From Lactiplantibacillus pentosus (lineage in GTDB: Bacteria > Bacillota > Bacilli > Lactobacillales > Lactobacillaceae), in the NCBI RefSeq assembly GCF_003641185.1, contig NZ_CP032757.1, positions 2,728,001-2,792,000 of the forward strand: a stretch of 64,000 nucleotides of DNA. The letters run 5' to 3'. The stretch's first letter is position 1. The number at the start of each line of letters is the position of its first letter. Position numbers and translations under genes: made by a program. The notes beneath the pieces are model-generated. The model made no database searches and was not told where the DNA came from. It saw only the letters and a list, made by a program, of their open reading frames with translations. Shown here in pieces: positions 1 to 64,000 of the stretch.

Positions 1-939
1 TGCCAGCGCGGTCGCAATCGCCTGCCGTTCGTATTTGACGCCAATTAGGTGGTCAATGACGGGGTCAACCGGTTGCGCACCAAAGAAGTCACCGTAAATC
101 GTGACGGTTTTGATTCGGCCCGCATCCACGTTGAGTTGAAACTCGACCGTCCCCGCATCAAAATGGCGCCGTTGTTTGATCGTAAAGGCCGGTGATTGCC
201 CGTAGATCCAGTCCCAATTTTTGAAATACTGCTGATTGAGTTCAGCGATGCCCGCACGAGCCTCATCATCAAGCTGGTAGGTCTTCGCCTGCTTCAAATC
301 AGTCACCCCGAGGATTTCACGTGCCAGCGTATCCCGGAATTCTTCGATGGTCAGCTGCTGTTACTCGGGTGCCATGTACGGCTTCAAATTAGTGACCCGA
401 CTGCGAACGGACTTAATACCTTTCGATGCGAGCTTGTCCTTAGGTACCGTCAGCGCCTTCGCAATCTGGCTTTGGTCGACATCATACATCAATGTGCCGT
501 GTGAGAACATCCGGCCATTTTCAACGTGCATCGCGTTACCAGAGAATTTCTTACCGTCAATCAACAAGTCATTGCGGCCGCTCATCGTCGCACCGGTCGC
601 CCCCATTGCGTGCAAGGCGTTGAGAACCGGTGCGGTAAAGCGTTTGAAATTACCGAACCCGTCACCGTCGTCTTTGGTAATAAAACTAAAGCTAACATTG
701 CCTAAATCATCATAGACCGCGCCACCGCCAGACGTCCGGCGCGTCAAAATAATATGCTGCTGTTTCACATAGTCCTGATTGATCTCCGCAACAACGTTTT
801 GGTATCGACCCACGATAATGCATGGCGAATTAATATAAAAATACAGAATTGGTTCGGTCAAATCTGCGTGAGTCATCAAATAGGTCTCAATCGCGAGATT
901 CGTCCGAATATCATGACTAGAACTTGCTAAATAGCGCAT
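1..939 (-). pseudogene. lplA: lipoate-protein ligase, interrupted by in-frame stop and cut by window edge
   Basis: Lipoate-protein ligase A activates lipoate with ATP and attaches it to E2 and GcvH lipoyl domains. The N-terminal catalytic part is recognisable: an RRTSGGGAVYDD lipoate/ATP motif, then GRNDLLIDGKKFSGNA. The ATG at 939 is chosen because AGGAAG lies just upstream; an in-frame GTG at 945 is less likely. After 192 codons the frame meets TAA at 361-363. Beyond it the same frame stays open to position 1 and encodes a normal ligase C-terminal part, with segments such as LTIEEFRDTLA and AGIAELNQQYFKNWDWIYG. The lesion is therefore a single nonsense codon, not a frameshift. It lies inside the catalytic domain, so the product is probably inactive unless read through. 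The gene follows the phosphatase gene by 11 bases and is probably in its operon. Confidence 0.85.
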
Positions 940-950
940 CGTCACACTTC

Positions 951-1742
951 CTATTCCAAATAGATTCGTTGCAAATCCTTGATTTCATTATTGGTCAGCT
1001 TCAACTCAGTATGCAAATAGTGCGTCAAATTACCAGATTGGCGCTTAATTTCGGTCATTGCAGCATCTAAATAAGCCGGATCAACTGACCACAGCGCACG
1101 AATACTTTCAATCGTTTCCGCTGAAGCACCTTGAGCCTTGGCAGCTGCCATCGCGCCGTTGATTCGGCCAATCGACGCTTGGTTGGTCAGTAAATAATCT
1201 TGTTTGATGGTCGCGAAATCGACACCCAGCGCCGTTAATAAGTACACGGCGCCCATGCCAGTCCGGTCCTTACCGGCTGTACAATGGAATAACAGCGTTG
1301 AATCAGGTTGGTCATTCGCTAGTAAGTTATCGAAGAACCGGCGATACTCATCCTTAGCGTGCTGTTCATCTGCGACCATCCGATAAACCTTGAGCATGTG
1401 TTTGAAGCCACTATCCGGATGTTTCTCCAAGTTCGCAGTCATCTTGTCCGTGCCATCTGAATTACGCGTCTCATCGACGTTAAAGACCGGTGCATAGACG
1501 TACTTAGCATTAGCTGGCACCCGGTCAGGCGCATCTAATACTTCTTTTGGTGAACGAAAGTCGATGTCATAGCGAACACCATAGTCGTCCAATTGCGCTT
1601 GGCCAGCCGGCGTGAGTTGGTCGAGGCCACCCGTCCGAATCACTTTATGCCACTTGACCGTGCGTCCGTCTTTAGTCGCGTAACCACCGAGTTCGCGAAA
1701 GTTGATACCACCTGGTACCGTTAATACACGTTGATTTGTCAT
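951..1742 (-). CDS. tyrosine/dual-specificity protein phosphatase
   Basis: Cysteine-dependent phosphatase of the bacterial Tyr-phosphatase (Y_phosphatase3) type. The signature loop HCTAGKDRTG gives the CX5R nucleophile and phosphate-binding Arg near residue 155. An N-terminal GGINFRELGGY motif is typical of the family. The start is ATG at 1742 with AGGTGG seven bases upstream; an upstream GTG at 1754 overlaps that ribosome binding site and is rejected. There is no signal peptide or membrane segment, so it is cytoplasmic. Substrates may be phosphoproteins or phosphoinositide-like compounds; the sequence cannot decide. The broken lipoate ligase gene lies directly downstream. Confidence 0.85.
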   Translation of the reverse strand: MTNQRVLTVPGGINFRELGGYATKDGRTVKWHKVIRTGGLDQLTPAGQAQLDDYGVRYDIDFRSPKEVLDAPDRVPANAKYVYAPVFNVDETRNSDGTDKMTANLEKHPDSGFKHMLKVYRMVADEQHAKDEYRRFFDNLLANDQPDSTLLFHCTAGKDRTGMGAVYLLTALGVDFATIKQDYLLTNQASIGRINGAMAAAKAQGASAETIESIRALWSVDPAYLDAAMTEIKRQSGNLTHYLHTELKLTNNEIKDLQRIYLE

Positions 1743-2000
1743 TGTTGAAGCCACCTATCTGTTGTCATTTCAACTCCTATTCTAACATTGTCTTCCCCTC
1801 AATCGGGTGCCAATTGTCTGATTGTTGTTTTTTAACACCCGATGTGCGGTTGAATTTGCAGGTTGCAGCTGATTCACCACCGATTATGATTGGGTGTTAT
1901 AATGTTTACAGATTCAGACGTTCGTGGCTGTTTGGTTCAAGTTAGACCGGGTCACAGCGCGCTAAAATTTATCACGGGTTTTATTAACGGAGGATTTACG

Positions 2001-2636
2001 ATGACATTTGACTACGCACACCAAACCGACTGGCCGATGACTAGTGGTAAGCACCAATCACCAATTGATATTCAAACCAGCAAAACGCAGGATTCACAAC
2101 TTTCAGCCATTAGCTGGCGTGGTTTATACCAAGCACAATCGATTACTGGCGAAGCAACGACACTCAAAGCGCACGGGATTGGTGCGGCCTACTTGAATGA
2201 CCGCGATTTCACCTTCCAACAGCTGCATTTCCACACGCCAGCCGAACACCTGATTGACGGCCAAGCTGCGCCCATCGAATGGCATTTGGTTCACCGAAGC
2301 GCTACCGGTCAGTTAGCCGTGGTCGCCGTCTTTGGCCGCATTGGCAAGCCTAACCAGTCATTTCAGGGTTTATTAGACCAATTTACGCCTGAAGCAAGCC
2401 ATGACCTCACTGAACCAGTCAATCTGACCGAACTACTCCCAGACACCGGGACGGTCTATCACTACCTCGGTTCATTGACGACGCCACCACTTAGCGAAAC
2501 GGTCGAATGGTACGTTTGCGCCGACACGGTCATGATTGGTGAAGAACAGCTGGCTGCTTATCAACGATTATTTGCCGCAAATAACCGGGCAATTCAACCA
2601 CTCAATGACCGACCAATTATTGCCGAACGCTTCTAA
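2001..2636 (+). CDS. cah: alpha-type carbonic anhydrase
   Basis: Alpha-class carbonic anhydrase (CO2 + H2O to bicarbonate), about 211 residues. Diagnostic motifs are HQSPIDI near the N-terminus, QLHFHTPAEH carrying the first two zinc-binding His, and EWHLVHRS carrying the third. The ATG at 2001 follows GGAGG with good spacing; the frame is open further upstream but has no comparable ribosome binding site. Unlike most alpha-class enzymes, no signal peptide is visible, so the protein appears to act in the cytoplasm, where it could supply bicarbonate for carboxylations. The next gene starts 25 bases downstream and may be cotranscribed. Confidence 0.9.
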   Translation: MTFDYAHQTDWPMTSGKHQSPIDIQTSKTQDSQLSAISWRGLYQAQSITGEATTLKAHGIGAAYLNDRDFTFQQLHFHTPAEHLIDGQAAPIEWHLVHRSATGQLAVVAVFGRIGKPNQSFQGLLDQFTPEASHDLTEPVNLTELLPDTGTVYHYLGSLTTPPLSETVEWYVCADTVMIGEEQLAAYQRLFAANNRAIQPLNDRPIIAERF

Positions 2637-2661
2637 AATAAATGCTTAATGGGGTGAGCAT

Positions 2662-3471
2662 ATGCCAAAAAAGGTAATCTGGGGATTAATTGCCTGTGGC
2701 TTATTCCTGCTAATGATTATTGGGTTAGGCTTGACGACCCAGATTCATCAGGATCAGACGAACCACGTGGTGACCAAACAAAAACGACCGCTGATCATGA
2801 TTGGCGGCAGTAGTAGTAGCCTGACGGATTTTGATGACATTATTCGTTCGCTCAACAAAACGGATCGGCATCCGTTGATTCGGGTGACCGTTACTGCTGA
2901 TCAACAACTGAAAGTGACCGAAACCCGCGTCAAAAACACGACCATCAACGACGCCTTAATCGTGATTTTTTTCGAGAACAGTACCGATTCCAACGACAAT
3001 ATCAAAACGCAAACGACGGGCTTAGCTAAGGCAGTCCGCTACCTCAAGCGCCACCAGCACCTGACGACCGCCAATGCGCTGGGCTACTCGAATGGTGGCC
3101 TGATTTGGAGCCGCTACCTCGCTGGGTTGAGCACTGATAATCCGTTAAGCGTACACGACTTGATGGTTATCGGCACCCCGTTTTTGGGTACCGATGCGGA
3201 AAATCCAGATAAAACGTTGTATGACCCGTTGCTCGACCATAAAGCCGCCTTCAAAAAGTTACACGCCGTCATTAATGTCGCCGGCGATACTGGGGATGGC
3301 AACGACGACATCGTCCCACTCAGCAGTGTTAACGCGGGTGGCAAGTTGTTCATGAATAACGTCACGCGCTACACCGCCATGACCGTCAACCAGAAATCCA
3401 TCAGTCACGGTGACTTATTGCATGAAGCCTACGTGGCGCGTCTCATTCGGCAAAACCTCATTAACCAATAA
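2662..3471 (+). CDS. membrane-anchored alpha/beta hydrolase (DUF915 type)
   Basis: Protein of 269 residues with one N-terminal hydrophobic segment (about residues 5-25) and an extracytoplasmic alpha/beta hydrolase domain. The nucleophile elbow reads GYSNGG, the probable acid is in the GNDDIVP segment, and the catalytic His is in SHGDLL. These match the DUF915 cell-surface hydrolases common in lactobacilli. The substrate is unknown; an esterase on surface or exported compounds is an inference. A strong terminator lies about 30 bases after the stop, ending a likely two-gene unit with the carbonic anhydrase. Confidence 0.8.
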   Translation: MPKKVIWGLIACGLFLLMIIGLGLTTQIHQDQTNHVVTKQKRPLIMIGGSSSSLTDFDDIIRSLNKTDRHPLIRVTVTADQQLKVTETRVKNTTINDALIVIFFENSTDSNDNIKTQTTGLAKAVRYLKRHQHLTTANALGYSNGGLIWSRYLAGLSTDNPLSVHDLMVIGTPFLGTDAENPDKTLYDPLLDHKAAFKKLHAVINVAGDTGDGNDDIVPLSSVNAGGKLFMNNVTRYTAMTVNQKSISHGDLLHEAYVARLIRQNLINQ

Positions 3472-3502
3472 ATCGTCGCTCATCACATTCAGTATCAACT
3501 AA

Positions 3503-3570
3503 AAAACAAGCCGAACACGGTTAGTCAACTTCAGCTAAAGTTGGCAACCGTGTTCGGCTTGTTTTGTTTT
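3503..3570 (+). terminator. rho-independent terminator
   Basis: A long stem with CAAGCCGAACACGGTT on the left arm and its complement on the right, extended inward by CAACTT/AAGTTG, followed by TTTTGTTTT. It closes the carbonic anhydrase-hydrolase unit. Confidence 0.9.
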
Positions 3571-3591
3571 AGAGACACAACCATTATTACG

Positions 3592-4658
3592 CATGTGCTA
3601 GGTAACTTGTCATGAATCATGGTTAAATTATGTCATTTCTTAAGTTCAAAAGCCGCCAGCCTAGACCCGCTGGAAACAGTGCGAGTTAGCGTGAACCTGC
3701 TGTTGTAGCGACGTCCTACGCCGGCTTCCAGGCATTCTGGGCAATGGCCGTAACGTGGTGGACACAGATTTAAGCCGACAACCCACGTCTTAAATACTGG
3801 TCTTTCACGCTGGCTGCGATATGGACGAAACGTGTTCAGGTCAGACTGGGACTTCCGGTTAGCTACGCCAGAACGCCAAGCGGAAATGCACCGCTTAACG
3901 CTCTAGCTAGGCTAATCCTCAGTCCCAACCCGTCTGAACCTCACACTCTGAGAAGCACTTGGCCTTGCCCAGAATACCTTCCAGCCGGGATGGTATTCGA
4001 AAGGCAGACATGTGCGAACTCAACTTTTTGTTGGATTAGTCGTTGGTTCCTTGGTACACGGGGACTTTGATATTGAACTGTCAGATTAGTTTCTAATGAT
4101 AACTAAGCTTCCTAACCCATGCTTTAACTTTTCGAATCAACAGTTTCACTGAATTTGTCAAAACTTTCCCTAGTCGTTTGAGATAGCAAAGTCTCGAATT
4201 CCAAACGATGGCAATTTAATCAACTCATTTCAAGACTAATGTCCGTTGAATCTTGCGAATAAAATTTAACTGATTTTTTCAGTAATTAAGTGTGATAAAG
4301 CATTATTGACGACAATTAAAAGTTTGCCTGAAGGACCAGTCACTTAATATTCAGTGGTCAATTGTACCCAGATAGGTGGTCGTTCATCCGCCATTCGAAC
4401 GGCTTCCCGACTGGAGGGGCTGGCTGACAATGCTCAAGGGCGAAGTTCTTCTTGTCCGGGTGGGTTTCCCGGGCTAGAAGAAGACTCGTATTTGAAATTG
4501 CGCAGTGGGTTTCTGCGTGAGTTCAAATCGATGTCCGCCCTGTTCCAGCGTTGTCAGCCAGCCCCGGAGGTCGGACTAAGACGTCCATTGGCTGACGAAC
4601 AGGACGCCAACTTGGCATGATTTAACCATCTTTGATGCTAAAGAATAACTAGCACAAC
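3592..4658 (+). repeat. foldback non-coding element, copy A
   Basis: About 1.07 kb without a credible gene. The ends are imperfect terminal inverted repeats of about 44 bp: the left end begins TGTGCTAG and holds ATGGTTAAAT, and the right end is its reverse complement. Inside are two large imperfect hairpin arms. The left arm (about 3719-3991) is closed by ATTCTGGGCAA pairing with TTGCCCAGAAT. The right arm (about 4416-4575) is closed by GGGGCTGGCTGACAATGCT against AGCGTTGTCAGCCAGCCCC. The two arms are inverted relatives of each other. Copies B and C are homologous along their whole length. Copy A differs by a longer left-arm tip with its own nested hairpin (about 3838-3947). An 88-codon frame at 4354-4620 runs through the right arm and is considered spurious. 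Confidence 0.85.
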
Positions 4659-4683
4659 GCGCTTCAAGGCACTAGCTCCCGAT

Positions 4684-5658
4684 TTAAGAGTTCGCCGTCG
4701 CCACAAAGCGTGCTAGTTCGTCTGTTGACATGCCGGCACTTACGCCGACTAGTAGTTTGATCCGTGCTTTTTGACCATTCAAGCCTTGGCAGAAAATCAC
4801 ACCCATCTGCTTCAATTGCACGCCGCCACCCTCATAAGCGTAAACGTCTTGTGCAATTCCGTTAAAGCACCGTGAAACGAGCACGACTGGAATCTGCATA
4901 TCCAAGAGTTTTTGAACCGCTGGCAAGGTTGCCGGTGGTAAGTTACCAGCACCTAGCGCCTCAATCACGACTCCGTGCGTCGTTGGTTGTGCGATGGCAT
5001 CAAATAATTCTGGCCCCATCCCGGCATAGGCTTTAATTAAGAAGACATTGTCAGTGACGCTTTGAATCGGGCAGACCGTTGAACGCAGTAGTGATTCGAA
5101 GAAGACCACGCCTTTATTGGCAACTAATCCGATTGGTCCAAAAGTGGGTGTCCGGAAAGTGGCCACGTTGGTCGTGTGGGTCTTCGTCACGTAACGGGCC
5201 GAGTGAATCTCATCGTTCATCACGACGAGCACGCCCTTTTCGGCCGCATCTGGCGTGCTAGCTGTCTGAATCGCTGTTTCTAAATTATGCAACCCGTCCG
5301 ACCCGATTTCATTGGCCGAGCGCATCGCACCGGTAATCACGACTGGTAGCTCATTCGGTAACGTTAAATCCAAAAAATAAGCCGTTTCTTCTAATGTATC
5401 CGTTCCATGCGTAACCACCACGCCATCCACGCCTTCGTGGGCCGCTTTATCGATGCGTTGCTTCAGTTGCAACATCCGTGCAGGCGTAATGTGGGGTGAA
5501 GGAACATTGAAGACATCTTCAGTTTCCAACTCAATATCGGCACCGAATGACGATTGATAATTGTCCAACGGATTTTCTGCACCGGGCGTCACGTTGCCAG
5601 CTTCATCCGCCGACATGGCAATCGTACCACCGGTATGTAGTACCAAAATTTTTTTCAC
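4684..5658 (-). CDS. ansA: L-asparaginase
   Basis: L-asparaginase (asparagine to aspartate and ammonia), 324 residues. The two family signatures are present: HTGGTIAM at the N-terminus, with the catalytic Thr, and THGTDTLEETAYFLDL near residue 85. There is no signal peptide, so it is a cytoplasmic enzyme of the asparaginase I/II superfamily. The start is GTG at 5658, preceded by GGAGGAG. Only about 45 bases separate this start from the end of an IS200/IS605 element lying in the same direction, so the native promoter has probably been displaced. Confidence 0.9.
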   Translation of the reverse strand: MKKILVLHTGGTIAMSADEAGNVTPGAENPLDNYQSSFGADIELETEDVFNVPSPHITPARMLQLKQRIDKAAHEGVDGVVVTHGTDTLEETAYFLDLTLPNELPVVITGAMRSANEIGSDGLHNLETAIQTASTPDAAEKGVLVVMNDEIHSARYVTKTHTTNVATFRTPTFGPIGLVANKGVVFFESLLRSTVCPIQSVTDNVFLIKAYAGMGPELFDAIAQPTTHGVVIEALGAGNLPPATLPAVQKLLDMQIPVVLVSRCFNGIAQDVYAYEGGGVQLKQMGVIFCQGLNGQKARIKLLVGVSAGMSTDELARFVATANS

Positions 5659-5682
5659 GTTAGCTCCTCCTGTCTTATCATG

Positions 5683-5697
5683 TGCGGATCATCCGCA
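5683..5697. promoter_or_regulatory. 15-bp palindrome upstream of ansA
   Basis: TGCGGATCATCCGCA is a perfect palindrome (7+1+7) between the ansA ribosome binding site and the right end of the IS. It could be an operator for ansA or a chance palindrome at the insertion target. No regulator is recognised. Confidence 0.35.
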
Positions 5698-5704
5698 GCT
5701 TCAG

Positions 5705-5900
5705 TGTGAACTACTCGGCCATAAATGACCGAGCTTCTAGGAACACCGCTGACTTACACCTTAGTGGCTAGCACTATAGTGAAGCGGTTACGGCTATTTA
5801 CTAAGGCGCGTTCCGCGCCTAATTAGTCAGTTAAGCGCTTAAGATATTCTTAGCCGCGTTGATGTCTCGATCGTGGCTAATACCACAATGAGGACACGTC
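5705..5900 (-). ncRNA. candidate omega (reRNA) guide RNA of TnpB
   Basis: In IS200/IS605 elements the guide RNA of TnpB comes from the tnpB 3' end through the right end, with the guide taken from the adjacent flank. Here that interval holds two strong hairpins (at 5803-5819 and 5711-5730) before the TAGTTCAC end. The predicted guide would start in the ansA 5' region, around ACTGAAGCTGCGGATG. This is inferred from the family; no transcript evidence exists in the sequence. Confidence 0.4.
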
Positions 5901-6970
5901 CACTCACGAATATCTAAGGTGTGTTTACCATCATCATAACCGCAATTAGAACAAATTTGCGATGTTTTACGAGGATTAACAGTGACTAGCTGTTTTCCGT
6001 ACCAAGCACATTTGTATTCCAATTGAGACCGCAATGTTCGCCAACTCTGGTTAGCAATTGCCCTGGCAAGCTTGTGATTTTTAAGAAGATTTTTGGTTTT
6101 CAAATCTTCAATCTTGATCACATCGTACTGCGCAATGAGTTGCTTACTAAGGTGATGCAGGTAGTTGTTGCGTTGGTTAGCGATCCGCTCATTGTACTTA
6201 GCTACCATGCGCTTCGCTTTCAGATAATTCTTGAAATCAGAAAGTTCTCTAGGTTCAATCACTTTATTATGCTGATCCCAAGCAATCTCCTTTTGAGCTT
6301 GTCGTCTTCTGCGAGCCAAACGTTTCTCCCAGTAATGCTTCTTCTTAGCTAGCGCTTTATCGAACCGGATTGTGGGGTATTTAACCCCATCACTGGTAAT
6401 CACTAAGTCAGCGATACCCATATCAATGCCAACTTTGCTGGTTACTTTTGGCAGTTTTTCAATTTCAGTATCGACTAATAGAATTGCGTAGAATTTACCG
6501 GTTGCGGATAACCGGATTGTCACATTCGTGATGTTCCCCGAAATGACTTGGCCGCACTTAAAGCGTAAATTCCCTAGTTTAGGTAACTTGAGACGATTGG
6601 CACTGATCACCTGAATATTGTGATTCACAGAATTACATTGATAACTCTGTTTTGGAAACTTGCGTGATTTGAATTTTGGAAAGCCCTGATGTTCTTTGAA
6701 AAATTTTTGATAAGCATGGTGTAGGTCGCGGCTGACATGTAATAGAGAGGTTGATTCTGCCGCTTTTAGGAATGTGAACTCTTGCTTTAAAGCTTTGATG
6801 AGGTAGTTCATGTCAAATTCATTGACGTATCGACCGCCGTTTGCATAACGCTGTTTCTGCATCGCTAGCAATTGATTCCAGACGAACCGACAGTAACCAA
6901 AATTAGCAATGATTTTAGCCCGCTGTTGTGAATTGGGATAGATCCGAGTTTTAACGGCCTTCAAAGTCAT
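5831..6970 (-). CDS. tnpB: TnpB RNA-guided endonuclease (IS605 OrfB)
   Basis: Intact TnpB of about 379 residues with an N-terminal HTH_OrfB region. The RuvC acidic residues are visible in GIDMGIADLVI (D) and IKIEDLKTKNL (E), and the final D is in SHDRDINAAKNI. The zinc ribbon reads CSNCGYDDG followed by CPHCG. TnpB is an RNA-guided DNase that promotes element retention and is the ancestor of Cas12. ATG 6970 is chosen because AGGAGGTGG lies upstream; the start overlaps the end of tnpA by 20 bases. All catalytic and zinc residues are present, so nuclease activity is plausible. Confidence 0.92.
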   Translation of the reverse strand: MTLKAVKTRIYPNSQQRAKIIANFGYCRFVWNQLLAMQKQRYANGGRYVNEFDMNYLIKALKQEFTFLKAAESTSLLHVSRDLHHAYQKFFKEHQGFPKFKSRKFPKQSYQCNSVNHNIQVISANRLKLPKLGNLRFKCGQVISGNITNVTIRLSATGKFYAILLVDTEIEKLPKVTSKVGIDMGIADLVITSDGVKYPTIRFDKALAKKKHYWEKRLARRRRQAQKEIAWDQHNKVIEPRELSDFKNYLKAKRMVAKYNERIANQRNNYLHHLSKQLIAQYDVIKIEDLKTKNLLKNHKLARAIANQSWRTLRSQLEYKCAWYGKQLVTVNPRKTSQICSNCGYDDGKHTLDIREWTCPHCGISHDRDINAAKNILSA

Positions 6971-7403
6971 CGATTTCCACCTCCTGATGTCGTTGATCAT
7001 CAATGTATTTGGCTACCGCTGCTTGATTAGTGGTGCCAATACTTTCCACATAGTAACTAGACGACCACAAGTGGCGATCAGCCTTTTTCCAGTAGTCGCG
7101 CTGTAATTCAGGGCATTCGCGGAATAGCCGCCAAGCGCTGATGCCTTTTAACCATCTAACAATATTAGTAACCGATAATTTAGGTGGCGCGCTTATCAGT
7201 AGGTGAATATAGTCATCTTTATCAATTTCCATGTGATCAATACTAAATCCATATTTTGACGCAATTTCCTGTAATACTCGCTTCAATACAACCTCAACGT
7301 TTCCCTTGAGAACGTGGTTGCGGTATTTAGTACCCCAGATGACATGGTAGTTAAGATTGTAAACGGATGTTCTACCATAGGTTAGTACGTTGGTGTCTTT
7401 CAT
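6951..7403 (-). CDS. tnpA: IS200/IS605 transposase TnpA (Y1 HUH family)
   Basis: TnpA of about 150 residues. The family core starts at NLNYHVIWGTKYR. The nucleophile Tyr is in AVAKYIDDQ, matching the usual Y-x3-Q pattern. The HUH metal site reads Y-I-H (in DDYIHLLI), so the first His is Tyr here (codon TAT). I expected H-hydrophobic-H, so activity is uncertain. ATG 7403 gives a protein beginning MKDTNVLTYGRTS. TATAAT lies only a few bases upstream, suggesting a leaderless or very short-leader transcript. The frame is open to an ATG at 7442 that would add 13 unrelated residues. Confidence 0.85.
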   Translation of the reverse strand: MKDTNVLTYGRTSVYNLNYHVIWGTKYRNHVLKGNVEVVLKRVLQEIASKYGFSIDHMEIDKDDYIHLLISAPPKLSVTNIVRWLKGISAWRLFRECPELQRDYWKKADRHLWSSSYYVESIGTTNQAAVAKYIDDQRHQEVEIDDFEGR

Positions 7404-7626
7404 ACCAGTATTATAACACTTCTGGGAATTAACCATGTGCAAAACGACACGCGATTCATCACGTCCTTGAAAGAACGGGTTTCCTCGCTAAATCTCAAAA
7501 ATTATTTTAGGCCTGCCATCTTAGAATTGCAATCCGCCCTCACCGCTTCTTCATGTCAACTTCCTTAGATTCTCATATAACGTATCCTCACAACGAACAC
7601 CACCTAAAAAAGATCGCCACTGATTC

Positions 7627-7663
7627 GTTAGTCAGTTAGTTACTTAGTTACTGAGTGACTAAC
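7627..7663. promoter_or_regulatory. inverted repeat upstream of ABC operon promoter
   Basis: GTTAGTCA and TGACTAAC form an 8-bp perfect inverted repeat around a 21-base spacer rich in TTAGTTAC-like words. The same word recurs at the operon promoter at 7828. It is a candidate second binding site for the regulator of this operon. Confidence 0.35.
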
Positions 7664-7799
7664 TTTTGACCGGATTAACTAACCTCAAGTTGGCCAAATC
7701 ATCAACCAATCGCTAAATTCCGCTAATTATTTTGTCGTGCTAATCCCCCGTCATAGCTGACTTTTCACCCGCAAGCGGCTATCAAAAGACAAATTATGT

Positions 7800-7847
7800 T
7801 TGACAGAATAGCTAGTTGCCTTTATAGTTAGTTACATAAGTAATTAA
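7800..7847 (+). promoter_or_regulatory. sigma-A promoter with overlapping operator for the ABC operon
   Basis: TTGACA at 7800-7805, a 17-base spacer, then TATAGT at 7823-7828. TTAGTTAC-ATAA-GTAATTAA (7828-7847) is a nearly perfect inverted repeat over the expected transcription start. YtrA-type GntR regulators repress their own ABC operons, so the repressor encoded at 10783 is the likely ligand. That link is inferred. Confidence 0.65.
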
Positions 7848-7886
7848 CCAAATAACAAACTAACAACCCAAAAGGAGTTTTACAAA

Positions 7887-8645
7887 ATGACAACGACACC
7901 GATTATGACTGTCAACGACCTGCACAAAACGTATGGTAAGGCCGGCAGCAAACAATACGAAGCCTTGAAGGGCATCGACTTCAACGTCCAACCAGGCGAA
8001 TTTGTCGGCATCATGGGGGCCTCTGGTTCCGGGAAGACCACGCTGCTGAACATGCTAGCCACTTTAGACCAACCAACTAGTGGTGAAGTCACGATTCGCC
8101 AGCAACCCATCACCCATTTAAAAGGCAATCAACTGGCCGATTTTCGTTCCAAGGAGATTGGGTTCATCTTCCAAGACTTCAACTTATTAGAAACGATGAC
8201 GGCTTATGAAAACATCGCCTTGCCGCTGTCATTGCAAAATACGCCTAGCAAGCAAATCAAACCGGCCGTCGAAAAAGTAGCCCAACAGTTAGGTATTCAA
8301 GAATTTCTCACGAATTATCCAAACGAACTCTCTGGTGGTCAAAAGCAACGGGTCGCAGCGGCACGGGCCCTCATCAATGATCCTGCAATTCTCTTTGGTG
8401 ATGAACCGACCGGCGCACTAGATTCCAAGTCCGCGCGGGAATTGCTTGATTTATTTACCAAAATCAACCAGGAACGGGCCGTCTCAATTCTGTTGGTAAC
8501 TCACGACCCCTTCTCAGCTAGCTTCTGCCAACGGATCCTGTTCATCAAAGACGGACAGATTGGACAAGAACTGAAACGGGGAACGGCCAGTCGGAGCGAC
8601 TTTTATCAACAAGTGCTTGATAACCTCGGGACGTTTGAACAATAA
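7887..8645 (+). CDS. ABC transporter ATPase (BceA/MacB-like)
   Basis: ATPase of 252 residues: Walker A GASGSGKTT near residue 43, signature LSGGQKQRVAAARAL, and Walker B ILFGDEPTGALD. This is the MacB/LolD/BceA subclass that works with FtsX-type permeases, usually in peptide-antibiotic sensing and resistance. The start follows AAAGGAG. It is the first gene of a tightly spaced set running to 12828. Unlike classic Bce modules, no two-component system is adjacent; a GntR regulator follows instead. Confidence 0.92.
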   Translation: MTTTPIMTVNDLHKTYGKAGSKQYEALKGIDFNVQPGEFVGIMGASGSGKTTLLNMLATLDQPTSGEVTIRQQPITHLKGNQLADFRSKEIGFIFQDFNLLETMTAYENIALPLSLQNTPSKQIKPAVEKVAQQLGIQEFLTNYPNELSGGQKQRVAAARALINDPAILFGDEPTGALDSKSARELLDLFTKINQERAVSILLVTHDPFSASFCQRILFIKDGQIGQELKRGTASRSDFYQQVLDNLGTFEQ

Positions 8646-8675
8646 GCGAAATTAATCAAAAGGAGTTTTATCACG

Positions 8676-10457
8676 ATGTTAACTAAACTTGCCATGACCG
8701 GGTTCAAACACCGCTGGCGCGATTATCTGGTCCTATTTTCAGGATTGATCATGTCCAGTGCGATCTTCTACATGTTTGAAGCCCTCGCCACCAACAACGC
8801 GTTCTTAAAACAAAACACCAGCATCGGTATGGTCGGCTTTATCTTCCAATTCGGCTCAGTCTTACTGACGATTATCACGTTAGTCTATATCGGCTATGCC
8901 AATTCATTTTTACTCAGCATGCGCAAACGCGACTACGGCCTCTTTATGATGGTCGGTGCGCGTAAAAGCAAAATCGGGCAGCTGATTTGGCTCGAAACCT
9001 TACTGGTCGGCGTTACTGCGACCATTGTCGGAATTTTAGTCGGAACTGCCCTGACTGCCGGCGTAAGTCAAATCCTAATCAACAGTTTAGGCCTGACGCT
9101 ACACCGCTTTGCCGCTTGGTACGCACCCGCCGCACTCGTCACGATTCTCTTGTACGTCGGTTTATTCCTGATTGCCGGCGTCTTCAACCTGATTGCCTTG
9201 ACTCGGACCCCTGCTTTGAAGCTGCTCCATAGTAACGACCAACCCAACCGACCGCAACTCAAACCAATGCGGCAATTGCTCGAAGTCATCGTGGGCTTGA
9301 TTTCCATTGCGATTGGTTACTGGGCCATGGCTAACTTGGAAACACTCGTGCTGGCTGGTATCGGTATTGCCCTAGTCACCATCGTTTTAGGCACGTACCT
9401 GCTATTTAACGCCATCTTCGTTTGGCTAATGGTCGCCCTGAAACGGTTCAAGTTCGCACAACGGGGCTTAAACGGCTTCACGCTTTCTCAGCTGAGTTTT
9501 CGCATCCGTAATTACACTAAGATGCTATCGATCGTCGCCATGTTATTCGCACTGGCACTGGGTGCCATCACAGTCGGGATGGGCTTTCACAGCCAGATCC
9601 CACTGATGGCCAACGCCAACAACGCCTATGATATGGGTCTCGTCAACACGACCAAGTCTGAGCGCCAACAAATCGCGGCTATGAAGCCAAAGACGACTCA
9701 CACTTATCATTTTAAAGCGACTAAAAAAGTGACTTACTATCGTGCGGCTGAATTCAACCAACAGCCCTTCACGACCATCAAAATGCAAAACAAGCATCAA
9801 TTGGACTACCAACCGGTTCAAAATAATGCCGCTAAGTTACAAAAGTCGTTTGACAACTATCAACTGACCCAGCTTCAAGGCGGTACCATGGCCGCAACGA
9901 CACCAGTCTTCTTGTCCGAAACGGCTTACGCGAAGCTCGCCCAGCCCGAACAACGCCTGACCGTTTTCACGACCAACAGTGTCCTTGAACACCGCAGCGC
10001 ACTTGCCAAATTAGCCAAGGAACACTTCCACACCACGAATCCTGAGCAATACGGTGGTCGCTATGCGATGTATCAACTCGTCAATAGTATGTATTCCGGC
10101 CTTGAATTCATAGGGATGTTCCTCGGAATCGCCTTCTTAGCCATGTTAGCTAGTTGTCTGATGTTCAAAATTTTATCTGGGGCCGCCACTGACCAACATC
10201 GGTATGCCATGCTTGATAAAGTCGGCACGACCCGTCGTCAATTGACCGGGGCTATCAACAAGAAAATCGCCGTACTGTTCATCTTACCCGGTATCGTGGG
10301 GATCGTTCACGTCTTGTTCGGCTTACAAATGTTCAAAATCATCATGGTCACGTCACCTTACACGGGCATCTGGCTACCGTTTCTAATTTTCGCCGGCCTG
10401 TACCTGTTGTACTATCTGATGACCATCACCATCTACCGGCGCATCGTTTTAGAATAA
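8676..10457 (+). CDS. FtsX-type ABC permease (BceB-like)
   Basis: 593-residue permease starting with the typical KLAMTGFKHRWRDYLVLFSGL-like N-terminus of BceB/YxdM proteins. I see groups of hydrophobic segments in the N-terminal half, a large hydrophilic insertion (about residues 310-450) and a C-terminal FtsX-like set of membrane segments. The insertion is the expected extracytoplasmic sensor/binding region. It follows the ATPase by 30 bases with its own AAAAGGAG. Antimicrobial peptide detoxification is the family role; the substrate is unknown. Confidence 0.88.
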   Translation: MLTKLAMTGFKHRWRDYLVLFSGLIMSSAIFYMFEALATNNAFLKQNTSIGMVGFIFQFGSVLLTIITLVYIGYANSFLLSMRKRDYGLFMMVGARKSKIGQLIWLETLLVGVTATIVGILVGTALTAGVSQILINSLGLTLHRFAAWYAPAALVTILLYVGLFLIAGVFNLIALTRTPALKLLHSNDQPNRPQLKPMRQLLEVIVGLISIAIGYWAMANLETLVLAGIGIALVTIVLGTYLLFNAIFVWLMVALKRFKFAQRGLNGFTLSQLSFRIRNYTKMLSIVAMLFALALGAITVGMGFHSQIPLMANANNAYDMGLVNTTKSERQQIAAMKPKTTHTYHFKATKKVTYYRAAEFNQQPFTTIKMQNKHQLDYQPVQNNAAKLQKSFDNYQLTQLQGGTMAATTPVFLSETAYAKLAQPEQRLTVFTTNSVLEHRSALAKLAKEHFHTTNPEQYGGRYAMYQLVNSMYSGLEFIGMFLGIAFLAMLASCLMFKILSGAATDQHRYAMLDKVGTTRRQLTGAINKKIAVLFILPGIVGIVHVLFGLQMFKIIMVTSPYTGIWLPFLIFAGLYLLYYLMTITIYRRIVLE

Positions 10458-10479
10458 CCTTTTGGAGGAGGGAACAATC

Positions 10480-10755
10480 ATGGTATACTTTGGATTAGTC
10501 GCTTTATTAATCGTTATTACACCATTACACCGTTACGCGCTCGCAAATCGTCGTCAATTTTGGTTAGGCGCGCTCATGCCGCTCTTATGGCTGGGCGTCA
10601 ACCTCGGACTTGCCTTCCAGGTCGTCTTTGAACACCAAGACGTGCTCTTAGCCGTTCTGGGCACCCTCCTCCTAGGTTCTAGTTGGATCGCTGCTCGCAT
10701 CGACCGTACCGAACGACAACTGCACCAGCCGCAGCATAAGGTCACAACGAAATAG
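10480..10755 (+). CDS. small membrane protein in ABC operon
   Basis: 91-residue protein with about three hydrophobic segments and a basic, hydrophilic C-terminus. ATG 10480 follows GGAGGAGGG; an upstream in-frame TTG overlaps that ribosome binding site. It sits between the Bce-like permease gene and the GntR regulator gene. I do not recognise its family; a role as an accessory to the transporter, or as a PLDc_N-like small membrane protein, is possible. Confidence 0.6.
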   Translation: MVYFGLVALLIVITPLHRYALANRRQFWLGALMPLLWLGVNLGLAFQVVFEHQDVLLAVLGTLLLGSSWIAARIDRTERQLHQPQHKVTTK

Positions 10756-10782
10756 GGCAATCACTGCAATGAGGTGAATAGA

Positions 10783-11154
10783 ATGCAGTTCAACTTTAAT
10801 AGTACGGAACCAATTTACTTGCAGGTTGCCGACCAAATTGAAGAAGCTATCTTTACTGAAACCTTCGCTGAAGGTGAGCAAATTCCTTCGACAACCGAGA
10901 TTTCTAAAGAATTTCATATCAATCCTGCGACCGTTTTAAAAGGCATGAACATCCTAGTCGACGCCCAATTGATTGAAAAACGTCGGGGGGTCGGGATGTT
11001 CGTCATCAGTGGTGCGCAACAACGCATTGTTGACAAACGGCGCGACCAATTCTATGCGGATTACGTCAAAAAATTAGTCAGTGAAGCGCAGAAATTGCAC
11101 ATCACTCAGACTGAACTAGCAAAATTAATTGAACGGGGGTTTTCTGAATCATGA
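10783..11154 (+). CDS. GntR-family repressor, YtrA subfamily
   Basis: 123-residue regulator with an N-terminal winged helix: PIYLQVADQIEEAI, PSTTEISKEFHINPATVLKGM, then EKRRGVGMFV. The C-terminal extension is short and has no effector domain, which defines the YtrA subfamily. ATG 10783 follows GAGGTG; a GTG at 10774 lies inside that site. Its stop overlaps the start of the next ATPase gene (ATGA). It probably represses this whole ABC operon and is relieved by cell-envelope stress, as in YtrA systems. Confidence 0.88.
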   Translation: MQFNFNSTEPIYLQVADQIEEAIFTETFAEGEQIPSTTEISKEFHINPATVLKGMNILVDAQLIEKRRGVGMFVISGAQQRIVDKRRDQFYADYVKKLVSEAQKLHITQTELAKLIERGFSES

Positions 11155-12029
11155 GTATTCAAGTTCAGGCCGTCAAACAGGCCTTTCACAGTCAGGTCGT
11201 TCTGGATGAACTTAACCTGACCATCGAACCTAACACGATTTACGGACTGTTGGGCCGCAATGGCGCGGGGAAAAGCACCTTGCTGAACATTATCAGTAAT
11301 CGCATCTTTGCCGATAGCGGTACCGTGACGATGGATGACGAATCCATGCGGGACAACGACCGGACCTTGGGCCGACTATACTTGATGAGTGAAGTGAACC
11401 TCTATTCTGACCGAGCACGCGTCAAGCAACTTTTCAAAACGACCGCTTATTTGTACGGCAGTTTTGATTTCGCCTACGCTGAAAAATTAGCCCAGACATT
11501 TGGACTCGACCTAAACACCCGCTTCGGTAAATTGTCGACGGGATACCGCACGATTTTTAAACTGATCGTGGCGCTCTGTGTGCCGGCCGACTACATCTTC
11601 TTGGACGAACCCGTCCTCGGTCTGGATGCCAATCATCGTGAGATTTTCTACCAAGAACTTATCGAAACGTACAGTGAGCACCCGCGGACCTTCGTCATTT
11701 CGACCCATCTGATCGACGAAATCGCCAACATCGTTGAACACGTCTTCGTGCTCGACCAGCATCAGATCGTGATTGATGGCGATGTCTCCGATATCCTCGC
11801 GCAATCGTACGCCGTCACGGGGCCACAGGCGGATGTCGTCGACTACACGAACGGCCTCAACGTTATCGGTCAAGACGCACTGGGTGGAATCACGGCCCAC
11901 TATGTCTATGGCGGTTTAGATGATAATCGGCCAATTCCAGACACCGTCAAGATTGAACATCTCGACCTGCAAAAACTTTTTATCAACCTGACTAACACCA
12001 AGGAGGAGGCCGCCACTCATGTCAACTAA
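11151..12029 (+). CDS. ABC transporter ATPase (YtrB-like)
   Basis: 292-residue ATPase: Walker A GRNGAGKST near residue 35, a signature region reduced to LSTGYRTIFKL, and Walker B YIFLDEPVLGLD. The signature deviates from LSGGQ, which is common in this YtrB/exporter subclass. It overlaps gntR at its start and the permease gene at its end (11 bases), so the three genes are translationally coupled. Confidence 0.88.
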   Translation: MSIQVQAVKQAFHSQVVLDELNLTIEPNTIYGLLGRNGAGKSTLLNIISNRIFADSGTVTMDDESMRDNDRTLGRLYLMSEVNLYSDRARVKQLFKTTAYLYGSFDFAYAEKLAQTFGLDLNTRFGKLSTGYRTIFKLIVALCVPADYIFLDEPVLGLDANHREIFYQELIETYSEHPRTFVISTHLIDEIANIVEHVFVLDQHQIVIDGDVSDILAQSYAVTGPQADVVDYTNGLNVIGQDALGGITAHYVYGGLDDNRPIPDTVKIEHLDLQKLFINLTNTKEEAATHVN

Positions 12030-12828
12030 AGTACAACGGACCACCCGTTATTTATTGTTGGACCAGTTAAAATTAGCTGGTTGGTCGTTTTTCGTTCTGA
12101 TATGGCTATTTGCCGTACTCCCATTGTTGGTTGACCTGCTGACAGGTAATCTCAGTCACTACTCCTTCTTCCAGGATCTTGCTAGCATGAATCTTGGGGC
12201 CCTATTCTTCTTACTGATTTTTATATTTGGTGCCTTAACGTACGACAACTTCAAGCTGTTCATTCAAAACGGAATTTCGCGGCGCACGTACTTCAGTGCG
12301 CGCCTGCTATCATTGATTTTAATGAGTGCGTTGTGCGTGATTATCGGTGGAATTCATTTCTTCGCCTTCCACGCCCCCTACATGCATTGGAGTACGCAAC
12401 AGGCCCTATTAAAGACGGGGACCTCGCTTTACGCCTACGCTTTTGGTTCCAATGTCACGCTTAACGTTGCCTTGAATCTCATCTTTAACTGGATTTTCTA
12501 CATTGGAACTGGTTTGACCGGCATGGCTTGTGGTACCCTGCTCGCTTTATTCGGCAAATGGGCCAAAACCATCTTGATTGTTGGGGCGCCCATTCTAGGC
12601 GTCATCGCAATTTGGTTACTCGCGGTGGTGATGGTTCGTAGTCAATCCAGTTTTAGCTACACTGGTTTAGAAGCCTTCCTGAAATTCCTAGTGGGTTACC
12701 CCAGTCATGGGCCAGCCGACGCCGGCTATTTCAACCCGGTTATGCCATTGATTACCATGTTAGTTGGTTGTGGCGTTATCGGAACACTGGCTTACCTGTT
12801 CAATCGTAAATTACGGATTAGAAACTAA
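12019..12828 (+). CDS. ABC transporter permease (YtrC/D-like)
   Basis: 269 residues with about six hydrophobic segments, beginning with a short cytoplasmic N-terminus followed by FFVLIWLFAVLPLLV. It is the membrane partner of the ATPase encoded just upstream. The start overlaps the previous gene, with GGAGGAGG inside that gene's end. A terminator follows after about 10 bases. Confidence 0.82.
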   Translation: MSTKVQRTTRYLLLDQLKLAGWSFFVLIWLFAVLPLLVDLLTGNLSHYSFFQDLASMNLGALFFLLIFIFGALTYDNFKLFIQNGISRRTYFSARLLSLILMSALCVIIGGIHFFAFHAPYMHWSTQQALLKTGTSLYAYAFGSNVTLNVALNLIFNWIFYIGTGLTGMACGTLLALFGKWAKTILIVGAPILGVIAIWLLAVVMVRSQSSFSYTGLEAFLKFLVGYPSHGPADAGYFNPVMPLITMLVGCGVIGTLAYLFNRKLRIRN

Positions 12829-12837
12829 ATGCTACGC

Positions 12838-12884
12838 AAAATACCTGAGCACGACTTGTTAAAAGTCAGCTCAGGTATTTTTTG
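12838..12884 (+). terminator. rho-independent terminator, end of ABC operon
   Basis: AAAATACCTGAGC pairs with GCTCAGGTATTTT around an inner GACTT/AAGTC stem, followed by T residues. The other strand also has a T-rich end, so it may also act on usp transcripts from the right. Confidence 0.88.
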
Positions 12885-12957
12885 ATTTATTCAAAAGTAT
12901 TGTTTTTGGTCGTCAACCGCTGATTTATCAGTCAGTGATGACGGATTGACGTAGCGG

Positions 12958-13428
12958 TTACTTTTCAACTTGCGTGTTTTCCAAATCCGTTTTAACGACG
13001 ATCACGTCAGTCAGTGCGTTACGTTGCACATAGGTCGTCACAGAACCTTCAAGCACCCGTTCAACCGCGTTCAGGCCAGTCGCACCCATCATAATCAAAT
13101 CGTTATGATGATCCTTGACGAAGTCCTGTGAAATAATTGGCTTGGGGCTGCCCATCCGAATGTGAAAGTCAATGTCATCGAAGCCATCCTTCTTAATTTG
13201 ACCGACCGTTTCTTTCAAATAGGCTTCTGAATCTTGGACGAGCTGATACGTGATATCGCCATCAGCTAGCCCGGCTAAATTATAGCCAAACTGTCCAGGA
13301 TCAATGACCGCTAACACGTCAATGTGCGCGTCATTCCGCTTAGCAACCGCCACCGCTTTATCCAGTGCGATTTCCGCTTGCTCTGAACCATCTAGGGGAA
13401 CTAAAATATTCGAATATTCTTGTAACAT
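12958..13428 (-). CDS. usp: universal stress protein, UspA family
   Basis: 156-residue cytoplasmic Usp domain. ILVPLDGSEQAE at the N-terminus and the C-terminal GATG-x9-GSV nucleotide-binding motif (in MGATGLNAVERVLEGS) place it in the ATP-binding class. The start follows AAAGGGCGTG. It is monocistronic. A short remnant resembling its 5' end lies 0.8 kb away at 14208-14275. Confidence 0.9.
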   Translation of the reverse strand: MLQEYSNILVPLDGSEQAEIALDKAVAVAKRNDAHIDVLAVIDPGQFGYNLAGLADGDITYQLVQDSEAYLKETVGQIKKDGFDDIDFHIRMGSPKPIISQDFVKDHHNDLIMMGATGLNAVERVLEGSVTTYVQRNALTDVIVVKTDLENTQVEK

Positions 13429-13771
13429 TTACGTCACGCCCTTTCCATCTACTAACCTTATTTTAACATTTATCGCCATTGAATGCGTTGTCATTTTCAA
13501 AAGCGGGTGGTGTTTGACAGTTATTTTTCTGGATTGTACTCGGCACTAACTCGAATTCAACGCTTGAGGACGGCCCTCACAGTTGCCATTAAACGCAGAA
13601 GTCCAAGCCATCGACAATGTGCTCAATCAATGCAGATACGGGTATTCTCTTCTCAATCACCGTTGATGAGAGGGCTCGAACATGATTAGCTAGACTAATG
13701 GATGAGGATAAGTTCTGTATGTTGCACTTGACATGATAATTCTTAGCAGCAGTTTTTCATAGTTTTTTCTC
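13429..13771. other. intergenic stretch, no gene seen
   Basis: It contains the usp upstream region and presumably its promoter, but I could not place convincing -35/-10 boxes. The right half (from about 13550) has no open frame with a ribosome binding site and looks like decayed sequence. Confidence 0.5.
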
Positions 13772-14101
13772 TTAATTGATTTGAATCCACATCATAATGA
13801 CAAAGACCACAAATATGACAATCAATGCACCAATCCAACGGTATTCACTGGCTAAAATAAAATTGACGTCCCTTAATCCTGCTTGAATTCTTCTTCGTTT
13901 TGTTGCATGGATAACCAACTCAGCAACAATTGAGTAAAGCAATGGTGCCAATAATAAGAGGACCCGACTTCCATGTGCATCCGCTATTCCATTGCCATTA
14001 ATGTGAGTGGTTATTGTTTTTGGCGATATGCTTATAAAAGCTAATGTGATCACATATAATAAAACATATGCTGAACGACAAAATGTTTTGAACTTTAACA
14101 T
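13772..14101 (-). CDS. small membrane protein, unknown
   Basis: About 109 residues with three hydrophobic segments: near the N-terminus (YVLLYVITLAFIS), in the middle (VLLLLAPLLYSIVAEL) and at the C-terminus (IGALIVIFVVFVIMMW). A basic loop KRRRIQAG lies between the second and third. ATG 14101 is chosen because GGGGAG lies about 11 bases upstream; ATG 14110 would sit almost on that site. The surrounding DNA is more AT-rich than its neighbours. I do not recognise the family. Confidence 0.55.
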   Translation of the reverse strand: MLKFKTFCRSAYVLLYVITLAFISISPKTITTHINGNGIADAHGSRVLLLLAPLLYSIVAELVIHATKRRRIQAGLRDVNFILASEYRWIGALIVIFVVFVIMMWIQIN

Positions 14102-14207
14102 GCTTTTCATCACTCCCCGAGCTCGTACGACTATCCCATCTACCAGTTACTTGTCTCCGAACGTATTTTATCCAACTCAACTACTACCATATTTCCGAGT
14201 CATCTGT

Positions 14208-14275
14208 GAAAGTCCGAATATTCCTGTAACATCTGCGTCCTTATCTAAGTTCATTCTAACATCCAGCCGTATTGA
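14208..14275 (-). pseudogene. remnant of a second usp 5' end
   Basis: On the minus strand this reads ATG TTA CAG GAA TAT TCG and then diverges to a stop, so the first six codons encode the same residues (MLQEYS) as usp at 13428. Upstream similarity continues for about 45 bases (TAACAT, TTGAATGCG words in the same order). It looks like the promoter and start of a duplicated usp gene whose body has been lost. Confidence 0.6.
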
Positions 14276-14360
14276 ATGCGCTTCCTTTTTTAAGATCCAA
14301 CATACTTGCAGCATCCAACAATCATTCATAGCCCGCAACCTTTGATTCCCTCACCCCAAC

Positions 14361-14413
14361 TTTACACAAAATTTACAGCAACAACATTCGATATTTACAG
14401 TTGCTGCTTACAA
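14361..14413 (+). promoter_or_regulatory. phased TTTACA repeats and -10 box before a small gene
   Basis: TTTACA occurs at 14361, 14372 and 14394, i.e. offsets 0, 11 and 33, all on one helical face, followed by TACAAT at 14408-14413 as a -10. Direct TTTACA-N5-TTTACA repeats resemble PhoP-type response-regulator boxes. The regulator assignment is inference. Confidence 0.55.
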
Positions 14414-14441
14414 TAAAAATTAATCACTGGGGGTGGGTTGA

Positions 14442-14678
14442 ATGATTGCTTTGGGAATGCAACCAGGTTTAATGGCAAATCACACGATCGTGATCAATAA
14501 TGACCTTTCATATCAACTACAACTGATCAAGCAGCGCTTCGGTCAACATTTATTTCTATTAAAAGTCAGCGCCACAACCACTCTAGGAACACTGACGGTT
14601 GAACGGATTCAATTTACGAACTTCGCAGCCGCCCATGACGCCTTTGAAGCGCGCTGCCACCAGCTCACTCAGCACTAA
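14442..14678 (+). CDS. conserved-looking small protein, unknown
   Basis: 78 residues, soluble, with predicted strands and helices (HTIVINNDLSYQLQLIKQRFG, then TLGTLTVERIQFTNFAAAHDAFEARC). The ATG follows GGGGGTGGG. A promoter with phased TTTACA repeats lies just upstream, so it is likely regulated by a response regulator. The family is not recognised. Confidence 0.6.
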   Translation: MIALGMQPGLMANHTIVINNDLSYQLQLIKQRFGQHLFLLKVSATTTLGTLTVERIQFTNFAAAHDAFEARCHQLTQH

Positions 14679-14756
14679 ATTTATCCAACGCCAGACCGGA
14701 TTATATGATAGGATGGTAGCTAGTTATTAATTAGCTAAAGTGAGGGTAATTTACTA

Positions 14757-15173
14757 GTGGTGCAATTTATCAAACAACTCTGGCGGCGCTATCAAAGTGT
14801 GCTGTCCTATTTAATTTTCGGGGGCTTAACCACCGTCATCAACTTTATCGTGTTTGGCATCTTCGACCAATTCTGGCCGTATTGGATTGCCAATACGATT
14901 GCCTGGTTACTATCAGTCCTTTTCGCCTACGTGACCAACAAACGGTGGGTCTTTGAATCACACACACCTACGTTTCGTGCGGTATTAGCCGAAATGACCT
15001 CGTTTTTCGGCTTTCGGCTACTCAGCTACTTTGTTGACCAAGGAATTATGATCGTCGGGATTTCCGTCCTGCACGGCAACAGTCTGCTTGTGAAATTAAT
15101 CGACCAAATTATTATCGTGTTACTCAACTGGTTCTTCAGCAAGCTCTTTATTTTTAAAGACCGCCAACACTAG
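14757..15173 (+). CDS. GtrA-like membrane protein
   Basis: 138 residues with four hydrophobic segments. The GtrA hallmarks are YLIFGGLTTVINFIVF near residue 20, LLSVLFAYVTNKRWVFES near residue 60 and a C-terminal LNWFFSKLFIF. GtrA proteins are thought to move polyprenyl-linked sugars or assist cell-envelope glycosylation. The start is GTG at 14757 with GAGGG upstream. No glycosyltransferase is adjacent; the nearest is at 51.2 kb. Confidence 0.88.
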   Translation: MVQFIKQLWRRYQSVLSYLIFGGLTTVINFIVFGIFDQFWPYWIANTIAWLLSVLFAYVTNKRWVFESHTPTFRAVLAEMTSFFGFRLLSYFVDQGIMIVGISVLHGNSLLVKLIDQIIIVLLNWFFSKLFIFKDRQH

Positions 15174-15244
15174 CCGTTTAAAGTCTTGCTCGCTAGCAAT
15201 CGACTGCTCACACCGTTGCCAGCAACCGAGACGCTTGAATCGCC

Positions 15245-15297
15245 AAAAGACGCCCTATTCATCAGCCCTGGCTGTATGAAACGGACGTCTTTTTTTG
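15245..15297 (+). terminator. rho-independent terminator after gtrA-like gene
   Basis: AAAAGACG pairs with CGTCTTTT, with an inner TTCAT/ATGAA stem, followed by seven T. Confidence 0.85.
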
Positions 15298-15308
15298 ATT
15301 TCTGCCTT

Positions 15309-15785
15309 TCAACCAAATTGGCGTTGCACAGTATGTAACGTCGCTAGCTTTGTGACCACGTCATCAATATTGACACCATCCCAATTATAGAAGATGAATT
15401 GGCGACCACCCCGCATCTTGATGACGAGATGCCGAGCAGATGACGCGTACCCGTTTCGAATCTCAGCCTGATCCGTCGTCAAGGCATAGTACTGAATATC
15501 ATCAACGTTCAAGACCAACTCACCGATTCTGACGACGACTGGCTGATCCACTTCAGTCGGTGGCCGCACTGACAAGCAAGTGCCATCGTGGTGCTGGTAC
15601 CGTAATTGCACCGCAACTAAACCGGCTGCCGTCAACTGCGGATCAAAGAAAAACTCCGCACCAATATGCAAGGCGCTCGCGGGTTGAACCGCCGTGAGTC
15701 GAAACTTAAAGTGCCGACCGTGAAAATCAGTCAAGATGCCGACATCATAATCGGGTCGCATTGCTGTAATATGCCCAATCATCAT
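15309..15785 (-). CDS. conserved hypothetical protein
   Basis: 158 residues, soluble. The first ~50 residues alternate in a beta-rich pattern (IGHITAMRPDYDVGILTDF, then HFKFRLTAV) that resembles an OB/cold-shock-like fold. The C-terminal part (VVRIGELVLNVDDIQYYAL to the end) also looks like a beta sheet with a terminal helix. These fold remarks are by eye only. Two ATG codons are adjacent; AAGGAG lies six bases before the first. No function is recognised. Confidence 0.6.
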   Translation of the reverse strand: MMIGHITAMRPDYDVGILTDFHGRHFKFRLTAVQPASALHIGAEFFFDPQLTAAGLVAVQLRYQHHDGTCLSVRPPTEVDQPVVVRIGELVLNVDDIQYYALTTDQAEIRNGYASSARHLVIKMRGGRQFIFYNWDGVNIDDVVTKLATLHTVQRQFG

Positions 15786-15955
15786 TGCTCACTCCTTTCA
15801 TTCGATTACTGATAATGTAGCACGCTTCACAAACTAAAAGACGATTGAAACTCAAAATCAGCACATTTCGGCCGAAATTATTAAAATAGTAATTAAATTG
15901 ACCTTACTCATGCTAATATTTGAGTGAGCTAACTTTATTATTGGAGGTCCTGCTG

Positions 15956-16282
15956 ATGACCCTAACGAATCAAGAAACGGACTATTTACTGAACTTACTA
16001 ACCAATCAAATGCTGAACTTACTGAGCCGGGTGACGCGTTGGCAAACCCACAGTCTGAGCCAATCGCAATACGACCAGCAAGTTGCAGAAACGCTCCAAC
16101 CTGAACTGACGCTATTATCGACCCTCACGGAAAAGTTAGGCCCTCAAGCTAGTGATACCGCCCAGTTAGGCGCAATTCAGGTCGGCCTAGCAAAACTTCA
16201 AGCTGCCACCACCTATCAACTGACGACTGAACAATTAGCCCAGGCCAACGAACGGCGGCTGCATCGGCACTTCCGGGACTGA
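15956..16282 (+). CDS. small helical protein, unknown
   Basis: 108 residues, almost entirely predicted helical and Leu/Gln-rich (LLNLLTNQMLNLLSRVTRW). ATG 15956 follows GGAGG; upstream in-frame codons have no ribosome binding site. No membrane segment or known motif was seen. Confidence 0.6.
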   Translation: MTLTNQETDYLLNLLTNQMLNLLSRVTRWQTHSLSQSQYDQQVAETLQPELTLLSTLTEKLGPQASDTAQLGAIQVGLAKLQAATTYQLTTEQLAQANERRLHRHFRD

Positions 16283-16520
16283 TTATGGGTTTACCTCGGT
16301 CATAATTCATGACCAATTAACTGGCTCACGTGTGCTCGACTTGTTCACATTTCGACTAGAATTCTAACTAATCACTCATGGTCAGCACAAATCAAGCCAA
16401 TTTAGGGACAATCTTGCAATCCTTAACAGAAAATTCAAATTTCAATCACGGGATAGCTATTTTTTCTCGATACAATGGTTTTATAAAATAACTTAACCAT
16501 TCGATCGAAGGAGGGCTTCC

Positions 16521-16703
16521 ATGTTCTTAATCGTATACTGTACCTTTGCTATTGCGGTGTTTTTCTGGATTTTCGGATTCGTGAAGACTGCAATTATTAT
16601 CGGCGTATTGGCACTGGGCTTGATTGCTTACTCCTTCATCCGCCGAGAAATCAATCGACGCCGATTGCTCAAACGACGTACCGTCACTAATAAAAGTCGC
16701 TAA
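16521..16703 (+). CDS. small membrane protein
   Basis: 60 residues with two closely spaced hydrophobic segments (IVYCTFAIAVFFWIFGFV and AIIIGVLALGLIAYSFI) and a strongly basic tail (RREINRRRLLKRR). GGAGGG lies upstream of the ATG, and a terminator follows at once. Unknown function. Confidence 0.65.
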   Translation: MFLIVYCTFAIAVFFWIFGFVKTAIIIGVLALGLIAYSFIRREINRRRLLKRRTVTNKSR

Positions 16704-16737
16704 AAAAATTCCAACACGCTGGTGTCGGAATTTTTTT
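16703..16737. terminator. bidirectional terminator
   Basis: AAAAAAATTCCAACAC pairs with GTGTCGGAATTTTTTT. It serves the small membrane gene on the left and patB on the right. Confidence 0.88.
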
Positions 16738-16745
16738 GATAAGCT

Positions 16746-17930
16746 TTAAGCTAAACAAGCAACAATCCGTTTGGCCGCTTCCTGAACGTTCTTAGGGTCA
16801 GTGGCCAGATTGAGCCGCACAAAGCCTTTATCAGCTGGGCTGAACCATTCCCCAAAATCAACTGCGATATGACATCGATCTTGAATAAAGGCTTTAGCAT
16901 TTTCTGGCTGGACATAAGCTCGTAAATCCAGCCACGTCAGATAGGTGCCTTGCAACTCCGACAATACCAACTTCGGCGCCTGAGCGGCAAAAGTCGTTTG
17001 CAAATAATGATAGTTATCGCGGATGATGGCCAACACTTGGTCTAGCCATTCGGCGCCAGACTGGTAGGCGGCTTTACCGGCGACCTGCCCCAACACACTA
17101 ATTTCTGTCTGACTGAAACGGCCAATCTGATCATCGTAGCGCTGCCGTAACTCAGAATTTGGAATAATGATGTGCGAGTTTAACAATGACGCAATATTGA
17201 ACGTCTTTGATGGCGCGTTGACCACGATTAGCCGGTCATTGAAGCGCCCATCCGCAACGGACAGTGCCGACTGGAACGGATGGGCTGCCCGGTCAATTTC
17301 TAAGTCCTGATGAATCTCATCAGAAATGACGAGGACGTGGTATTGTTCGCATAACGCTAACAAGCGTGTCTGTTCCGCTTCCGTCCAGATGCGGCCGACC
17401 GGATTATGCGGTGAGCACTGAATAAACAGTCGGACCTCATTGGATTTGATTTTGCGTTCCACATCGTCAAAATCAATCGTGTAATGGCCCTGGTCATTGC
17501 GTAATTCAGACGTGACGAGTTGACGATGATTATCCCGGACAGCGTTGAAGAATGGATAGTAGACCGGCGTCAAAATCAAGACGCCATCACCCGGTTGTGT
17601 CAAGATATTGACCAGTGCATACAGTGAATTAACGACCCCACTGCCGAAACGGATCCAGTCCCGTTTGAGCGTCACGCCATGGCGGGTCTTCTGCCAGTCA
17701 ATCAAGGCTTGATAATATGAATCTGGAGTAATCGAGTACCCATAGACACCGTGCGCGACCCGTTCCTGCAAGGCCTGCGTGACTGCTTCGGGTACCTTGA
17801 ACTCCATATCTGCGACCCACATTGGTAACAGATCCGCATCCCCATAACGCGTTTGTAGCGCGTCCCATTTGAGTGAATCCGTATGTTGCCGAGTCGTTGC
17901 ATATTGCTTAATAAATGCTGCCTTATCCAT
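16746..17930 (-). CDS. patB: cystathionine beta-lyase (PatB/MalY-type, PLP)
   Basis: 394-residue class I/II aminotransferase-fold C-S lyase, cleaving cystathionine to homocysteine, pyruvate and ammonia. Visible motifs are PMWVADMEFKVPEAV near the N-terminus, CSPHNPVGR, VISDEIHQDLE and the PLP-lysine in APSKTFNIAS near residue 235. The gene lies directly behind a T-box leader whose specifier reads ATG, which supports a role in methionine synthesis. It is monocistronic. Confidence 0.88.
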   Translation of the reverse strand: MDKAAFIKQYATTRQHTDSLKWDALQTRYGDADLLPMWVADMEFKVPEAVTQALQERVAHGVYGYSITPDSYYQALIDWQKTRHGVTLKRDWIRFGSGVVNSLYALVNILTQPGDGVLILTPVYYPFFNAVRDNHRQLVTSELRNDQGHYTIDFDDVERKIKSNEVRLFIQCSPHNPVGRIWTEAEQTRLLALCEQYHVLVISDEIHQDLEIDRAAHPFQSALSVADGRFNDRLIVVNAPSKTFNIASLLNSHIIIPNSELRQRYDDQIGRFSQTEISVLGQVAGKAAYQSGAEWLDQVLAIIRDNYHYLQTTFAAQAPKLVLSELQGTYLTWLDLRAYVQPENAKAFIQDRCHIAVDFGEWFSPADKGFVRLNLATDPKNVQEAAKRIVACLA

Positions 17931-17965
17931 TCCATCGTCCTTCTTTCATTAAAATGCATCAAAAA

Positions 17966-18224
17966 AACTTCGCCCTTAGTTTATCTTCTAAGGACGAAGT
18001 TTATACTCCGCGGTACCACCTACATTACAGCTGCCTGTCACTCGCGCAACTTAATCGTCACGTTCAACCAGGCTATCGGTGGTCAATCCGGACTAACAGC
18101 GTCAACCGTTAGCCAACTCCGAGTTCATCTTCACCAGCCATTGATTGTCAAATCTCACCACTTCTTTGACTCGCTGAACATCCATGACCGGCTACTCTTC
18201 TCATCAACATTTCATTTTTACATT
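17966..18224 (-). promoter_or_regulatory. T-box riboswitch, Met specifier, for patB
   Basis: On the minus strand: an AGTA loop after GAGAAG, a stem I with a specifier region TGAAG-ATG-AACTC (ATG at 18128-18126), then the T-box core AGGTGGTACCGCGG and a terminator ACTTCGTCCTTAG/CTAAGGGCGAAGT followed by seven T. The TGGT in the core pairs with an ACCA acceptor end, compatible with tRNA-Met. Uncharged tRNA-Met would favour read-through into patB. ATG is followed by A, as expected of specifiers. Confidence 0.88.
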
Positions 18225-18230
18225 GGTACT

Positions 18231-18259
18231 AAATTACAACGTCGCCACTGAAATGTCAA
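18231..18259 (-). promoter_or_regulatory. promoter of the patB T-box leader
   Basis: TTGACA (18259-18254), a 17-base spacer, then TAATTT (18236-18231). The -35 box overlaps the stop codon of the upstream gene. Confidence 0.7.
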
Positions 18260-18768
18260 CCGACGATTTCAAACTGCGGTTCACTCGCAACTTCGTATCC
18301 ATCCAAGCGCTGTTCAGCAGTTGGGAACGCCCCCGTTTGCAAAAAGCGCTTGGCTTGCATGACCCGCGGCGAACTATTCGCCCAAGTCAATTCTGTTAAA
18401 GGAACGCGAACTGCACCGTCCGAGACAGCCTCGGTATAAGCGGGCCGTTTGGTCAATAATTGCCCACCCACGGGTTCTAGTAAATAATAAATATTAATCA
18501 AGCTTGTTGGTAGTTCTAATGCTGCGAGTGCTGGAATCGTCAATTGGATGGTCCCCAATTGCTTGGAAATAATGGTTTTTAATCCAGTTTGTAATTGTGC
18601 GATTTGACTAACGGACTCACTCAATGTGGCCCGCGTCGTCACTGGCGCCGTTACCAGGTCATAACGATTTTTAAACGGTCCGGTTAGGCATTTGTTAAGA
18701 ACCATGGCCGTTGAATCACCAATGATACCGCAAACAAATAGTGGACTACTTGTTGGTTCGTTAATCAT
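18256..18768 (-). CDS. Nudix-fold-like protein with degenerate Nudix box
   Basis: About 170 residues. The order of elements follows a Nudix domain: an N-terminal strand LFVCGIIGDSTAMVLNK, a segment GPFKNRYDLVTAPVTTRA, a helix TLSESVSQIAQLQTGL where the Nudix box should be, the INIYYLLEP strand, and a typical tail DGAVRVPLTELT with SPRVMQAKRFL. The box residues (GxxxxxE, REUxEE) are replaced, so metal-dependent hydrolysis is unlikely. ATG 18768 follows AGAAGGA. It may be a ligand-binding relative. The family call is by pattern only. Confidence 0.55.
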   Translation of the reverse strand: MINEPTSSPLFVCGIIGDSTAMVLNKCLTGPFKNRYDLVTAPVTTRATLSESVSQIAQLQTGLKTIISKQLGTIQLTIPALAALELPTSLINIYYLLEPVGGQLLTKRPAYTEAVSDGAVRVPLTELTWANSSPRVMQAKRFLQTGAFPTAEQRLDGYEVASEPQFEIVG

Positions 18769-18979
18769 CAAATTTTTCCTTCTCTCAGTCATATGATTAA
18801 GCAGATAAATTAATTAGTCTATAAAAATATAACAATTTCATTTTACCCTACATTTATGATAAGAATCCAAAAAAAAGCGTGGTGTTGTGAATATTTAACA
18901 ACTTTTAATAAGTGTATGAAAAAATCGAATCTTGGCTACCAAAAAGCACAAGGTTCGATTCATTTTCTCAATCAGATTA

Positions 18980-19618
18980 TTAATTAGTTTGCACATCCGC
19001 GGTATTGATGAACGACTGTGCAGGGACTCGAATCAACCAGCGCGTCATGGCTTGATGGCCAACGTGCATGCCGAGACCGTTCCAGAACGACGGTTGATAG
19101 GTCGCCGTCAATTTCATGGCATAGGCTTTTTCATGCTTCCGGTCTTCTTTGGCCAATTGCTTCTGCGACCACGGAATCCCCGCATCGGCCACTTTAACCT
19201 GTGACAGATTCGTCACGACCGTTGCTTTATTGCTAGAAACGGTGTACTTGGCGCCATCGACCCAGTAATTGTAAATATGAACCGGCTTCTTGGTCGTGCC
19301 ACGGTCAACCGTGACGTAATACGAGCCGTTTGTCCCGACACGCAACACGAGTGGTTCGACCGAATATGAAACTTTGACATCCTTTGAATCGGTGAGGTTG
19401 ACTTGATTACTGAACGTCACGTAGCCCATCCCAACTAGCAATCCTAGACTGACGACTAATTCGACAGCGGTAATAAGAAGATTTCCCCATTCAAATGTGT
19501 GCTTACGCTCTACGATCATTTTGATGCGCCGGACGCGAATATGGTGAAAGACCCACACAACTAACGCCAACACGATGATCCAAGCAATGATTCCAATCCA
19601 ATTCCATGCAGAAGTCAT
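18980..19618 (-). CDS. membrane protein, LVIS_2131-like
   Basis: About 212 residues: two hydrophobic segments near the N-terminus (IGIIAWIIVLALVVWVFHHI and LLITAVELVVSLGLLVGMGY) and an extracytoplasmic domain of ~140 residues that is strand-rich. I recognise it as the LVIS_2131-type uncharacterised family of lactobacilli. ATG 19618 is preferred, with AAAGG upstream. Function unknown. Confidence 0.65.
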   Translation of the reverse strand: MTSAWNWIGIIAWIIVLALVVWVFHHIRVRRIKMIVERKHTFEWGNLLITAVELVVSLGLLVGMGYVTFSNQVNLTDSKDVKVSYSVEPLVLRVGTNGSYYVTVDRGTTKKPVHIYNYWVDGAKYTVSSNKATVVTNLSQVKVADAGIPWSQKQLAKEDRKHEKAYAMKLTATYQPSFWNGLGMHVGHQAMTRWLIRVPAQSFINTADVQTN

Positions 19619-19812
19619 TGATTGCCAACCCTTTCTCAATTACATTATTATGTTCTAATTGTAAATAATCCGCTCCCAAATAACAAGTAATCCAACAAAT
19701 TCACCCCTAATCTTCACAGAGTAGATTGTGAAAATAATCACTGGAAACGGTGCCAATGTTAACGGATTCATGGTAAAATAAAGTTATTAACTTGTAGAAA
19801 GAAGGCGTACAC

Positions 19813-20130
19813 ATGATCGCATCACTGATTTATTGGGTCGTTGTGGTTGGTCTGATCGTCTGGGGTGTCTGGATGGCCATCCTCTCCGCTTACTGGGCAA
19901 GCCAAAAACAAAACGGCAACATTTTCTTTATTGCAATTATGAATACCTTAGGTGCCTTAGCCGGGCTATTAGTTTGGTGGGTCTTTAATAATCAAGACTG
20001 GCAATATTACTGGTTATCCAGCACCGTTAAGACGACTAATCTGTTAGGCATCGTCTTAATCTGCTACGTGGTCTTGATTGTCATCGAGTTCATTCAAGGC
20101 CGCGGTATCAAGCCTGAAGCTGCCAAATAA
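19813..20130 (+). CDS. small membrane protein, unknown
   Basis: 105 residues with three hydrophobic segments (IYWVVVVGLIVWGVWMAI, TLGALAGLLVWWVF, LLGIVLICYVVLIVIEF). The ATG follows AGAAGG. It is monocistronic with a terminator directly after. No family is recognised. Confidence 0.65.
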   Translation: MIASLIYWVVVVGLIVWGVWMAILSAYWASQKQNGNIFFIAIMNTLGALAGLLVWWVFNNQDWQYYWLSSTVKTTNLLGIVLICYVVLIVIEFIQGRGIKPEAAK

Positions 20131-20145
20131 AGGTTAACTCAGGTC

Positions 20146-20174
20146 ACGTCTAGAAGTCATTCTAGGCGTTTTTT
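20146..20174 (+). terminator. rho-independent terminator
   Basis: ACGTCTAGAA pairs with TTCTAGGCGT (one wobble), followed by six T. Confidence 0.82.
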
Positions 20175-20422
20175 ATTGCCAACTTTTACCCCCACCCCGC
20201 TCTGGTTCAACACGATTTTGCGCTCATCAGCAAGACGTACCCTTCAGTGACCGGTTTGTGCAAAAATGTGCTAATCAGCCTTTAACCGCTCATGCTACTG
20301 ACCAGATAATTTTAGTCAACTTGACCAAAGGGCGTGACACCCCAACATTAGGCACCATCTGCTTCGCCATTACGTCTTAAAGTGCAGTCACCCGCCAAGC
20401 CTTAACTATCCTCGTTGAAGGC
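20175..20422. other. intergenic stretch, nothing recognised
   Basis: It lies between two terminators facing each other. No open frame with a ribosome binding site, no repeat and no promoter could be supported. Confidence 0.5.
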
Positions 20423-20469
20423 AAAAAAAATGGTCTTGAGGCCCTTAATTCAGCCTGCAAAACCATTTT
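20423..20469 (-). terminator. terminator of the neopullulanase gene
   Basis: On the minus strand AAAATGGTTTTG pairs with CAAGACCATTTT, followed by a run of T. Confidence 0.82.
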
Positions 20470-20505
20470 CAACTCGTTTTTTGATCAACCGACTCAGTCC
20501 AAACC

Positions 20506-22230
20506 TTAGGCCAAAGTCAGCTCAAATCCGCCTGCCGTCAACTGACCACCAACGACGCCCGCCGCCATTAGTGATGCAGGCGTCGTGGTTGCGGCCACGG
20601 CCGTTGTGCCCAGATTAAAGTGGCCGGTAATCGTTTGTTCAGCGTCCGTGCGGGTCAACGTCAAGCACTGGTCTTCAATCGACCAGATTAACGTACTAGT
20701 TGCTAAAAAATCCGCCTGTTGCCGCCGGAACTTGATCAGTGCGGTCACAAACTCACGAACTTGTTGCGCTTGGTCATCCGGATGCCAGTTCATGCACCGC
20801 CGATTGTCCGGATCAGCACCACCAGCCATTGCTACTTCGGTCCCATAATAGACACAGGGACTCCCAGGCAATAACATCAGTAGTGCCAATGCGGATTTAA
20901 ACTTCGTGAGATCATCATGTAGTGTCGTCAGCAACCGCGGCGTATCATGCGTATCCAGTGCATTGAACATTGCTTGCTGGTTGGGTTGGCGATACATCAT
21001 CAGCTCCAGATTGGTTTTGCCAACATAGTCTGCCAAGCTCAACTTACCATTAAATAGCGCCAAAATTGGCTGGGTCAACGGATAGTTCATCACCGCGTTG
21101 AATTGACCGTTGCCGACCAACGCTTGACTGCTGTGCCACGATTCGCCCAAGAGATAAATATCAGGTTTGACTGCCCGTAAGGCCCCACACAGCTGACGCC
21201 AAAAGCCATGGTCGACCTCATCCGCGACATCAAAGCGCCAAGCATCGATGCCAAACTGTTCGACCCAGTACTTGGTCACATCAATTAGATAAGCCTGAAC
21301 GGCCGGATTTTGGGTGTTCACCTTTGGCATAGCAGCACCCGTTGCAAACGTTTCATAATTCAATTGGTGGGTCTGCGGATCACGTCCCACTGACCAGCCA
21401 TGAATATGGAACCAGTCAGCAAAGCGCGACTGTTGCCCGTGCTTGATGACATCTTGCCACTGTGGTGATTGTTCGCCAAAATGATTGAACACGGCGTCTA
21501 GCATCACACGCATACCGCGGTCGTGGGCCCCGTCGACCAGTGCTTGAAAGTCGGCCTTCGTCCCAAAATGCGGGTCGATTTCAAAGTGGTCGATCGTATC
21601 GTACTTATGATTTGACGGTGAGGCAAAAATCGGACATAAATAGAGACCATTGACACCCAGTGCCGCTAAATCATCCAAGTGTTCAGTAATGCCGGCTAAG
21701 TCGCCACCGTAAAACGAGTCCCGTTTGACCGTCCCCGCACCCCAGGGTTGAACGTCAGCGGGATCATTGTGGGCGTCACCATTCGCAAAACGTTCTGGAA
21801 AGATTTGGTACCAGACAGTATCCTTGACCCAGGCAGGCGGTAATTCCGCGTCGCTCACATGTAAATAAGGCATGTGGAAATAATTGGCGACCGTCTGCCA
21901 ATTGGTGGGATCATCCGCAAAAAAGCCGCCCTCCCCGTAACCGATTGTCCGACCGGCCGTATCCGTTAATAGGAAGGCATACACAACCCGGTTTGTCGGA
22001 ACGGTCAATGTGGCTTGCCAATATTGATTGCTCTGCGTTGCCAATCCGGGCGCTAAGGCCATCCGTTGCAAGTCGGTAGTTCCTTCCTGCCATAAATAGG
22101 AATCCGCAAATAAAAGTTCGACCTGAGCGATGTCATCACGCGCCGTTTGAATCCGGACCTGTAACTGATGGTCCGCCAGTACCGCGGTATCTTCGCTTTC
22201 AGGACGATGACTAATTCCAGCTAGTTGCAT
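20506..22230 (-). CDS. nplT: neopullulanase / maltogenic amylase-like GH13 enzyme
   Basis: 574-residue cytoplasmic GH13 (subfamily 20-like) glucosidase acting on maltodextrins or pullulan fragments. An N-terminal beta-sandwich of ~120 residues precedes the barrel. Catalytic regions: DAVFNHFG (I), WRFDVADEVDH with the nucleophile Asp (II), LLGESWH with the acid Glu (III) and ALDTHDT (IV). There is no signal peptide. The ATG follows AAAAGGAG. A perfect cre site lies 21 bases upstream, so CcpA repression is likely. Confidence 0.9.
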   Translation of the reverse strand: MQLAGISHRPESEDTAVLADHQLQVRIQTARDDIAQVELLFADSYLWQEGTTDLQRMALAPGLATQSNQYWQATLTVPTNRVVYAFLLTDTAGRTIGYGEGGFFADDPTNWQTVANYFHMPYLHVSDAELPPAWVKDTVWYQIFPERFANGDAHNDPADVQPWGAGTVKRDSFYGGDLAGITEHLDDLAALGVNGLYLCPIFASPSNHKYDTIDHFEIDPHFGTKADFQALVDGAHDRGMRVMLDAVFNHFGEQSPQWQDVIKHGQQSRFADWFHIHGWSVGRDPQTHQLNYETFATGAAMPKVNTQNPAVQAYLIDVTKYWVEQFGIDAWRFDVADEVDHGFWRQLCGALRAVKPDIYLLGESWHSSQALVGNGQFNAVMNYPLTQPILALFNGKLSLADYVGKTNLELMMYRQPNQQAMFNALDTHDTPRLLTTLHDDLTKFKSALALLMLLPGSPCVYYGTEVAMAGGADPDNRRCMNWHPDDQAQQVREFVTALIKFRRQQADFLATSTLIWSIEDQCLTLTRTDAEQTITGHFNLGTTAVAATTTPASLMAAGVVGGQLTAGGFELTLA

Positions 22231-22250
22231 ATTGAATAAATCTCCTTTTC

Positions 22251-22264
22251 TGTAATCGTTTACA
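22251..22264. promoter_or_regulatory. cre (CcpA) site of nplT
   Basis: TGTAATCGTTTACA matches TGWNANCGNTNWCA at every position. It lies between a possible -10 (TAAAAT, minus strand) and the nplT ribosome binding site. Confidence 0.8.
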
Positions 22265-22275
22265 TTATTTTACGC

Positions 22276-23244
22276 GTTGTGTTGGTTATTCTTTAGCATT
22301 AATGATGATTGAAACGTGCTAAGTTGGATTGCTGTTCGTCGGCGGAGGCGCGCCCTATTCCGACCTCCGGGGCTGGCTGACAACGCTGGAACAGGGCGGA
22401 CATCGATTTGAACTCACGCAGAAAAGCACTGCGCAATTTCAAATACGAGTCTTCTTCTAGCCCGGGAAGACCACCCGGACAAGAAGAATTTCGCCCTTGA
22501 GCATTGTCAGCCAGCCCCTCCAGTCGGGAACCCGCTCGAATGACAGATGAACGGCCACCTATCCTGGTGCAATTGACCGCTGAATATTAGGCGCCTGGTC
22601 CTTCAGACAAACTTTTAATCGGTATCATTGATGCTTTAAGGCAGTTGAATTCTGTGAAGATTACTTAAATATAAGTCACTTAGCTTAACGATATTAGTTT
22701 CAATGGCAACTGGTGTTGAACTTAGTCGACAAAATACCTTCGTTTAGAATTCAAGACTTGGTTATCTCAGACGACTAGAGAAGATACTGGTAAATTCAGT
22801 AAAACCGCTTGTCGGAAGTCTTTAAGCGCTGGTAAAAAGTTTAGTTATTGTTAGAGCCAGTCTAACAGTTGAATATCAAAATTTCCATGTATCAAGGAAC
22901 CAACGACTAATTCGACAAAAAGTTGATTTCGCACATGTCTGCCTTTCGAATACTATCCCCGGCTGGAAGGCGTTTCTGACAATGCTCAGCGATGAAATTC
23001 CACTTAGCAAGCGTCTTTGGCTTGGTTAGTGGAAGACCAGCATTTAAGACGTGGGTTGTCGGCTTAAATCTGTGTCCATCGCGTTCCAGCGTTGTCAGAA
23101 ATGCCTGGAAGCCGGAATAGGACGCAGCCACAACAGAAAATTTACGCTGGCTCGCACTGTTTCCAGCGGATCCCAGCTGGCAGCACTTGAACTTGTAAAA
23201 TAGCACGTTTTAATCATAATTCATGACAAGTTAACCAGCACAAC
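22276..23244 (-). repeat. foldback non-coding element, copy B
   Basis: About 970 bp in the opposite orientation to copies A and C. The terminal inverted repeats start GTTGTG; both ends carry the variant ACGTGCTA next to ATGATT. The arm homologous to the A/C right arm is at about 22371-22530; the left-type arm is at about 22968-23122 with TTTCTGACAA pairing with TTGTCAGAAA. A middle hairpin GTCTGAGATAACC/GTCTTGAATT is shared with the other copies. No credible gene is present. It separates nplT from thrC. Confidence 0.85.
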
Positions 23245-23361
23245 ACGTCTGATTTTGTAACCAATTCACTAAAATTATCCTGATGATTTTGGTGAAAACG
23301 TCCCCGTTCGTCGTATTTTTAGTGTATGATTTAGTCAAAATCAGTTGAAAGGACGTTATCT

Positions 23362-24855
23362 ATGAACACACTTTATCGCAGTACCCGGGAAACTGCAAGC
23401 CACACTATGACGTCATCACAGGCCGTCTTGCAAGGCCTCACGCCAGATGGTGGTTTGTTCGTTCCGGTCACCCTTCCGACCGCCGACTTTGACTTCGAGC
23501 AACTTGCCAATATGAGTTATCAAGAAGTGGCTTATGAGGTCCTAAAGCTCTTCTTCACCGACTATACCGCTGAAGAACTGCACGCCTGCATCGATGCTGC
23601 GTACGGCGATCAATTTGATGACCCCGCCATCGCGCCGGTCACGAAGCACGGCAACCAGTATTACCTTGAATTGTTTCATGGACCAACGATTGCCTTCAAG
23701 GACCTGGCACTGCAAATTTTACCGCATTTAATGACAACTGCCGTCAAAAAGAACCACTTGGAATCCGAAATTGTTATTTTAGCAGCGACTTCTGGAGATA
23801 CCGGTAAAGCGGCCATGGCTGGTTTTGCCGATGTCGACCAGACGAAGATCATCGTCTTCTATCCTAAGGACGGGGTCAGCGCAATTCAGAAGCAACAAAT
23901 GATTACCCAAACTGGTGACAACACGAACGTTGTTGCCATCAACGGTAATTTTGATGAGGCCCAAACGACGGTCAAGCAGCTACTGAACGACCCGCAATTG
24001 CGCCAACGTTTAGCCGACCACCAGTATCAATTCTCTAGTGCGAATTCGATCAACATCGGCCGGCTCTTCCCGCAAGTGGCGTACTACGTCTACACTTACG
24101 CCCAATTGATTCACCAGGGTCACATCAAAAATGGCGACGCCGTCAATTTCAGTGTACCGACTGGGAATTTTGGGGACATTTTAGCTGGCTACTATGCCAA
24201 ACAACTGGGCACGCCAATTCACAAATTGGTGTGTGCCTCAAACCGTAATAATGTCCTGACAGACTTTTTCAACACCGGGACTTATGATAAAAATCGTGAG
24301 TTTTATTTGACGAGTTCGCCTTCAATGGACATCCTGGTTTCCAGTAATCTGGAACGCTTGATTTTCTATCTGACAGGTGAGGATCCACTGGCAACGGCCC
24401 AACTCATGCAAGACTTACAAACTAAGGGCAGCTATACGATTACGCCGGAAATGCGCGCCAACTTAGCCGACTTCTGGGCAGGCTTCGTAACTGAAAATCA
24501 GGATCAGGACGAAATTCACCACTTAAATCACGCCCATCACTATACGATTGACCCACACACGGCCGTCGCTTCCGCAGTTGCCAAGCAGTATCGCAATGCG
24601 ACTAAGGATCAGCGGCCAATGGTGGTCGTTTCAACGGCCAGTCAGTACAAGTTCCCGCAGGCCGTTTTGACCGCGATTACGGGAGAACCCACGACGGTCG
24701 ATGGCCTGACTGCGGTCGACCAACTACATGACCTGATTCAAACGCCGATTCCACCAACGGTCACCGCGTTACGTACGGCGCCTGTTCGTCATAATCGGGT
24801 CGCTGCCGTCGATAAAATGGGTGCGACAATCGAATCAATTTTAAATCTCAATTAG
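23362..24855 (+). CDS. thrC: threonine synthase
   Basis: 497-residue PLP enzyme converting O-phosphohomoserine to threonine, of the longer (class II-like) type. The PLP lysine is in FHGPTIAFKDLAL near residue 112; ATSGDTGKAAMAGF binds the cofactor phosphate. N-terminal STRETASHTMTSSQAVLQGL is typical. The ATG follows AAAGGA. A promoter with TATGAT is visible at about 23323. The HAD phosphatase gene starts 14 bases after the stop, so the two are probably cotranscribed. No homoserine kinase or dehydrogenase is adjacent. Confidence 0.93.
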   Translation: MNTLYRSTRETASHTMTSSQAVLQGLTPDGGLFVPVTLPTADFDFEQLANMSYQEVAYEVLKLFFTDYTAEELHACIDAAYGDQFDDPAIAPVTKHGNQYYLELFHGPTIAFKDLALQILPHLMTTAVKKNHLESEIVILAATSGDTGKAAMAGFADVDQTKIIVFYPKDGVSAIQKQQMITQTGDNTNVVAINGNFDEAQTTVKQLLNDPQLRQRLADHQYQFSSANSINIGRLFPQVAYYVYTYAQLIHQGHIKNGDAVNFSVPTGNFGDILAGYYAKQLGTPIHKLVCASNRNNVLTDFFNTGTYDKNREFYLTSSPSMDILVSSNLERLIFYLTGEDPLATAQLMQDLQTKGSYTITPEMRANLADFWAGFVTENQDQDEIHHLNHAHHYTIDPHTAVASAVAKQYRNATKDQRPMVVVSTASQYKFPQAVLTAITGEPTTVDGLTAVDQLHDLIQTPIPPTVTALRTAPVRHNRVAAVDKMGATIESILNLN

Positions 24856-24869
24856 AAAGTGTGACTAGA

Positions 24870-25667
24870 ATGATTACGACAATTGCTTTAGACTTAGATA
24901 ACACGTTGCTCACTTCTGACAAGACGATTTCGCCACGCACCGAGGCCGTCCTGAAACAACTCCACACGGCTGGCAAACGCATCGTACTGTGTACTGGCCG
25001 GCCAATTAAGGCGATTCAGCCCTACTTGGCCCAACTCGAACTGACACAACCGAGCGACTACGCCATCACTTTTAATGGTGGGCTCGTGCAACAGAATACG
25101 ACCGGCGATGTGTTGGCACGGACGAGCGTTACTAAGAAGGACCTACAACCGCTGTTTGAACAAGCCCAACGCGACCATTTCTACTTGGACGTGATCGATT
25201 TAAAGCAAGTCTATTCCATCACCGACCTCGGTAAATCACCGTACGAAGACTTCTTGAAGGGCCTGATGCCGTTTCAAAACGTTACTTTTGCGGACCTGCC
25301 CGATGATGATTTATTCGGCAAAGTCGTTAGCGCTGGTAAGGATGCCAAAACCGTCCAAGCCCAATTGCCAAGTCAAATCACCGACTTCTTCCACGTGGTC
25401 CCTTCGCGGCGAACGTTGTTGGAATTTCTGCCACCACATACTGATAAAGCCAGTGGGTTGAAACAGCTCCTTGGTCACTTTGATGAAAACTATGATAATC
25501 TCATGGCTTTTGGTGATGAAGAAAACGACTTAGGGATGCTAACCGCTGCCAAAGTCGGCGTGGCAATGGCAAATGCAATTCCGGCGGTCAAAGCTGCGAC
25601 TGATTTTGACACGTTGTCGAATGACGAAGACGGGGTCGCTGTCTTTCTCGAGAACTATTTTAAATAA
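24870..25667 (+). CDS. HAD-superfamily Cof-type phosphatase
   Basis: 265 residues. Motif I is ALDLDNTLLTSD at the N-terminus; motif IV is GDEENDLGML near residue 217; a C2B cap lies between. Cof/YidA-type enzymes dephosphorylate sugar phosphates and small phosphorylated cofactors. The start is ATG 24870 rather than the upstream GTG 24861. It lies directly behind thrC and is closed by a terminator. Confidence 0.88.
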   Translation: MITTIALDLDNTLLTSDKTISPRTEAVLKQLHTAGKRIVLCTGRPIKAIQPYLAQLELTQPSDYAITFNGGLVQQNTTGDVLARTSVTKKDLQPLFEQAQRDHFYLDVIDLKQVYSITDLGKSPYEDFLKGLMPFQNVTFADLPDDDLFGKVVSAGKDAKTVQAQLPSQITDFFHVVPSRRTLLEFLPPHTDKASGLKQLLGHFDENYDNLMAFGDEENDLGMLTAAKVGVAMANAIPAVKAATDFDTLSNDEDGVAVFLENYFK

Positions 25668-25673
25668 CACGCA

Positions 25674-25702
25674 AAAGGAGCCTCTTGCAGGCTTCTTTTT
25701 TA
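25674..25702 (+). terminator. terminator of thrC-HAD unit
   Basis: AAGGAGCCT pairs with AGGCTTCTT around TTGC, followed by T residues. Confidence 0.8.
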
Positions 25703-25740
25703 GCGAGAATACCTAAAATCAAACGAATGAGGTGTCCTTT

Positions 25741-26376
25741 ATGCAAGCTCCCCGCATTATTCCAGCAGACTTAACGCGTGGCTCCTTTTTTGATCTGTTG
25801 CAAGATGAAGACCGCAGCTTGAGCACTATTCAAGTCAGTGAAGAAGATGTTAGCCAACAGCGCATCGAGCACCCGATGCTGGACCACGTCAGTTTTGAAA
25901 AAGTTCGGTTTACGGCGAGCCGCTTTGAACGGCTTGACCTGACTGATTCCATCTTTACCAACTGTGACTTCTCCAATTGCCAGTTTGAAAAAGCAAGCTG
26001 GCTGCGTGTTCAGTTCAAGGATTGCAAGCTAGTCGGCATCGATTTAAACGAGGCCGCACTCAATAATGTCACCTTCGACCACTGCCAACTCGACTTAGCC
26101 ATGTTATGCGATATGCGGTTCAAAACCGTGACCTTTACGAACTGTCGCCTGAACGGTACCAGCTTTATGAACAATCGGTTGGCGAGCGTCAAATTTAACG
26201 AATGCGACCTGGACCAAGTTGCCTTCAACGATACTGCCCTCAAAAATATCGATCTGAGCACTTGCAAGTTTGAGCGTCTCGAACTCGACGCTGCCGCAGC
26301 CCGCGGTATGATCGTCAATTCTTCACAAGCCGCTTATTTGGCCGCTGCTCTGATTGGAATCAAGGTCAAGCCTTGA
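25741..26376 (+). CDS. pentapeptide-repeat protein
   Basis: 211 residues with pentapeptide repeats from about residue 50 to 185: FTNCDFSNCQFEKAS, LNEAALNNVTF, FTNCRLNGTSF, FNECDLDQVAF. Such proteins fold as right-handed quadrilateral helices; Qnr and MfpA relatives mimic DNA and bind gyrase, but most bacterial members have no assigned role. ATG 25741 follows GAGGTG. It is monocistronic. Drug resistance should not be assumed. Confidence 0.85.
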   Translation: MQAPRIIPADLTRGSFFDLLQDEDRSLSTIQVSEEDVSQQRIEHPMLDHVSFEKVRFTASRFERLDLTDSIFTNCDFSNCQFEKASWLRVQFKDCKLVGIDLNEAALNNVTFDHCQLDLAMLCDMRFKTVTFTNCRLNGTSFMNNRLASVKFNECDLDQVAFNDTALKNIDLSTCKFERLELDAAAARGMIVNSSQAAYLAAALIGIKVKP

Positions 26377-26397
26377 TTTTATGGTCATAGCTGTATA

Positions 26398-26448
26398 AAA
26401 ATAGCCACATTCTCTGCATTGAACATGCCTAAGAATGTGGCTGTTTTT
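26398..26448. terminator. bidirectional terminator
   Basis: ATAGCCACATTCT pairs with AGAATGTGGCT, flanked by A and T runs. It serves the pentapeptide gene and the converging acetyltransferase gene. Confidence 0.85.
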
Positions 26449-26455
26449 GACTTCA

Positions 26456-27058
26456 TCATGATAATTTAAATTGTTTCCCAGTATAACCGGTCTTGTCAGC
26501 GGCCGTAATCGGACGAATCACCTGACACGGATTACCGGCCGCAATCACATTCGCTGGAATATCGTGGGTGACCACACTACCGCCACCGATAATCGTATGG
26601 TCGCCAATCGTGACCCCTGGTAAAACAGTCACGTTGGCGGCTAACCAACAATCATTGCCAATCGTGATTGGCTTTGCGATGCAGCCGCCATTGACCCGCT
26701 CGGTCGCATCAAATAGATGGTTACTAGTGTACAACCCGACTTTAGGTCCCAACAAGACGTGGTCGCCAATCGTAATCGGTGCGCCATCCAGCATGACACA
26801 GTCATAGTTGGCGTAGAAGTCATCGCCTAAATGAATATTGCGCCCAAACTCCACCCGAAAATTAGGATTGACGAAGGGCCGTTTGCCAGCTGAACCGACC
26901 AGTTGGCGCAGCAGTGTTTCTTTGGTTGCTAAGTCGGCCGTCGCATTGACCGCATTCGTGGTCAAGGTCGCTTGGTCGCGGATGGCCGTCAACTCATCAT
27001 CGGTATCCCGGTACGGTTGGCCAGTCGCCATATAAGCAAATTTTTCATCTAAGTCCAT
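26456..27058 (-). CDS. maa: maltose/galactoside O-acetyltransferase (LbH)
   Basis: 200-residue acetyl-CoA sugar acetyltransferase of the left-handed beta-helix type. The N-terminal MDLDEKFAYMATGQPYRDTDDEL is the Mac domain; hexapeptide repeats follow (FVNPNFRVEFGRNIHLGDDF, ITIGDHVLLGPKV, PITIGNDCWLAANVTVLPGVTIGDHTIIGGGSVV, shown here in parts). Sugar detoxification by acetylation is the usual role. The gene starts 14 bases after the Nudix gene and is probably cotranscribed. Confidence 0.87.
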   Translation of the reverse strand: MDLDEKFAYMATGQPYRDTDDELTAIRDQATLTTNAVNATADLATKETLLRQLVGSAGKRPFVNPNFRVEFGRNIHLGDDFYANYDCVMLDGAPITIGDHVLLGPKVGLYTSNHLFDATERVNGGCIAKPITIGNDCWLAANVTVLPGVTIGDHTIIGGGSVVTHDIPANVIAAGNPCQVIRPITAADKTGYTGKQFKLS

Positions 27059-27072
27059 GCGCGTTCACACTC

Positions 27073-27636
27073 CTATTTACGGATAAAGTTCAAATACCAA
27101 GTCAAGGCACAGATGCCTTGGGCCGAGTGAATCTGACCTTGCCGAAGTAAGTCAATGACCTTGTCCAGTGGCACGAGCTGCGTGTTGACGTACTCATCCG
27201 CGTCAAAATGCCGTTCTGCCCGTTCATTCGGGTCGATGTGGGTCAAAATCAGACTGACCGTCTCATTGGTGAAGCCTTCTGAAGAACTGATTTCGGTCAT
27301 CACTTGCGGATCATGGGCCACGTAGCCCGTCTCTTCCTGCAGCTCACGTTTTGCCGCCGTTAAGGGATCTTCGCCCGGATTGATTAACCCAGCCGGCAAG
27401 CTAATGGTCTCCGCGTTGCGGCCAACCCGGTATTCTGAGCCTAACACGACCTGGTCATCCGCCGTAATCGCCAAAATCGTCACGGCATTTCCGTGTTGAA
27501 TCAAGTCACGTTTGACTTCCAAGCCATCCGGCGTTTCAATCGTCTGTTTGACCAAATCAAAAATTGGCCCATGATAGACCGGTGTCGTCGACAAGACTTT
27601 GCCGGGCCGACCGACCTTTTCAAATATATCTGCCAT
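27073..27636 (-). CDS. nudF: ADP-ribose pyrophosphatase, Nudix family
   Basis: 187 residues with a complete Nudix box: GLINPGEDPLTAAKRE followed by LQEETGY, near residue 85. The N-terminal swap domain (GPIFDLVKQTIETPDG) and RYDLIQHGNAV-like region fit ADP-ribose pyrophosphatases, which hydrolyse ADP-ribose to AMP and ribose 5-phosphate. AAAGGAG precedes the ATG. Four short tandem repeats lie immediately upstream. Confidence 0.88.
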   Translation of the reverse strand: MADIFEKVGRPGKVLSTTPVYHGPIFDLVKQTIETPDGLEVKRDLIQHGNAVTILAITADDQVVLGSEYRVGRNAETISLPAGLINPGEDPLTAAKRELQEETGYVAHDPQVMTEISSSEGFTNETVSLILTHIDPNERAERHFDADEYVNTQLVPLDKVIDLLRQGQIHSAQGICALTWYLNFIRK

Positions 27637-27657
27637 TTGTTGTGGCTCCTTTGTTTG

Positions 27658-27718
27658 ACTTCTTAAGTGGAAACTTCTTAATTTAGAAACTTCTTAATCA
27701 AAAATTTCTTAATTGAAA
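27658..27718. repeat. four tandem 15-16 bp repeats upstream of nudF
   Basis: Unit ACTTCTTAATNNANAA occurs four times (27658, 27673, 27689, 27704), the first and last slightly diverged. On the minus strand the units lie just before the nudF ribosome binding site, so they fall in its leader or promoter. Confidence 0.75.
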
Positions 27719-27792
27719 ACTTGCTACTTCATGATAAATTTTGACCACGCCGCATCCGCACCAATGGCTAAAATCCGGTCAGCGGTTTAATG

Positions 27793-28152
27793 TTACTGCG
27801 CCTCGTGAGGCAGCATCTTGCGAATGCCCCCAGCTGGATTCGGCACGTCACCGTGATAGCGTGGAATCAAATGAATATGGCAATGCATCACCGTTTGTCC
27901 AGCAGCCGCATCGACATTGATGCCAATATTATAGCCATCCGGATGCCGTGCTTCATCGAGCATGACTTTCGCTTGGTCGAGTAACGTTAACATCGCGGTC
28001 CGGGTCGTTTCAGGAACATCAAAATACGTCGCGTAGTGCGCCTTAGGGATGATCAATAGGTGTCCCGGGCTCACCGGATGCAGGTCATAAAAGGCCGCCG
28101 CTAAGTCATTTTCTAAGACATACGGTTGCGGTTGACAAAAAATACAAGTCAT
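27793..28152 (-). CDS. hit: HIT-family nucleotide hydrolase
   Basis: 119 residues. The zinc-type start is CIFCQPQPYVLEND, and the histidine triad is HCHIHLIPRY near residue 98, with GYNIGINVDAAAGQTV before it. HIT proteins hydrolyse AMP-linked substrates. ATG 28152 follows GGGGGTG. It begins 12 bases after the SDR gene ends. Confidence 0.92.
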   Translation of the reverse strand: MTCIFCQPQPYVLENDLAAAFYDLHPVSPGHLLIIPKAHYATYFDVPETTRTAMLTLLDQAKVMLDEARHPDGYNIGINVDAAAGQTVMHCHIHLIPRYHGDVPNPAGGIRKMLPHEAQ

Positions 28153-28164
28153 CGCGTTCACCCC

Positions 28165-28911
28165 CTACTTTGCGAGCCACCCACCGTCAATCGGAACGAC
28201 GGTGCCGTGAATATAATCGGCGTGGGCACTCGCTAAAAATAACGTTAAGTCCGCAACTTCTTGTGGCTGGGCCCACCGTTTGGCAGGGGTCTCATCCGCC
28301 ACCCACTTCGCCATCTTGCCATCACCAGCAAAATCAGCGGCATTCATCGGGGTATCAATGGCGCCTGGTGCCAAACAATTGGCCCGGATTCCCTGACTGG
28401 CATAGTCCAAATCAAGCTGTTTGGTGTAGCCAATCACGGCGTGTTTCGCAGCGGTGTAAGCCGCCCCACCGCCACCACCGACCAAGCCAGCAATCGAGGC
28501 CATGTTCACAAAGATACCGTGGTGCTTGGCTAGCATTGCCGGTAACACCGCATTAGTCACGATGAACTGACTGGTCAAGTCGGTGGCAATGATTTCTTGC
28601 CAGGTCGCTAAATCCGTCGCGAGTGTTGGTTGATAACCATCCAACTTGCCGGCAGTATTGCAAACGATTGATGGTGTACCCAAGGCTTGAATTCCAGCAG
28701 CAATCGCCGCCGTCAAACCGTCAGCGTCCGTCACGTCAGCAACTTGGTAATGCAAGGCTGTCGTCGTTGCTAAAGCTGCGGGCTGGGGTTGGCGGTCAAT
28801 CGCAATCACCCGTGCGCCCTGCGCTAGAAAACTTTGGGTCTGTGCGAGACCGATGCCAGATGCCGCGCCCGTCACCAGGACCGTTTGCCCCACGTATTCT
28901 TCAAATTGCAT
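28165..28911 (-). CDS. short-chain dehydrogenase/reductase
   Basis: 248 residues. The cofactor motif is TGAASGIGLAQ near residue 15, then NTAG near residue 87 and the catalytic YTAAK near residue 152. The C-terminal PIDGGWLAK is typical of classical 3-oxoacyl-ACP-reductase-like SDRs. An Asp after the second strand (AIDRQP) favours NAD. The start overlaps the stop of the DUF2829 gene (TAATG), so they are translationally coupled. Substrate unknown. Confidence 0.88.
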   Translation of the reverse strand: MQFEEYVGQTVLVTGAASGIGLAQTQSFLAQGARVIAIDRQPQPAALATTTALHYQVADVTDADGLTAAIAAGIQALGTPSIVCNTAGKLDGYQPTLATDLATWQEIIATDLTSQFIVTNAVLPAMLAKHHGIFVNMASIAGLVGGGGGAAYTAAKHAVIGYTKQLDLDYASQGIRANCLAPGAIDTPMNAADFAGDGKMAKWVADETPAKRWAQPQEVADLTLFLASAHADYIHGTVVPIDGGWLAK

Positions 28912-29132
28912 TAGTCGACCAATTGCCAGTCAGTGGCCAAAATATCACAATCCGTTGGTGACCACATACTATAGGCTTCATCCGCCGTTTTAATCAAAAA
29001 GTAGGGATTCAACGGATCGCCTTTAAAGGTCGTCGTCGCTTGCAATTCAACAAATAATTCCGTGCCTTCCCAGCCCGTCCGTACTGCCCGTTTACCCGCT
29101 TTTAACTCTGGTAAAATTGCTTCAAATGTCAT
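28911..29132 (-). CDS. DUF2829 / Tad2-like small protein
   Basis: 73 residues. MTFEAILPELKAGKRAVRTGWEG and the DILATDWQLV C-terminus match DUF2829 (PF11195), the fold shared with the phage anti-Thoeris protein Tad2, which sequesters cyclic ADP-ribose-type signals. That functional link is from the family; here the gene lies in a chromosomal operon with SDR and HIT genes and may have a housekeeping ligand. ATG 29132 has GGAGG seven bases upstream; an ATG at 29135 is also possible. Confidence 0.75.
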   Translation of the reverse strand: MTFEAILPELKAGKRAVRTGWEGTELFVELQATTTFKGDPLNPYFLIKTADEAYSMWSPTDCDILATDWQLVD

Positions 29133-29296
29133 CATGTTGCCTCCAATTATTAATACCCAAATCGTATCATAATCCCGCAGCAAGTGACAGGCAAAAATTG
29201 GTACCAACAAATTGTCTGTTTTGCTGGTACAGACCAATTATTTGTGCGATAATGTAAGCGAATACAGAAATTAATTAATACTTGGAGGAATTTTAA

Positions 29297-30388
29297 ATGA
29301 GTAAACTCGGTGTTTCGGTTTATCCCGAACGTTCAACTTTTGAAAAGGATGCCGCATACCTGGACTTGGCAGCCAAATACGGTTATCAGCGGGTCTTCAC
29401 CTCGCTGCTTGAAATCAAAGGGGATCAAGCCGCGGTCGTTGCGAACTTCAAAAAAGTGATTTCATATGCGAACCAACTGGGCTTGCAAGTGATGGTCGAT
29501 GTCAATCCCGACTTGTTCAAACAACTCGGTGTCTCCTATGATGACCTTTCATTCTTCCATGACTTAGGTGCTTGGGGCGTCCGGCTCGACCTCGGCTTTA
29601 CGGGTCAAGAAGAAGCCCGGATGACACATAATGAATATGGCATCAAGATTGAAGTGAACATGTCTAAAGGGACGCACTATGTCGATACGATTATGGACTA
29701 CTCCCCAGCCAAAGATAACTTATTGGGGTCACACAACTTCTATCCACAACAATATACTGGCCTCGGTTACGATTACTTTGTTCAGACTTCTGAACAATAC
29801 CGGCAATACGGTCTGAACACCGCCGCCTTCGTTTCATCGAATGCCGCCACATATGGGCCATGGCCAATGCAAGATGGGCTGTGCACACTTGAAAACCACC
29901 GTGGCTTACCCATTGCCGCTCAAGTTCAACATTTGAAGATGACCGGCTTAATTGACGACGTTTTGATTGGGAACGCCTACGCTAGCGAAGCCGAATTAAA
30001 AGCAGCAGCTGAAGTCTTCTTCAGCCCTTACCCACTATTACACGTCGATACGGTCAGCGACTTATCAGCGGTCGAAGAAAAAGTGCTCTTTGCGCAACCA
30101 CAAACGTATCGCGGTGACTTTTCAGATTACGTGATTCGGTCTTCACAAACACGCGTGATTTACAAAGATGAAGACTTCCCCGCTCACCATTTGGACGCCA
30201 TCCATGCCGGCGACGTCTTGATCGACAACGATGAATTCGGTCAATACAAGGGTGAATTACAGATTGCCCGTCGCGACCTCGAAAATACCGGCCGTATCAA
30301 CGTGGTTGGTCACGTCGTTGCGAGTGATTTACCTTGTTTGAAGTTGCTCCAACCATGGGCAGACTTCAAATTTGTTGCAGCTGAATAG
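29297..30388 (+). CDS. MupG-like protein (DUF871), 6-phospho-N-acetylmuramidase family
   Basis: 363 residues: a TIM-barrel N-terminal part starting KLGVSVYPERSTFEKDAAYL, and a cyclophilin-like C-terminal domain from about residue 240. This is the DUF871 family; the Staphylococcus aureus member MupG hydrolyses MurNAc 6-phosphate disaccharides in cell-wall recycling. The ATG follows GGAGG. No murQ or PTS gene is adjacent, so the substrate here is unproven. The Eis-like gene follows after 41 bases. Confidence 0.82.
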   Translation: MSKLGVSVYPERSTFEKDAAYLDLAAKYGYQRVFTSLLEIKGDQAAVVANFKKVISYANQLGLQVMVDVNPDLFKQLGVSYDDLSFFHDLGAWGVRLDLGFTGQEEARMTHNEYGIKIEVNMSKGTHYVDTIMDYSPAKDNLLGSHNFYPQQYTGLGYDYFVQTSEQYRQYGLNTAAFVSSNAATYGPWPMQDGLCTLENHRGLPIAAQVQHLKMTGLIDDVLIGNAYASEAELKAAAEVFFSPYPLLHVDTVSDLSAVEEKVLFAQPQTYRGDFSDYVIRSSQTRVIYKDEDFPAHHLDAIHAGDVLIDNDEFGQYKGELQIARRDLENTGRINVVGHVVASDLPCLKLLQPWADFKFVAAE

Positions 30389-30429
30389 TCAACATTGAAC
30401 CTATCGTAAACTTTGATGGAGGTGCTCAA

Positions 30430-31611
30430 ATGACAACTGACTACCGTTTAACAAGTGATGCCGACCGGGAAGCGTTCTACCAGCTTTATCAATATGCGTT
30501 TAACAATCAAGATTCACCACAACGGCGGCGCTTCTTCATGGATCGTTATCAACATGGCTGGATTTATGGCCGTCACGACCACGGACAACTGGTCAGTGGT
30601 TTATACAGCTTGCCCCTCGCCGTTAATTTTCATGGCGTGACCTACAAGATGAATGGCATTGGCGACGTCATGAGTGCCCCCGAATACGCCGGGCAAGGTG
30701 GCGCAGGCCAGTTATTGACCGCTGCGTTAAACGAAATGGCGGCTGAGCACGTGACCCTGTCCTACTTGGCACCGTTCGCATACGGCTACTATCGCCGGTT
30801 TGGCTACGAGCACGTCTTCGACCACGCCCACCAAGTCATGGCCGCACATGACCTGCCGCGTATCAAACCGACCGACTGGACCGGTACGGTGACGCGCTAC
30901 GGCAATGACGGCCTCGCCTTAATTAATGATTTTTACGCGGCCCAAGCGCAAAATCAGCGCGGGGGCTTGATTCGTCCAACTTGGTGGCAACACTATCTGA
31001 CCTTGAAGCATGATTGGTCAGTCGCGATTTACCGGAATGCCGACGCCAAGATTGAGGGTTATTTGATTTACGAACGCCAAGCCACTAATTTTGCTATTCA
31101 GGAGTGGTCGACGAGTACCCCCACCGCTTTCGAGCGACTCGCCGACTTTATCACGAAACACGGTACGACTTTTGAAACGTTTAGTTATGACGATCCCAGT
31201 GCGACGAACGGCCTCGACTTGTTGGCTGACCCGTATACCTTGCAGGTCACGATCAAGCCTTACATGATGGCGCGAATCGTTGATTTATATGACTTCATCA
31301 AACGCTATCCGTTTACCGCCGACGTATCCTTGATTCGCCTTGCCGTAACTGACACCACGTTGCCCGCTAATCAAGGCATCTGGGAACTACAACGGGCAAA
31401 CGGCCAAGTGACGCTCAATCGCATCAGCACTGACCTGACCGGAACTGCTGACATTAAACTCTCGATTCAACAACTCACCACCGCCTTGTTCGGGACGCAA
31501 TCACTGCGGCGGGCTTATTTGCATGGCCAACTGACGGGCGACCTGGACGCCATCGACCGGTTGGACGCGAGCTTAGTGAAGATGCGACCAGCTTTGATCG
31601 ATTACTTTTAG
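30430..31611 (+). CDS. Eis-like GNAT acetyltransferase
   Basis: 393 residues with the Eis architecture: an N-terminal GNAT domain (MNGIGDVMSAPEYAGQGGAGQLL as acetyl-CoA loop region, near residue 75-100), a second GNAT-like domain and a C-terminal sterol-carrier-like domain. Mycobacterial Eis acetylates aminoglycosides at several amines; Firmicute relatives are mostly uncharacterised. GGAGG precedes the ATG. Probably cotranscribed with the MupG-like gene. Confidence 0.85.
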   Translation: MTTDYRLTSDADREAFYQLYQYAFNNQDSPQRRRFFMDRYQHGWIYGRHDHGQLVSGLYSLPLAVNFHGVTYKMNGIGDVMSAPEYAGQGGAGQLLTAALNEMAAEHVTLSYLAPFAYGYYRRFGYEHVFDHAHQVMAAHDLPRIKPTDWTGTVTRYGNDGLALINDFYAAQAQNQRGGLIRPTWWQHYLTLKHDWSVAIYRNADAKIEGYLIYERQATNFAIQEWSTSTPTAFERLADFITKHGTTFETFSYDDPSATNGLDLLADPYTLQVTIKPYMMARIVDLYDFIKRYPFTADVSLIRLAVTDTTLPANQGIWELQRANGQVTLNRISTDLTGTADIKLSIQQLTTALFGTQSLRRAYLHGQLTGDLDAIDRLDASLVKMRPALIDYF

Positions 31612-31719
31612 GTAGCTGTTCTGAGCTGTTGGCGCGAAACTCGGCCATCGTTGCTTAGTTTGTTGCTGGAGCGTATGACTACATCAAGGTGAGACTGATA
31701 TCCAATAAACTTTATTCAC

Positions 31720-31768
31720 AATCCGCAACAGTCGGAAGTTCATATTCTGACTGTTGCGGATTATTTTG
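31720..31768 (+). terminator. rho-independent terminator
   Basis: AATCCGCAACAGTC pairs with GACTGTTGCGGATT, followed by ATTTTGG. It closes the MupG-Eis unit. Confidence 0.82.
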
Positions 31769-31882
31769 GTTCGGACGATGTTTTAGGACTAGAATTGACA
31801 ATCAGATTAAAAACATTAGAATTAGATTAAAACTATAACTTGCTGGTCTGCAATTGTCGCAATAGGCTGAAAGGAAGTCCCT

Positions 31883-33186
31883 ATGTCTAATCCTAGTCCC
31901 GAATCAGTGCCAATGATTAGTAATCGCCAATCTAACGCCCAAATTATCAAAGCCTTTATCAGTAATTTCATCAGCTCCTTGAGTGGTAAGATGTTTTCCT
32001 TTGGCCTCGGACTGATGTTACTTGACGAGACCCACTCTGCAATCAGCTTCGGCCTCAACATGCTGATCACCCCCATCGTTGGTCTACTCTGTCTAGTGCC
32101 CATCGGTAACTTGGTAGATACCTACCCACATAAAGCGGTGCTGACGGGGAGCTTGCTAGCGCGCGCATCACAGCACTGTTTTTATTTGCCATTAGCATTA
32201 ATTTTTTTATCGGAAATAACAAATTAATTCCGATTGTCTTATTCTTAATTGTCGACGCCATCTCGACCAATCTCAACGATACGTGTTACTCAGCTGCCAT
32301 CCACGAACTTGTGAACCGCCACAGTGTTCAGCGGCTGAGCTCACTGACACAAAGCGCCATTTCTTTATCTTCAATTCTTTCACCGGCACTGGGCGTCGGC
32401 CTGTATAGTTTCGTTGGCTTTACAGGATTTATTGGCTTGGAAATTATCGCAACGATTGCAGCTTTCGGGGTGATGTTGACGATGCATTTCCACTATCAGC
32501 CACGCAATCAACAAATCGCACCGCAATCACACCATGATCAACTGAAAAGCTTTCGTTTAGGCATTACCTACATGCAATCGCGAACCATGATTAAACTCAC
32601 GATTCTGCTCAGCGTTATCCTGAACTTCTTTTATACCGCTGTCACGATTGGCACACCCTATATTCTCAAAGCCCAACTGCATACCAGTAACGGCCCCGTG
32701 GGTGTTCTCGAGACTGGTAGTGCCATTGGAATGCTACTCGGCAGCTTGATGCTGAGCATATTTCCAACGGGCAATCAAACACGGCTCTTTTGGAAGTTAA
32801 TGATGCCAGTGTTAGTCATCGATATCCAAATCGGTCTACTAGGATTACTATTCAGCACGTCACAATCAGCAGCCAACTATGCCATTATTGGTAGTCTCAT
32901 CATGGGCATCCTAGCTTTGGCGCTCGTGATTTTAAACATCACCTTTCAAGTTTATTTACAGCAAACGGTCCCTACCCAGCTCTTGGGTCGAGTCGTGGCA
33001 ACCATGACAACCGTCAATAGCTCGATTATGCCAATTGGGACGCTATTATTCACCATTATTTTCCAAAACACCCACCACGGCGGACTGGTACTCATCGTCA
33101 ATAGCTTGTTGTTGATTGGATACACGTTACTACTCCTAAAGCCATTGCATCAGGCGATTCGCACTGACCAATCATCCTCAATTTGA
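31883..33186 (+). pseudogene. MFS transporter, frameshifted in a GC tract
   Basis: The first part (31883 to about 32160) encodes an MFS N-terminus with GNLVDTYPHKAVLTGSLLAR. The rest (from about 32160 to 33186) encodes the remaining membrane segments in another frame. Removing one GC from the tract GCGCGCGC at 32159-32166 restores one frame reading SLLAR-ITALFLFAISINFF. The restored protein would be about 433 residues with roughly 12 membrane segments, a normal MFS length. It is either inactivated by slippage, phase-variable, or a sequencing error. Substrate unknown. Confidence 0.85.
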
Positions 33187-33311
33187 GTCGTGCCTTGGGC
33201 TGTTCCCAGTTCAGATATCGTGATTCAAGATGCTTCCAATCGCACTTTGATACTACGCCAGCGATCCAATCAGCAGTATACTTGATGTATCAACTTTTAG
33301 GAGGTCCCACC

Positions 33312-33704
33312 ATGCCCTTAATGCGCATTGATATGATTCGCGGACGCTCACAGTCTGAAATCAAACAAATCTTAGATATTGCTTACCACGCAGCTAGTAC
33401 TGCGCTTCACTTACGGCCCCGTGACCGTTATCAAATCGTCACGCAACATGACCCAGATGAAATGATTATTGAAGACGTCGGCCTGGGTTTTGAACGAACC
33501 TCGGCTTTCTTAATGTTCAGTCTCACTTCTAGCCCGCGCAAGGTGGAAGATAAGCAGCAGTTTTACCAACTTCTGGTTCACGACTTACACCAGCAACTTG
33601 GGATTGCGCCAGCAGATGTGATGATTAATATTACGACGAATAGCTATGAAGATTGGTCCTTTGGCGATGGTCAAGCTCAGTTTCTCAACGGCGATTTAGC
33701 TTAG
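33312..33704 (+). CDS. tautomerase-superfamily enzyme
   Basis: 130 residues beginning MPLMRIDMIRGRS, giving the catalytic Pro1 after Met removal. The repeat of two beta-alpha-beta units fits the longer (PF14552-type) tautomerases. ATG 33312 follows AGGAGG; upstream in-frame codons overlap the end of the MFS pseudogene. The natural substrate is not predictable. A terminator follows. Confidence 0.85.
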   Translation: MPLMRIDMIRGRSQSEIKQILDIAYHAASTALHLRPRDRYQIVTQHDPDEMIIEDVGLGFERTSAFLMFSLTSSPRKVEDKQQFYQLLVHDLHQQLGIAPADVMINITTNSYEDWSFGDGQAQFLNGDLA

Positions 33705-33728
33705 TTACGACGCCACTTAGCGGATACG

Positions 33729-33775
33729 AAAAAGCCACCCTGGAAATTCAAAATTGAATTTCCAGGGTGGCTTTT
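33729..33775 (+). terminator. rho-independent terminator
   Basis: AAAAGCCACCCTGGAAATTC pairs with its near-perfect complement ending GGGTGGCTTTT. Confidence 0.87.
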
Positions 33776-33875
33776 GTCATGAGTCAGAACCAGTTGAATA
33801 ATGGCAGACTTATTTGCAAAAATAAATTGAGCACCGCAGCTTAATTATCAATGTAATATTGACCTTGTCTTGACA

Positions 33876-34385
33876 TTAATTTTCATATAAATAGCCCGCG
33901 TCACGCAACGCCTTTTTGATGGCCGCTAACTGTTCCGGGGTCTGATAAGCAACCGTATGGCTGTGCACACCATCCGTCAATTCAGACAGTAAATGCCCCT
34001 GTAGTTGTTTGAGCCGCCCCATAAATAAATTAATGTCGCCAATTTCACGAATCTCTAATTCACCCCGTAAGCGACCATACAACGGATGTTCCACTTCGAC
34101 GTCTTTAATAACGCCACCGGCTTCAATAATCAGTGCCATTTCTTTAGTCGCCTCGTTCGGAAAATGACGACAAACGAGGACGGCGGTGGGCTGATTGGTT
34201 GCTTCTAACTGGTAACCCTGCAAGGTCGCAGCAATCGCCGTACCGTGAGCCCGTAACAATGAAATATCCCCGACGATCGTCTGCCGGCTAACTGCGAATT
34301 GTTTTGCTAACGTCGTGGCACTGATTGGGGACTGTGCTTGTGATAATTTTGCGCGAATTTGTTCTCGCCGTTCTGCTCCTGTCAT
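33876..34385 (-). CDS. niaR: NiaR niacin-responsive repressor (3H domain)
   Basis: 169 residues: an N-terminal HTH_11 (ISATTLAKQFAVSRQTIVGDISLLRAHG) and a C-terminal 3H domain. The three conserved His clusters are VEHPLYG, LQGHLL and GVHSHTV. NiaR binds nicotinate and represses NAD salvage and niacin uptake genes. It is divergent from the nicotinate phosphoribosyltransferase gene, with a NiaR-like palindrome between them, which strongly supports this call. Confidence 0.9.
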   Translation of the reverse strand: MTGAERREQIRAKLSQAQSPISATTLAKQFAVSRQTIVGDISLLRAHGTAIAATLQGYQLEATNQPTAVLVCRHFPNEATKEMALIIEAGGVIKDVEVEHPLYGRLRGELEIREIGDINLFMGRLKQLQGHLLSELTDGVHSHTVAYQTPEQLAAIKKALRDAGYLYEN

Positions 34386-34487
34386 GACTCACCCTTCTCA
34401 CTATTTCGATAGGCTTATTCTAACAGAAAACTTGCAGAATAGCTTTCATCAATTAACAAACTATGCTAAACTAGGTTCACTTCACAT

Positions 34488-34503
34488 GGGTGTCAAGACA
34501 CCT
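34488..34503. promoter_or_regulatory. NiaR box in the pncB leader
   Basis: GGTGTCAAGACACC (34489-34502) is a near-perfect palindrome resembling known NiaR boxes. It lies downstream of a possible promoter TTTCAT-17-TAAACT and 28 bases before the pncB ATG. Confidence 0.75.
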
Positions 34504-34530
34504 AAATTCAAACAACGGGATCGATGCATA

Positions 34531-35964
34531 ATGCGCAATTTATCTTTATTAACTGACTTATACGAGTTTTCGATGGCCAATGGATTTTATCACGATTTGC
34601 CAACCACCAACGCCACCTTCGACCTCTTTTATCGTCGGGTGCCTGATAACGGTAGTTTTGTGATTGCTGCTGGCTTACAGCAAGTGATAGAGGCCCTTCA
34701 AAATGGACAATTTTCTGATGATGACTTGGCCTACTTCCGCCAATTAGGCCTTTGGGATGAGCAATTCTTAACGGAATTAGCAAATTTCAAACTTACTTGC
34801 GAACTACAGGCGTTACCTGAAGGCACACCCGTCTTTCCACGCGAGCCACTACTCACCGTGACCGGCCCACTGTATCAAGCCCAGTTGTTAGAGACTTTAC
34901 TGCTCAACATTGTCAATCACCAATCCCTGATTGCGACCAAGGCCCGTCGTTTGAGTGAAGCGGCAGCCGGACGACCGATTATGGAATTCGGAGCCCGCCG
35001 TGCACAAGGCCCTGATAGCGCCATTTATGGCACACGCGCGGCTGTGATTGGTGGTGCCAGCAGTACATCCAACGTTCTGGCTGCCAAACAATTCGGCATT
35101 CCAGTAGCCGGTACGATGGCTCATAGTTGGATTGAAGCCTTTCCTGATGAATTGACCGCTTTTCGGCAATGGGCCAACCGTTATCCGGATAATAGCGCGC
35201 TACTCGTCGATACTTACGATGTCTTAAATTCCGGACTCCCAAACGCCATCACCGTCTTTAAAGAACTCCGTGCCGCGGGCCATGAACCCGTCGGTATTCG
35301 AATCGACTCTGGTGATGTCACCAGACTCTCTCAGGCCGCTCGCGCCCAACTAGATGAAGCGGGCTTTCCAGACGCTAAAATCACCATTTCTAACGCCCTC
35401 GATGAAGCGATTCTGACGTCATTACGACACGAAGGTGCGCCAATCGATAATTTTGGTATCGGTGAAAAACTGATTACTAGCGCCTCCTCACCCGTGCTCA
35501 GCGGTGTTTACAAACTCGCTGCAACCGAGCTGGACGGCAACATCGCACCCAAAATCAAGGTCAGTGCCAGTCGTGAAAAGCTGACGATTCCGGGTCAAAA
35601 ACAAGTCTACCGACTCTATCATCGTGGCACCCAGCAAGCCTTCGCGGACTTGATTGCCCTAACTTCGGAAGCAATCGTCGGACAAACTGAACTAACGGTC
35701 GTCAATAGTGACCCAGTCAGTGTCGAACGTGAACAACAACTGACTAATTTTGAGGCCCGACCATTGCTTGAACCCGTCGACCTGACGACAACATCGGCCG
35801 TCTCAGTCCAAACCATTCAAGCAAACATGCAGGCCCAACTTGCCGAACTACCACGTGCGACCCAGCGATTGGTCAATCCGGACACTTATCCGGTCTACAT
35901 GACGACGACCCTCAGCCATTTACAATCTGAGTTGTTGACGCAATTGACGGTGGGTTCGGACTAG
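34531..35964 (+). CDS. pncB: nicotinate phosphoribosyltransferase
   Basis: 477 residues, converting nicotinate and PRPP to nicotinate mononucleotide in NAD salvage. Motifs: LLTDLYEFSMANGF at the N-terminus, ARRLSEAAAGRPIMEFGARRAQGPD and HSWIEAFPDE in the core (given here in parts), and IRIDSGD for phosphoribosyl binding. ATG 34531 is chosen since MRNLSLLTDLYE is the family start. The frame extends upstream across the operator but without a ribosome binding site. Control by the divergent NiaR is likely. Confidence 0.92.
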   Translation: MRNLSLLTDLYEFSMANGFYHDLPTTNATFDLFYRRVPDNGSFVIAAGLQQVIEALQNGQFSDDDLAYFRQLGLWDEQFLTELANFKLTCELQALPEGTPVFPREPLLTVTGPLYQAQLLETLLLNIVNHQSLIATKARRLSEAAAGRPIMEFGARRAQGPDSAIYGTRAAVIGGASSTSNVLAAKQFGIPVAGTMAHSWIEAFPDELTAFRQWANRYPDNSALLVDTYDVLNSGLPNAITVFKELRAAGHEPVGIRIDSGDVTRLSQAARAQLDEAGFPDAKITISNALDEAILTSLRHEGAPIDNFGIGEKLITSASSPVLSGVYKLAATELDGNIAPKIKVSASREKLTIPGQKQVYRLYHRGTQQAFADLIALTSEAIVGQTELTVVNSDPVSVEREQQLTNFEARPLLEPVDLTTTSAVSVQTIQANMQAQLAELPRATQRLVNPDTYPVYMTTTLSHLQSELLTQLTVGSD

Positions 35965-35990
35965 CGGACTGCGGCTTATATTTTTGCTCA

Positions 35991-36044
35991 AAATAGCCGA
36001 GATACTTCAGTATGGAAAACTGAGGTATCTCGGCTGTTGATTTT
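35991..36044 (+). terminator. rho-independent terminator after pncB
   Basis: TAGCCGAGATACTTCAGT pairs with ACTGAGGTATCTCGGCT, followed by GTTGATTTT. Confidence 0.85.
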
Positions 36045-36215
36045 GCAAGCTCATGCCATCATTCATCCACTATTTACGTTTAAAACCATAGATTAGCAAT
36101 CCCACCTTGCCAACATCCGTCACCCCCAACCCGCACAAAACAAGCGTTGGCGCTCGAACACTGTCCACACGCCAACGCTTGTTCAAATTTTTATCTGCTG
36201 ATGGTTACAAAAACA

Positions 36216-36887
36216 CTAGTCAATTTCTAACTGGTCGTTTTCACCAGGCGTCAATACTTTCGTTAGCACCGCAATCAAGTAAGTTCGTTCGCGGTCAAAA
36301 GACTTTCCAGGAAACCCCATCATCAGCCGTGCAATATAGCCAAACACCTGGGACAATAGTGTTTGAATGATTAAGTCGTTAGGCCAATCAACCATCAATT
36401 TGTCAGCTTTGAGTTGGTCGAGCACACTGCCGACTTGCTGGACCATTTGCGGCGCAATCTGACTTAAAATACGCTCACGCCGTGTCGCATCAAACGCCGC
36501 CATCTCAAAAATCACTTTTAGTTCTTTAAGATTATTTTGGACAAACTGCATCCGGTCGTTGACGACTGCCGTTAAAAAGGCCTGCAAGCTCGGATAGCGC
36601 CGATGCAATTCATCTTCAGAAAAATCACTCGCCAAGATCGGTACAATCTTAGCTGCAATCGGTGCTAACACCGCATCACGCAACGCCGCCTTCGTTTTGT
36701 AACGGCGATAGACCGTTCCCTCTGCGACGCCGGCCCGCTGTGCGATGTCACTCGTGCTCGTCTGGTCGAAGCCCTTTTCCGCAAACAAGTCCAGGCTAGC
36801 TTGTAAGATGGCCCGTTGCTTAGATGTGATATTCTGATTTTAATCTAAGTCTTGTTGAAAATAATCTCGTATCCGTGGTCGTGCCAT
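36216..36887 (-). pseudogene. TetR-family repressor with nonsense codon 16
   Basis: The full frame starts at ATG 36887 (AAAGGTG upstream) four bases after the permease stop, reading MARPRIRDYFQQDLD, then TAA at 36842-36840. It then continues open as NQNITSKQRAILQASLDLF with the HTH TSTSDIAQRAGVAEGTVYRRY and a typical TetR ligand domain. Only a TTG at 36788 could restart, but that would lose helix 1 of the DNA-binding domain. The gene is the last of an ABC exporter operon whose promoter carries two palindromes suited to a TetR dimer, so loss of the repressor should derepress the exporter. Confidence 0.85.
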
Positions 36888-36891
36888 GCGC

Positions 36892-38139
36892 TCACACCTT
36901 TCGATAACGTTTCATTCCAACGATATTTAACATCGTCAGAACAACCATGAATCCTACTAATACTAACAAATCAAGGCCGATGTCTGCAAATCCAGCCCCC
37001 TTAGTTGCGACTGCCGTTAACGCATCAGCGCCATAGTACAGTGGCATAATGTGGGCAATCACTTGTAACCAGTTGGCCATGCCGTCAACAGGAATTAATC
37101 CCGCAAAGAAAATCTGAGGGACCACCACCAACGGAATGAATTGAATCATCTGAAATTCTGAATTGGCAAACGTCGAAATAAAAATACCCAAAGTCAATGC
37201 GACTAACGCCAACAACAGATTCGTCAGGAAGACCAATCCCAGGCTCCCCACTAGATGAATCTTAAAGACCGTGATGGCAAATAGGACCGTCACTAGCGTT
37301 TGGATGATGGCAAAACAGCCGTAACCAATCAAATAGCCACAAATAATCTCACTGCGCCGAATCGGCGTCGCTAACAACCGACTGAGCGTGCCAGTAGTCC
37401 GTTCGTTCAGTAGCGAAATTCCAGAGATCAGGAAAACAAAGAAGAAGACGAAGAACCCCAGAAAGATTGGGAGGAAATTTTCAAAAAAGGTCGAATCACT
37501 ACTGCCATAAATATAATGAGACTTAGTCGTATAATTTGTTGCTTTAGCTGACTGAGTCGAACTAGACGTCGTGGCTGTGGCCTGCTTGAGTTGCTTTTGT
37601 AATTTCTCAGCAGTTGCCTGGTCACCGCGTGCCTGGGCTTGTGCAATGGCAGTTTTAAGCTTCGTCACCGTTGCTTGTGTCTGAGCTGCTGTCAGCTTCT
37701 TCAAAGCGGCTTGTTGCGATTCGAGGGCCGCGCGCTGTTTCTTAGTAACGGTCACCAGCGTCTTCATTTTCAACTTAACTAATCCTGATTGTAAACTCGC
37801 CTTAATTAAAGACGTGTTGGTTGGATTGCTATTTGAATAAGTAATCGTCAATTGACCATTTTTCTGAGTCAAATAGCCATCTAAATCATGCTGCTTAATC
37901 ATTTTCCGTGCTTGTGAACTATCATAATGATGAATCGTCACGTTTTTGGTATCAATCACGTTAACCACGGATTGGTCAACATGATGAACACCCAAGCTCG
38001 CTACTTGCGTCGTATTATTTTGAAATAAGAAATACATCAGCGTCATAATCAGTAATGGTGCCAAAAACATTAAGGCTAACGTCCGCTTATCTCGTAACAG
38101 TTGCTTAAAAACTCGTCTAACGATTGCCATTGTTCGCAT
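36892..38139 (-). CDS. ABC-2-type exporter permease
   Basis: 415 residues: one hydrophobic segment near residue 25, a long extracytoplasmic part (about 45-220) with a Gln/Ala-rich coiled-coil stretch (KLTAAQTQATVTKLKTAIAQ), then five hydrophobic segments. This is the YhgE/Pip-like or ABC2_membrane_3 organisation of drug and polymer exporters. Its start lies inside the end of the ATPase gene (overlap about 20 bases). It is coupled to the TetR gene downstream. Confidence 0.88.
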   Translation of the reverse strand: MRTMAIVRRVFKQLLRDKRTLALMFLAPLLIMTLMYFLFQNNTTQVASLGVHHVDQSVVNVIDTKNVTIHHYDSSQARKMIKQHDLDGYLTQKNGQLTITYSNSNPTNTSLIKASLQSGLVKLKMKTLVTVTKKQRAALESQQAALKKLTAAQTQATVTKLKTAIAQAQARGDQATAEKLQKQLKQATATTSSSTQSAKATNYTTKSHYIYGSSDSTFFENFLPIFLGFFVFFFVFLISGISLLNERTTGTLSRLLATPIRRSEIICGYLIGYGCFAIIQTLVTVLFAITVFKIHLVGSLGLVFLTNLLLALVALTLGIFISTFANSEFQMIQFIPLVVVPQIFFAGLIPVDGMANWLQVIAHIMPLYYGADALTAVATKGAGFADIGLDLLVLVGFMVVLTMLNIVGMKRYRKV

Positions 38140-38860
38140 CTTGCATCCGCCCCGCTTTCAAAAAGACTTGTTCGATTGTGGCCACATCATACTGTTGTTT
38201 CAAATCATGGGGCGTCCCTTGAGCTAACGCGATCCCACCACGAATCAACATTAAATAATCGCACCGTTCCGCTTCATCCATCACGTGGGTCGTCACCAAC
38301 ATGGACTTGCCCGTGGCTTTCAACTTGTTCAGTTCGGCCCAAATTTGTTGCCGTAATTCCGGATCGATTCCGACGGTCGGTTCATCCAAAATCAACAATC
38401 GTGGATCTTGGATCAGTGCGATTGCTAATGATAACCGGCGTTTCATCCCACCAGAATAACCACTGACCCGCTGATCCAATTGACTTGTTAAATCGACCAA
38501 TCCCGCTGCATAATCAATCATTTGGACTAACTTCTGCTTAGGCACTGACATCAACTGGCCGAAGAACTTCAGATTCTCACGGGCAGTTAGCGTTTCATAC
38601 AACGCATCACTTTGCGCCATATAACCAACTTGCGCCATCACCGCCCGATTAGGCATCCGCGTGCCCATCACATCCACGGTGCCCGAATCCACCGCTTCCA
38701 TGCCTAAAATACTTTTAATCAAGGTTGTCTTCCCAGCACCAGATGGCCCAATCAAGCCGTAAATCATCCCGGATGGCAGTGTTAAGTCAATTTGATTCAA
38801 AACTTGTTGTCGCCCAAAACTCTTGCTAACTTGCTCAGCAACCACATAATTCGTTGTCAT
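38117..38860 (-). CDS. ABC exporter ATPase (DrrA-like)
   Basis: 247 residues: Walker A GPSGAGKTT near residue 38, signature YSGGMKRRLSLAIAL, Walker B LLILDEPTVGID. This is the drug-export ATPase subclass (DrrA/CcmA). GAAGGGG precedes the ATG. It is the first gene of the operon ATPase-permease-tetR. Confidence 0.9.
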   Translation of the reverse strand: MTTNYVVAEQVSKSFGRQQVLNQIDLTLPSGMIYGLIGPSGAGKTTLIKSILGMEAVDSGTVDVMGTRMPNRAVMAQVGYMAQSDALYETLTARENLKFFGQLMSVPKQKLVQMIDYAAGLVDLTSQLDQRVSGYSGGMKRRLSLAIALIQDPRLLILDEPTVGIDPELRQQIWAELNKLKATGKSMLVTTHVMDEAERCDYLMLIRGGIALAQGTPHDLKQQYDVATIEQVFLKAGRMQDANNGNR

Positions 38861-38880
38861 CTCAAACCCCTTCTTTCAAA

Positions 38881-38964
38881 AGTGAGTGTTTACTCACTCA
38901 TTTATTGACTTTAGTATAAAACCGCTAAAGCTTGCTGTCAATGAAAATATGAGTGAACACTCAT
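38881..38964 (-). promoter_or_regulatory. exporter promoter flanked by two TetR-type operators
   Basis: On the minus strand TTGACA (38941-38936), a 17-base spacer and TATACT (38918-38913). Operator 1 at 38949-38964 is the perfect palindrome ATGAGTGAACACTCAT, upstream of -35. Operator 2 at 38881-38898 is AGTGAGT-GTTT-ACTCACT, over the start region. Both carry TGAGTG/CACTCA half-sites. Confidence 0.85.
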
Positions 38965-39145
38965 TTTTATGTATCGCAACAACATTCTAAGTTCATCTCA
39001 ATAGAAAAAACGCTTATGTTTCCTAAATTAATTGTAGCCACTATTATCCATTTTTAGAGGTCGCGTCTTTCCACTGAGAGGCGCGACTGACAAGTCAAGC
39101 ATGCGGAGTAGCAGATCTATCCAATGATTACGAAAAGCATAAAAG

Positions 39146-39178
39146 ACTTTGCAGCTGCCTTGCCGACAAAGTCTTTTC
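39146..39178. terminator. terminator hairpin between exporter and gut operons
   Basis: AAAAGACTTTG pairs with CAAAGTCTTTT. It lies downstream of gutA on the minus strand. The rest of 38965-39231 holds no gene I can support. Confidence 0.7.
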
Positions 39179-39231
39179 TAACTAATGCACTTTTTCACAG
39201 TTGATAGGTCGCTCATAGCAAGCGCTATCAT

Positions 39232-39609
39232 TTAAGCCTTCACAATTTTGATTTGGCTGCCAACCTTGATATCAGGATAGTCTGCTTGTTCAACATACAA
39301 TGAGCCTGGCAGTTTAGCAGTCGTTTCACCTGTAAAACAAACCGCCGTATGTCCCAGACGCCCAAGATTGGTTTGGACCTCATTACCAACCGCCGTAATC
39401 TGATATGTCTGATTATCGATTATCAAGCTCATGCCTGGTTCAATCGTGTCTTGCAAGGGCTTGACATTGATAATAAAGCAAGATGGTCGCAACGCGTCCG
39501 GTGCTTCATTACCAAATAAAATTGCCATACCAATCGATTTAAAATCTGGTGTCTCGGCACCAACTTCTAATACTTGTGTCTCAAAAATCGTTTGATTCTT
39601 CGTCATCAT
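39232..39609 (-). CDS. gutA: sorbitol PTS EIIA component
   Basis: About 125 residues of the glucitol/sorbitol-specific EIIA family: IFETQVLEVGAETPDFKS, NEAPDALRPSCF and LGRLGHTAVCF with the probable phosphorylated His. It passes phosphate from HPr to the EIIB part of GutB. ATG 39609 has GAGGTG upstream. Last gene of the gutFRMCBA operon. Confidence 0.88.
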   Translation of the reverse strand: MMTKNQTIFETQVLEVGAETPDFKSIGMAILFGNEAPDALRPSCFIINVKPLQDTIEPGMSLIIDNQTYQITAVGNEVQTNLGRLGHTAVCFTGETTAKLPGSLYVEQADYPDIKVGSQIKIVKA

Positions 39610-39632
39610 GATAATCACCTCAAAAAATTATA

Positions 39633-40661
39633 CTATTTTGTATATAGTCCAAAACTAGCGATCCAAGCAACAAACACCCGTGGGACCCCATTAATAAACC
39701 GACTATACAAAACTGATGGAACCCCAACTTCAACCGTCTTTGCATCCGCTTCAGCTAACCCCAATCCAACGGGAATAAAGTCACAACCGTTTTGCGTATT
39801 AATCGCAAACAATGCGGGCAAGGCATATTGTGGTGGAATATTACCTTTTCCAATCTCAACACCAATCAAAGTGCCGACCACTTGTCCGATAACACCGCCA
39901 GGGCCTAATAGTGGGGATAAGAATGGCAGTGAACAAATCAGTCCTAAAATCATAAGGCCCCACACGTTACCGGCTAACGGCTCCATCACTTTAGCAAATA
40001 CTTTCCCAATGCCTGAACCGTTGATAATCCCAACTAGTAGTGCCACAAACGCCATGAACGGGATAATCGTGTTGATAACGGTCTGCACCGCATCCTTAGC
40101 CGCTTGGTTGAACGTCGAAACCACTCGTCCAGCACCAATCCCGATTTTAGTTAAAACTCCCGGATTCTGAGCCTGTTGCGTTAACGTTTTTGATTGATCA
40201 ATACCTTCTGTTGCTGTTTGTGACTCAGTATCCGCAGCTACAGGTTCAGCTGATTTCACGGTTTGAACCGGAACATCATCTTCGGTCCCTAACAACGTGA
40301 TTTGGTCCACGTCCACGTTCGAAACATAATTATCTTCACGCATAAACTGTGCCAATGGGCCACTTTTCCCAGTTGGTAAGACGTTGATCGTCGGAATTCC
40401 TTTTTTAGGATAGATGCCACAACGCAGGGCCCCACCACAATCAACAATTGCCAGCGCAGTCTCTTCATCTGGAATCGCCGTTTTAAAGCCATCGACCGCT
40501 TCCATCCCAGTCAATTTGGCAATTTTATCGACGATTGCAGGTCGATTACCACCGGTAACATAAATAAATTTGTTTTTGTCAGCAGTTGGTGTGATCGTAA
40601 GTGGGCCGCCCCAGCCACCTGCACCTTTAACAACTCGAATGCTATGATATTCTTTACTCAT
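39633..40661 (-). CDS. gutB: sorbitol PTS EIIBC component
   Basis: 342 residues. The N-terminal EIIB domain has the phosphorylated Cys in VDCGGALRCGIYP near residue 80; an acidic linker (about 125-165) leads to a membrane domain with about five segments. It phosphorylates sorbitol during uptake together with GutC. It lies between gutC and gutA with short gaps. Confidence 0.9.
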   Translation of the reverse strand: MSKEYHSIRVVKGAGGWGGPLTITPTADKNKFIYVTGGNRPAIVDKIAKLTGMEAVDGFKTAIPDEETALAIVDCGGALRCGIYPKKGIPTINVLPTGKSGPLAQFMREDNYVSNVDVDQITLLGTEDDVPVQTVKSAEPVAADTESQTATEGIDQSKTLTQQAQNPGVLTKIGIGAGRVVSTFNQAAKDAVQTVINTIIPFMAFVALLVGIINGSGIGKVFAKVMEPLAGNVWGLMILGLICSLPFLSPLLGPGGVIGQVVGTLIGVEIGKGNIPPQYALPALFAINTQNGCDFIPVGLGLAEADAKTVEVGVPSVLYSRFINGVPRVFVAWIASFGLYTK

Positions 40662-40675
40662 CATCTATCCCTCAC

Positions 40676-41227
40676 TTATCCATCTAAATCGACAGTCTTA
40701 GACAGTGTAATCCCTTGTTGTTTACAAACATAGGCCGTTGTAAAGTCGGTGATCCATCCACCAATAAAGTTCATCACAAGCCCGACCAACAAATACCGAA
40801 CAGCTAAGTCCATCGTATTTAAGCCTAGTTTTTGAACCCCCTGTGCAATTCCTAACCAAATAAAATATTCTGAGGGATTAATGTGTGGAAAAACACCATT
40901 ACTGGTATGACAGAATTGCGCAATTGCTGCATACCAACTTGGCTTATAATATTCCGGTAAGAAGCGTCCCATTGAGTGGGCCATTGGATTTCCTAACATG
41001 AACGCTGAAACAAATGGTAAAATCAAATATCGTGTCACTGGATTCTTGGATGACGCTTTCGCCAACTTAGCCATTCGTTTATCCCCGATGAAGGCAATGA
41101 TGGCATTCATTAAGACTAACAGTAACAGGACAACTGGAATGATGGAGGACATCCAGCCAACGAACGTCTTACCACCACTCTGAAAAAGTCCCATAAAACC
41201 GGATGCGAGATCAGTAATTATTTTCAT
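40676..41227 (-). CDS. gutC: sorbitol PTS EIIC component
   Basis: 183-residue membrane protein with about four to five segments and the family motif GNPMAHSMGRFLPEYYKP near residue 85. It forms the sorbitol translocation path with GutB. ATG 41227 follows GAGGTG; an ATG at 41245 would overlap gutM further and has no ribosome binding site. Confidence 0.9.
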   Translation of the reverse strand: MKIITDLASGFMGLFQSGGKTFVGWMSSIIPVVLLLLVLMNAIIAFIGDKRMAKLAKASSKNPVTRYLILPFVSAFMLGNPMAHSMGRFLPEYYKPSWYAAIAQFCHTSNGVFPHINPSEYFIWLGIAQGVQKLGLNTMDLAVRYLLVGLVMNFIGGWITDFTTAYVCKQQGITLSKTVDLDG

Positions 41228-41237
41228 TATGTTCACC

Positions 41238-41735
41238 TCAATCATTCATTTGTTTATGCCGACGAGCCATCGTCAGTTTATAAAAAATCGACTTCGCTTT
41301 TTCAACCATTGGTAGGCTCCAAATCTTGATTGATGAATCGAATTCACTTGGCGCCAATTGCTTCGTCCGGTAGTTGATGAAATTCTTATAGGCATCTAAG
41401 ATACAAGCGCGGGTCAATTTATCAAATTCACGTAATGTTGAATAGGATGCCGCAACTTCTGCTAAATTCTGATTTTTCAGAGATTTAATCTCTTTGAACG
41501 TGGCAAAAATAGTCACACCCTTCATCATCTGCGCTTCCAAAATGGTCCCTTGTGAGTTCACAGCAATTAAGATCAATGTGCCAGAACGAAACTTTTTGGG
41601 CTTTTTACCAATTGCGACCGGTGCTAAGGTTCGCAGGTGGTGAAAAGTTCGTGAAAAACTATTAATCTGATGTAATCCTAACAATCCCTGCAATAAAAAT
41701 GCCCCAACTAATAATATCCCGAAATAAATTAACAT
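41238..41735 (-). CDS. gutM: glucitol operon activator-like protein GutM
   Basis: 165 residues: an N-terminal membrane segment (IYFGILLVGAFLLQGLLGL) and a cytoplasmic domain with FRSGTLILIAVNSQGTILEA. This is the GutM (SrlM) family, which modulates gut operon expression along with GutR. The start overlaps the gutR stop by one base. Confidence 0.85.
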   Translation of the reverse strand: MLIYFGILLVGAFLLQGLLGLHQINSFSRTFHHLRTLAPVAIGKKPKKFRSGTLILIAVNSQGTILEAQMMKGVTIFATFKEIKSLKNQNLAEVAASYSTLREFDKLTRACILDAYKNFINYRTKQLAPSEFDSSIKIWSLPMVEKAKSIFYKLTMARRHKQMND

Positions 41736-43600
41736 TATATTGCCTCCATTAACTGAATAATTGAGCGCGTACTATCATAATTCTTCAAATTATTATAAAT
41801 ATTGCCATTCGCTGCAATACTTCTTATTAAATCATAAATTTGGGACAACACGCGACTCAAATTTGCATCCAGTTGCTTCGGAATTGCGACTAAAAAGACA
41901 ACCCTAACCTTCTGACCATCAAAACTCGTTGGCATCTTGAATAGTCCCACTGTCACTAGAATTCGTTTCAAGCCCGAGTTATCAATAACATGTGGTAAAG
42001 CAACCCCATCACCGAAAATGTTACTCGACTTACGCTCTCGAGCTTTCCAATCGGCAATAAAAGAATGCAGCAATTGGCCTTTATCAATTTCGGTCTCAAT
42101 GAGTTGTTCAACGGCATTCATATACTTGATTGCCTTGTTAAAATGCGTCACTGTGAACTGACATAATCCTTGACTGATGGCATCTGCGACCAACGAAATC
42201 TGCAATCGCTGTCTGAGAATCCCCTGATTAAGGATTGAATTAAAGTGAATGACCGGCGCACGCTGGATCAACTCATTTTCGGTAATCAATTGATTGGAGA
42301 AAATCAGCAAATATTTTTCAGGACTCTTCCGTAAGGCTTCTTCAGAGTTAAAAACATCAATTTGTAAGTCTTCATCAACAATGGTAGTCAACTGCTCACT
42401 CAAGAACTTCTTCATGCTCTCACTGAAAGGCTTCACTAATGCAATGCGATGAATAATTGGTGTCGTCATATATTCTTCCAGTTCCATTTGGAAGTAGACG
42501 GCTAGATAACCGACTTCTTGTTGCTTAATTTGTAACTGTAATCGCCTCGATAACGCAGCCACAGTCTCACTAGCCAGTTCAGCGGCAACTGGATATTTAT
42601 TCAGCATGTCATTCGAAATGAAATTTTCAGTTTCCACATGGAAGACCGCGCGATTGATTAAGAACAGTAAATGATATTGCAATTCGGTCAATAATCGTTG
42701 AAAATCTAGCTGAACGTCGAGATGAGCCTTTATTTTTGGAAAAATAGTTTGCATTAGTGTGCCTATTTGACTGAGACCGCTTGTAATTAATTGTGGATCA
42801 TCAATCCCCAGCTTCTTAATACTAAGCGGATAAGCGATAAAGGCCCACTCAGTAGTCGTCAGTGACTGCCCGACAATCGTCGTTACTAATTCACGAAGCG
42901 GTTGGGTTTGTGAATCATTAACGACCACCGTATAATGTTTGATCTGATCCTCAATACGGATATCGCATTGTTGTAGCCACTTTACCACCGCAATATTTCG
43001 TTTAATCATACTAACCGTATTGTCACTCGCATCAAGCTGCTTGATCAGGTTAACCAATTTCACATCAGTTTGTTGTTTCCAAGTCAACTCCAATTCATAG
43101 TACTTACCAACCAAATTTCTGGTCACAGCAGCTAATTCATAATCGCGAGCAGCCGCCAACCGGATACCCCGATTAGTTTTGGCCTGAATCGTAATACCAT
43201 ACGGCGTTAGTTTAGCTTTCAATTCTTTCAGGTCATTGGTCAATGTTCCATGGCTAACCGCCAAAGAATCTGCCAAATCGTCAATCACAAGATAGTTTGA
43301 TAAGTGTTTGATTAATTCTTTTAAAATAGTCACCTGCCGCTTATCTGGATCATTAAAATCCAAATCACGCTTCAAAAAGAAGGTTTGAACTTTTGCGACT
43401 TCGGCATAATTGTTAATGATCAGATAAAACTTTGACCCGTTCATATTTATTTTGGCAATCCCATTCAAATACTCGTTAATATCACGAACATTCTTAATGA
43501 TTGTTGACCGCGAAAGCGCGAACTGATTGCGAATTTCTCTGAGCGTTAATGCATCATTATTGATAAAAAAATTTAGCATTTCAAAATTCTGTCTGTTCAT
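41735..43600 (-). CDS. gutR: PRD-containing sorbitol operon regulator GutR
   Basis: 621 residues in the order: N-terminal HTH (DALTLREIRNQFALSRSTIIKNV), second HTH (LADSLAVSHGTLTNDLKEL), two PTS regulation domains with conserved His, an EIIB-like part, and a C-terminal EIIA domain with the GVALPHVIDNSG His motif near residue 520. PTS phosphorylation of the PRDs sets activity in response to sorbitol and to preferred sugars. It follows gutF by 17 bases. Confidence 0.88.
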   Translation of the reverse strand: MNRQNFEMLNFFINNDALTLREIRNQFALSRSTIIKNVRDINEYLNGIAKINMNGSKFYLIINNYAEVAKVQTFFLKRDLDFNDPDKRQVTILKELIKHLSNYLVIDDLADSLAVSHGTLTNDLKELKAKLTPYGITIQAKTNRGIRLAAARDYELAAVTRNLVGKYYELELTWKQQTDVKLVNLIKQLDASDNTVSMIKRNIAVVKWLQQCDIRIEDQIKHYTVVVNDSQTQPLRELVTTIVGQSLTTTEWAFIAYPLSIKKLGIDDPQLITSGLSQIGTLMQTIFPKIKAHLDVQLDFQRLLTELQYHLLFLINRAVFHVETENFISNDMLNKYPVAAELASETVAALSRRLQLQIKQQEVGYLAVYFQMELEEYMTTPIIHRIALVKPFSESMKKFLSEQLTTIVDEDLQIDVFNSEEALRKSPEKYLLIFSNQLITENELIQRAPVIHFNSILNQGILRQRLQISLVADAISQGLCQFTVTHFNKAIKYMNAVEQLIETEIDKGQLLHSFIADWKARERKSSNIFGDGVALPHVIDNSGLKRILVTVGLFKMPTSFDGQKVRVVFLVAIPKQLDANLSRVLSQIYDLIRSIAANGNIYNNLKNYDSTRSIIQLMEAI

Positions 43601-43617
43601 TTTATCACCACGCTATT

Positions 43618-44418
43618 CTAGCCGCGGCTCTTTCCACCCGCAACATTGATTGTAACGCCCGTAATGTAGCTGGCCCGATCTGATAATAAGTAATTAACTG
43701 CATCTGCAACTTCAGATAATTTGCCGCTACGTCCTAATGGCGTCGTTGTTGTACTCTTGTAACCGGCCCGAATATCAGCCACTGTCTTGTGCCGAGTATA
43801 GGCCAGCGCTTCTTCATAACTTGAGGTGCGCAATCCCGTTGCTTCCATGATACCTGGTGCCACACCAACAACTCTGATATGATGCTCACCCAATTCTTTT
43901 GCCCATGAACGCGTGAAACCATTAATAGCCCCCTTAGTTGCAGAGTATACACTTTGACCCTGAGAACCTTCAAGTCCCGCTTCGGAGGACATATTTACGA
44001 TGACACCATACTGTTGCTTCTCAAATTGATGCGTTGCCGCTTGTGACATCAGAAAGACGCTTTGCACATTTACCGCAAACATTTTTTGAAAATCTTGTTG
44101 GGTAAACTCATATTTTCCAAACGGTTCTTGCGCGTCTGCCAACAGCCGTGGTAAATTAATCCCGGCATTATTGACCAAGCCATCGAGCTTACCTTGATCC
44201 GTGACGACCTGTTTTACTAGTGATGTCACCGCATCCTGATTCGTAACATCCGTTTCAACAAAATGTAAATTAGGATGATTTAATTCTGGCTGATTCAAAT
44301 CAGCATCATAGACAATTGCTTCGTTATTCAACAATTCCGTCACAATGGCTGCACCAATACCAGATGATCCACCCGTTACCACGTAGACGCGACCAGTTAA
44401 ATTAATCCAATTATTCAT
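43618..44418 (-). CDS. gutF: sorbitol-6-phosphate 2-dehydrogenase
   Basis: 266-residue SDR: TGGSSGIGAAI near residue 16, NNAG near residue 89 and catalytic YSATK near residue 163. An Asp after the second strand (VYDADL) indicates NAD. It converts sorbitol 6-phosphate to fructose 6-phosphate. As the first gene of an operon in the exact order gutFRMCBA known from Lacticaseibacillus casei, its function is well supported. A cre site lies upstream. Confidence 0.9.
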   Translation of the reverse strand: MNNWINLTGRVYVVTGGSSGIGAAIVTELLNNEAIVYDADLNQPELNHPNLHFVETDVTNQDAVTSLVKQVVTDQGKLDGLVNNAGINLPRLLADAQEPFGKYEFTQQDFQKMFAVNVQSVFLMSQAATHQFEKQQYGVIVNMSSEAGLEGSQGQSVYSATKGAINGFTRSWAKELGEHHIRVVGVAPGIMEATGLRTSSYEEALAYTRHKTVADIRAGYKSTTTTPLGRSGKLSEVADAVNYLLSDRASYITGVTINVAGGKSRG

Positions 44419-44472
44419 AAAATGACACTCCTCGTATAATGTGACTTGCTTTTGTTTACAAATACATCATAG

Positions 44473-44487
44473 ATGAAAGCGCATTCA
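44473..44487. promoter_or_regulatory. cre (CcpA) site of gut operon
   Basis: ATGAAAGCGCATTCA fits WTGNAANCGNWNNCW fully. It lies 55 bases upstream of the gutF ATG, close to the expected promoter, in line with glucose repression of sorbitol use. Confidence 0.75.
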
Positions 44488-44559
44488 CCATTAAGCCAAC
44501 ATTTTACGACCACTGAGTTCAAATTATTAGCTTAATTGTTTCAATCTATTCTTACACAA

Positions 44560-44596
44560 CAAAAAAGACGTAGCATCGTTTGATTACTGCGTCTCA
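44560..44596 (-). terminator. terminator of dsdA
   Basis: On the minus strand AGACGCAG pairs with CTACGTCT (wobble in the middle), followed by TTTTTT. Confidence 0.72.
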
Positions 44597-44679
44597 ATAC
44601 ATCTCTATTAACAGGCACATTATTAATACATGTTGTCCGCCGATTTAGTTTCTACTATCTTCATGTAATAACGAACTAC

Positions 44680-45990
44680 CTACTCGCCCTCAACCGCCAA
44701 CAACAATTTCCGTCCTAGATCATAATCCAATTGCCGTTCGGATTCCGGCATCATGTCGCCACCGGTTGCCCAGACGATGTGAGTCACATTTTTGCCAGCG
44801 AGTTCAGGAAACTGATTAGTGATGGGTGCGATGGCGGTAAACCCAGCGGCTGCAGATGGTTCGACCATCACTTGCTCCGTGTCCAACAACTTAGTCAAAT
44901 ACTTATAAAGCTCATTGTCTTCAAAGGTGGCGGTTCCTAATAGTAAGGTCCGCATAATTTTGCCCGCTAACCGGGATGGGCGACTAACCGCGAGCCCATC
45001 CGCTGCCGTTAAGCCATCCAAACCGATATCCTGAACAGCGATTTTTTCATTGAGCTTGGTCATCATGCCCAGAGTGACGGATGGGACGTGGGTCGGTTCG
45101 CAAAAGACCGGATAGATGGCGTCGCCCATGATCATCTTCAGCCCGAACGCCACGCCACTCGGACTACCACCGACGCCGGCTGGCAGATAAACGACGACTG
45201 GATGTTGGTCGTCTAACGGAATGCCCTGCGTCTTTAATTGGTGCTGCAAACGCACACCGGCCACCGCATAGCCTAAGAACAAGTCCCGAGAGCCCTCATC
45301 ATCGACAAAATGGGTATGCGGATCCTTAGCTGCCGCCGCTCGTGCGACTGGAATCACACTGGAAAAGTCCGTGTTCAGTTCTTCAACTGTGACGCCATTA
45401 GCACGTAACTTATCTTTCTTCCACTGCCGGGCGTCGTGTGACATGTACACCGTCGTTTTAAAGCCAAAGGTTGCGGCCATGATACCCACGCTGAGTGCCA
45501 AATTACCAGTCGACGCTACAATCACACCATATTGTGCGAACAAGTCATGATACTTGGGCGTGGCCAGTACGCTGTAATCGTCCATGTACGTTAAATCCGT
45601 ATGCGTCATGGCAACCTGTTCGGCGAATTTCAGCACTTCATAAATGCCACCGCGCGACTTGATCGACCCTGAAATCGGTAACTGGCTATCCGCCTTGAGA
45701 TACAATTGCCCTGCCAAAGATTGATGATTAATGGCCTCCCACGCCGGTTGCATATGCTGGAGCTTCAATAGTGGCGATTCGATCACACCATTCATTGCCG
45801 CTGTTTCTGGAAAGGCGACGGCTAAGAAAGGTGCAAAACGCTCCCAGCGCGCCACCGCATCAAAAATATCCGCCCGCGTCAATGGCAACTCAGCCGATTC
45901 GCCATAATCCGGGTTACGCCAAACAATCGGCCGTTCTGCCATTAAATCCTTGATCTGTGGGTGCTTTTCAATCATTACCGTTGTATCCAT
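44680..45990 (-). CDS. dsdA: D-serine ammonia-lyase
   Basis: 436-residue PLP enzyme turning D-serine into pyruvate and ammonia. The PLP-lysine motif is [14 protein letters not shown] near residue 110, with [11 protein letters not shown] and [16 protein letters not shown] further on. Length and the RPIVWRNP N-terminus fit DsdA rather than the shorter DSD1-type. AAAAGGA precedes the ATG. Monocistronic. Confidence 0.92.
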
Positions 45991-46149
45991 ACTTTCAGGT
46001 CCTTTTCGTTTAATTGATTCATGTTAGATAACATGACACCACTTTCGTTCATCATTTAACCACACTTAGCCCGCTTTAACAATCCTTGGCGCCGAATTCA
46101 CCTGAATTGTTGGTTGAGCGACCCAACATGCGGAGTAAACCAGCAAAAG

Positions 46150-46258
46150 GCATGCCTGGAGGCCGTAGTAGGATGTGTCTATCACTGCAATTTTATACTA
46201 ACTTGCTTTGTTTTCAGCGGGTCTTAGCTGGCTTTCTTTGAACGAGAAATTGGCATAT
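46150..46258 (-). repeat. partial foldback element, fragment D
   Basis: About 110 bp matching only the left-arm end of the foldback family, in the same orientation as copy B: ATGCCTGGAGGCCG then AGTAGGATG, a gap, then CAGCGGGTCTTAGCTGGC, TTTGAAC and TGGCAT. The rest of the element is absent, so it is a degraded or truncated insertion. Confidence 0.6.
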
Positions 46259-46280
46259 ACTTAATCCTTTTTAATTTCAA

Positions 46281-46326
46281 ACTCAAAAACGGCGTTCAAA
46301 GCCCATTCGCTTTAAACACCGTTTGC
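46281..46326 (-). terminator. terminator of the bgl genes
   Basis: On the minus strand AAACGGTGTTTAAAGC pairs with GCTTTGAACGCCGTTT, followed by T residues. Confidence 0.82.
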
Positions 46327-46400
46327 TGATTCATTGTTAACTTTGGTAAACTAACTGCTCAGTTCAGTTGAGTATAACCCGTGCATCGCATCCGAGAACC

Positions 46401-47849
<1,449 letters not shown>

Positions 47850-47860
47850 TCATCCTTTCG

Positions 47861-49303
<1,443 letters not shown>

Positions 49304-49432
49304 CTAATTCCCTCCATTAATGCTGCTCAGTTAGCCTGAGTTACAGTCTTCGTAAGCTTAACAAACATTGGCCGCGTAACCGCCACGTCCACGCGTTAAG
49401 CACCCGTCATCATCTTTGACTACGGCATGAAT

Positions 49433-49479
49433 GAAAAAACAAGCCCAGACCAACACCAGCAGGTATTTGCCTAGGCTCC
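49433..49479 (-). terminator. terminator after PTS IIA
   Basis: On the minus strand GAGCCTAG pairs with CTGGGCTT (wobble), followed by GTTTTTT. Confidence 0.7.
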
Positions 49480-49489
49480 AATTAATTAA

Positions 49490-49837
49490 TTACTTTGCTT
49501 CGTCAGCAGCTAAGCGACGATAAACGTCCACGACTTCACCAGCTAAATCCCGGAAAGTAATGGCATTCATGATATGATCTTGTGAATGTACGAGTAATAA
49601 TGAGACGTGGGTATGTTCACCCTGTGCTTCTGCGGTCAACATCGAAGTTTGTGAATTGTGTGCTTCCGTCAAGAAGTTATCGGCTTCCTTCAACTTCGCA
49701 TCCGCAGTTTCAAAATCGCCTTCCTTAGCAGCTTTAATTGCTTCGAAAGCGGAACTCTTTGCATTACCACCATTAACGATCAGTCCCATGATAGTTTCAA
49801 GACTTGCTTCAACTTCTTTAGTTTGTTCTTCTGCCAT
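49490..49837 (-). CDS. PTS lactose/cellobiose EIIA component
   Basis: 115 residues, helical bundle type: LETIMGLIVNGGNAKSSAFEAIKAAK-like start and the phosphorylated His in LLVHSQDHIMNA near residue 78. It donates phosphate to a cellobiose-type EIIB. ATG 49837 follows AGGATGAGGG. The IIB gene lies 100 bases upstream on the same strand; no IIC gene is nearby. Confidence 0.9.
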   Translation of the reverse strand: MAEEQTKEVEASLETIMGLIVNGGNAKSSAFEAIKAAKEGDFETADAKLKEADNFLTEAHNSQTSMLTAEAQGEHTHVSLLLVHSQDHIMNAITFRDLAGEVVDVYRRLAADEAK

Positions 49838-49937
49838 TGCCCTCATCCTTTTAGCGTTTTTTTCGTGTGCGTGACAATCAAAATGCCACCACGCCCGGTA
49901 AAACTACCGTGGCATGGTCGCATCGATAATTCATTGA

Positions 49938-50255
49938 TTAGTTAGCTTTTGCAATTGATGCTTCGGCTTCCTTCAAAACTTTTTCGCCGTTCATCATCCC
50001 GTAGTCTTGCATGTTGATTACTTCAACTGGAATATCCACGCGCTTCTGGAAATCACTTAACATGTAACGAACTTGTGGTCCAAGCATTAAAATGTCAGGA
50101 TTCTTTTCAGCCAACTTAGCATCAGCATCACTGGCAGCGGTTGCAAAAATATCTGCATCGATACCTTCTGCTTCAGCAGCCTTTTGCATCTTGGATACTA
50201 ATAATGACGTTGACATCCCAGCGGCACATACCAACATAATTGTTCTTTCAGCCAT
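49938..50255 (-). CDS. PTS cellobiose EIIB component
   Basis: 105 residues of the lactose/cellobiose EIIB family. The phosphorylated Cys is in IMLVCAAGMSTSLLVSKM near residue 8. ATG 50255 follows GGAGCG. It lies between a divergent GntR/UTRA gene and the IIA gene. The missing IIC must be encoded elsewhere. Confidence 0.9.
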   Translation of the reverse strand: MAERTIMLVCAAGMSTSLLVSKMQKAAEAEGIDADIFATAASDADAKLAEKNPDILMLGPQVRYMLSDFQKRVDIPVEVINMQDYGMMNGEKVLKEAEASIAKAN

Positions 50256-50293
50256 AATAAACACGCTCCTAGATCGTTTTAAATTTATATGTT

Positions 50294-50323
50294 ACAGCGG
50301 TTGCTTTAATAAACCGCTTTCAT
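50294..50323. promoter_or_regulatory. cre-like site and inverted repeat upstream of PTS IIB
   Basis: ATAAACCGCTTTCAT (50309-50323) fits the CcpA cre pattern on the minus strand with one mismatch. AGCGGTT (from 50297) and AACCGCT (from 50312) also form a perfect 7-bp inverted repeat. Confidence 0.55.
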
Positions 50324-50393
50324 TACAATTAGAATTATAAGTCATGGGTACAAATTTGACAAGCGTTATTAATCAGATATCTGCAATTTATTT

Positions 50394-50411
50394 AATTTGT
50401 ACCTACAAATT
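50394..50411. promoter_or_regulatory. GntR/UTRA operator candidate
   Basis: AATTTGTACCTACAAATT is a perfect 8-bp inverted repeat around CC. A second copy of the half-site (GGTACAAATTTG) lies at about 50347-50358. Both are in the divergent region between PTS IIB and the regulator gene. Confidence 0.7.
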
Positions 50412-50446
50412 ATGCTATGACATTAACTTTGAAAGAAGTGGTTTCT

Positions 50447-51154
50447 ATGTATCGTGAGATTGCGACCAAGCTCGTCGCCGCCATTCAAGACGGTGTTTTT
50501 ACTGTCAAATTACCCACCGAAGCACAATTAATGGAACGCTACCATGCGAGTCGGAATACGATTCGTAAAGCCATCGATTTAATCTACCAACAGGGCTTAC
50601 TCCGCCGGGTTCAAGGGAGTGGCTATTACATTACCAATATCCAGTTACAACATAAAACGGTCGTCAACTTGTCGGCTCGCTCACTCTTCAATAGTAATCT
50701 GCATCCACGCAACTTGAAATCCAAAGTGCTCACCTTTGATACCGTCAAGGGTGACAGTGCATTGAGTCACCAACTGGGAATTCCAATCGACGAAGAACTG
50801 TATCGCATCATTCGTCTGCGCTACTGGCACGACCAACTCTACTGCCTGGAAAAAGCGTACTATCTACGTTCGGTCGTCCCCTACCTCTCCACGGAGGCCG
50901 TCAATAGCTCGATTTGGGATTTCATCAACGAAGCATACGGCATCGGCATCGCCAATAGTGATGACTACCTGTCTCTCACCAACTTGAGTAAGGAAGAGGC
51001 CGAGCTGATGGACCTAGGGCACGGTGATACTTATTTGGCTCTCGATTCATCCAATTATTATAAAAATAATGGATTGCTTGATTTCTCACACACCGTCTTC
51101 GTTTATCCCGACTTAGCGCTCTATTTCCATACCACCAATTTGGCAAATAATTAA
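50447..51154 (+). CDS. GntR-family regulator with UTRA domain
   Basis: 235 residues: winged helix LMERYHASRNTIRKAIDLIY and VQGSGYYI at the N-terminus, UTRA effector domain from about residue 85. Such regulators sense phosphorylated sugars and control beta-glucoside PTS genes. ATG 50447 follows AGAAGTGG; the upstream in-frame ATG at 50417 has no ribosome binding site. It is divergent from the IIB/IIA genes and probably represses them and the GH1 genes. Confidence 0.88.
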   Translation: MYREIATKLVAAIQDGVFTVKLPTEAQLMERYHASRNTIRKAIDLIYQQGLLRRVQGSGYYITNIQLQHKTVVNLSARSLFNSNLHPRNLKSKVLTFDTVKGDSALSHQLGIPIDEELYRIIRLRYWHDQLYCLEKAYYLRSVVPYLSTEAVNSSIWDFINEAYGIGIANSDDYLSLTNLSKEEAELMDLGHGDTYLALDSSNYYKNNGLLDFSHTVFVYPDLALYFHTTNLANN

Positions 51155-51246
51155 TTTATGGCTAAAAAAGGGGATTTGACTACAAATTCATCACAATTTA
51201 TGGGTATACTAGTAATAGTATTCAAATTTACGATGGAGGAATTAGC

Positions 51247-51981
51247 GTGTCAGCACCCCTTTTTTCAGTGGTTGTACCAGCTTACAACCAGCATAAATTT
51301 ATAGACAGCTGCTTGACTAGTCTGCAACGCCAAACCCTGACCGACTTCGAAGTCTACGTGGTTGACGATTGCTCGACTGACGACACTGGCGAACAAATTG
51401 CCGCGTTAATCAAAGGTGATGACCGGTTCCACGTGATTACCCACACGACTAACCGGGGCGTCTCCGCAGCTCGTAATTCCGGTATGGCTGCTGCCAAGGG
51501 CAAGTACCTTTGTTTTGTTGACGGCGACGACTGGGTCGAACCAGATTTTCTGGCCACCTTCCTAGCCGCCTATCAAGCAGCCCCGAATACGCAACTCGTT
51601 GTCTGTGGGCACTATGGTTACTTAGCTGTTCCTAGTCCCGCTAAAACTTACAGTCAAAAAGATTTGATTGCCAACATCAATTTTGGGACCGTCGGCGGTT
51701 TTTCGTGGAATAAAGCATTCATTCGCGAGATTATTACCACCCACCACCTGACCTTCAACGAAGATATCAACTTTTTGGAAGACCAACTATTTGCCTTCCG
51801 CTACGCCAACTACGTACAGTCCTCCGAATACGTACCGGATCGGACTTACCATTACCGTTGGCGCTTCCGGAGCAACCTCGCACATATCGGCATTCCGTTC
51901 TTCGTTGCCCGTCGCAAAATGATGAAGATTCTCAAGCAGGAAAAAAAGCAAGTTCTGAATGAAGATTGGAATAATCAATAA
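51247..51981 (+). CDS. family 2 glycosyltransferase
   Basis: 244 residues, GT-A fold: FSVVVPAYNQHKFIDSCL at the N-terminus, DDCSTDDTGEQ, and the metal-binding DGDDWVEPDF near residue 98. It transfers a sugar from a nucleotide donor; the acceptor is unknown. The start is GTG with GGAGG upstream. No C-terminal membrane segment is seen. Monocistronic with a terminator after it. Confidence 0.88.
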   Translation: MSAPLFSVVVPAYNQHKFIDSCLTSLQRQTLTDFEVYVVDDCSTDDTGEQIAALIKGDDRFHVITHTTNRGVSAARNSGMAAAKGKYLCFVDGDDWVEPDFLATFLAAYQAAPNTQLVVCGHYGYLAVPSPAKTYSQKDLIANINFGTVGGFSWNKAFIREIITTHHLTFNEDINFLEDQLFAFRYANYVQSSEYVPDRTYHYRWRFRSNLAHIGIPFFVARRKMMKILKQEKKQVLNEDWNNQ

Positions 51982-51982
51982 G

Positions 51983-52018
51983 CTTAAGACGTCCCTTATT
52001 TGGGACGTCTTTTGTTTT
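51983..52018 (+). terminator. rho-independent terminator
   Basis: AAGACGTCCC pairs with GGGACGTCTT, followed by TTGTTTT. Confidence 0.88.
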
Positions 52019-52056
52019 AGCTGATCACTATATGTATGATAATCGCCGTTATTTTC

Positions 52057-52970
52057 TGGCATGAATCATGATTAAAATGCCAGTTCTTAAGTTCAAAGAC
52101 AGCCAGCTGAGACCCGCTGGAAACAGTGCGAGTTACCGTAAACTTGCTGTGGTGGATGCTTCCTAGTCCGGCTTCCAGGCATTTCTGACAACGCTGGAAC
52201 GCGATGGACACAGATTTAAGCCGAAACCCACGTCTTAAATACTGGCCTTCCACTAACCAAGCACACAACGCTTGCTAAGTGGAATTTCATCGCTGAGCAT
52301 TGTCAGAAACACCTTCCAGCCGGGATGGTATTCGAAAGGCAGACATTTGCGGACCAACATTTTGTTGGATTTGTCGTTGGTTCCTTGGTACACAGTCATT
52401 TTTACATTCAACTGTCAGACTGGGTTTTAATGATAGCTAAGGCTCCTTACACATGCTGTCAGATAAGCAACTTCAATGAGTTTCTCTAGTAGTTTGAGAT
52501 AGCGAAATCTCGGCTTCTAAGCGAAGGTAATTTTATCGAACAAATACAAGATTACTTACCATTGAAATTAGTGGCATTAAGATGAGTGAATAATATTCAG
52601 GTGATTTTCTCAGTAATTAACTACCAGAAGTCATCATCAATGCCGCTTATAAGCTCGCCCGAAGAACCAGTCACCTAATGTTCAACGTTCAATTGCACCC
52701 AAATAGGTGGCCGTTCATCCGCCATTCGAACGGCTTCCCGACTGTAGGGGCTGGCTGACAATGCTCAAGGGCGAAATTCTTCTTGTCCGGGTGGATTTCC
52801 CGGGCTAGAAGAAGACTCGTATTTGAAATTGCGCAGTGGTTTTCTGCGTGAGTTCAAATCGATGTCCGCCCTGTTCCAGCGTTGTCAGCCAGCCCCGGAG
52901 GTCGGAATAGGGCGCGGCTCTGCTGACGAACAGTAATCCAACTTGGCATTTTTTAATCATAATTAATGAA
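52057..52970 (+). repeat. foldback non-coding element, copy C
   Basis: About 915 bp, same orientation as copy A. The ends carry ATGATTAAAATGCCA (left) and its near complement TGGCATTTTTTAATCAT (right). The left arm (about 52170-52325) is closed by TTTCTGACAA/TTGTCAGAAA and contains hairpins ATTTAAG/CTTAAAT and TTCCACT/AGTGGAA. The right arm (about 52745-52905) is closed by GGGGCTGGCTGACAATGCT and its complement and contains CTTCTT-CCGGG and ATTTGAA-CGCA hairpins. No gene can be supported. Confidence 0.87.
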
Positions 52971-53193
52971 AGATTGACTGAAACAATGTGTATTCAACAA
53001 TTTTTATGGTCATTAGCTGCCGCGTTAGATTTGAAATCAACAGGTTGTCAAGACAGGGCCAACGGCTTTATCGCTCGATTGGTACACGGCTTGTATCAAA
53101 ATAAAGTTTCCATTAACAATTAAAGGCTTGTTGAATCTTAGGCCAGGCCTTACAATTGGATTATGTTCATCAAACTGCAAGGGAGGGTCAGCA

Positions 53194-53868
53194 ATGGCAA
53201 CGATTCACTTATACTTAGTTCGACACGGCCAAACAAAACTCAACGCGGCCGGCCGCCTACAAGGCATTTACGATTCAGAATTGACACATAACGGCGTGCG
53301 CGATGCGGAACGGTTGGCACGGATGCTTGCCGATACCCATTTTGACGCCGCCTATACGAGTGATCTGGGTCGAGCCCAACAAACCAGTCGCATTATTCTG
53401 GCGCACCATCCCGAAATTAAAAAGCCGACGATCGACGTCGGCTTACGCGAATTTAATTTTGGTGGACTAGAAGGCACCCGTAACATGTGGATCGTTAAGC
53501 AAGTCCGCAAACAATTGGGCATTGGGACCTTCATCAAGCTCATGCTGAGCCGTGAACGGTTTGCGACGCTGCTCTGGGTCTTCAATTCTCTTGACCAGAC
53601 ACGGGCAGCTGAGACCCTCGTCGGTGTTACGGACCGGATCAGTCGGACCCTGCGACGCATTTGTTTATACGAATCACAGCATGGCGACCACGATAAAAAT
53701 ATTTTAATCGTCTCGCACGGACTCGTCCTGAGTGCCTTTTTATATCAAATCAGTCCCGGTGAACTACCGACACGCTTGCTCAAAAACACCAGCGTAAGTC
53801 GCGTCGACTACCAAGACCGTCAGTTTGACTTAATCGACATCAACGTCACCCCTAAGAAGCGGGCCTAG
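53194..53868 (+). CDS. histidine phosphatase (phosphoglycerate mutase-like)
   Basis: 224 residues. The catalytic RHG motif is LVRHGQTKLNAAGRLQG at the N-terminus, the second His is in VSHGLVLSAF near residue 180, and an SDLGRAQQT motif lies near residue 55. It is a cytoplasmic phosphatase of the GpmB/CobC class with unknown substrate. ATG 53194 follows GGGAGGG. Its 3' end overlaps that of the convergent gene by 17 bases. Confidence 0.88.
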   Translation: MATIHLYLVRHGQTKLNAAGRLQGIYDSELTHNGVRDAERLARMLADTHFDAAYTSDLGRAQQTSRIILAHHPEIKKPTIDVGLREFNFGGLEGTRNMWIVKQVRKQLGIGTFIKLMLSRERFATLLWVFNSLDQTRAAETLVGVTDRISRTLRRICLYESQHGDHDKNILIVSHGLVLSAFLYQISPGELPTRLLKNTSVSRVDYQDRQFDLIDINVTPKKRA

Positions 53869-54334
53869 TCGTTTCTAGGCTGACCGGTTCCGCAGTACAA
53901 CTTGGGAATTGTAACCGAGCTTGAATGCCGAAGAAGGCCTTGATTTTACGTTGGAGTTCTTGACCGGTCGCGTGCACCGATTCTGCACTGGCCGTCGTAT
54001 CACCAATCACGACCAGAATTCGACTACTCTTACTATCAAGATTGGGTACTAACGCGCTCGTCGTGGCAAGCCGAGCCCCCTGTGCCGTCACTTGTAGCTG
54101 CACTTCATCAGTGCCCAACGCATTCATATCCCACGCGTTGATGGCCACCGGATGATGCGCATGAATCACTTGAATCAGGTCGGCTAAGGCACTCTGTGGT
54201 TGCGCGACAGGAATCTGCTGAGTCGTTAATTGCTTTTCAATTGCCGGGTTCAGCTCACGGTTATCAAGGTTGGTCATCGACAAAATGGCTAGCGGAATCT
54301 CCGCGGTGGTCGTCGGTAAAATTTCAATTTTCAA
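53852..54334 (-). CDS. hypothetical protein
   Basis: 160 residues, soluble. N-terminal IEILPTTTAEIPLAILSMTNLDN and a central ILVVIGDTTASAESVHATGQELQRKI are the most structured-looking parts. No family is recognised. The tail overlaps the phosphatase gene in convergent orientation. Confidence 0.6.
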   Translation of the reverse strand: MKIEILPTTTAEIPLAILSMTNLDNRELNPAIEKQLTTQQIPVAQPQSALADLIQVIHAHHPVAINAWDMNALGTDEVQLQVTAQGARLATTSALVPNLDSKSSRILVVIGDTTASAESVHATGQELQRKIKAFFGIQARLQFPSCTAEPVSLETTRPAS

Positions 54335-54433
54335 CAGTTATCACTTCCTAAAAACACTTCATTACTAAGTGTGCCAAATTTGACGCAAATGTCAAACAAC
54401 ACTACTTGAGTCTTTGTGAAATATTAATCTTAC

Positions 54434-54475
54434 CACAAAAAGGCGACCTCCGGGGATATTTCTGGAGATCGCCTT
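54434..54475 (-). terminator. terminator of the HAD gene
   Basis: On the minus strand AAGGCGATCTCC pairs with GGAGGTCGCCTT, followed by TTTG. Confidence 0.8.
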
Positions 54476-54539
54476 GAATGTCGTTTGACGCTATCAATCA
54501 TTGCGACTAGGTCACTAACCGGCCGATTGTAAACTATCT

Positions 54540-55373
54540 TTACTTAACGTCTGCTAACGGATGCTCGGCAAAATAGCGTTCTAAGAACAGCGCCAACCCA
54601 TCGTTATAGTTGGTATCCGTCACGTAGTTTGCAATGGTTTTCACTTGTGGTAACGCGTTGCCCATCGCGACTGATAAATCTGCTTCGGCCATCATGCCCA
54701 CGTCATTTAACCCATCGCCAAAGACGAAGGTATGGGCGGCATCAACATTCTGTTCCCGTTGGATTTGTTTAACGGCCGTCCCCTTATCCGTGTTGAGCGG
54801 AATCATTTCAATGTTATTCGGATTAGATGACGACAACCGCAATAACTTACTGTTGGTCAACTTTTCACGTGCAGAATCTAAACGTGACATATCCTCGCGA
54901 CTGAGGATTACGCCATTCGTAATCTGGTCCTCGATGGTCGCCAGTTGTGTAAAACTCTTAACTTCTTCATAGCCGATTGAAACTTCATCCGCATCAAAAT
55001 TGGCCGCGTTCCGAGCAACAAACCGCGGAATCTGTTCGGTGTAATAAGCCATATCAGGTGTAAATAACATCATTGGCAAATTATCACGCCGCGCAATCAG
55101 ATAGGCCAACTCCACGGCAGCGCCCCCCAGTTTAGTCAGCTCACGACCCTGAGCACCGTCAAAGACCGCCCCATTCGAGGTAACTAACCGCACATCCGGA
55201 TTGAGTTTGTTACGGACGATTTTGGCCAATTCATACATCCGCCCCGTGGCAATATAAAATAGCACGTCCTGCTTCTGTAAGCGTTCAATCGTCGCTCTGG
55301 TCCGCTCTGAAACGTATTGATGTTCAGTCAAGAGCGTCCCGTCAATATCCATAAAAACTAAATATTTTGGCAT
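54540..55373 (-). CDS. HAD-superfamily Cof-type phosphatase
   Basis: 277 residues: motif I VFMDIDGTLLTEHQ, motif II LVTSNGAV, and motif IV GDGLNDVGMMAEAD near residue 220, with a C2 cap between. It is a paralogue of the enzyme encoded behind thrC, with the same Cof/YidA class features. Substrate is probably a sugar or cofactor phosphate. GGAGGA precedes the ATG. Monocistronic. Confidence 0.88.
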   Translation of the reverse strand: MPKYLVFMDIDGTLLTEHQYVSERTRATIERLQKQDVLFYIATGRMYELAKIVRNKLNPDVRLVTSNGAVFDGAQGRELTKLGGAAVELAYLIARRDNLPMMLFTPDMAYYTEQIPRFVARNAANFDADEVSIGYEEVKSFTQLATIEDQITNGVILSREDMSRLDSAREKLTNSKLLRLSSSNPNNIEMIPLNTDKGTAVKQIQREQNVDAAHTFVFGDGLNDVGMMAEADLSVAMGNALPQVKTIANYVTDTNYNDGLALFLERYFAEHPLADVK

Positions 55374-55722
55374 AAGTGACTCCTCCTACGTAATTTACAC
55401 TTACAATTGTACGCTATTCTTTCACAGAATGGAAATCGCTTTCAAAATTACTGAACATACTGCATTTTCATGATTAAGACAGCAGATTCAATCATTGCCG
55501 ACGCACCAACACGTCTTACCTGACACCATGATTCACGCCATTTTTTCCTTCTGCACCATTCCGGAACACTTCTCGGGCTAGAAATGCCAATACGCGGCCT
55601 TAAGCACCAATATTTTTGATGTGCGACTGATTCAACTGACTAAATAATCTTAAGTTTAGATGCCAGGATGGTTCCTATTTTCCGACCTATGACCTAATAT
55701 CCCAAAGTATTTCCACCATCAC

Positions 55723-55751
55723 TTGACTTTCGAACGCCAAGCCACTAGATT
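55723..55751 (+). promoter_or_regulatory. promoter of the panE T-box leader
   Basis: TTGACT at 55723-55728, a 17-base spacer, TAGATT at 55746-55751. The rest of 55380-55720 holds no gene I can support. Confidence 0.65.
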
Positions 55752-55757
55752 AGAGAA

Positions 55758-56036
55758 CAATTAATAAACGATGATAAAAGCTTTGAACAGTCCAGTAATT
55801 GCCGTTAAGCAGCCAAGCGAGTCTGAGATGGTGTAAGCAGACCTGTCAACGGACAATGAACATCAACTGTGAGCGTGCGAGTGAATCGAAGTAACTCGTG
55901 CTGGTTTGACACTCATTACCGTGTCGCACATTGACAGCGATGTGCTGAAGGTCAGGAATGTGAATTGCTGATGAATACCGGTGGTAACACGCGTTTGCGT
56001 CCGGCAGGCTTACGAGTCTGTCGGACGTTTTATTTT
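55758..56036 (+). promoter_or_regulatory. T-box riboswitch, Ile specifier, for panE-type gene
   Basis: Stem I with an AGTA loop (55794) and the helix TTGCCGTT/AACGGACAA, then specifier region TGAAC-ATC-AACTG with ATC at 55862-55864. The T-box core reads ACCGGTGGTAACACGCG; the terminator GCGTCCGGCAG/CTGTCGGACG is followed by TTTTATTTTT. CCGG of the core can pair with CCGG of the terminator arm as antiterminator. TGGT fits the ACCA end of tRNA-Ile. The specifier context aligns exactly with the Met-type leader of patB. Confidence 0.87.
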
Positions 56037-56076
56037 TCATTTATTAATTAAATCATATTAAAGGATGGTCATACAT

Positions 56077-57096
56077 ATGCATTTTACAGTACTCGGCGCA
56101 GGCGCCATGGGATTACGTTACGGTGTGTTATTACAAGAAGCAGGCAATCAGGTCGATTTTGTGGATACCTGGCAGAAAAATGTGGATCAAATTCATCGGC
56201 AAGGTGGCGTGTACGTCTCCCGCGACCATCAAAATCGCCACTTAGTTCCCGTCAAAGTCTCGACACCCGAGGACTACCATGATAATCCGGATGTCTGGGT
56301 CGTTTTCACGAAACAGATGCAGCTTGCCGACTTTTTGACTCGCACCGCCCACGCATTCAACGACCAACAGTACGTCCTCACTTGTATGAACGGCATAGGA
56401 CACGTTGAAAAATTATTACAATACTTCAAGCCTGACAAATTATTAGCAGGAACCGCATTAGTCGCAACGGTCTTAAACGGCCCTGGCGACGTCGACTTTA
56501 TTGGGGCGCGTGGTGCTGGCACGATGAATCTGGCTAATTATACGGAACAACCAGACGAGATGACCCACAAAATCGTTGCTGAATTGGACAAATGTCAGTT
56601 CCATCCGAACTTAACCACTAATTTCCGCGGCACCCTCTTGGCTAAAGTCGTCTTCAACTCCGTAGTCAACACCCTCTGCACGTTGTTCGAAATTACGATG
56701 GGCGAATTTGCTGCCTATCCCGGAGCCGATGAACTCAGCCGCCAGCTCATCGATGAAGCGTACGATGTCTGTGAACGCGACGGCATTACGATGCTCAATA
56801 CGCGGGCTGAAGAATTAGCCTCGGTCAACTACGTCAGTAAAGTCGCCAATCCGCTCCACTACCCATCGATGTACCAAGATATGTCGCACAACCGGCCAAC
56901 CGAAGTGGATTACATCAATGGCTACTTAGTTAAATTAGGCCAAAAGCACCAGTATCAGGCCAAAACCCACGCATTCCTGACTCACCTCGTTCACTTGGCT
57001 GAAACGACGCGTCAAGCCGCTGAAAAGACTGAACAAACGACTGAACAAGCAGATGCAACGGCGACAACTTCAGCTACAGAACAAGCGAGCGCCTAA
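56077..57096 (+). CDS. panE: 2-dehydropantoate reductase-like (PanE/ApbA) enzyme
   Basis: 339 residues, NADPH-dependent: FTVLGAGAMGLRYG at the N-terminus binds the cofactor; the C-terminal ApbA domain holds the catalytic Lys in the LLAKVVFNSVVNTL region. PanE relatives reduce ketopantoate, and the lactococcal PanE also reduces branched-chain 2-oxo acids to D-hydroxy acids. The Ile-type T-box upstream favours a role in branched-chain metabolism. The last ~30 residues are a low-complexity Glu/Thr/Ala tail. ATG 56077 is chosen for AAAGGATGG spacing; ATG 56065 is possible. Confidence 0.85.
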   Translation: MHFTVLGAGAMGLRYGVLLQEAGNQVDFVDTWQKNVDQIHRQGGVYVSRDHQNRHLVPVKVSTPEDYHDNPDVWVVFTKQMQLADFLTRTAHAFNDQQYVLTCMNGIGHVEKLLQYFKPDKLLAGTALVATVLNGPGDVDFIGARGAGTMNLANYTEQPDEMTHKIVAELDKCQFHPNLTTNFRGTLLAKVVFNSVVNTLCTLFEITMGEFAAYPGADELSRQLIDEAYDVCERDGITMLNTRAEELASVNYVSKVANPLHYPSMYQDMSHNRPTEVDYINGYLVKLGQKHQYQAKTHAFLTHLVHLAETTRQAAEKTEQTTEQADATATTSATEQASA

Positions 57097-57175
57097 GCTG
57101 TCGTCAGGGCGTCAAACGTCGCTAATAGGGCCCGATTACCGCTGATACCCAGATCCTAACGATGGTCAATTATTA

Positions 57176-57230
57176 ATGATTGTCGGTGACTGATAGTTGC
57201 TGGCGACTAATGGTTGTTGGTGATTAATAG
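57176..57230 (+). repeat. three imperfect ~17-bp tandem repeats
   Basis: TTGTCGGTGACTGATAG, TTGCTGGCGACTAATGG and TTGTTGGTGATTAATAGG follow one another in the panE 3' region, just before the terminator. Confidence 0.6.
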
Positions 57231-57241
57231 GGTTCGATTAC

Positions 57242-57306
57242 TTCGGCTTCCTAACACTTGCGCACGATGGTCAATACCGCGTAAGTATCGGGAAGCCGTT
57301 TTGTTT
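57242..57306 (+). terminator. rho-independent terminator after panE
   Basis: CGGCTTCC pairs with GGAAGCCG around an inner ACTTGCGC/GCGTAAGT stem, followed by TTTTGTTT. Between here and 57526 I see no gene. Confidence 0.8.
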
Positions 57307-57526
57307 GGATCTTGTGAGACTGGTCGTCCTTAATTCGTAGATGACCTGTATTAGTGAACAGGCCACCCAAAATCTAGAACCGCCTTGCAGTTGGCGACAT
57401 GCTGAACACGCGCGTTTAGTAACTAGCAGCACGCTATTTACTGAACAACTAGACTCCCCCGCCCCTTTTCAGGGTAAAATCATGTACAATGGAAGTTAAG
57501 TGATTGATACAGGGAGGCGGTATATC

Positions 57527-58459
57527 ATGCAGTTCAGTCGGGAATTTAAGGGGATTTTTCTGGCCAGTATCAGTGCGACTTTTTGGGGCGTCTCTGGTGC
57601 CGTGGCACAACCCCTTTTCGACACGACCGATATTAACTCAATTTGGCTCACTGGGATTCGCATGCTGGGAGCCGGAATTGCGTTGTTCCTCGTCAGTTTA
57701 GTGACGCACGTTGATTTGTGGTCAATTTGGCGACAGCCCCGTGACTTGCTACAAATCGCAGCTTACACGTTGCTTGGGCTGATGCCAGTACAGTTCACGT
57801 ATTTCTTGGCTGTCGAAGCGAGTAACGCCGCTACGGGAACCATTTTACAGTTCATGGGGCCGGTATTCATCGCCCTCTGGATGTTAGTGGCGCACCGTCA
57901 ATTGCCGACTCGTGCTGAGGGACTCGCCATTATTTGCGCCTTATTAGGGTCATTTTTACTAGTGACCCACGGCAATCCTGGCACGCTGGTCATCTCCGTC
58001 TGGGCCTTGATTTGGGGGCTGTTATCCGGGGTCTCCTCGGCAACTAATACTTTATTGCCGACCAAGTTGCTCACCAAATACGATCCGATGACCGTCAATA
58101 CCTGGTCGATGCTACTGGGCGGGATTCTATTTAACCTCGTTCAACCAGTCTGGTCGATCCATATACCGTTGACGGCACTGAACATCAGCAAACTGGCCTT
58201 TGTTATTTTGTTCGGAACGTTGCTGGCTTTTCTATTCTTCCTGCAAAGTCTGCAATACATCCGCCCAACCGTCGTGAGTTTGCTTGATGCTTTCGAACCA
58301 CTGTCAGCGACCGTCATTGCCGTCGTTTTACTGGGCGTCAGCTTTGGCTGGCTCGACATTCTTGGCAGCGTACTGATCATTAGCACCGTCTTCATTCTCG
58401 CAATTGGGCAGGGCCCCAATGACCGTACCGCTGAAAATTTCAAAGAATCTGAACACTGA
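57527..58459 (+). CDS. EamA/DMT-superfamily transporter
   Basis: 310 residues with about ten hydrophobic segments and two EamA repeats, starting FLASISATFWGVSGAVAQPLF. DMT transporters export or import small metabolites; the substrate is not predictable. ATG 57527 follows AGGGAGG. Monocistronic with a strong terminator. Confidence 0.88.
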   Translation: MQFSREFKGIFLASISATFWGVSGAVAQPLFDTTDINSIWLTGIRMLGAGIALFLVSLVTHVDLWSIWRQPRDLLQIAAYTLLGLMPVQFTYFLAVEASNAATGTILQFMGPVFIALWMLVAHRQLPTRAEGLAIICALLGSFLLVTHGNPGTLVISVWALIWGLLSGVSSATNTLLPTKLLTKYDPMTVNTWSMLLGGILFNLVQPVWSIHIPLTALNISKLAFVILFGTLLAFLFFLQSLQYIRPTVVSLLDAFEPLSATVIAVVLLGVSFGWLDILGSVLIISTVFILAIGQGPNDRTAENFKESEH

Positions 58460-58472
58460 CTCATTGAAGCTC

Positions 58473-58526
58473 AAAAATCCGATAACGCGCATTTCAATAA
58501 TGAATTGCGTATTATCGGATTTTTTG
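58473..58526 (+). terminator. rho-independent terminator
   Basis: AAAATCCGATAAcGC pairs with GCgTATTATCGGATTTT, followed by T residues. Confidence 0.87.
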
Positions 58527-58541
58527 CATTTTTTCATTCAA

Positions 58542-58560
58542 ACTGAACGCGCCGTTCAGT
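58542..58560. promoter_or_regulatory. ACTGAAC/GTTCAGT palindrome
   Basis: ACTGAAC-GCGCC-GTTCAGT is a perfect 7-bp inverted repeat just beyond the 3' end of the hydroxyacid dehydrogenase gene. The same heptamer is clustered at that gene's 5' side (59645-59704). Confidence 0.5.
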
Positions 58561-58596
58561 AATGGCCCTGCGTCTGACTAGCCAGCAATAACTGGA

Positions 58597-59547
58597 CTAA
58601 TAACCGCGGTCAAGATCAACTTGGTTGCGCGCAAGTGTGCCGTCCTTAACGAACTGCGCAAAGTTTGCGGCAAAAATTGGAAAGACTGTCGCACGAAAAT
58701 GGGCAATCTGACCTGAAATATGTGGTGTAATCAACACGTCATCGCGTTGCCAGAGCGGATGGTCCGCCGGTAATGGTTCGGGTTCCGTCACATCAAGGGC
58801 CGCCATGCTTAACTGGTGCTGGTCCAAGGCCGCCATTAAATCAGTCGTATCGACTGCGGGTCCACGACCAATATTGATCAACATCGGCGCCTGTTTCGTC
58901 TGCGCAAAGAGCGCGGCATTAAATAGGTGATGCGTCGTCGGCGTCAATGGCAAGGCGTTAACGATAAAATTAGCCGTCGCCAACACTGGTTCCGTCGCCG
59001 TAAAAGCAACCGTTTCATGAAAATGTTCAGCTGGATGACCGGTCGTATTCACGCCAATCACATGCATACCCAGTGCACTGGCCTTAGCTGCCAAGGATTG
59101 CCCAATTTGACCAGTCCCATATATCAATAACTGTTGGCCAGTCAATGTCGAGGTCGTCATTGGTAATTGCCAAGCACGCTGCCCTTGTTGATTCAGCCAG
59201 GCCGCATGGTAGCCACGAACGACTGTTAGCATCGCTGCCAAAACGGATTCACTGATGGCATCCGCATGAATGCCGCTGGTGTTCGCAACCAGGACACCCG
59301 CCGCTTGTAGATCTTTCAGTGGCAGGTAGTCCACGCCAGCGGAAATCACTTGCACGAATTTCAGCTGATTGGTGGGCCGCGCTAATAATGTCTTGAGTAG
59401 CGGGTGATTGCCGTACAACACTTCCACTTCATCATAGTCCGCTGGCGTTATCGCGTCGGCATCCTTAAATTGCCACCCCGGATACTGTTCCTGTAACTGT
59501 TGCCGTTGCTCTGGTTTCGTTGCCTGCGCCATTAAAACGATTGGCAT
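58597..59547 (-). CDS. D-2-hydroxyacid dehydrogenase family protein
   Basis: 316 residues of the NAD(P)-dependent D-2-hydroxyacid dehydrogenase family. The cofactor motif is YGTGQIGQSLAAKA near residue 145; the catalytic residues lie in NIGRGPAVD (Arg), DVTEPEPLP (Glu) and ITPHISGQ (His). Asn-Thr-Thr after the second strand (GVNTTGHP) suggests NADPH use. ATG 59547 is favoured by the GGGG spacing over ATG 59553. Substrate unknown. Confidence 0.85.
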   Translation of the reverse strand: MPIVLMAQATKPEQRQQLQEQYPGWQFKDADAITPADYDEVEVLYGNHPLLKTLLARPTNQLKFVQVISAGVDYLPLKDLQAAGVLVANTSGIHADAISESVLAAMLTVVRGYHAAWLNQQGQRAWQLPMTTSTLTGQQLLIYGTGQIGQSLAAKASALGMHVIGVNTTGHPAEHFHETVAFTATEPVLATANFIVNALPLTPTTHHLFNAALFAQTKQAPMLINIGRGPAVDTTDLMAALDQHQLSMAALDVTEPEPLPADHPLWQRDDVLITPHISGQIAHFRATVFPIFAANFAQFVKDGTLARNQVDLDRGY

Positions 59548-59644
59548 ACTCATGACCCCATTTCTTCTTTATTCTCATGCTCAATGATACCACTACTTGA
59601 TCTGAAAACCGTCCTAATTCGCTTAAAGCAGCCAGCTGTCGGCT

Positions 59645-59704
59645 GTTCAGTTTTGTTCAGTTGTGCCGTGGCTTTGTTCAGTCACCCGGTAGTTCAAACT
59701 GAAC
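59645..59704. promoter_or_regulatory. cluster of GTTCAGT heptamers upstream of hydroxyacid dehydrogenase
   Basis: GTTCAGT at 59645, 59655 and 59676, then the inverse ACTGAAC at 59698 as part of GTTCAAACTGAAC. Spacings of 10, 21 and 22 bases keep them near one helical face. It looks like an operator array for an unknown regulator. Confidence 0.6.
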
Positions 59705-59780
59705 ACGACTTATTGTATCTAATACCGTGTTTGCCTCATATTCATGGCTAGCACACTAATTTCGCCACCATTTTGAGCAT

Positions 59781-59826
59781 CAAAAAAACAGGTAGCTAGG
59801 TCCGGATTACCGCCCCACTACCTGTT
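59781..59826 (-). terminator. terminator of the F420-reductase-like gene
   Basis: On the minus strand AACAGGTAG pairs with CTACCTGTT, followed by TTTTTG. Confidence 0.8.
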
Positions 59827-59944
59827 AAAGCATCTCAAAGGTCAGCCCTTGACCTAATCAAATTTAAAGCTCATTTAGACCACGTACCCAAAGCTGAACG
59901 GCTGATTTAGCACGTAACACCGTTCAACCTGGTCGTCGCTGATG

Positions 59945-60517
59945 CTACTTGATGACCGCAAAGCCGCCGTCCCAGCCAATTTGTTCACTAGCTGCTAACG
60001 TCATCTGCAAGAAGCCAACTGCTTCCAATTCACGAGCACGCTTGAGCTTACCAGCGTCCTTGACTTGTAACGGGCTTCCGGCTAACGCTTGTGCTAATTG
60101 GTGTTTGGCATCGTCATCATCACCGGCAACTAGCACGGTCGTGGGTTCTTTGCCATTGACCTGTCCACTTTGCAAGGTGGCAGCGAAGGTCGTGTTGAAC
60201 GCTTTGAGCACCTTGCTGTCAGGCAATTGCTTCTGTAGCTCCTGCGCCGCAGAACTATCGGCAGGCACCACCAGGCTGTCCCAAGTATCAAAGTTCAATG
60301 GATTCGTAATATCAATGACGATTTTACCCTTCAATTCAGTCGCATACTGCTTTGCAAGGGCTGCTAGGGCTGGGTATGGCACTGCCATTACGATCAGGTC
60401 ACCAAATGTCGTCGCTTGATCTTTAGAACTGTAATAAGTCACCGTTTGACCAGCTGCTTCAAAGTTGTGCCCAATAGCTTGTCCCATATTACCCTTACCA
60501 AAAATTGTAATTTGCAT
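59945..60517 (-). CDS. NADPH-binding oxidoreductase, F420-reductase-like
   Basis: 190-residue Rossmann protein: ITIFGKGNMGQAIGHNFEAAG at the N-terminus (shown as family start), VMAVPYPALAAL, and DITNPLNFDTWDSLV. It resembles NADPH:F420 oxidoreductases (Fno), but lactobacilli do not make F420, so a different acceptor is likely. Such genes are often simply annotated as NADPH-dependent reductases. Monocistronic. Confidence 0.8.
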   Translation of the reverse strand: MQITIFGKGNMGQAIGHNFEAAGQTVTYYSSKDQATTFGDLIVMAVPYPALAALAKQYATELKGKIVIDITNPLNFDTWDSLVVPADSSAAQELQKQLPDSKVLKAFNTTFAATLQSGQVNGKEPTTVLVAGDDDDAKHQLAQALAGSPLQVKDAGKLKRARELEAVGFLQMTLAASEQIGWDGGFAVIK

Positions 60518-60725
60518 CGTCTATCCACTCCCATATTATTTTTAATAAATATTTCAGTACGATTATCATAGCATTAATTATCTTCCGATAGGGGAATCAT
60601 GCTTCTGCCGTTCCAATCACCTGGATAGCTGCTTAGTTGGTTGAATCATTTCTGCAGTAGTTCAGGCGTCATTGCGCACCCAGATAAGTATCAGCAGTCA
60701 AAATGAACAGCCGTCATCATTTAAG

Positions 60726-60783
60726 CAAAAACGCCTCGCGACCGCCCGTCACAAAATTGTTGACGGGTGGTCACGAGACGTTT
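60726..60783 (-). terminator. terminator of the mapZ-like gene
   Basis: On the minus strand AAACGTCTCGTGACC pairs with GGTCGCGAGGCGTTT, with an inner CCGTCA/TGACGG stem, followed by TTTGCTT. Confidence 0.85.
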
Positions 60784-60855
60784 AATCAACGTAACTGATG
60801 ACTAAAGACAAGTGTCTCAGTCGTGCGTATTTAATTGTGGATCGAACTAGTCAGC

Positions 60856-63300
60856 TTAATTAGTGCCCGTCCCATCACCATACGTGGTCGAAGCGGTACT
60901 TGAACTCGTTCCAGTAGTGCTTGATGATGACGTGGTGCCATAGTCAGTCGTCGAACTGCTACTATCGGCCGCACTATAACTATAGCTATAACTAGAAGCC
61001 TTTGAGCTGGAAGTTGCCGAACTCGTATCCGTATCATTACTATAACTATAAGTATCGTCCGATGAGCTACTGTCGCTATAAACTGACGACGAAGAACTCG
61101 AGGATGATTCTGGTTCGCTGTAACTGTAGCTATAGGTGCTGGAGCTTGAAGATGATGCGGATGCCTTGTTAGCCTTCGCCAACTTCTTACGATCAGCCAC
61201 TAACTTCACGTAGTCGTTTTCGGCTAACTGTGATTTTTTGCGGTAGGCCTTTAAGTTTGCGGCCACTTTATCAACCGTCGTTGACGGGGTCGAGGCCTTC
61301 AACTTGTTCTTCTTGTTATAGAGTTTCTGGAAGGCAGTGTCATAGCTGACCACCTTTTTGACGGTCTTACCGGTCTTTTCAAACAACTTATCATACTTCT
61401 TAGCAAAATAAGCCTTGTTTGTCGTCAAACCAGTACTGGTTAACCGTTGCTGATTCTTGGTGATCGTATCCATAGTGACATCCGCCTTGATACGCCCTTG
61501 AGCATTACGCAAATCTTGATAGTTCGTCCGGACCTTGAGCATTTTGGCTGCAGTGTCATGTTGCTTCTGCAAGCTCGTCTTCTCGCTCGAATCCTTCATA
61601 TTATCAATATTAGTTTGTAACTTCGCCAATGTCGCACTCGTTGCGCTACTGCGTAAATCGCGTTGCGCTGATGACGTGTAAACTTGATCGACGATCCGTT
61701 CGGCACTAGTCCGTGCTTCGGCCTGCGTCGTTTGCGCATGGTTCCACATGAATAAGGCACCACCTGCAGCGACCACCAAGATGGCCACTCCGGTCAGCAT
61801 CAGTTTCCAATTATAACGCCGGGATTTCCGCTTCAGATGTGGATTTTGGTCATCGTTTTCAAGTCTGGATGCGTCCTGATCTTCAGCTTCCAAGTCATCG
61901 GCCGTGACGCGTTCTTCATGACGAGCGACCCGCGACATACTCGTCTTTTTAGGCTGCTTGCCGCCATTTGGTTGTTGGTCCCCATATAATTCTTCACGTG
62001 ACAGTGGTAATTCTGGTTGTGCCTCATCTTCAGGCTGTTCCGTCCCCTTGACCGCAATCTTCGGCTGTTGCTTACGCGCAACCGGTGGGATGTGGTCGGC
62101 TGGAATCCGCCGTGCAACTTTTGGCTGTTGTGGGGCTTCAGACTTCGCTTGTGTCGTGTTAGCGGTTGTCGCTTGTGTTGCCGCCAACTTAGCCTTGTTC
62201 GCTTGGGACGATTGCCCCTCGGCTTTGGTTGAAGCTGCCGAGTTCGCCTTCGATGCAGCCGAAGTCTGGGCCTGTGAACCAGTCGACTTGGCCGCGGTTG
62301 ATGTGGCAGCCGATTTGGCAGCCGCACCCTGAGCAGTGGCTGATTGAGCCGCAGCCGCCTTTGCGCCTTGCTTGGATGCGTTCGTCGAAGTTGCTGCTGA
62401 GTCACTGGTTGACTTAGCGGTTGCCGAACTAGTAGCAGCTTGGCTGGTTGCCGAATTTTCTGTCTTTTGTTGGCTCCGTTTAGCTGCAGCTTGCCGTGCA
62501 TGCCGAGCCGTCCGGGTCATCGGTTCTGCCGTCGTATCGCCGGCTTGTGAGCCTGATTGGCTGCCCGTCGCTTGCTGATTCGTTGCTTGGCTAGCTGGTG
62601 TCTCCGCAGCCGCTGATTGACTCCCCTGAGCCGCAGACTTGGCTTGTGCCGCGTGCTTAGCCGTTCGGGTCGTCGGTTCTGCCGACTGTTGGTCCGCGGA
62701 TGTTGCCTGGCTAGTGGCAGCTTTTGCTGATTGGGCATTCTTCGCTGCAGCCGGCTGTGATTGCGTCGCCTTAGTTGCTTGCGACGTTTCGTCCTTAGCA
62801 TGCTTAGTGGTCGCCTTCGCAGCCGAACCTGCTGTTTTGGCTGATTCAGCTGAATTAGCGCCTTGCTTGGTCTGACTCGCAGCTTGTTTGGCCGCTTGTG
62901 CTCGCCGTTGCGCATCCTTCGACATGGTCGCGCTAGTTGCCGCATGCTTGGCCGTGTCCGCTTTGTCGGCCTTGTCTGACTTAGCGGCTGTCGAACTTGC
63001 TTTGCTTGTAGCGGCCGCTTTAGTGTCCCCATGCTGCTGTGCTTTTTTGGCCACTTTTTCAGGTTCAATCACTGCATCAACGGGTTGTTTACTATCCTCG
63101 GCATCCGCCTTGGAACGAGGGATATTGACCGTTGATTTTGCTTCGGGATCGTCTGATTTTGCCGCCGCTGAATCCTTTAGATCGTAGGCTAAAGGAATTT
63201 GTTCACTATCTTGTTCATCGTTATCGTCGTCAGGAATCGGCTCCGTAATGGAATTCCACAGCCGTCTACCCAACCCTTCTTTTTTCTTCTTTTTAGACAA
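60856..63300 (-). CDS. mapZ: MapZ-like division-site protein with long Ala-rich region
   Basis: About 814 residues. Order: basic start SKKKKKEGLGRRLWN, an acidic stretch, a ~370-residue Ala/Gln/Ser/Lys tract, KKTSMSRVARHEERV, a single membrane segment (LMLTGVAILVVAAGGALFMW, about residue 512-531), an extracellular helical domain of ~180 residues, and a Ser/Tyr-rich tail. This fits MapZ (LocZ), which marks mid-cell and guides FtsZ and is phosphorylated by the Ser/Thr kinase; but no MapZ C-terminal domain follows the Ser-rich linker. TRTA(K/R)HA motifs recur in the cytosolic part. The start is TTG at 63300, with AGGAG eight bases upstream. Identification by architecture. Confidence 0.65.
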   Translation of the reverse strand: MSKKKKKEGLGRRLWNSITEPIPDDDNDEQDSEQIPLAYDLKDSAAAKSDDPEAKSTVNIPRSKADAEDSKQPVDAVIEPEKVAKKAQQHGDTKAAATSKASSTAAKSDKADKADTAKHAATSATMSKDAQRRAQAAKQAASQTKQGANSAESAKTAGSAAKATTKHAKDETSQATKATQSQPAAAKNAQSAKAATSQATSADQQSAEPTTRTAKHAAQAKSAAQGSQSAAAETPASQATNQQATGSQSGSQAGDTTAEPMTRTARHARQAAAKRSQQKTENSATSQAATSSATAKSTSDSAATSTNASKQGAKAAAAQSATAQGAAAKSAATSTAAKSTGSQAQTSAASKANSAASTKAEGQSSQANKAKLAATQATTANTTQAKSEAPQQPKVARRIPADHIPPVARKQQPKIAVKGTEQPEDEAQPELPLSREELYGDQQPNGGKQPKKTSMSRVARHEERVTADDLEAEDQDASRLENDDQNPHLKRKSRRYNWKLMLTGVAILVVAAGGALFMWNHAQTTQAEARTSAERIVDQVYTSSAQRDLRSSATSATLAKLQTNIDNMKDSSEKTSLQKQHDTAAKMLKVRTNYQDLRNAQGRIKADVTMDTITKNQQRLTSTGLTTNKAYFAKKYDKLFEKTGKTVKKVVSYDTAFQKLYNKKNKLKASTPSTTVDKVAANLKAYRKKSQLAENDYVKLVADRKKLAKANKASASSSSSSTYSYSYSEPESSSSSSSSVYSDSSSSDDTYSYSNDTDTSSATSSSKASSYSYSYSAADSSSSTTDYGTTSSSSTTGTSSSTASTTYGDGTGTN

Positions 63301-63529
63301 AACCAACGCTCCTCGCCAATTTATAATTTATTCAGTCTCTGGTTAAGCGCCGACCAAAAATTAATTTATTTTCGGTAAAATAACCATTAATAGTTAAATT
63401 ATAGCATGGAATTCACTGCTGAGAAACACTCGACCAACTGGTTTTGTGAATAACGCCGCAATACCTTAATTTCACATGAAAACTCTGCTATAATCAGCTT
63501 ATCAAGATATTTGAAAGCGAGGAGTTCAC

Positions 63530-63976
63530 ATGGCCACTGCTAAAGTTATTTTTGCCACAATTACCGGTAATAATGAGGACGTTGCCGATATTATTACTGA
63601 AAAATTTGAAAAACTTGGAGTCGATGTTGCCAAAGAAGAAATCTCGCAAGCCGACGCCACGGAATTCAACGATGTCGATATTTGCGTCGTGGTCCCTTAT
63701 ACCTACGATGAAGGCGCGCTCCCTGAAGAAGGGCTCGATTTCTACGAAGACTTACAAGATCTCGATTTGACCGGCAAAATCTACGGTTGCGCCGGTTCCG
63801 GAGATACGTTCTACGATGACGATTACTGTAAAGCCGTCACCGATTTCAGTCAGGCGTTCAAAAAAGCTGGCGCGACTCAGGGAGCCAAGGATGTGTTCGT
63901 TAACCTTGCTCCTGAAGCGGATGACGTCAAGGCACTGGATGCGTTCACTGAACAACTAGTTGCCAAGGTGCAATAA
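63530..63976 (+). CDS. flavodoxin
   Basis: 148-residue FMN protein. The phosphate-binding loop is FATITGNNEDVAD near residue 8, followed by VVVPYTYDEGALPEEG and GCAGSGDTFYDDDYCKAV. It is a low-potential electron carrier. CGAGGAG precedes the ATG. The gene ends close to the window edge. Confidence 0.92.
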   Translation: MATAKVIFATITGNNEDVADIITEKFEKLGVDVAKEEISQADATEFNDVDICVVVPYTYDEGALPEEGLDFYEDLQDLDLTGKIYGCAGSGDTFYDDDYCKAVTDFSQAFKKAGATQGAKDVFVNLAPEADDVKALDAFTEQLVAKVQ

Positions 63977-64000
63977 TTTTTAACAAACGAAACAGGCCGC

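Follow-up and report, generated by a model that had tools for sequence, protein, structure and literature searches.

Integron attC sites act as folded single strands that carry conserved unpaired bases, with one strand preferred, and they serve the exchange of cassettes. GOLLD and ROOL, by their nature, are large structured RNAs. MITEs are 50-500 bp in size, as given in PMC10969869, and REP/BIME sequences, as treated in PMC2817692, consist of palindromic units that go with REP-associated transposases.

Here we describe a family of elements of about 1 kb that shares traits with each of these systems. The initial annotation had named no family with this layout, and we likewise found none in the open-licence literature, which was the scope of the search. 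Judged by that literature and by Rfam, the elements apparently form a large, protein-free mobile family of lactobacilli that is undescribed.

Copies in the window

The window, the whole 64,000-nucleotide stretch of DNA that was analysed, holds three homologous elements at the places first reported for them, and their terminal inverted repeats are real and allowed the bounds to be refined. Copy A, whose terminal repeats were read directly, occupies 3589..4662 on the plus strand (earlier bounds, 3592-4658). Copy B occupies 22272..23248 on the minus strand (locus L004), with one mismatch in each terminal repeat. Copy C, on the plus strand, was placed at about 52048-52991 by alignment to the consensus, its outer left terminal repeat having decayed. 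The three are about 0.94-1.07 kb long. Copy A lies between convergent genes for a DUF915 hydrolase and an asparaginase, copy B between divergent genes for an alpha-amylase family protein and threonine synthase, and copy C between tandem genes for a glycosyltransferase and a histidine phosphatase. The alpha-amylase family gene begins only 41 bp from copy B (gap at window positions 22231-22271). This gap holds the word TGTAAACGATTACA, which we take to resemble a catabolite-response site, and the promoter of that gene may therefore lie partly within copy B.

Each copy contains two arms that match arm model R1 in opposite senses. In copy B, these are the left arm at 22964..23110 on the minus strand (L004:2188-2334, 142.5 bits) and the right arm at 22365..22522 on the plus strand (L004:1589-1746, 134.0 bits). 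In copy C, they are the left arm at 52173..52318 on the plus strand (L001:1634-1779, 135.9 bits) and the right arm at 52743..52900 on the minus strand (L001:2204-2361, 136.5 bits). The right arm of copy A, at 4412..4569 on the minus strand (L027:1940-2097, 135.9 bits), is an inverted relative of its left arm, which matches the model weakly at 3726..3917 on the plus strand (L027:1254-1445, 44.6 bits) and forms a three-way junction whose inner hairpin is longer. The two arms of every copy had been said to share the word CTGACAACGCTGGAAC. This holds for copies B and C, whereas in copy A the word is confined to the right arm, the stem of the left arm being different there.

As had been stated at the outset, no reading frame stands out as conserved. 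Coding capacity is not recognisable in the 40 copies examined, whose longest open reading frames (50-125 aa) resemble those obtained from one mononucleotide shuffle of each copy (38-170 aa), and no IS982 transposase is found among these longest frames.

Fold and strand preference of the arms

The arm module is about 147 nt long and is present in each element as two inverted relatives. It comprises a closing stem, an internal loop and two hairpins; conserved bases face each other in the internal loop (GGAAC and TGAGC) and in the second hairpin (CTA and AAG). The inverted arms with a closing stem and two hairpins, proposed from the sequence of the window, proved to be real. Among 22 arms, 31 of the 45 pairs are compensated. 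When 132 arms were placed on the model, 96.8% of the pairing cells could pair, compared with a mean of 69.3% for shuffled arms and 37.5-51.2% for slid structures. The cells changed on both sides numbered 1502, versus 373 after shuffling and at most 210 after sliding, and the covariation score was 0.667, versus 0.160 and at most 0.095, respectively; this alignment was fitted to the arm model and hence leans towards it, while alignment A1 was not fitted. The structural covariation that the initial annotation had asked for in further copies is thus strong. A double change occurs in 44 of the 45 pairs of the 132 arms, yet shuffles give 33.6, so that this count alone proves little.

The consensus fold of the whole element joins its left and right halves, and inverted repeats extend over much of its length, as in a foldback element. 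Neighbouring arms as a rule run forward and then reverse, that is, inverted with respect to each other; loci L252, L259 and L305 are exceptions in which neighbouring arms also lie in one sense. L259 and L252 each hold a cluster of three arms, of which the first two share one sense and the third is reversed; this suggests nested or tandem arrangements. A solo arm of L. songbeiensis (L250:2160-2301) is missing from L. dongliensis (L275:6335-6415). We rejected the insertion of a single arm here, since the arm was lost in L. dongliensis, near the base of a hairpin.

Searches against Rfam returned zero matches for the window at the gathering score and zero for three loci at E values of up to 1, and the check with covariance models therefore matched no known family.

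In true RNA helices, G-U pairs survive and A-C pairs do not. As a control, we counted both among the co-varying pairs of RNase P (the 30 best-scoring of 61 RNAs from the same bacterial family) and found 166 G-U and 9 A-C pairs in 1684 cells, whereas the antisense fold gave 6 and 110. The 22 arms gave 30 G-U and 11 A-C pairs in 656 cells when read in the R-sense, which is the opposite of the model's sense and reads outwards from the centre of the element, and 10 and 41 in the sense of the model. The 132 arms gave 65 G-U and 120 A-C pairs in 3760 cells in the model's sense, equivalent to 120 to 65 in favour of the R-sense. G-U pairs made up 4.6% of the co-varying cells of the arms, compared with 9.9% for RNase P.

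We also counted wobble pairs over the 40 copies, using only pairs found in the folds of both strands; in all these counts, the cells are not independent events. The right arm favoured the R-sense by 29 to 4 (11 pairs for and 3 against) and the left arm by 22 to 11 (10 pairs for and 7 against). Outside the arms, the counts were 89 to 77 in the terminal repeats, 85 to 69 in the middle and 26 to 12 in the outer stem, where a single pair accounted for 14 of the 26. A first full-length fold had pointed to an RNA-like plus strand, but this was discarded, as the bias mostly went when only pairs common to the folds of both strands were used. By these counts, the arms appear to prefer one strand, that reading outwards from the centre, less strongly than RNase P does, and the rest of the element shows little preference. 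This bias of the arms suggests the folding of one of the two strands, as RNA or as single-stranded DNA, and argues against both a role as double-stranded DNA alone and the simple correction of palindromes.

Ends, spread and rearrangement of the family

The consensus of the ends is ACGCRTTGTGCTAGTTA, and it matches the ends of IS982-family insertion sequences in related species. A profile search placed IS982-family transposase loci over the cut-off in 5 of 21 genomes, and in seven of the eight IS982 loci inspected in relatives, both ends were within three mismatches of the terminal repeat of our family. Locus L156 has zero mismatches at either end and a 7-bp duplication, the one clear IS982 duplication, while locus L159 has only one end within three mismatches; an IS982 element of another genus ends alike. 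The window's genome gave 11 IS982 profile matches, all of them below the cut-off. The highest-scoring, at 60 bits, is an 80-aa frame, a fragment on contig C2 that lies beside a family-type end, and the ten others (≤38.4 bits) are presumably other transposases. The C2 fragment apart, no transposase of an autonomous long form was seen between two family ends in ten loci with end-like words that were viewed by eye, of which eight had little or no similarity to the element and two were end pairs 3.8-3.9 kb apart. The arm model found no match in seven IS982 loci, and IS982 itself therefore does not need the arms.

Exact direct repeats of 6-10 bp abut 12 of the 55 elements that have two recognisable ends (five of 8 bp, four of 7 bp, two of 6 bp and one of 10 bp); 2000 shuffles gave 0.27 such elements on average and never more than 3. 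In the other 43, we found no exact duplication of at least 5 bp, which old age would explain. In a first scan, the mean identity of the flanks reached its highest values for lengths of 7 bp (0.42) and 8 bp (0.38), with 0.27 in the control. The comparison of strains and species for empty sites yielded one clean case, a 396-bp two-arm element of L. songbeiensis (L276:1177-1572) that is flanked by a 9-bp duplication and whose ends differ from the consensus by three mismatches; at this place, L. dongliensis (L310) is uninterrupted. Taken together, the IS982-matching ends, the target duplications and the empty site identify the elements as non-autonomous IS982-type transposons. Ends of this type were found neither in ten loci of other genera scanned at up to three mismatches nor, by eye, in G334, a genome of another genus, so that IS982 mobility is shown for Lactiplantibacillus only.

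With copy C as the query, 82 pieces in its own genome merged into 40 places (the best 40 of 191 candidates). This number is a lower bound, as further copies were found through end-like words. The terminal word occurs there, at up to three mismatches, 78 times forward and 77 times in reverse, compared with 10 and 14 in the control, and of 52 further stretches chosen by end-like words, 46 resemble the consensus over more than 45 bp and represent full, shortened or partial copies. Short forms of the family measure 329 and 401 bp. The left arm is missing from L100, L124 and the second copy in L132, the left arm and the middle from L134, and still more from L126; in L061, the right end matches an inverted left arm, as would follow from the replacement of one arm by the other. 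The best-kept part of the family in this genome is the right arm, in which the 40 copies had a mean pairwise identity of 0.928; the left arm followed at 0.826, the middle at 0.734 and the terminal repeats at about 0.64.

When the best ten candidates per genome were considered, the arm model had matches (E ≤ 0.001) in 14 of 40 genera and 89 of 301 genomes of the Lactobacillaceae, among them that of the window; Lactiplantibacillus, Lacticaseibacillus, Levilactobacillus, Lapidilactobacillus and Companilactobacillus are among the matches listed. In G334, a number of copies lie directly beside hairpins that by eye resemble intrinsic terminators, with a T run (L205-L236 and L385-L400). Matches on plasmids were found in 19 records of Lactiplantibacillus and 7 of Ligilactobacillus salivarius, none covering 80% of the query, while a phage collection gave no match. 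A right half-element on the L. salivarius plasmids (L153:2867-3298) has about 90% identity to copy C across 280 bp, a sign of intergeneric spread via mobilizable plasmids. The copies are colinear on five L. plantarum or L. paraplantarum plasmids and in six L. salivarius records (one of them that of the query); since the plasmid copies checked are half-elements, however, this colinearity is no measure of flipping.

We then compared 92 loci of the window's genome with 44 loci of a second species (G016), which represent 34 places, ten being second fetches. Removal of duplicates and of three secondary matches left 22 shared sites. For the remaining 12 places, none of the compared loci was syntenic, which does not amount to evidence of empty sites. 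Of the shared sites, 12 carry the element inverted and 10 unchanged, both orientations of a site thus being seen, between these two species only. The flanks are 0.88-0.97 identical. The element itself is 0.917-0.961 identical at six sites (one in the same orientation and five inverted) and 0.75-0.87 identical at sixteen (nine and seven, respectively). The sites of copies A (L467/L027, identity 0.848) and B (L411/L004, 0.808) are inverted, and that of copy C (L462/L001, 0.777) has the same orientation. One further candidate for an inverted shared copy (L244/L268) was rejected, as it represents separate insertions in one gap.

An inner repeat, ATGATTAAATCATGC, sits just inside the IS982 end, separated from the terminal word by a spacer of one of two types, a and b. 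Eight inverted pairs were inspected. The outermost 24 bp and the spacers had stayed in place at both ends in four, one recognised end had been kept in place in two, and two were uninformative. Since the outer ends are kept in place, the exchange would lie further in, probably at ATGATTAAATCATGC, which is common to both sides. Among 72 copies of the window's genome (20 of the 92 loci failed the filter), 23 had ends of types a-b, 18 b-a, 4 a-a and 3 b-b, with 24 not typed at both ends. Among 29 G016 copies (thirteen loci excluded, ten of them duplicates), the numbers were 6, 7, 1 and 1, with 14 not typed. As a-b and b-a are both common, an element usually has one a and one b end, with its inside in either orientation. 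The two inner repeats are slightly more alike within an element than between elements (15.44 versus 14.63 of 20 positions; 52 elements, 0 of 2000 permutations). The low identity inside elements at shared sites suggests that cassettes may also be replaced from other copies.

Explanations and relation to known systems

We consider it likely that the elements are non-autonomous transposons with IS982 ends, in which a two-arm cassette is inverted in place and seems often to be swapped and the arms act as single-strand structure. An IS982 transposase, whose action we infer for Lactiplantibacillus, would move the elements in trans and leave target duplications of 6-10 bp. The cassette carried between the IS982 ends has two inverted three-way-junction arms, the pairing and core unpaired bases of which are conserved across genera. 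At many sites, the cassette has been turned round in place, and it also seems frequently to be replaced by that of another copy, probably through ATGATTAAATCATGC, the agent being perhaps a recombinase or else template switching at the giant foldback. With less assurance, we propose that the arms most likely provide single-strand structure for the replication or recombination of the element itself and that they would fold on the strand reading outwards from its centre. A further layer can be imagined, in which the IS982 shell would move the element between loci and a dedicated recombination system would read the folded arm strands to flip and exchange the cassette, as at attC sites and in much of the Lactobacillaceae. 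We regard this as unlikely; such a system would have no linked integrase, unlike the setting of integron attC sites.

The initial annotation had weighed a foldback transposon against a structured RNA. The transposon is supported by the IS982-type ends, the duplications and the empty site; for the RNA, there is no Rfam match and there is a strand bias. The arms might then be RNA domains transcribed outwards, belonging to a noncoding RNA gene or to a two-way signal for RNA processing or termination, and this would fit the wobble pairs favouring the R-sense in the 22 arms and in both the right and left arms of the 40 copies, the conservation of unpaired bases and the position of a number of G334 copies that, by eye, adjoin terminator-like hairpins. 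The bias of the arms, however, is intermediate between those of RNase P and its antisense, G-U pairs are less frequent than in RNase P, a slight bias is also present in the terminal repeats and the middle, the count for the outer stem owes much to one pair, and Rfam holds no match; we view outward transcription of such domains as a possibility of rather low probability.

Nor does it seem at all likely that the arms are palindromes with no function, which template switching at replication keeps perfect, covariation being a by-product. Such correction would erase the conserved unpaired or mismatched positions GGAAC/TGAGC and CTA/AAG, and both the strand bias and the identity of the right arm among copies (92.8%, versus 73.4% for the middle) argue against it, although wobble intermediates are few and whole hairpins have been lost near their base in several copies. 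As for the inverted sites, we think it very improbable that different copies had inserted repeatedly at one target and that no inversion took place. At 16 of the 22 shared sites, the elements are no more alike than any two copies while their flanks are well kept, as repeated insertion would have it; five inverted pairs, however, are 0.917-0.961 identical inside, and the outer ends keep their place together with their own spacers.

Lactobacilli are among the bacteria most used in food and health, and a high-copy repeat family present in many of them seems to have gone undescribed. The structural signal of its arms is very strong for noncoding DNA. Elements whose insides are flipped and swapped would reshuffle the borders of genes and mislead assemblies, and the family offers a direct test of whether folded single-stranded DNA guides recombination outside integrons.

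In size and degree of structure, the elements resemble GOLLD and ROOL; they differ in having no Rfam match, a weak strand signal and two inverted halves and in being mobile. They are like MITEs, as portrayed in PMC10969869, in having no transposase gene or other coding capacity, ends in common with an autonomous IS and similarity to it at those ends only, target-site duplications, many intergenic copies and a foldback structure. Copies A to C, at about 0.94-1.07 kb, nevertheless exceed the size range of that source, and the elements differ further in two three-way-junction arms conserved across genera and in an inside that inverts and seems to be swapped. With REP/BIME sequences, as treated in PMC2817692, they have in common palindromic units that stand as inverted pairs at many intergenic places, but the units here are about 147 nt long and contain a junction. 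The IS982 family has the same terminal ends and, in the one IS with a clear duplication, a similar target duplication; our elements have no transposase gene, and seven IS982 loci have no arms. The likeness to integron attC sites would lie in a folded strand with conserved unpaired bases, a strand preference and cassette exchange, although here the exchange would take place at an inner repeat outside the arms, within an element bounded by IS982 ends.
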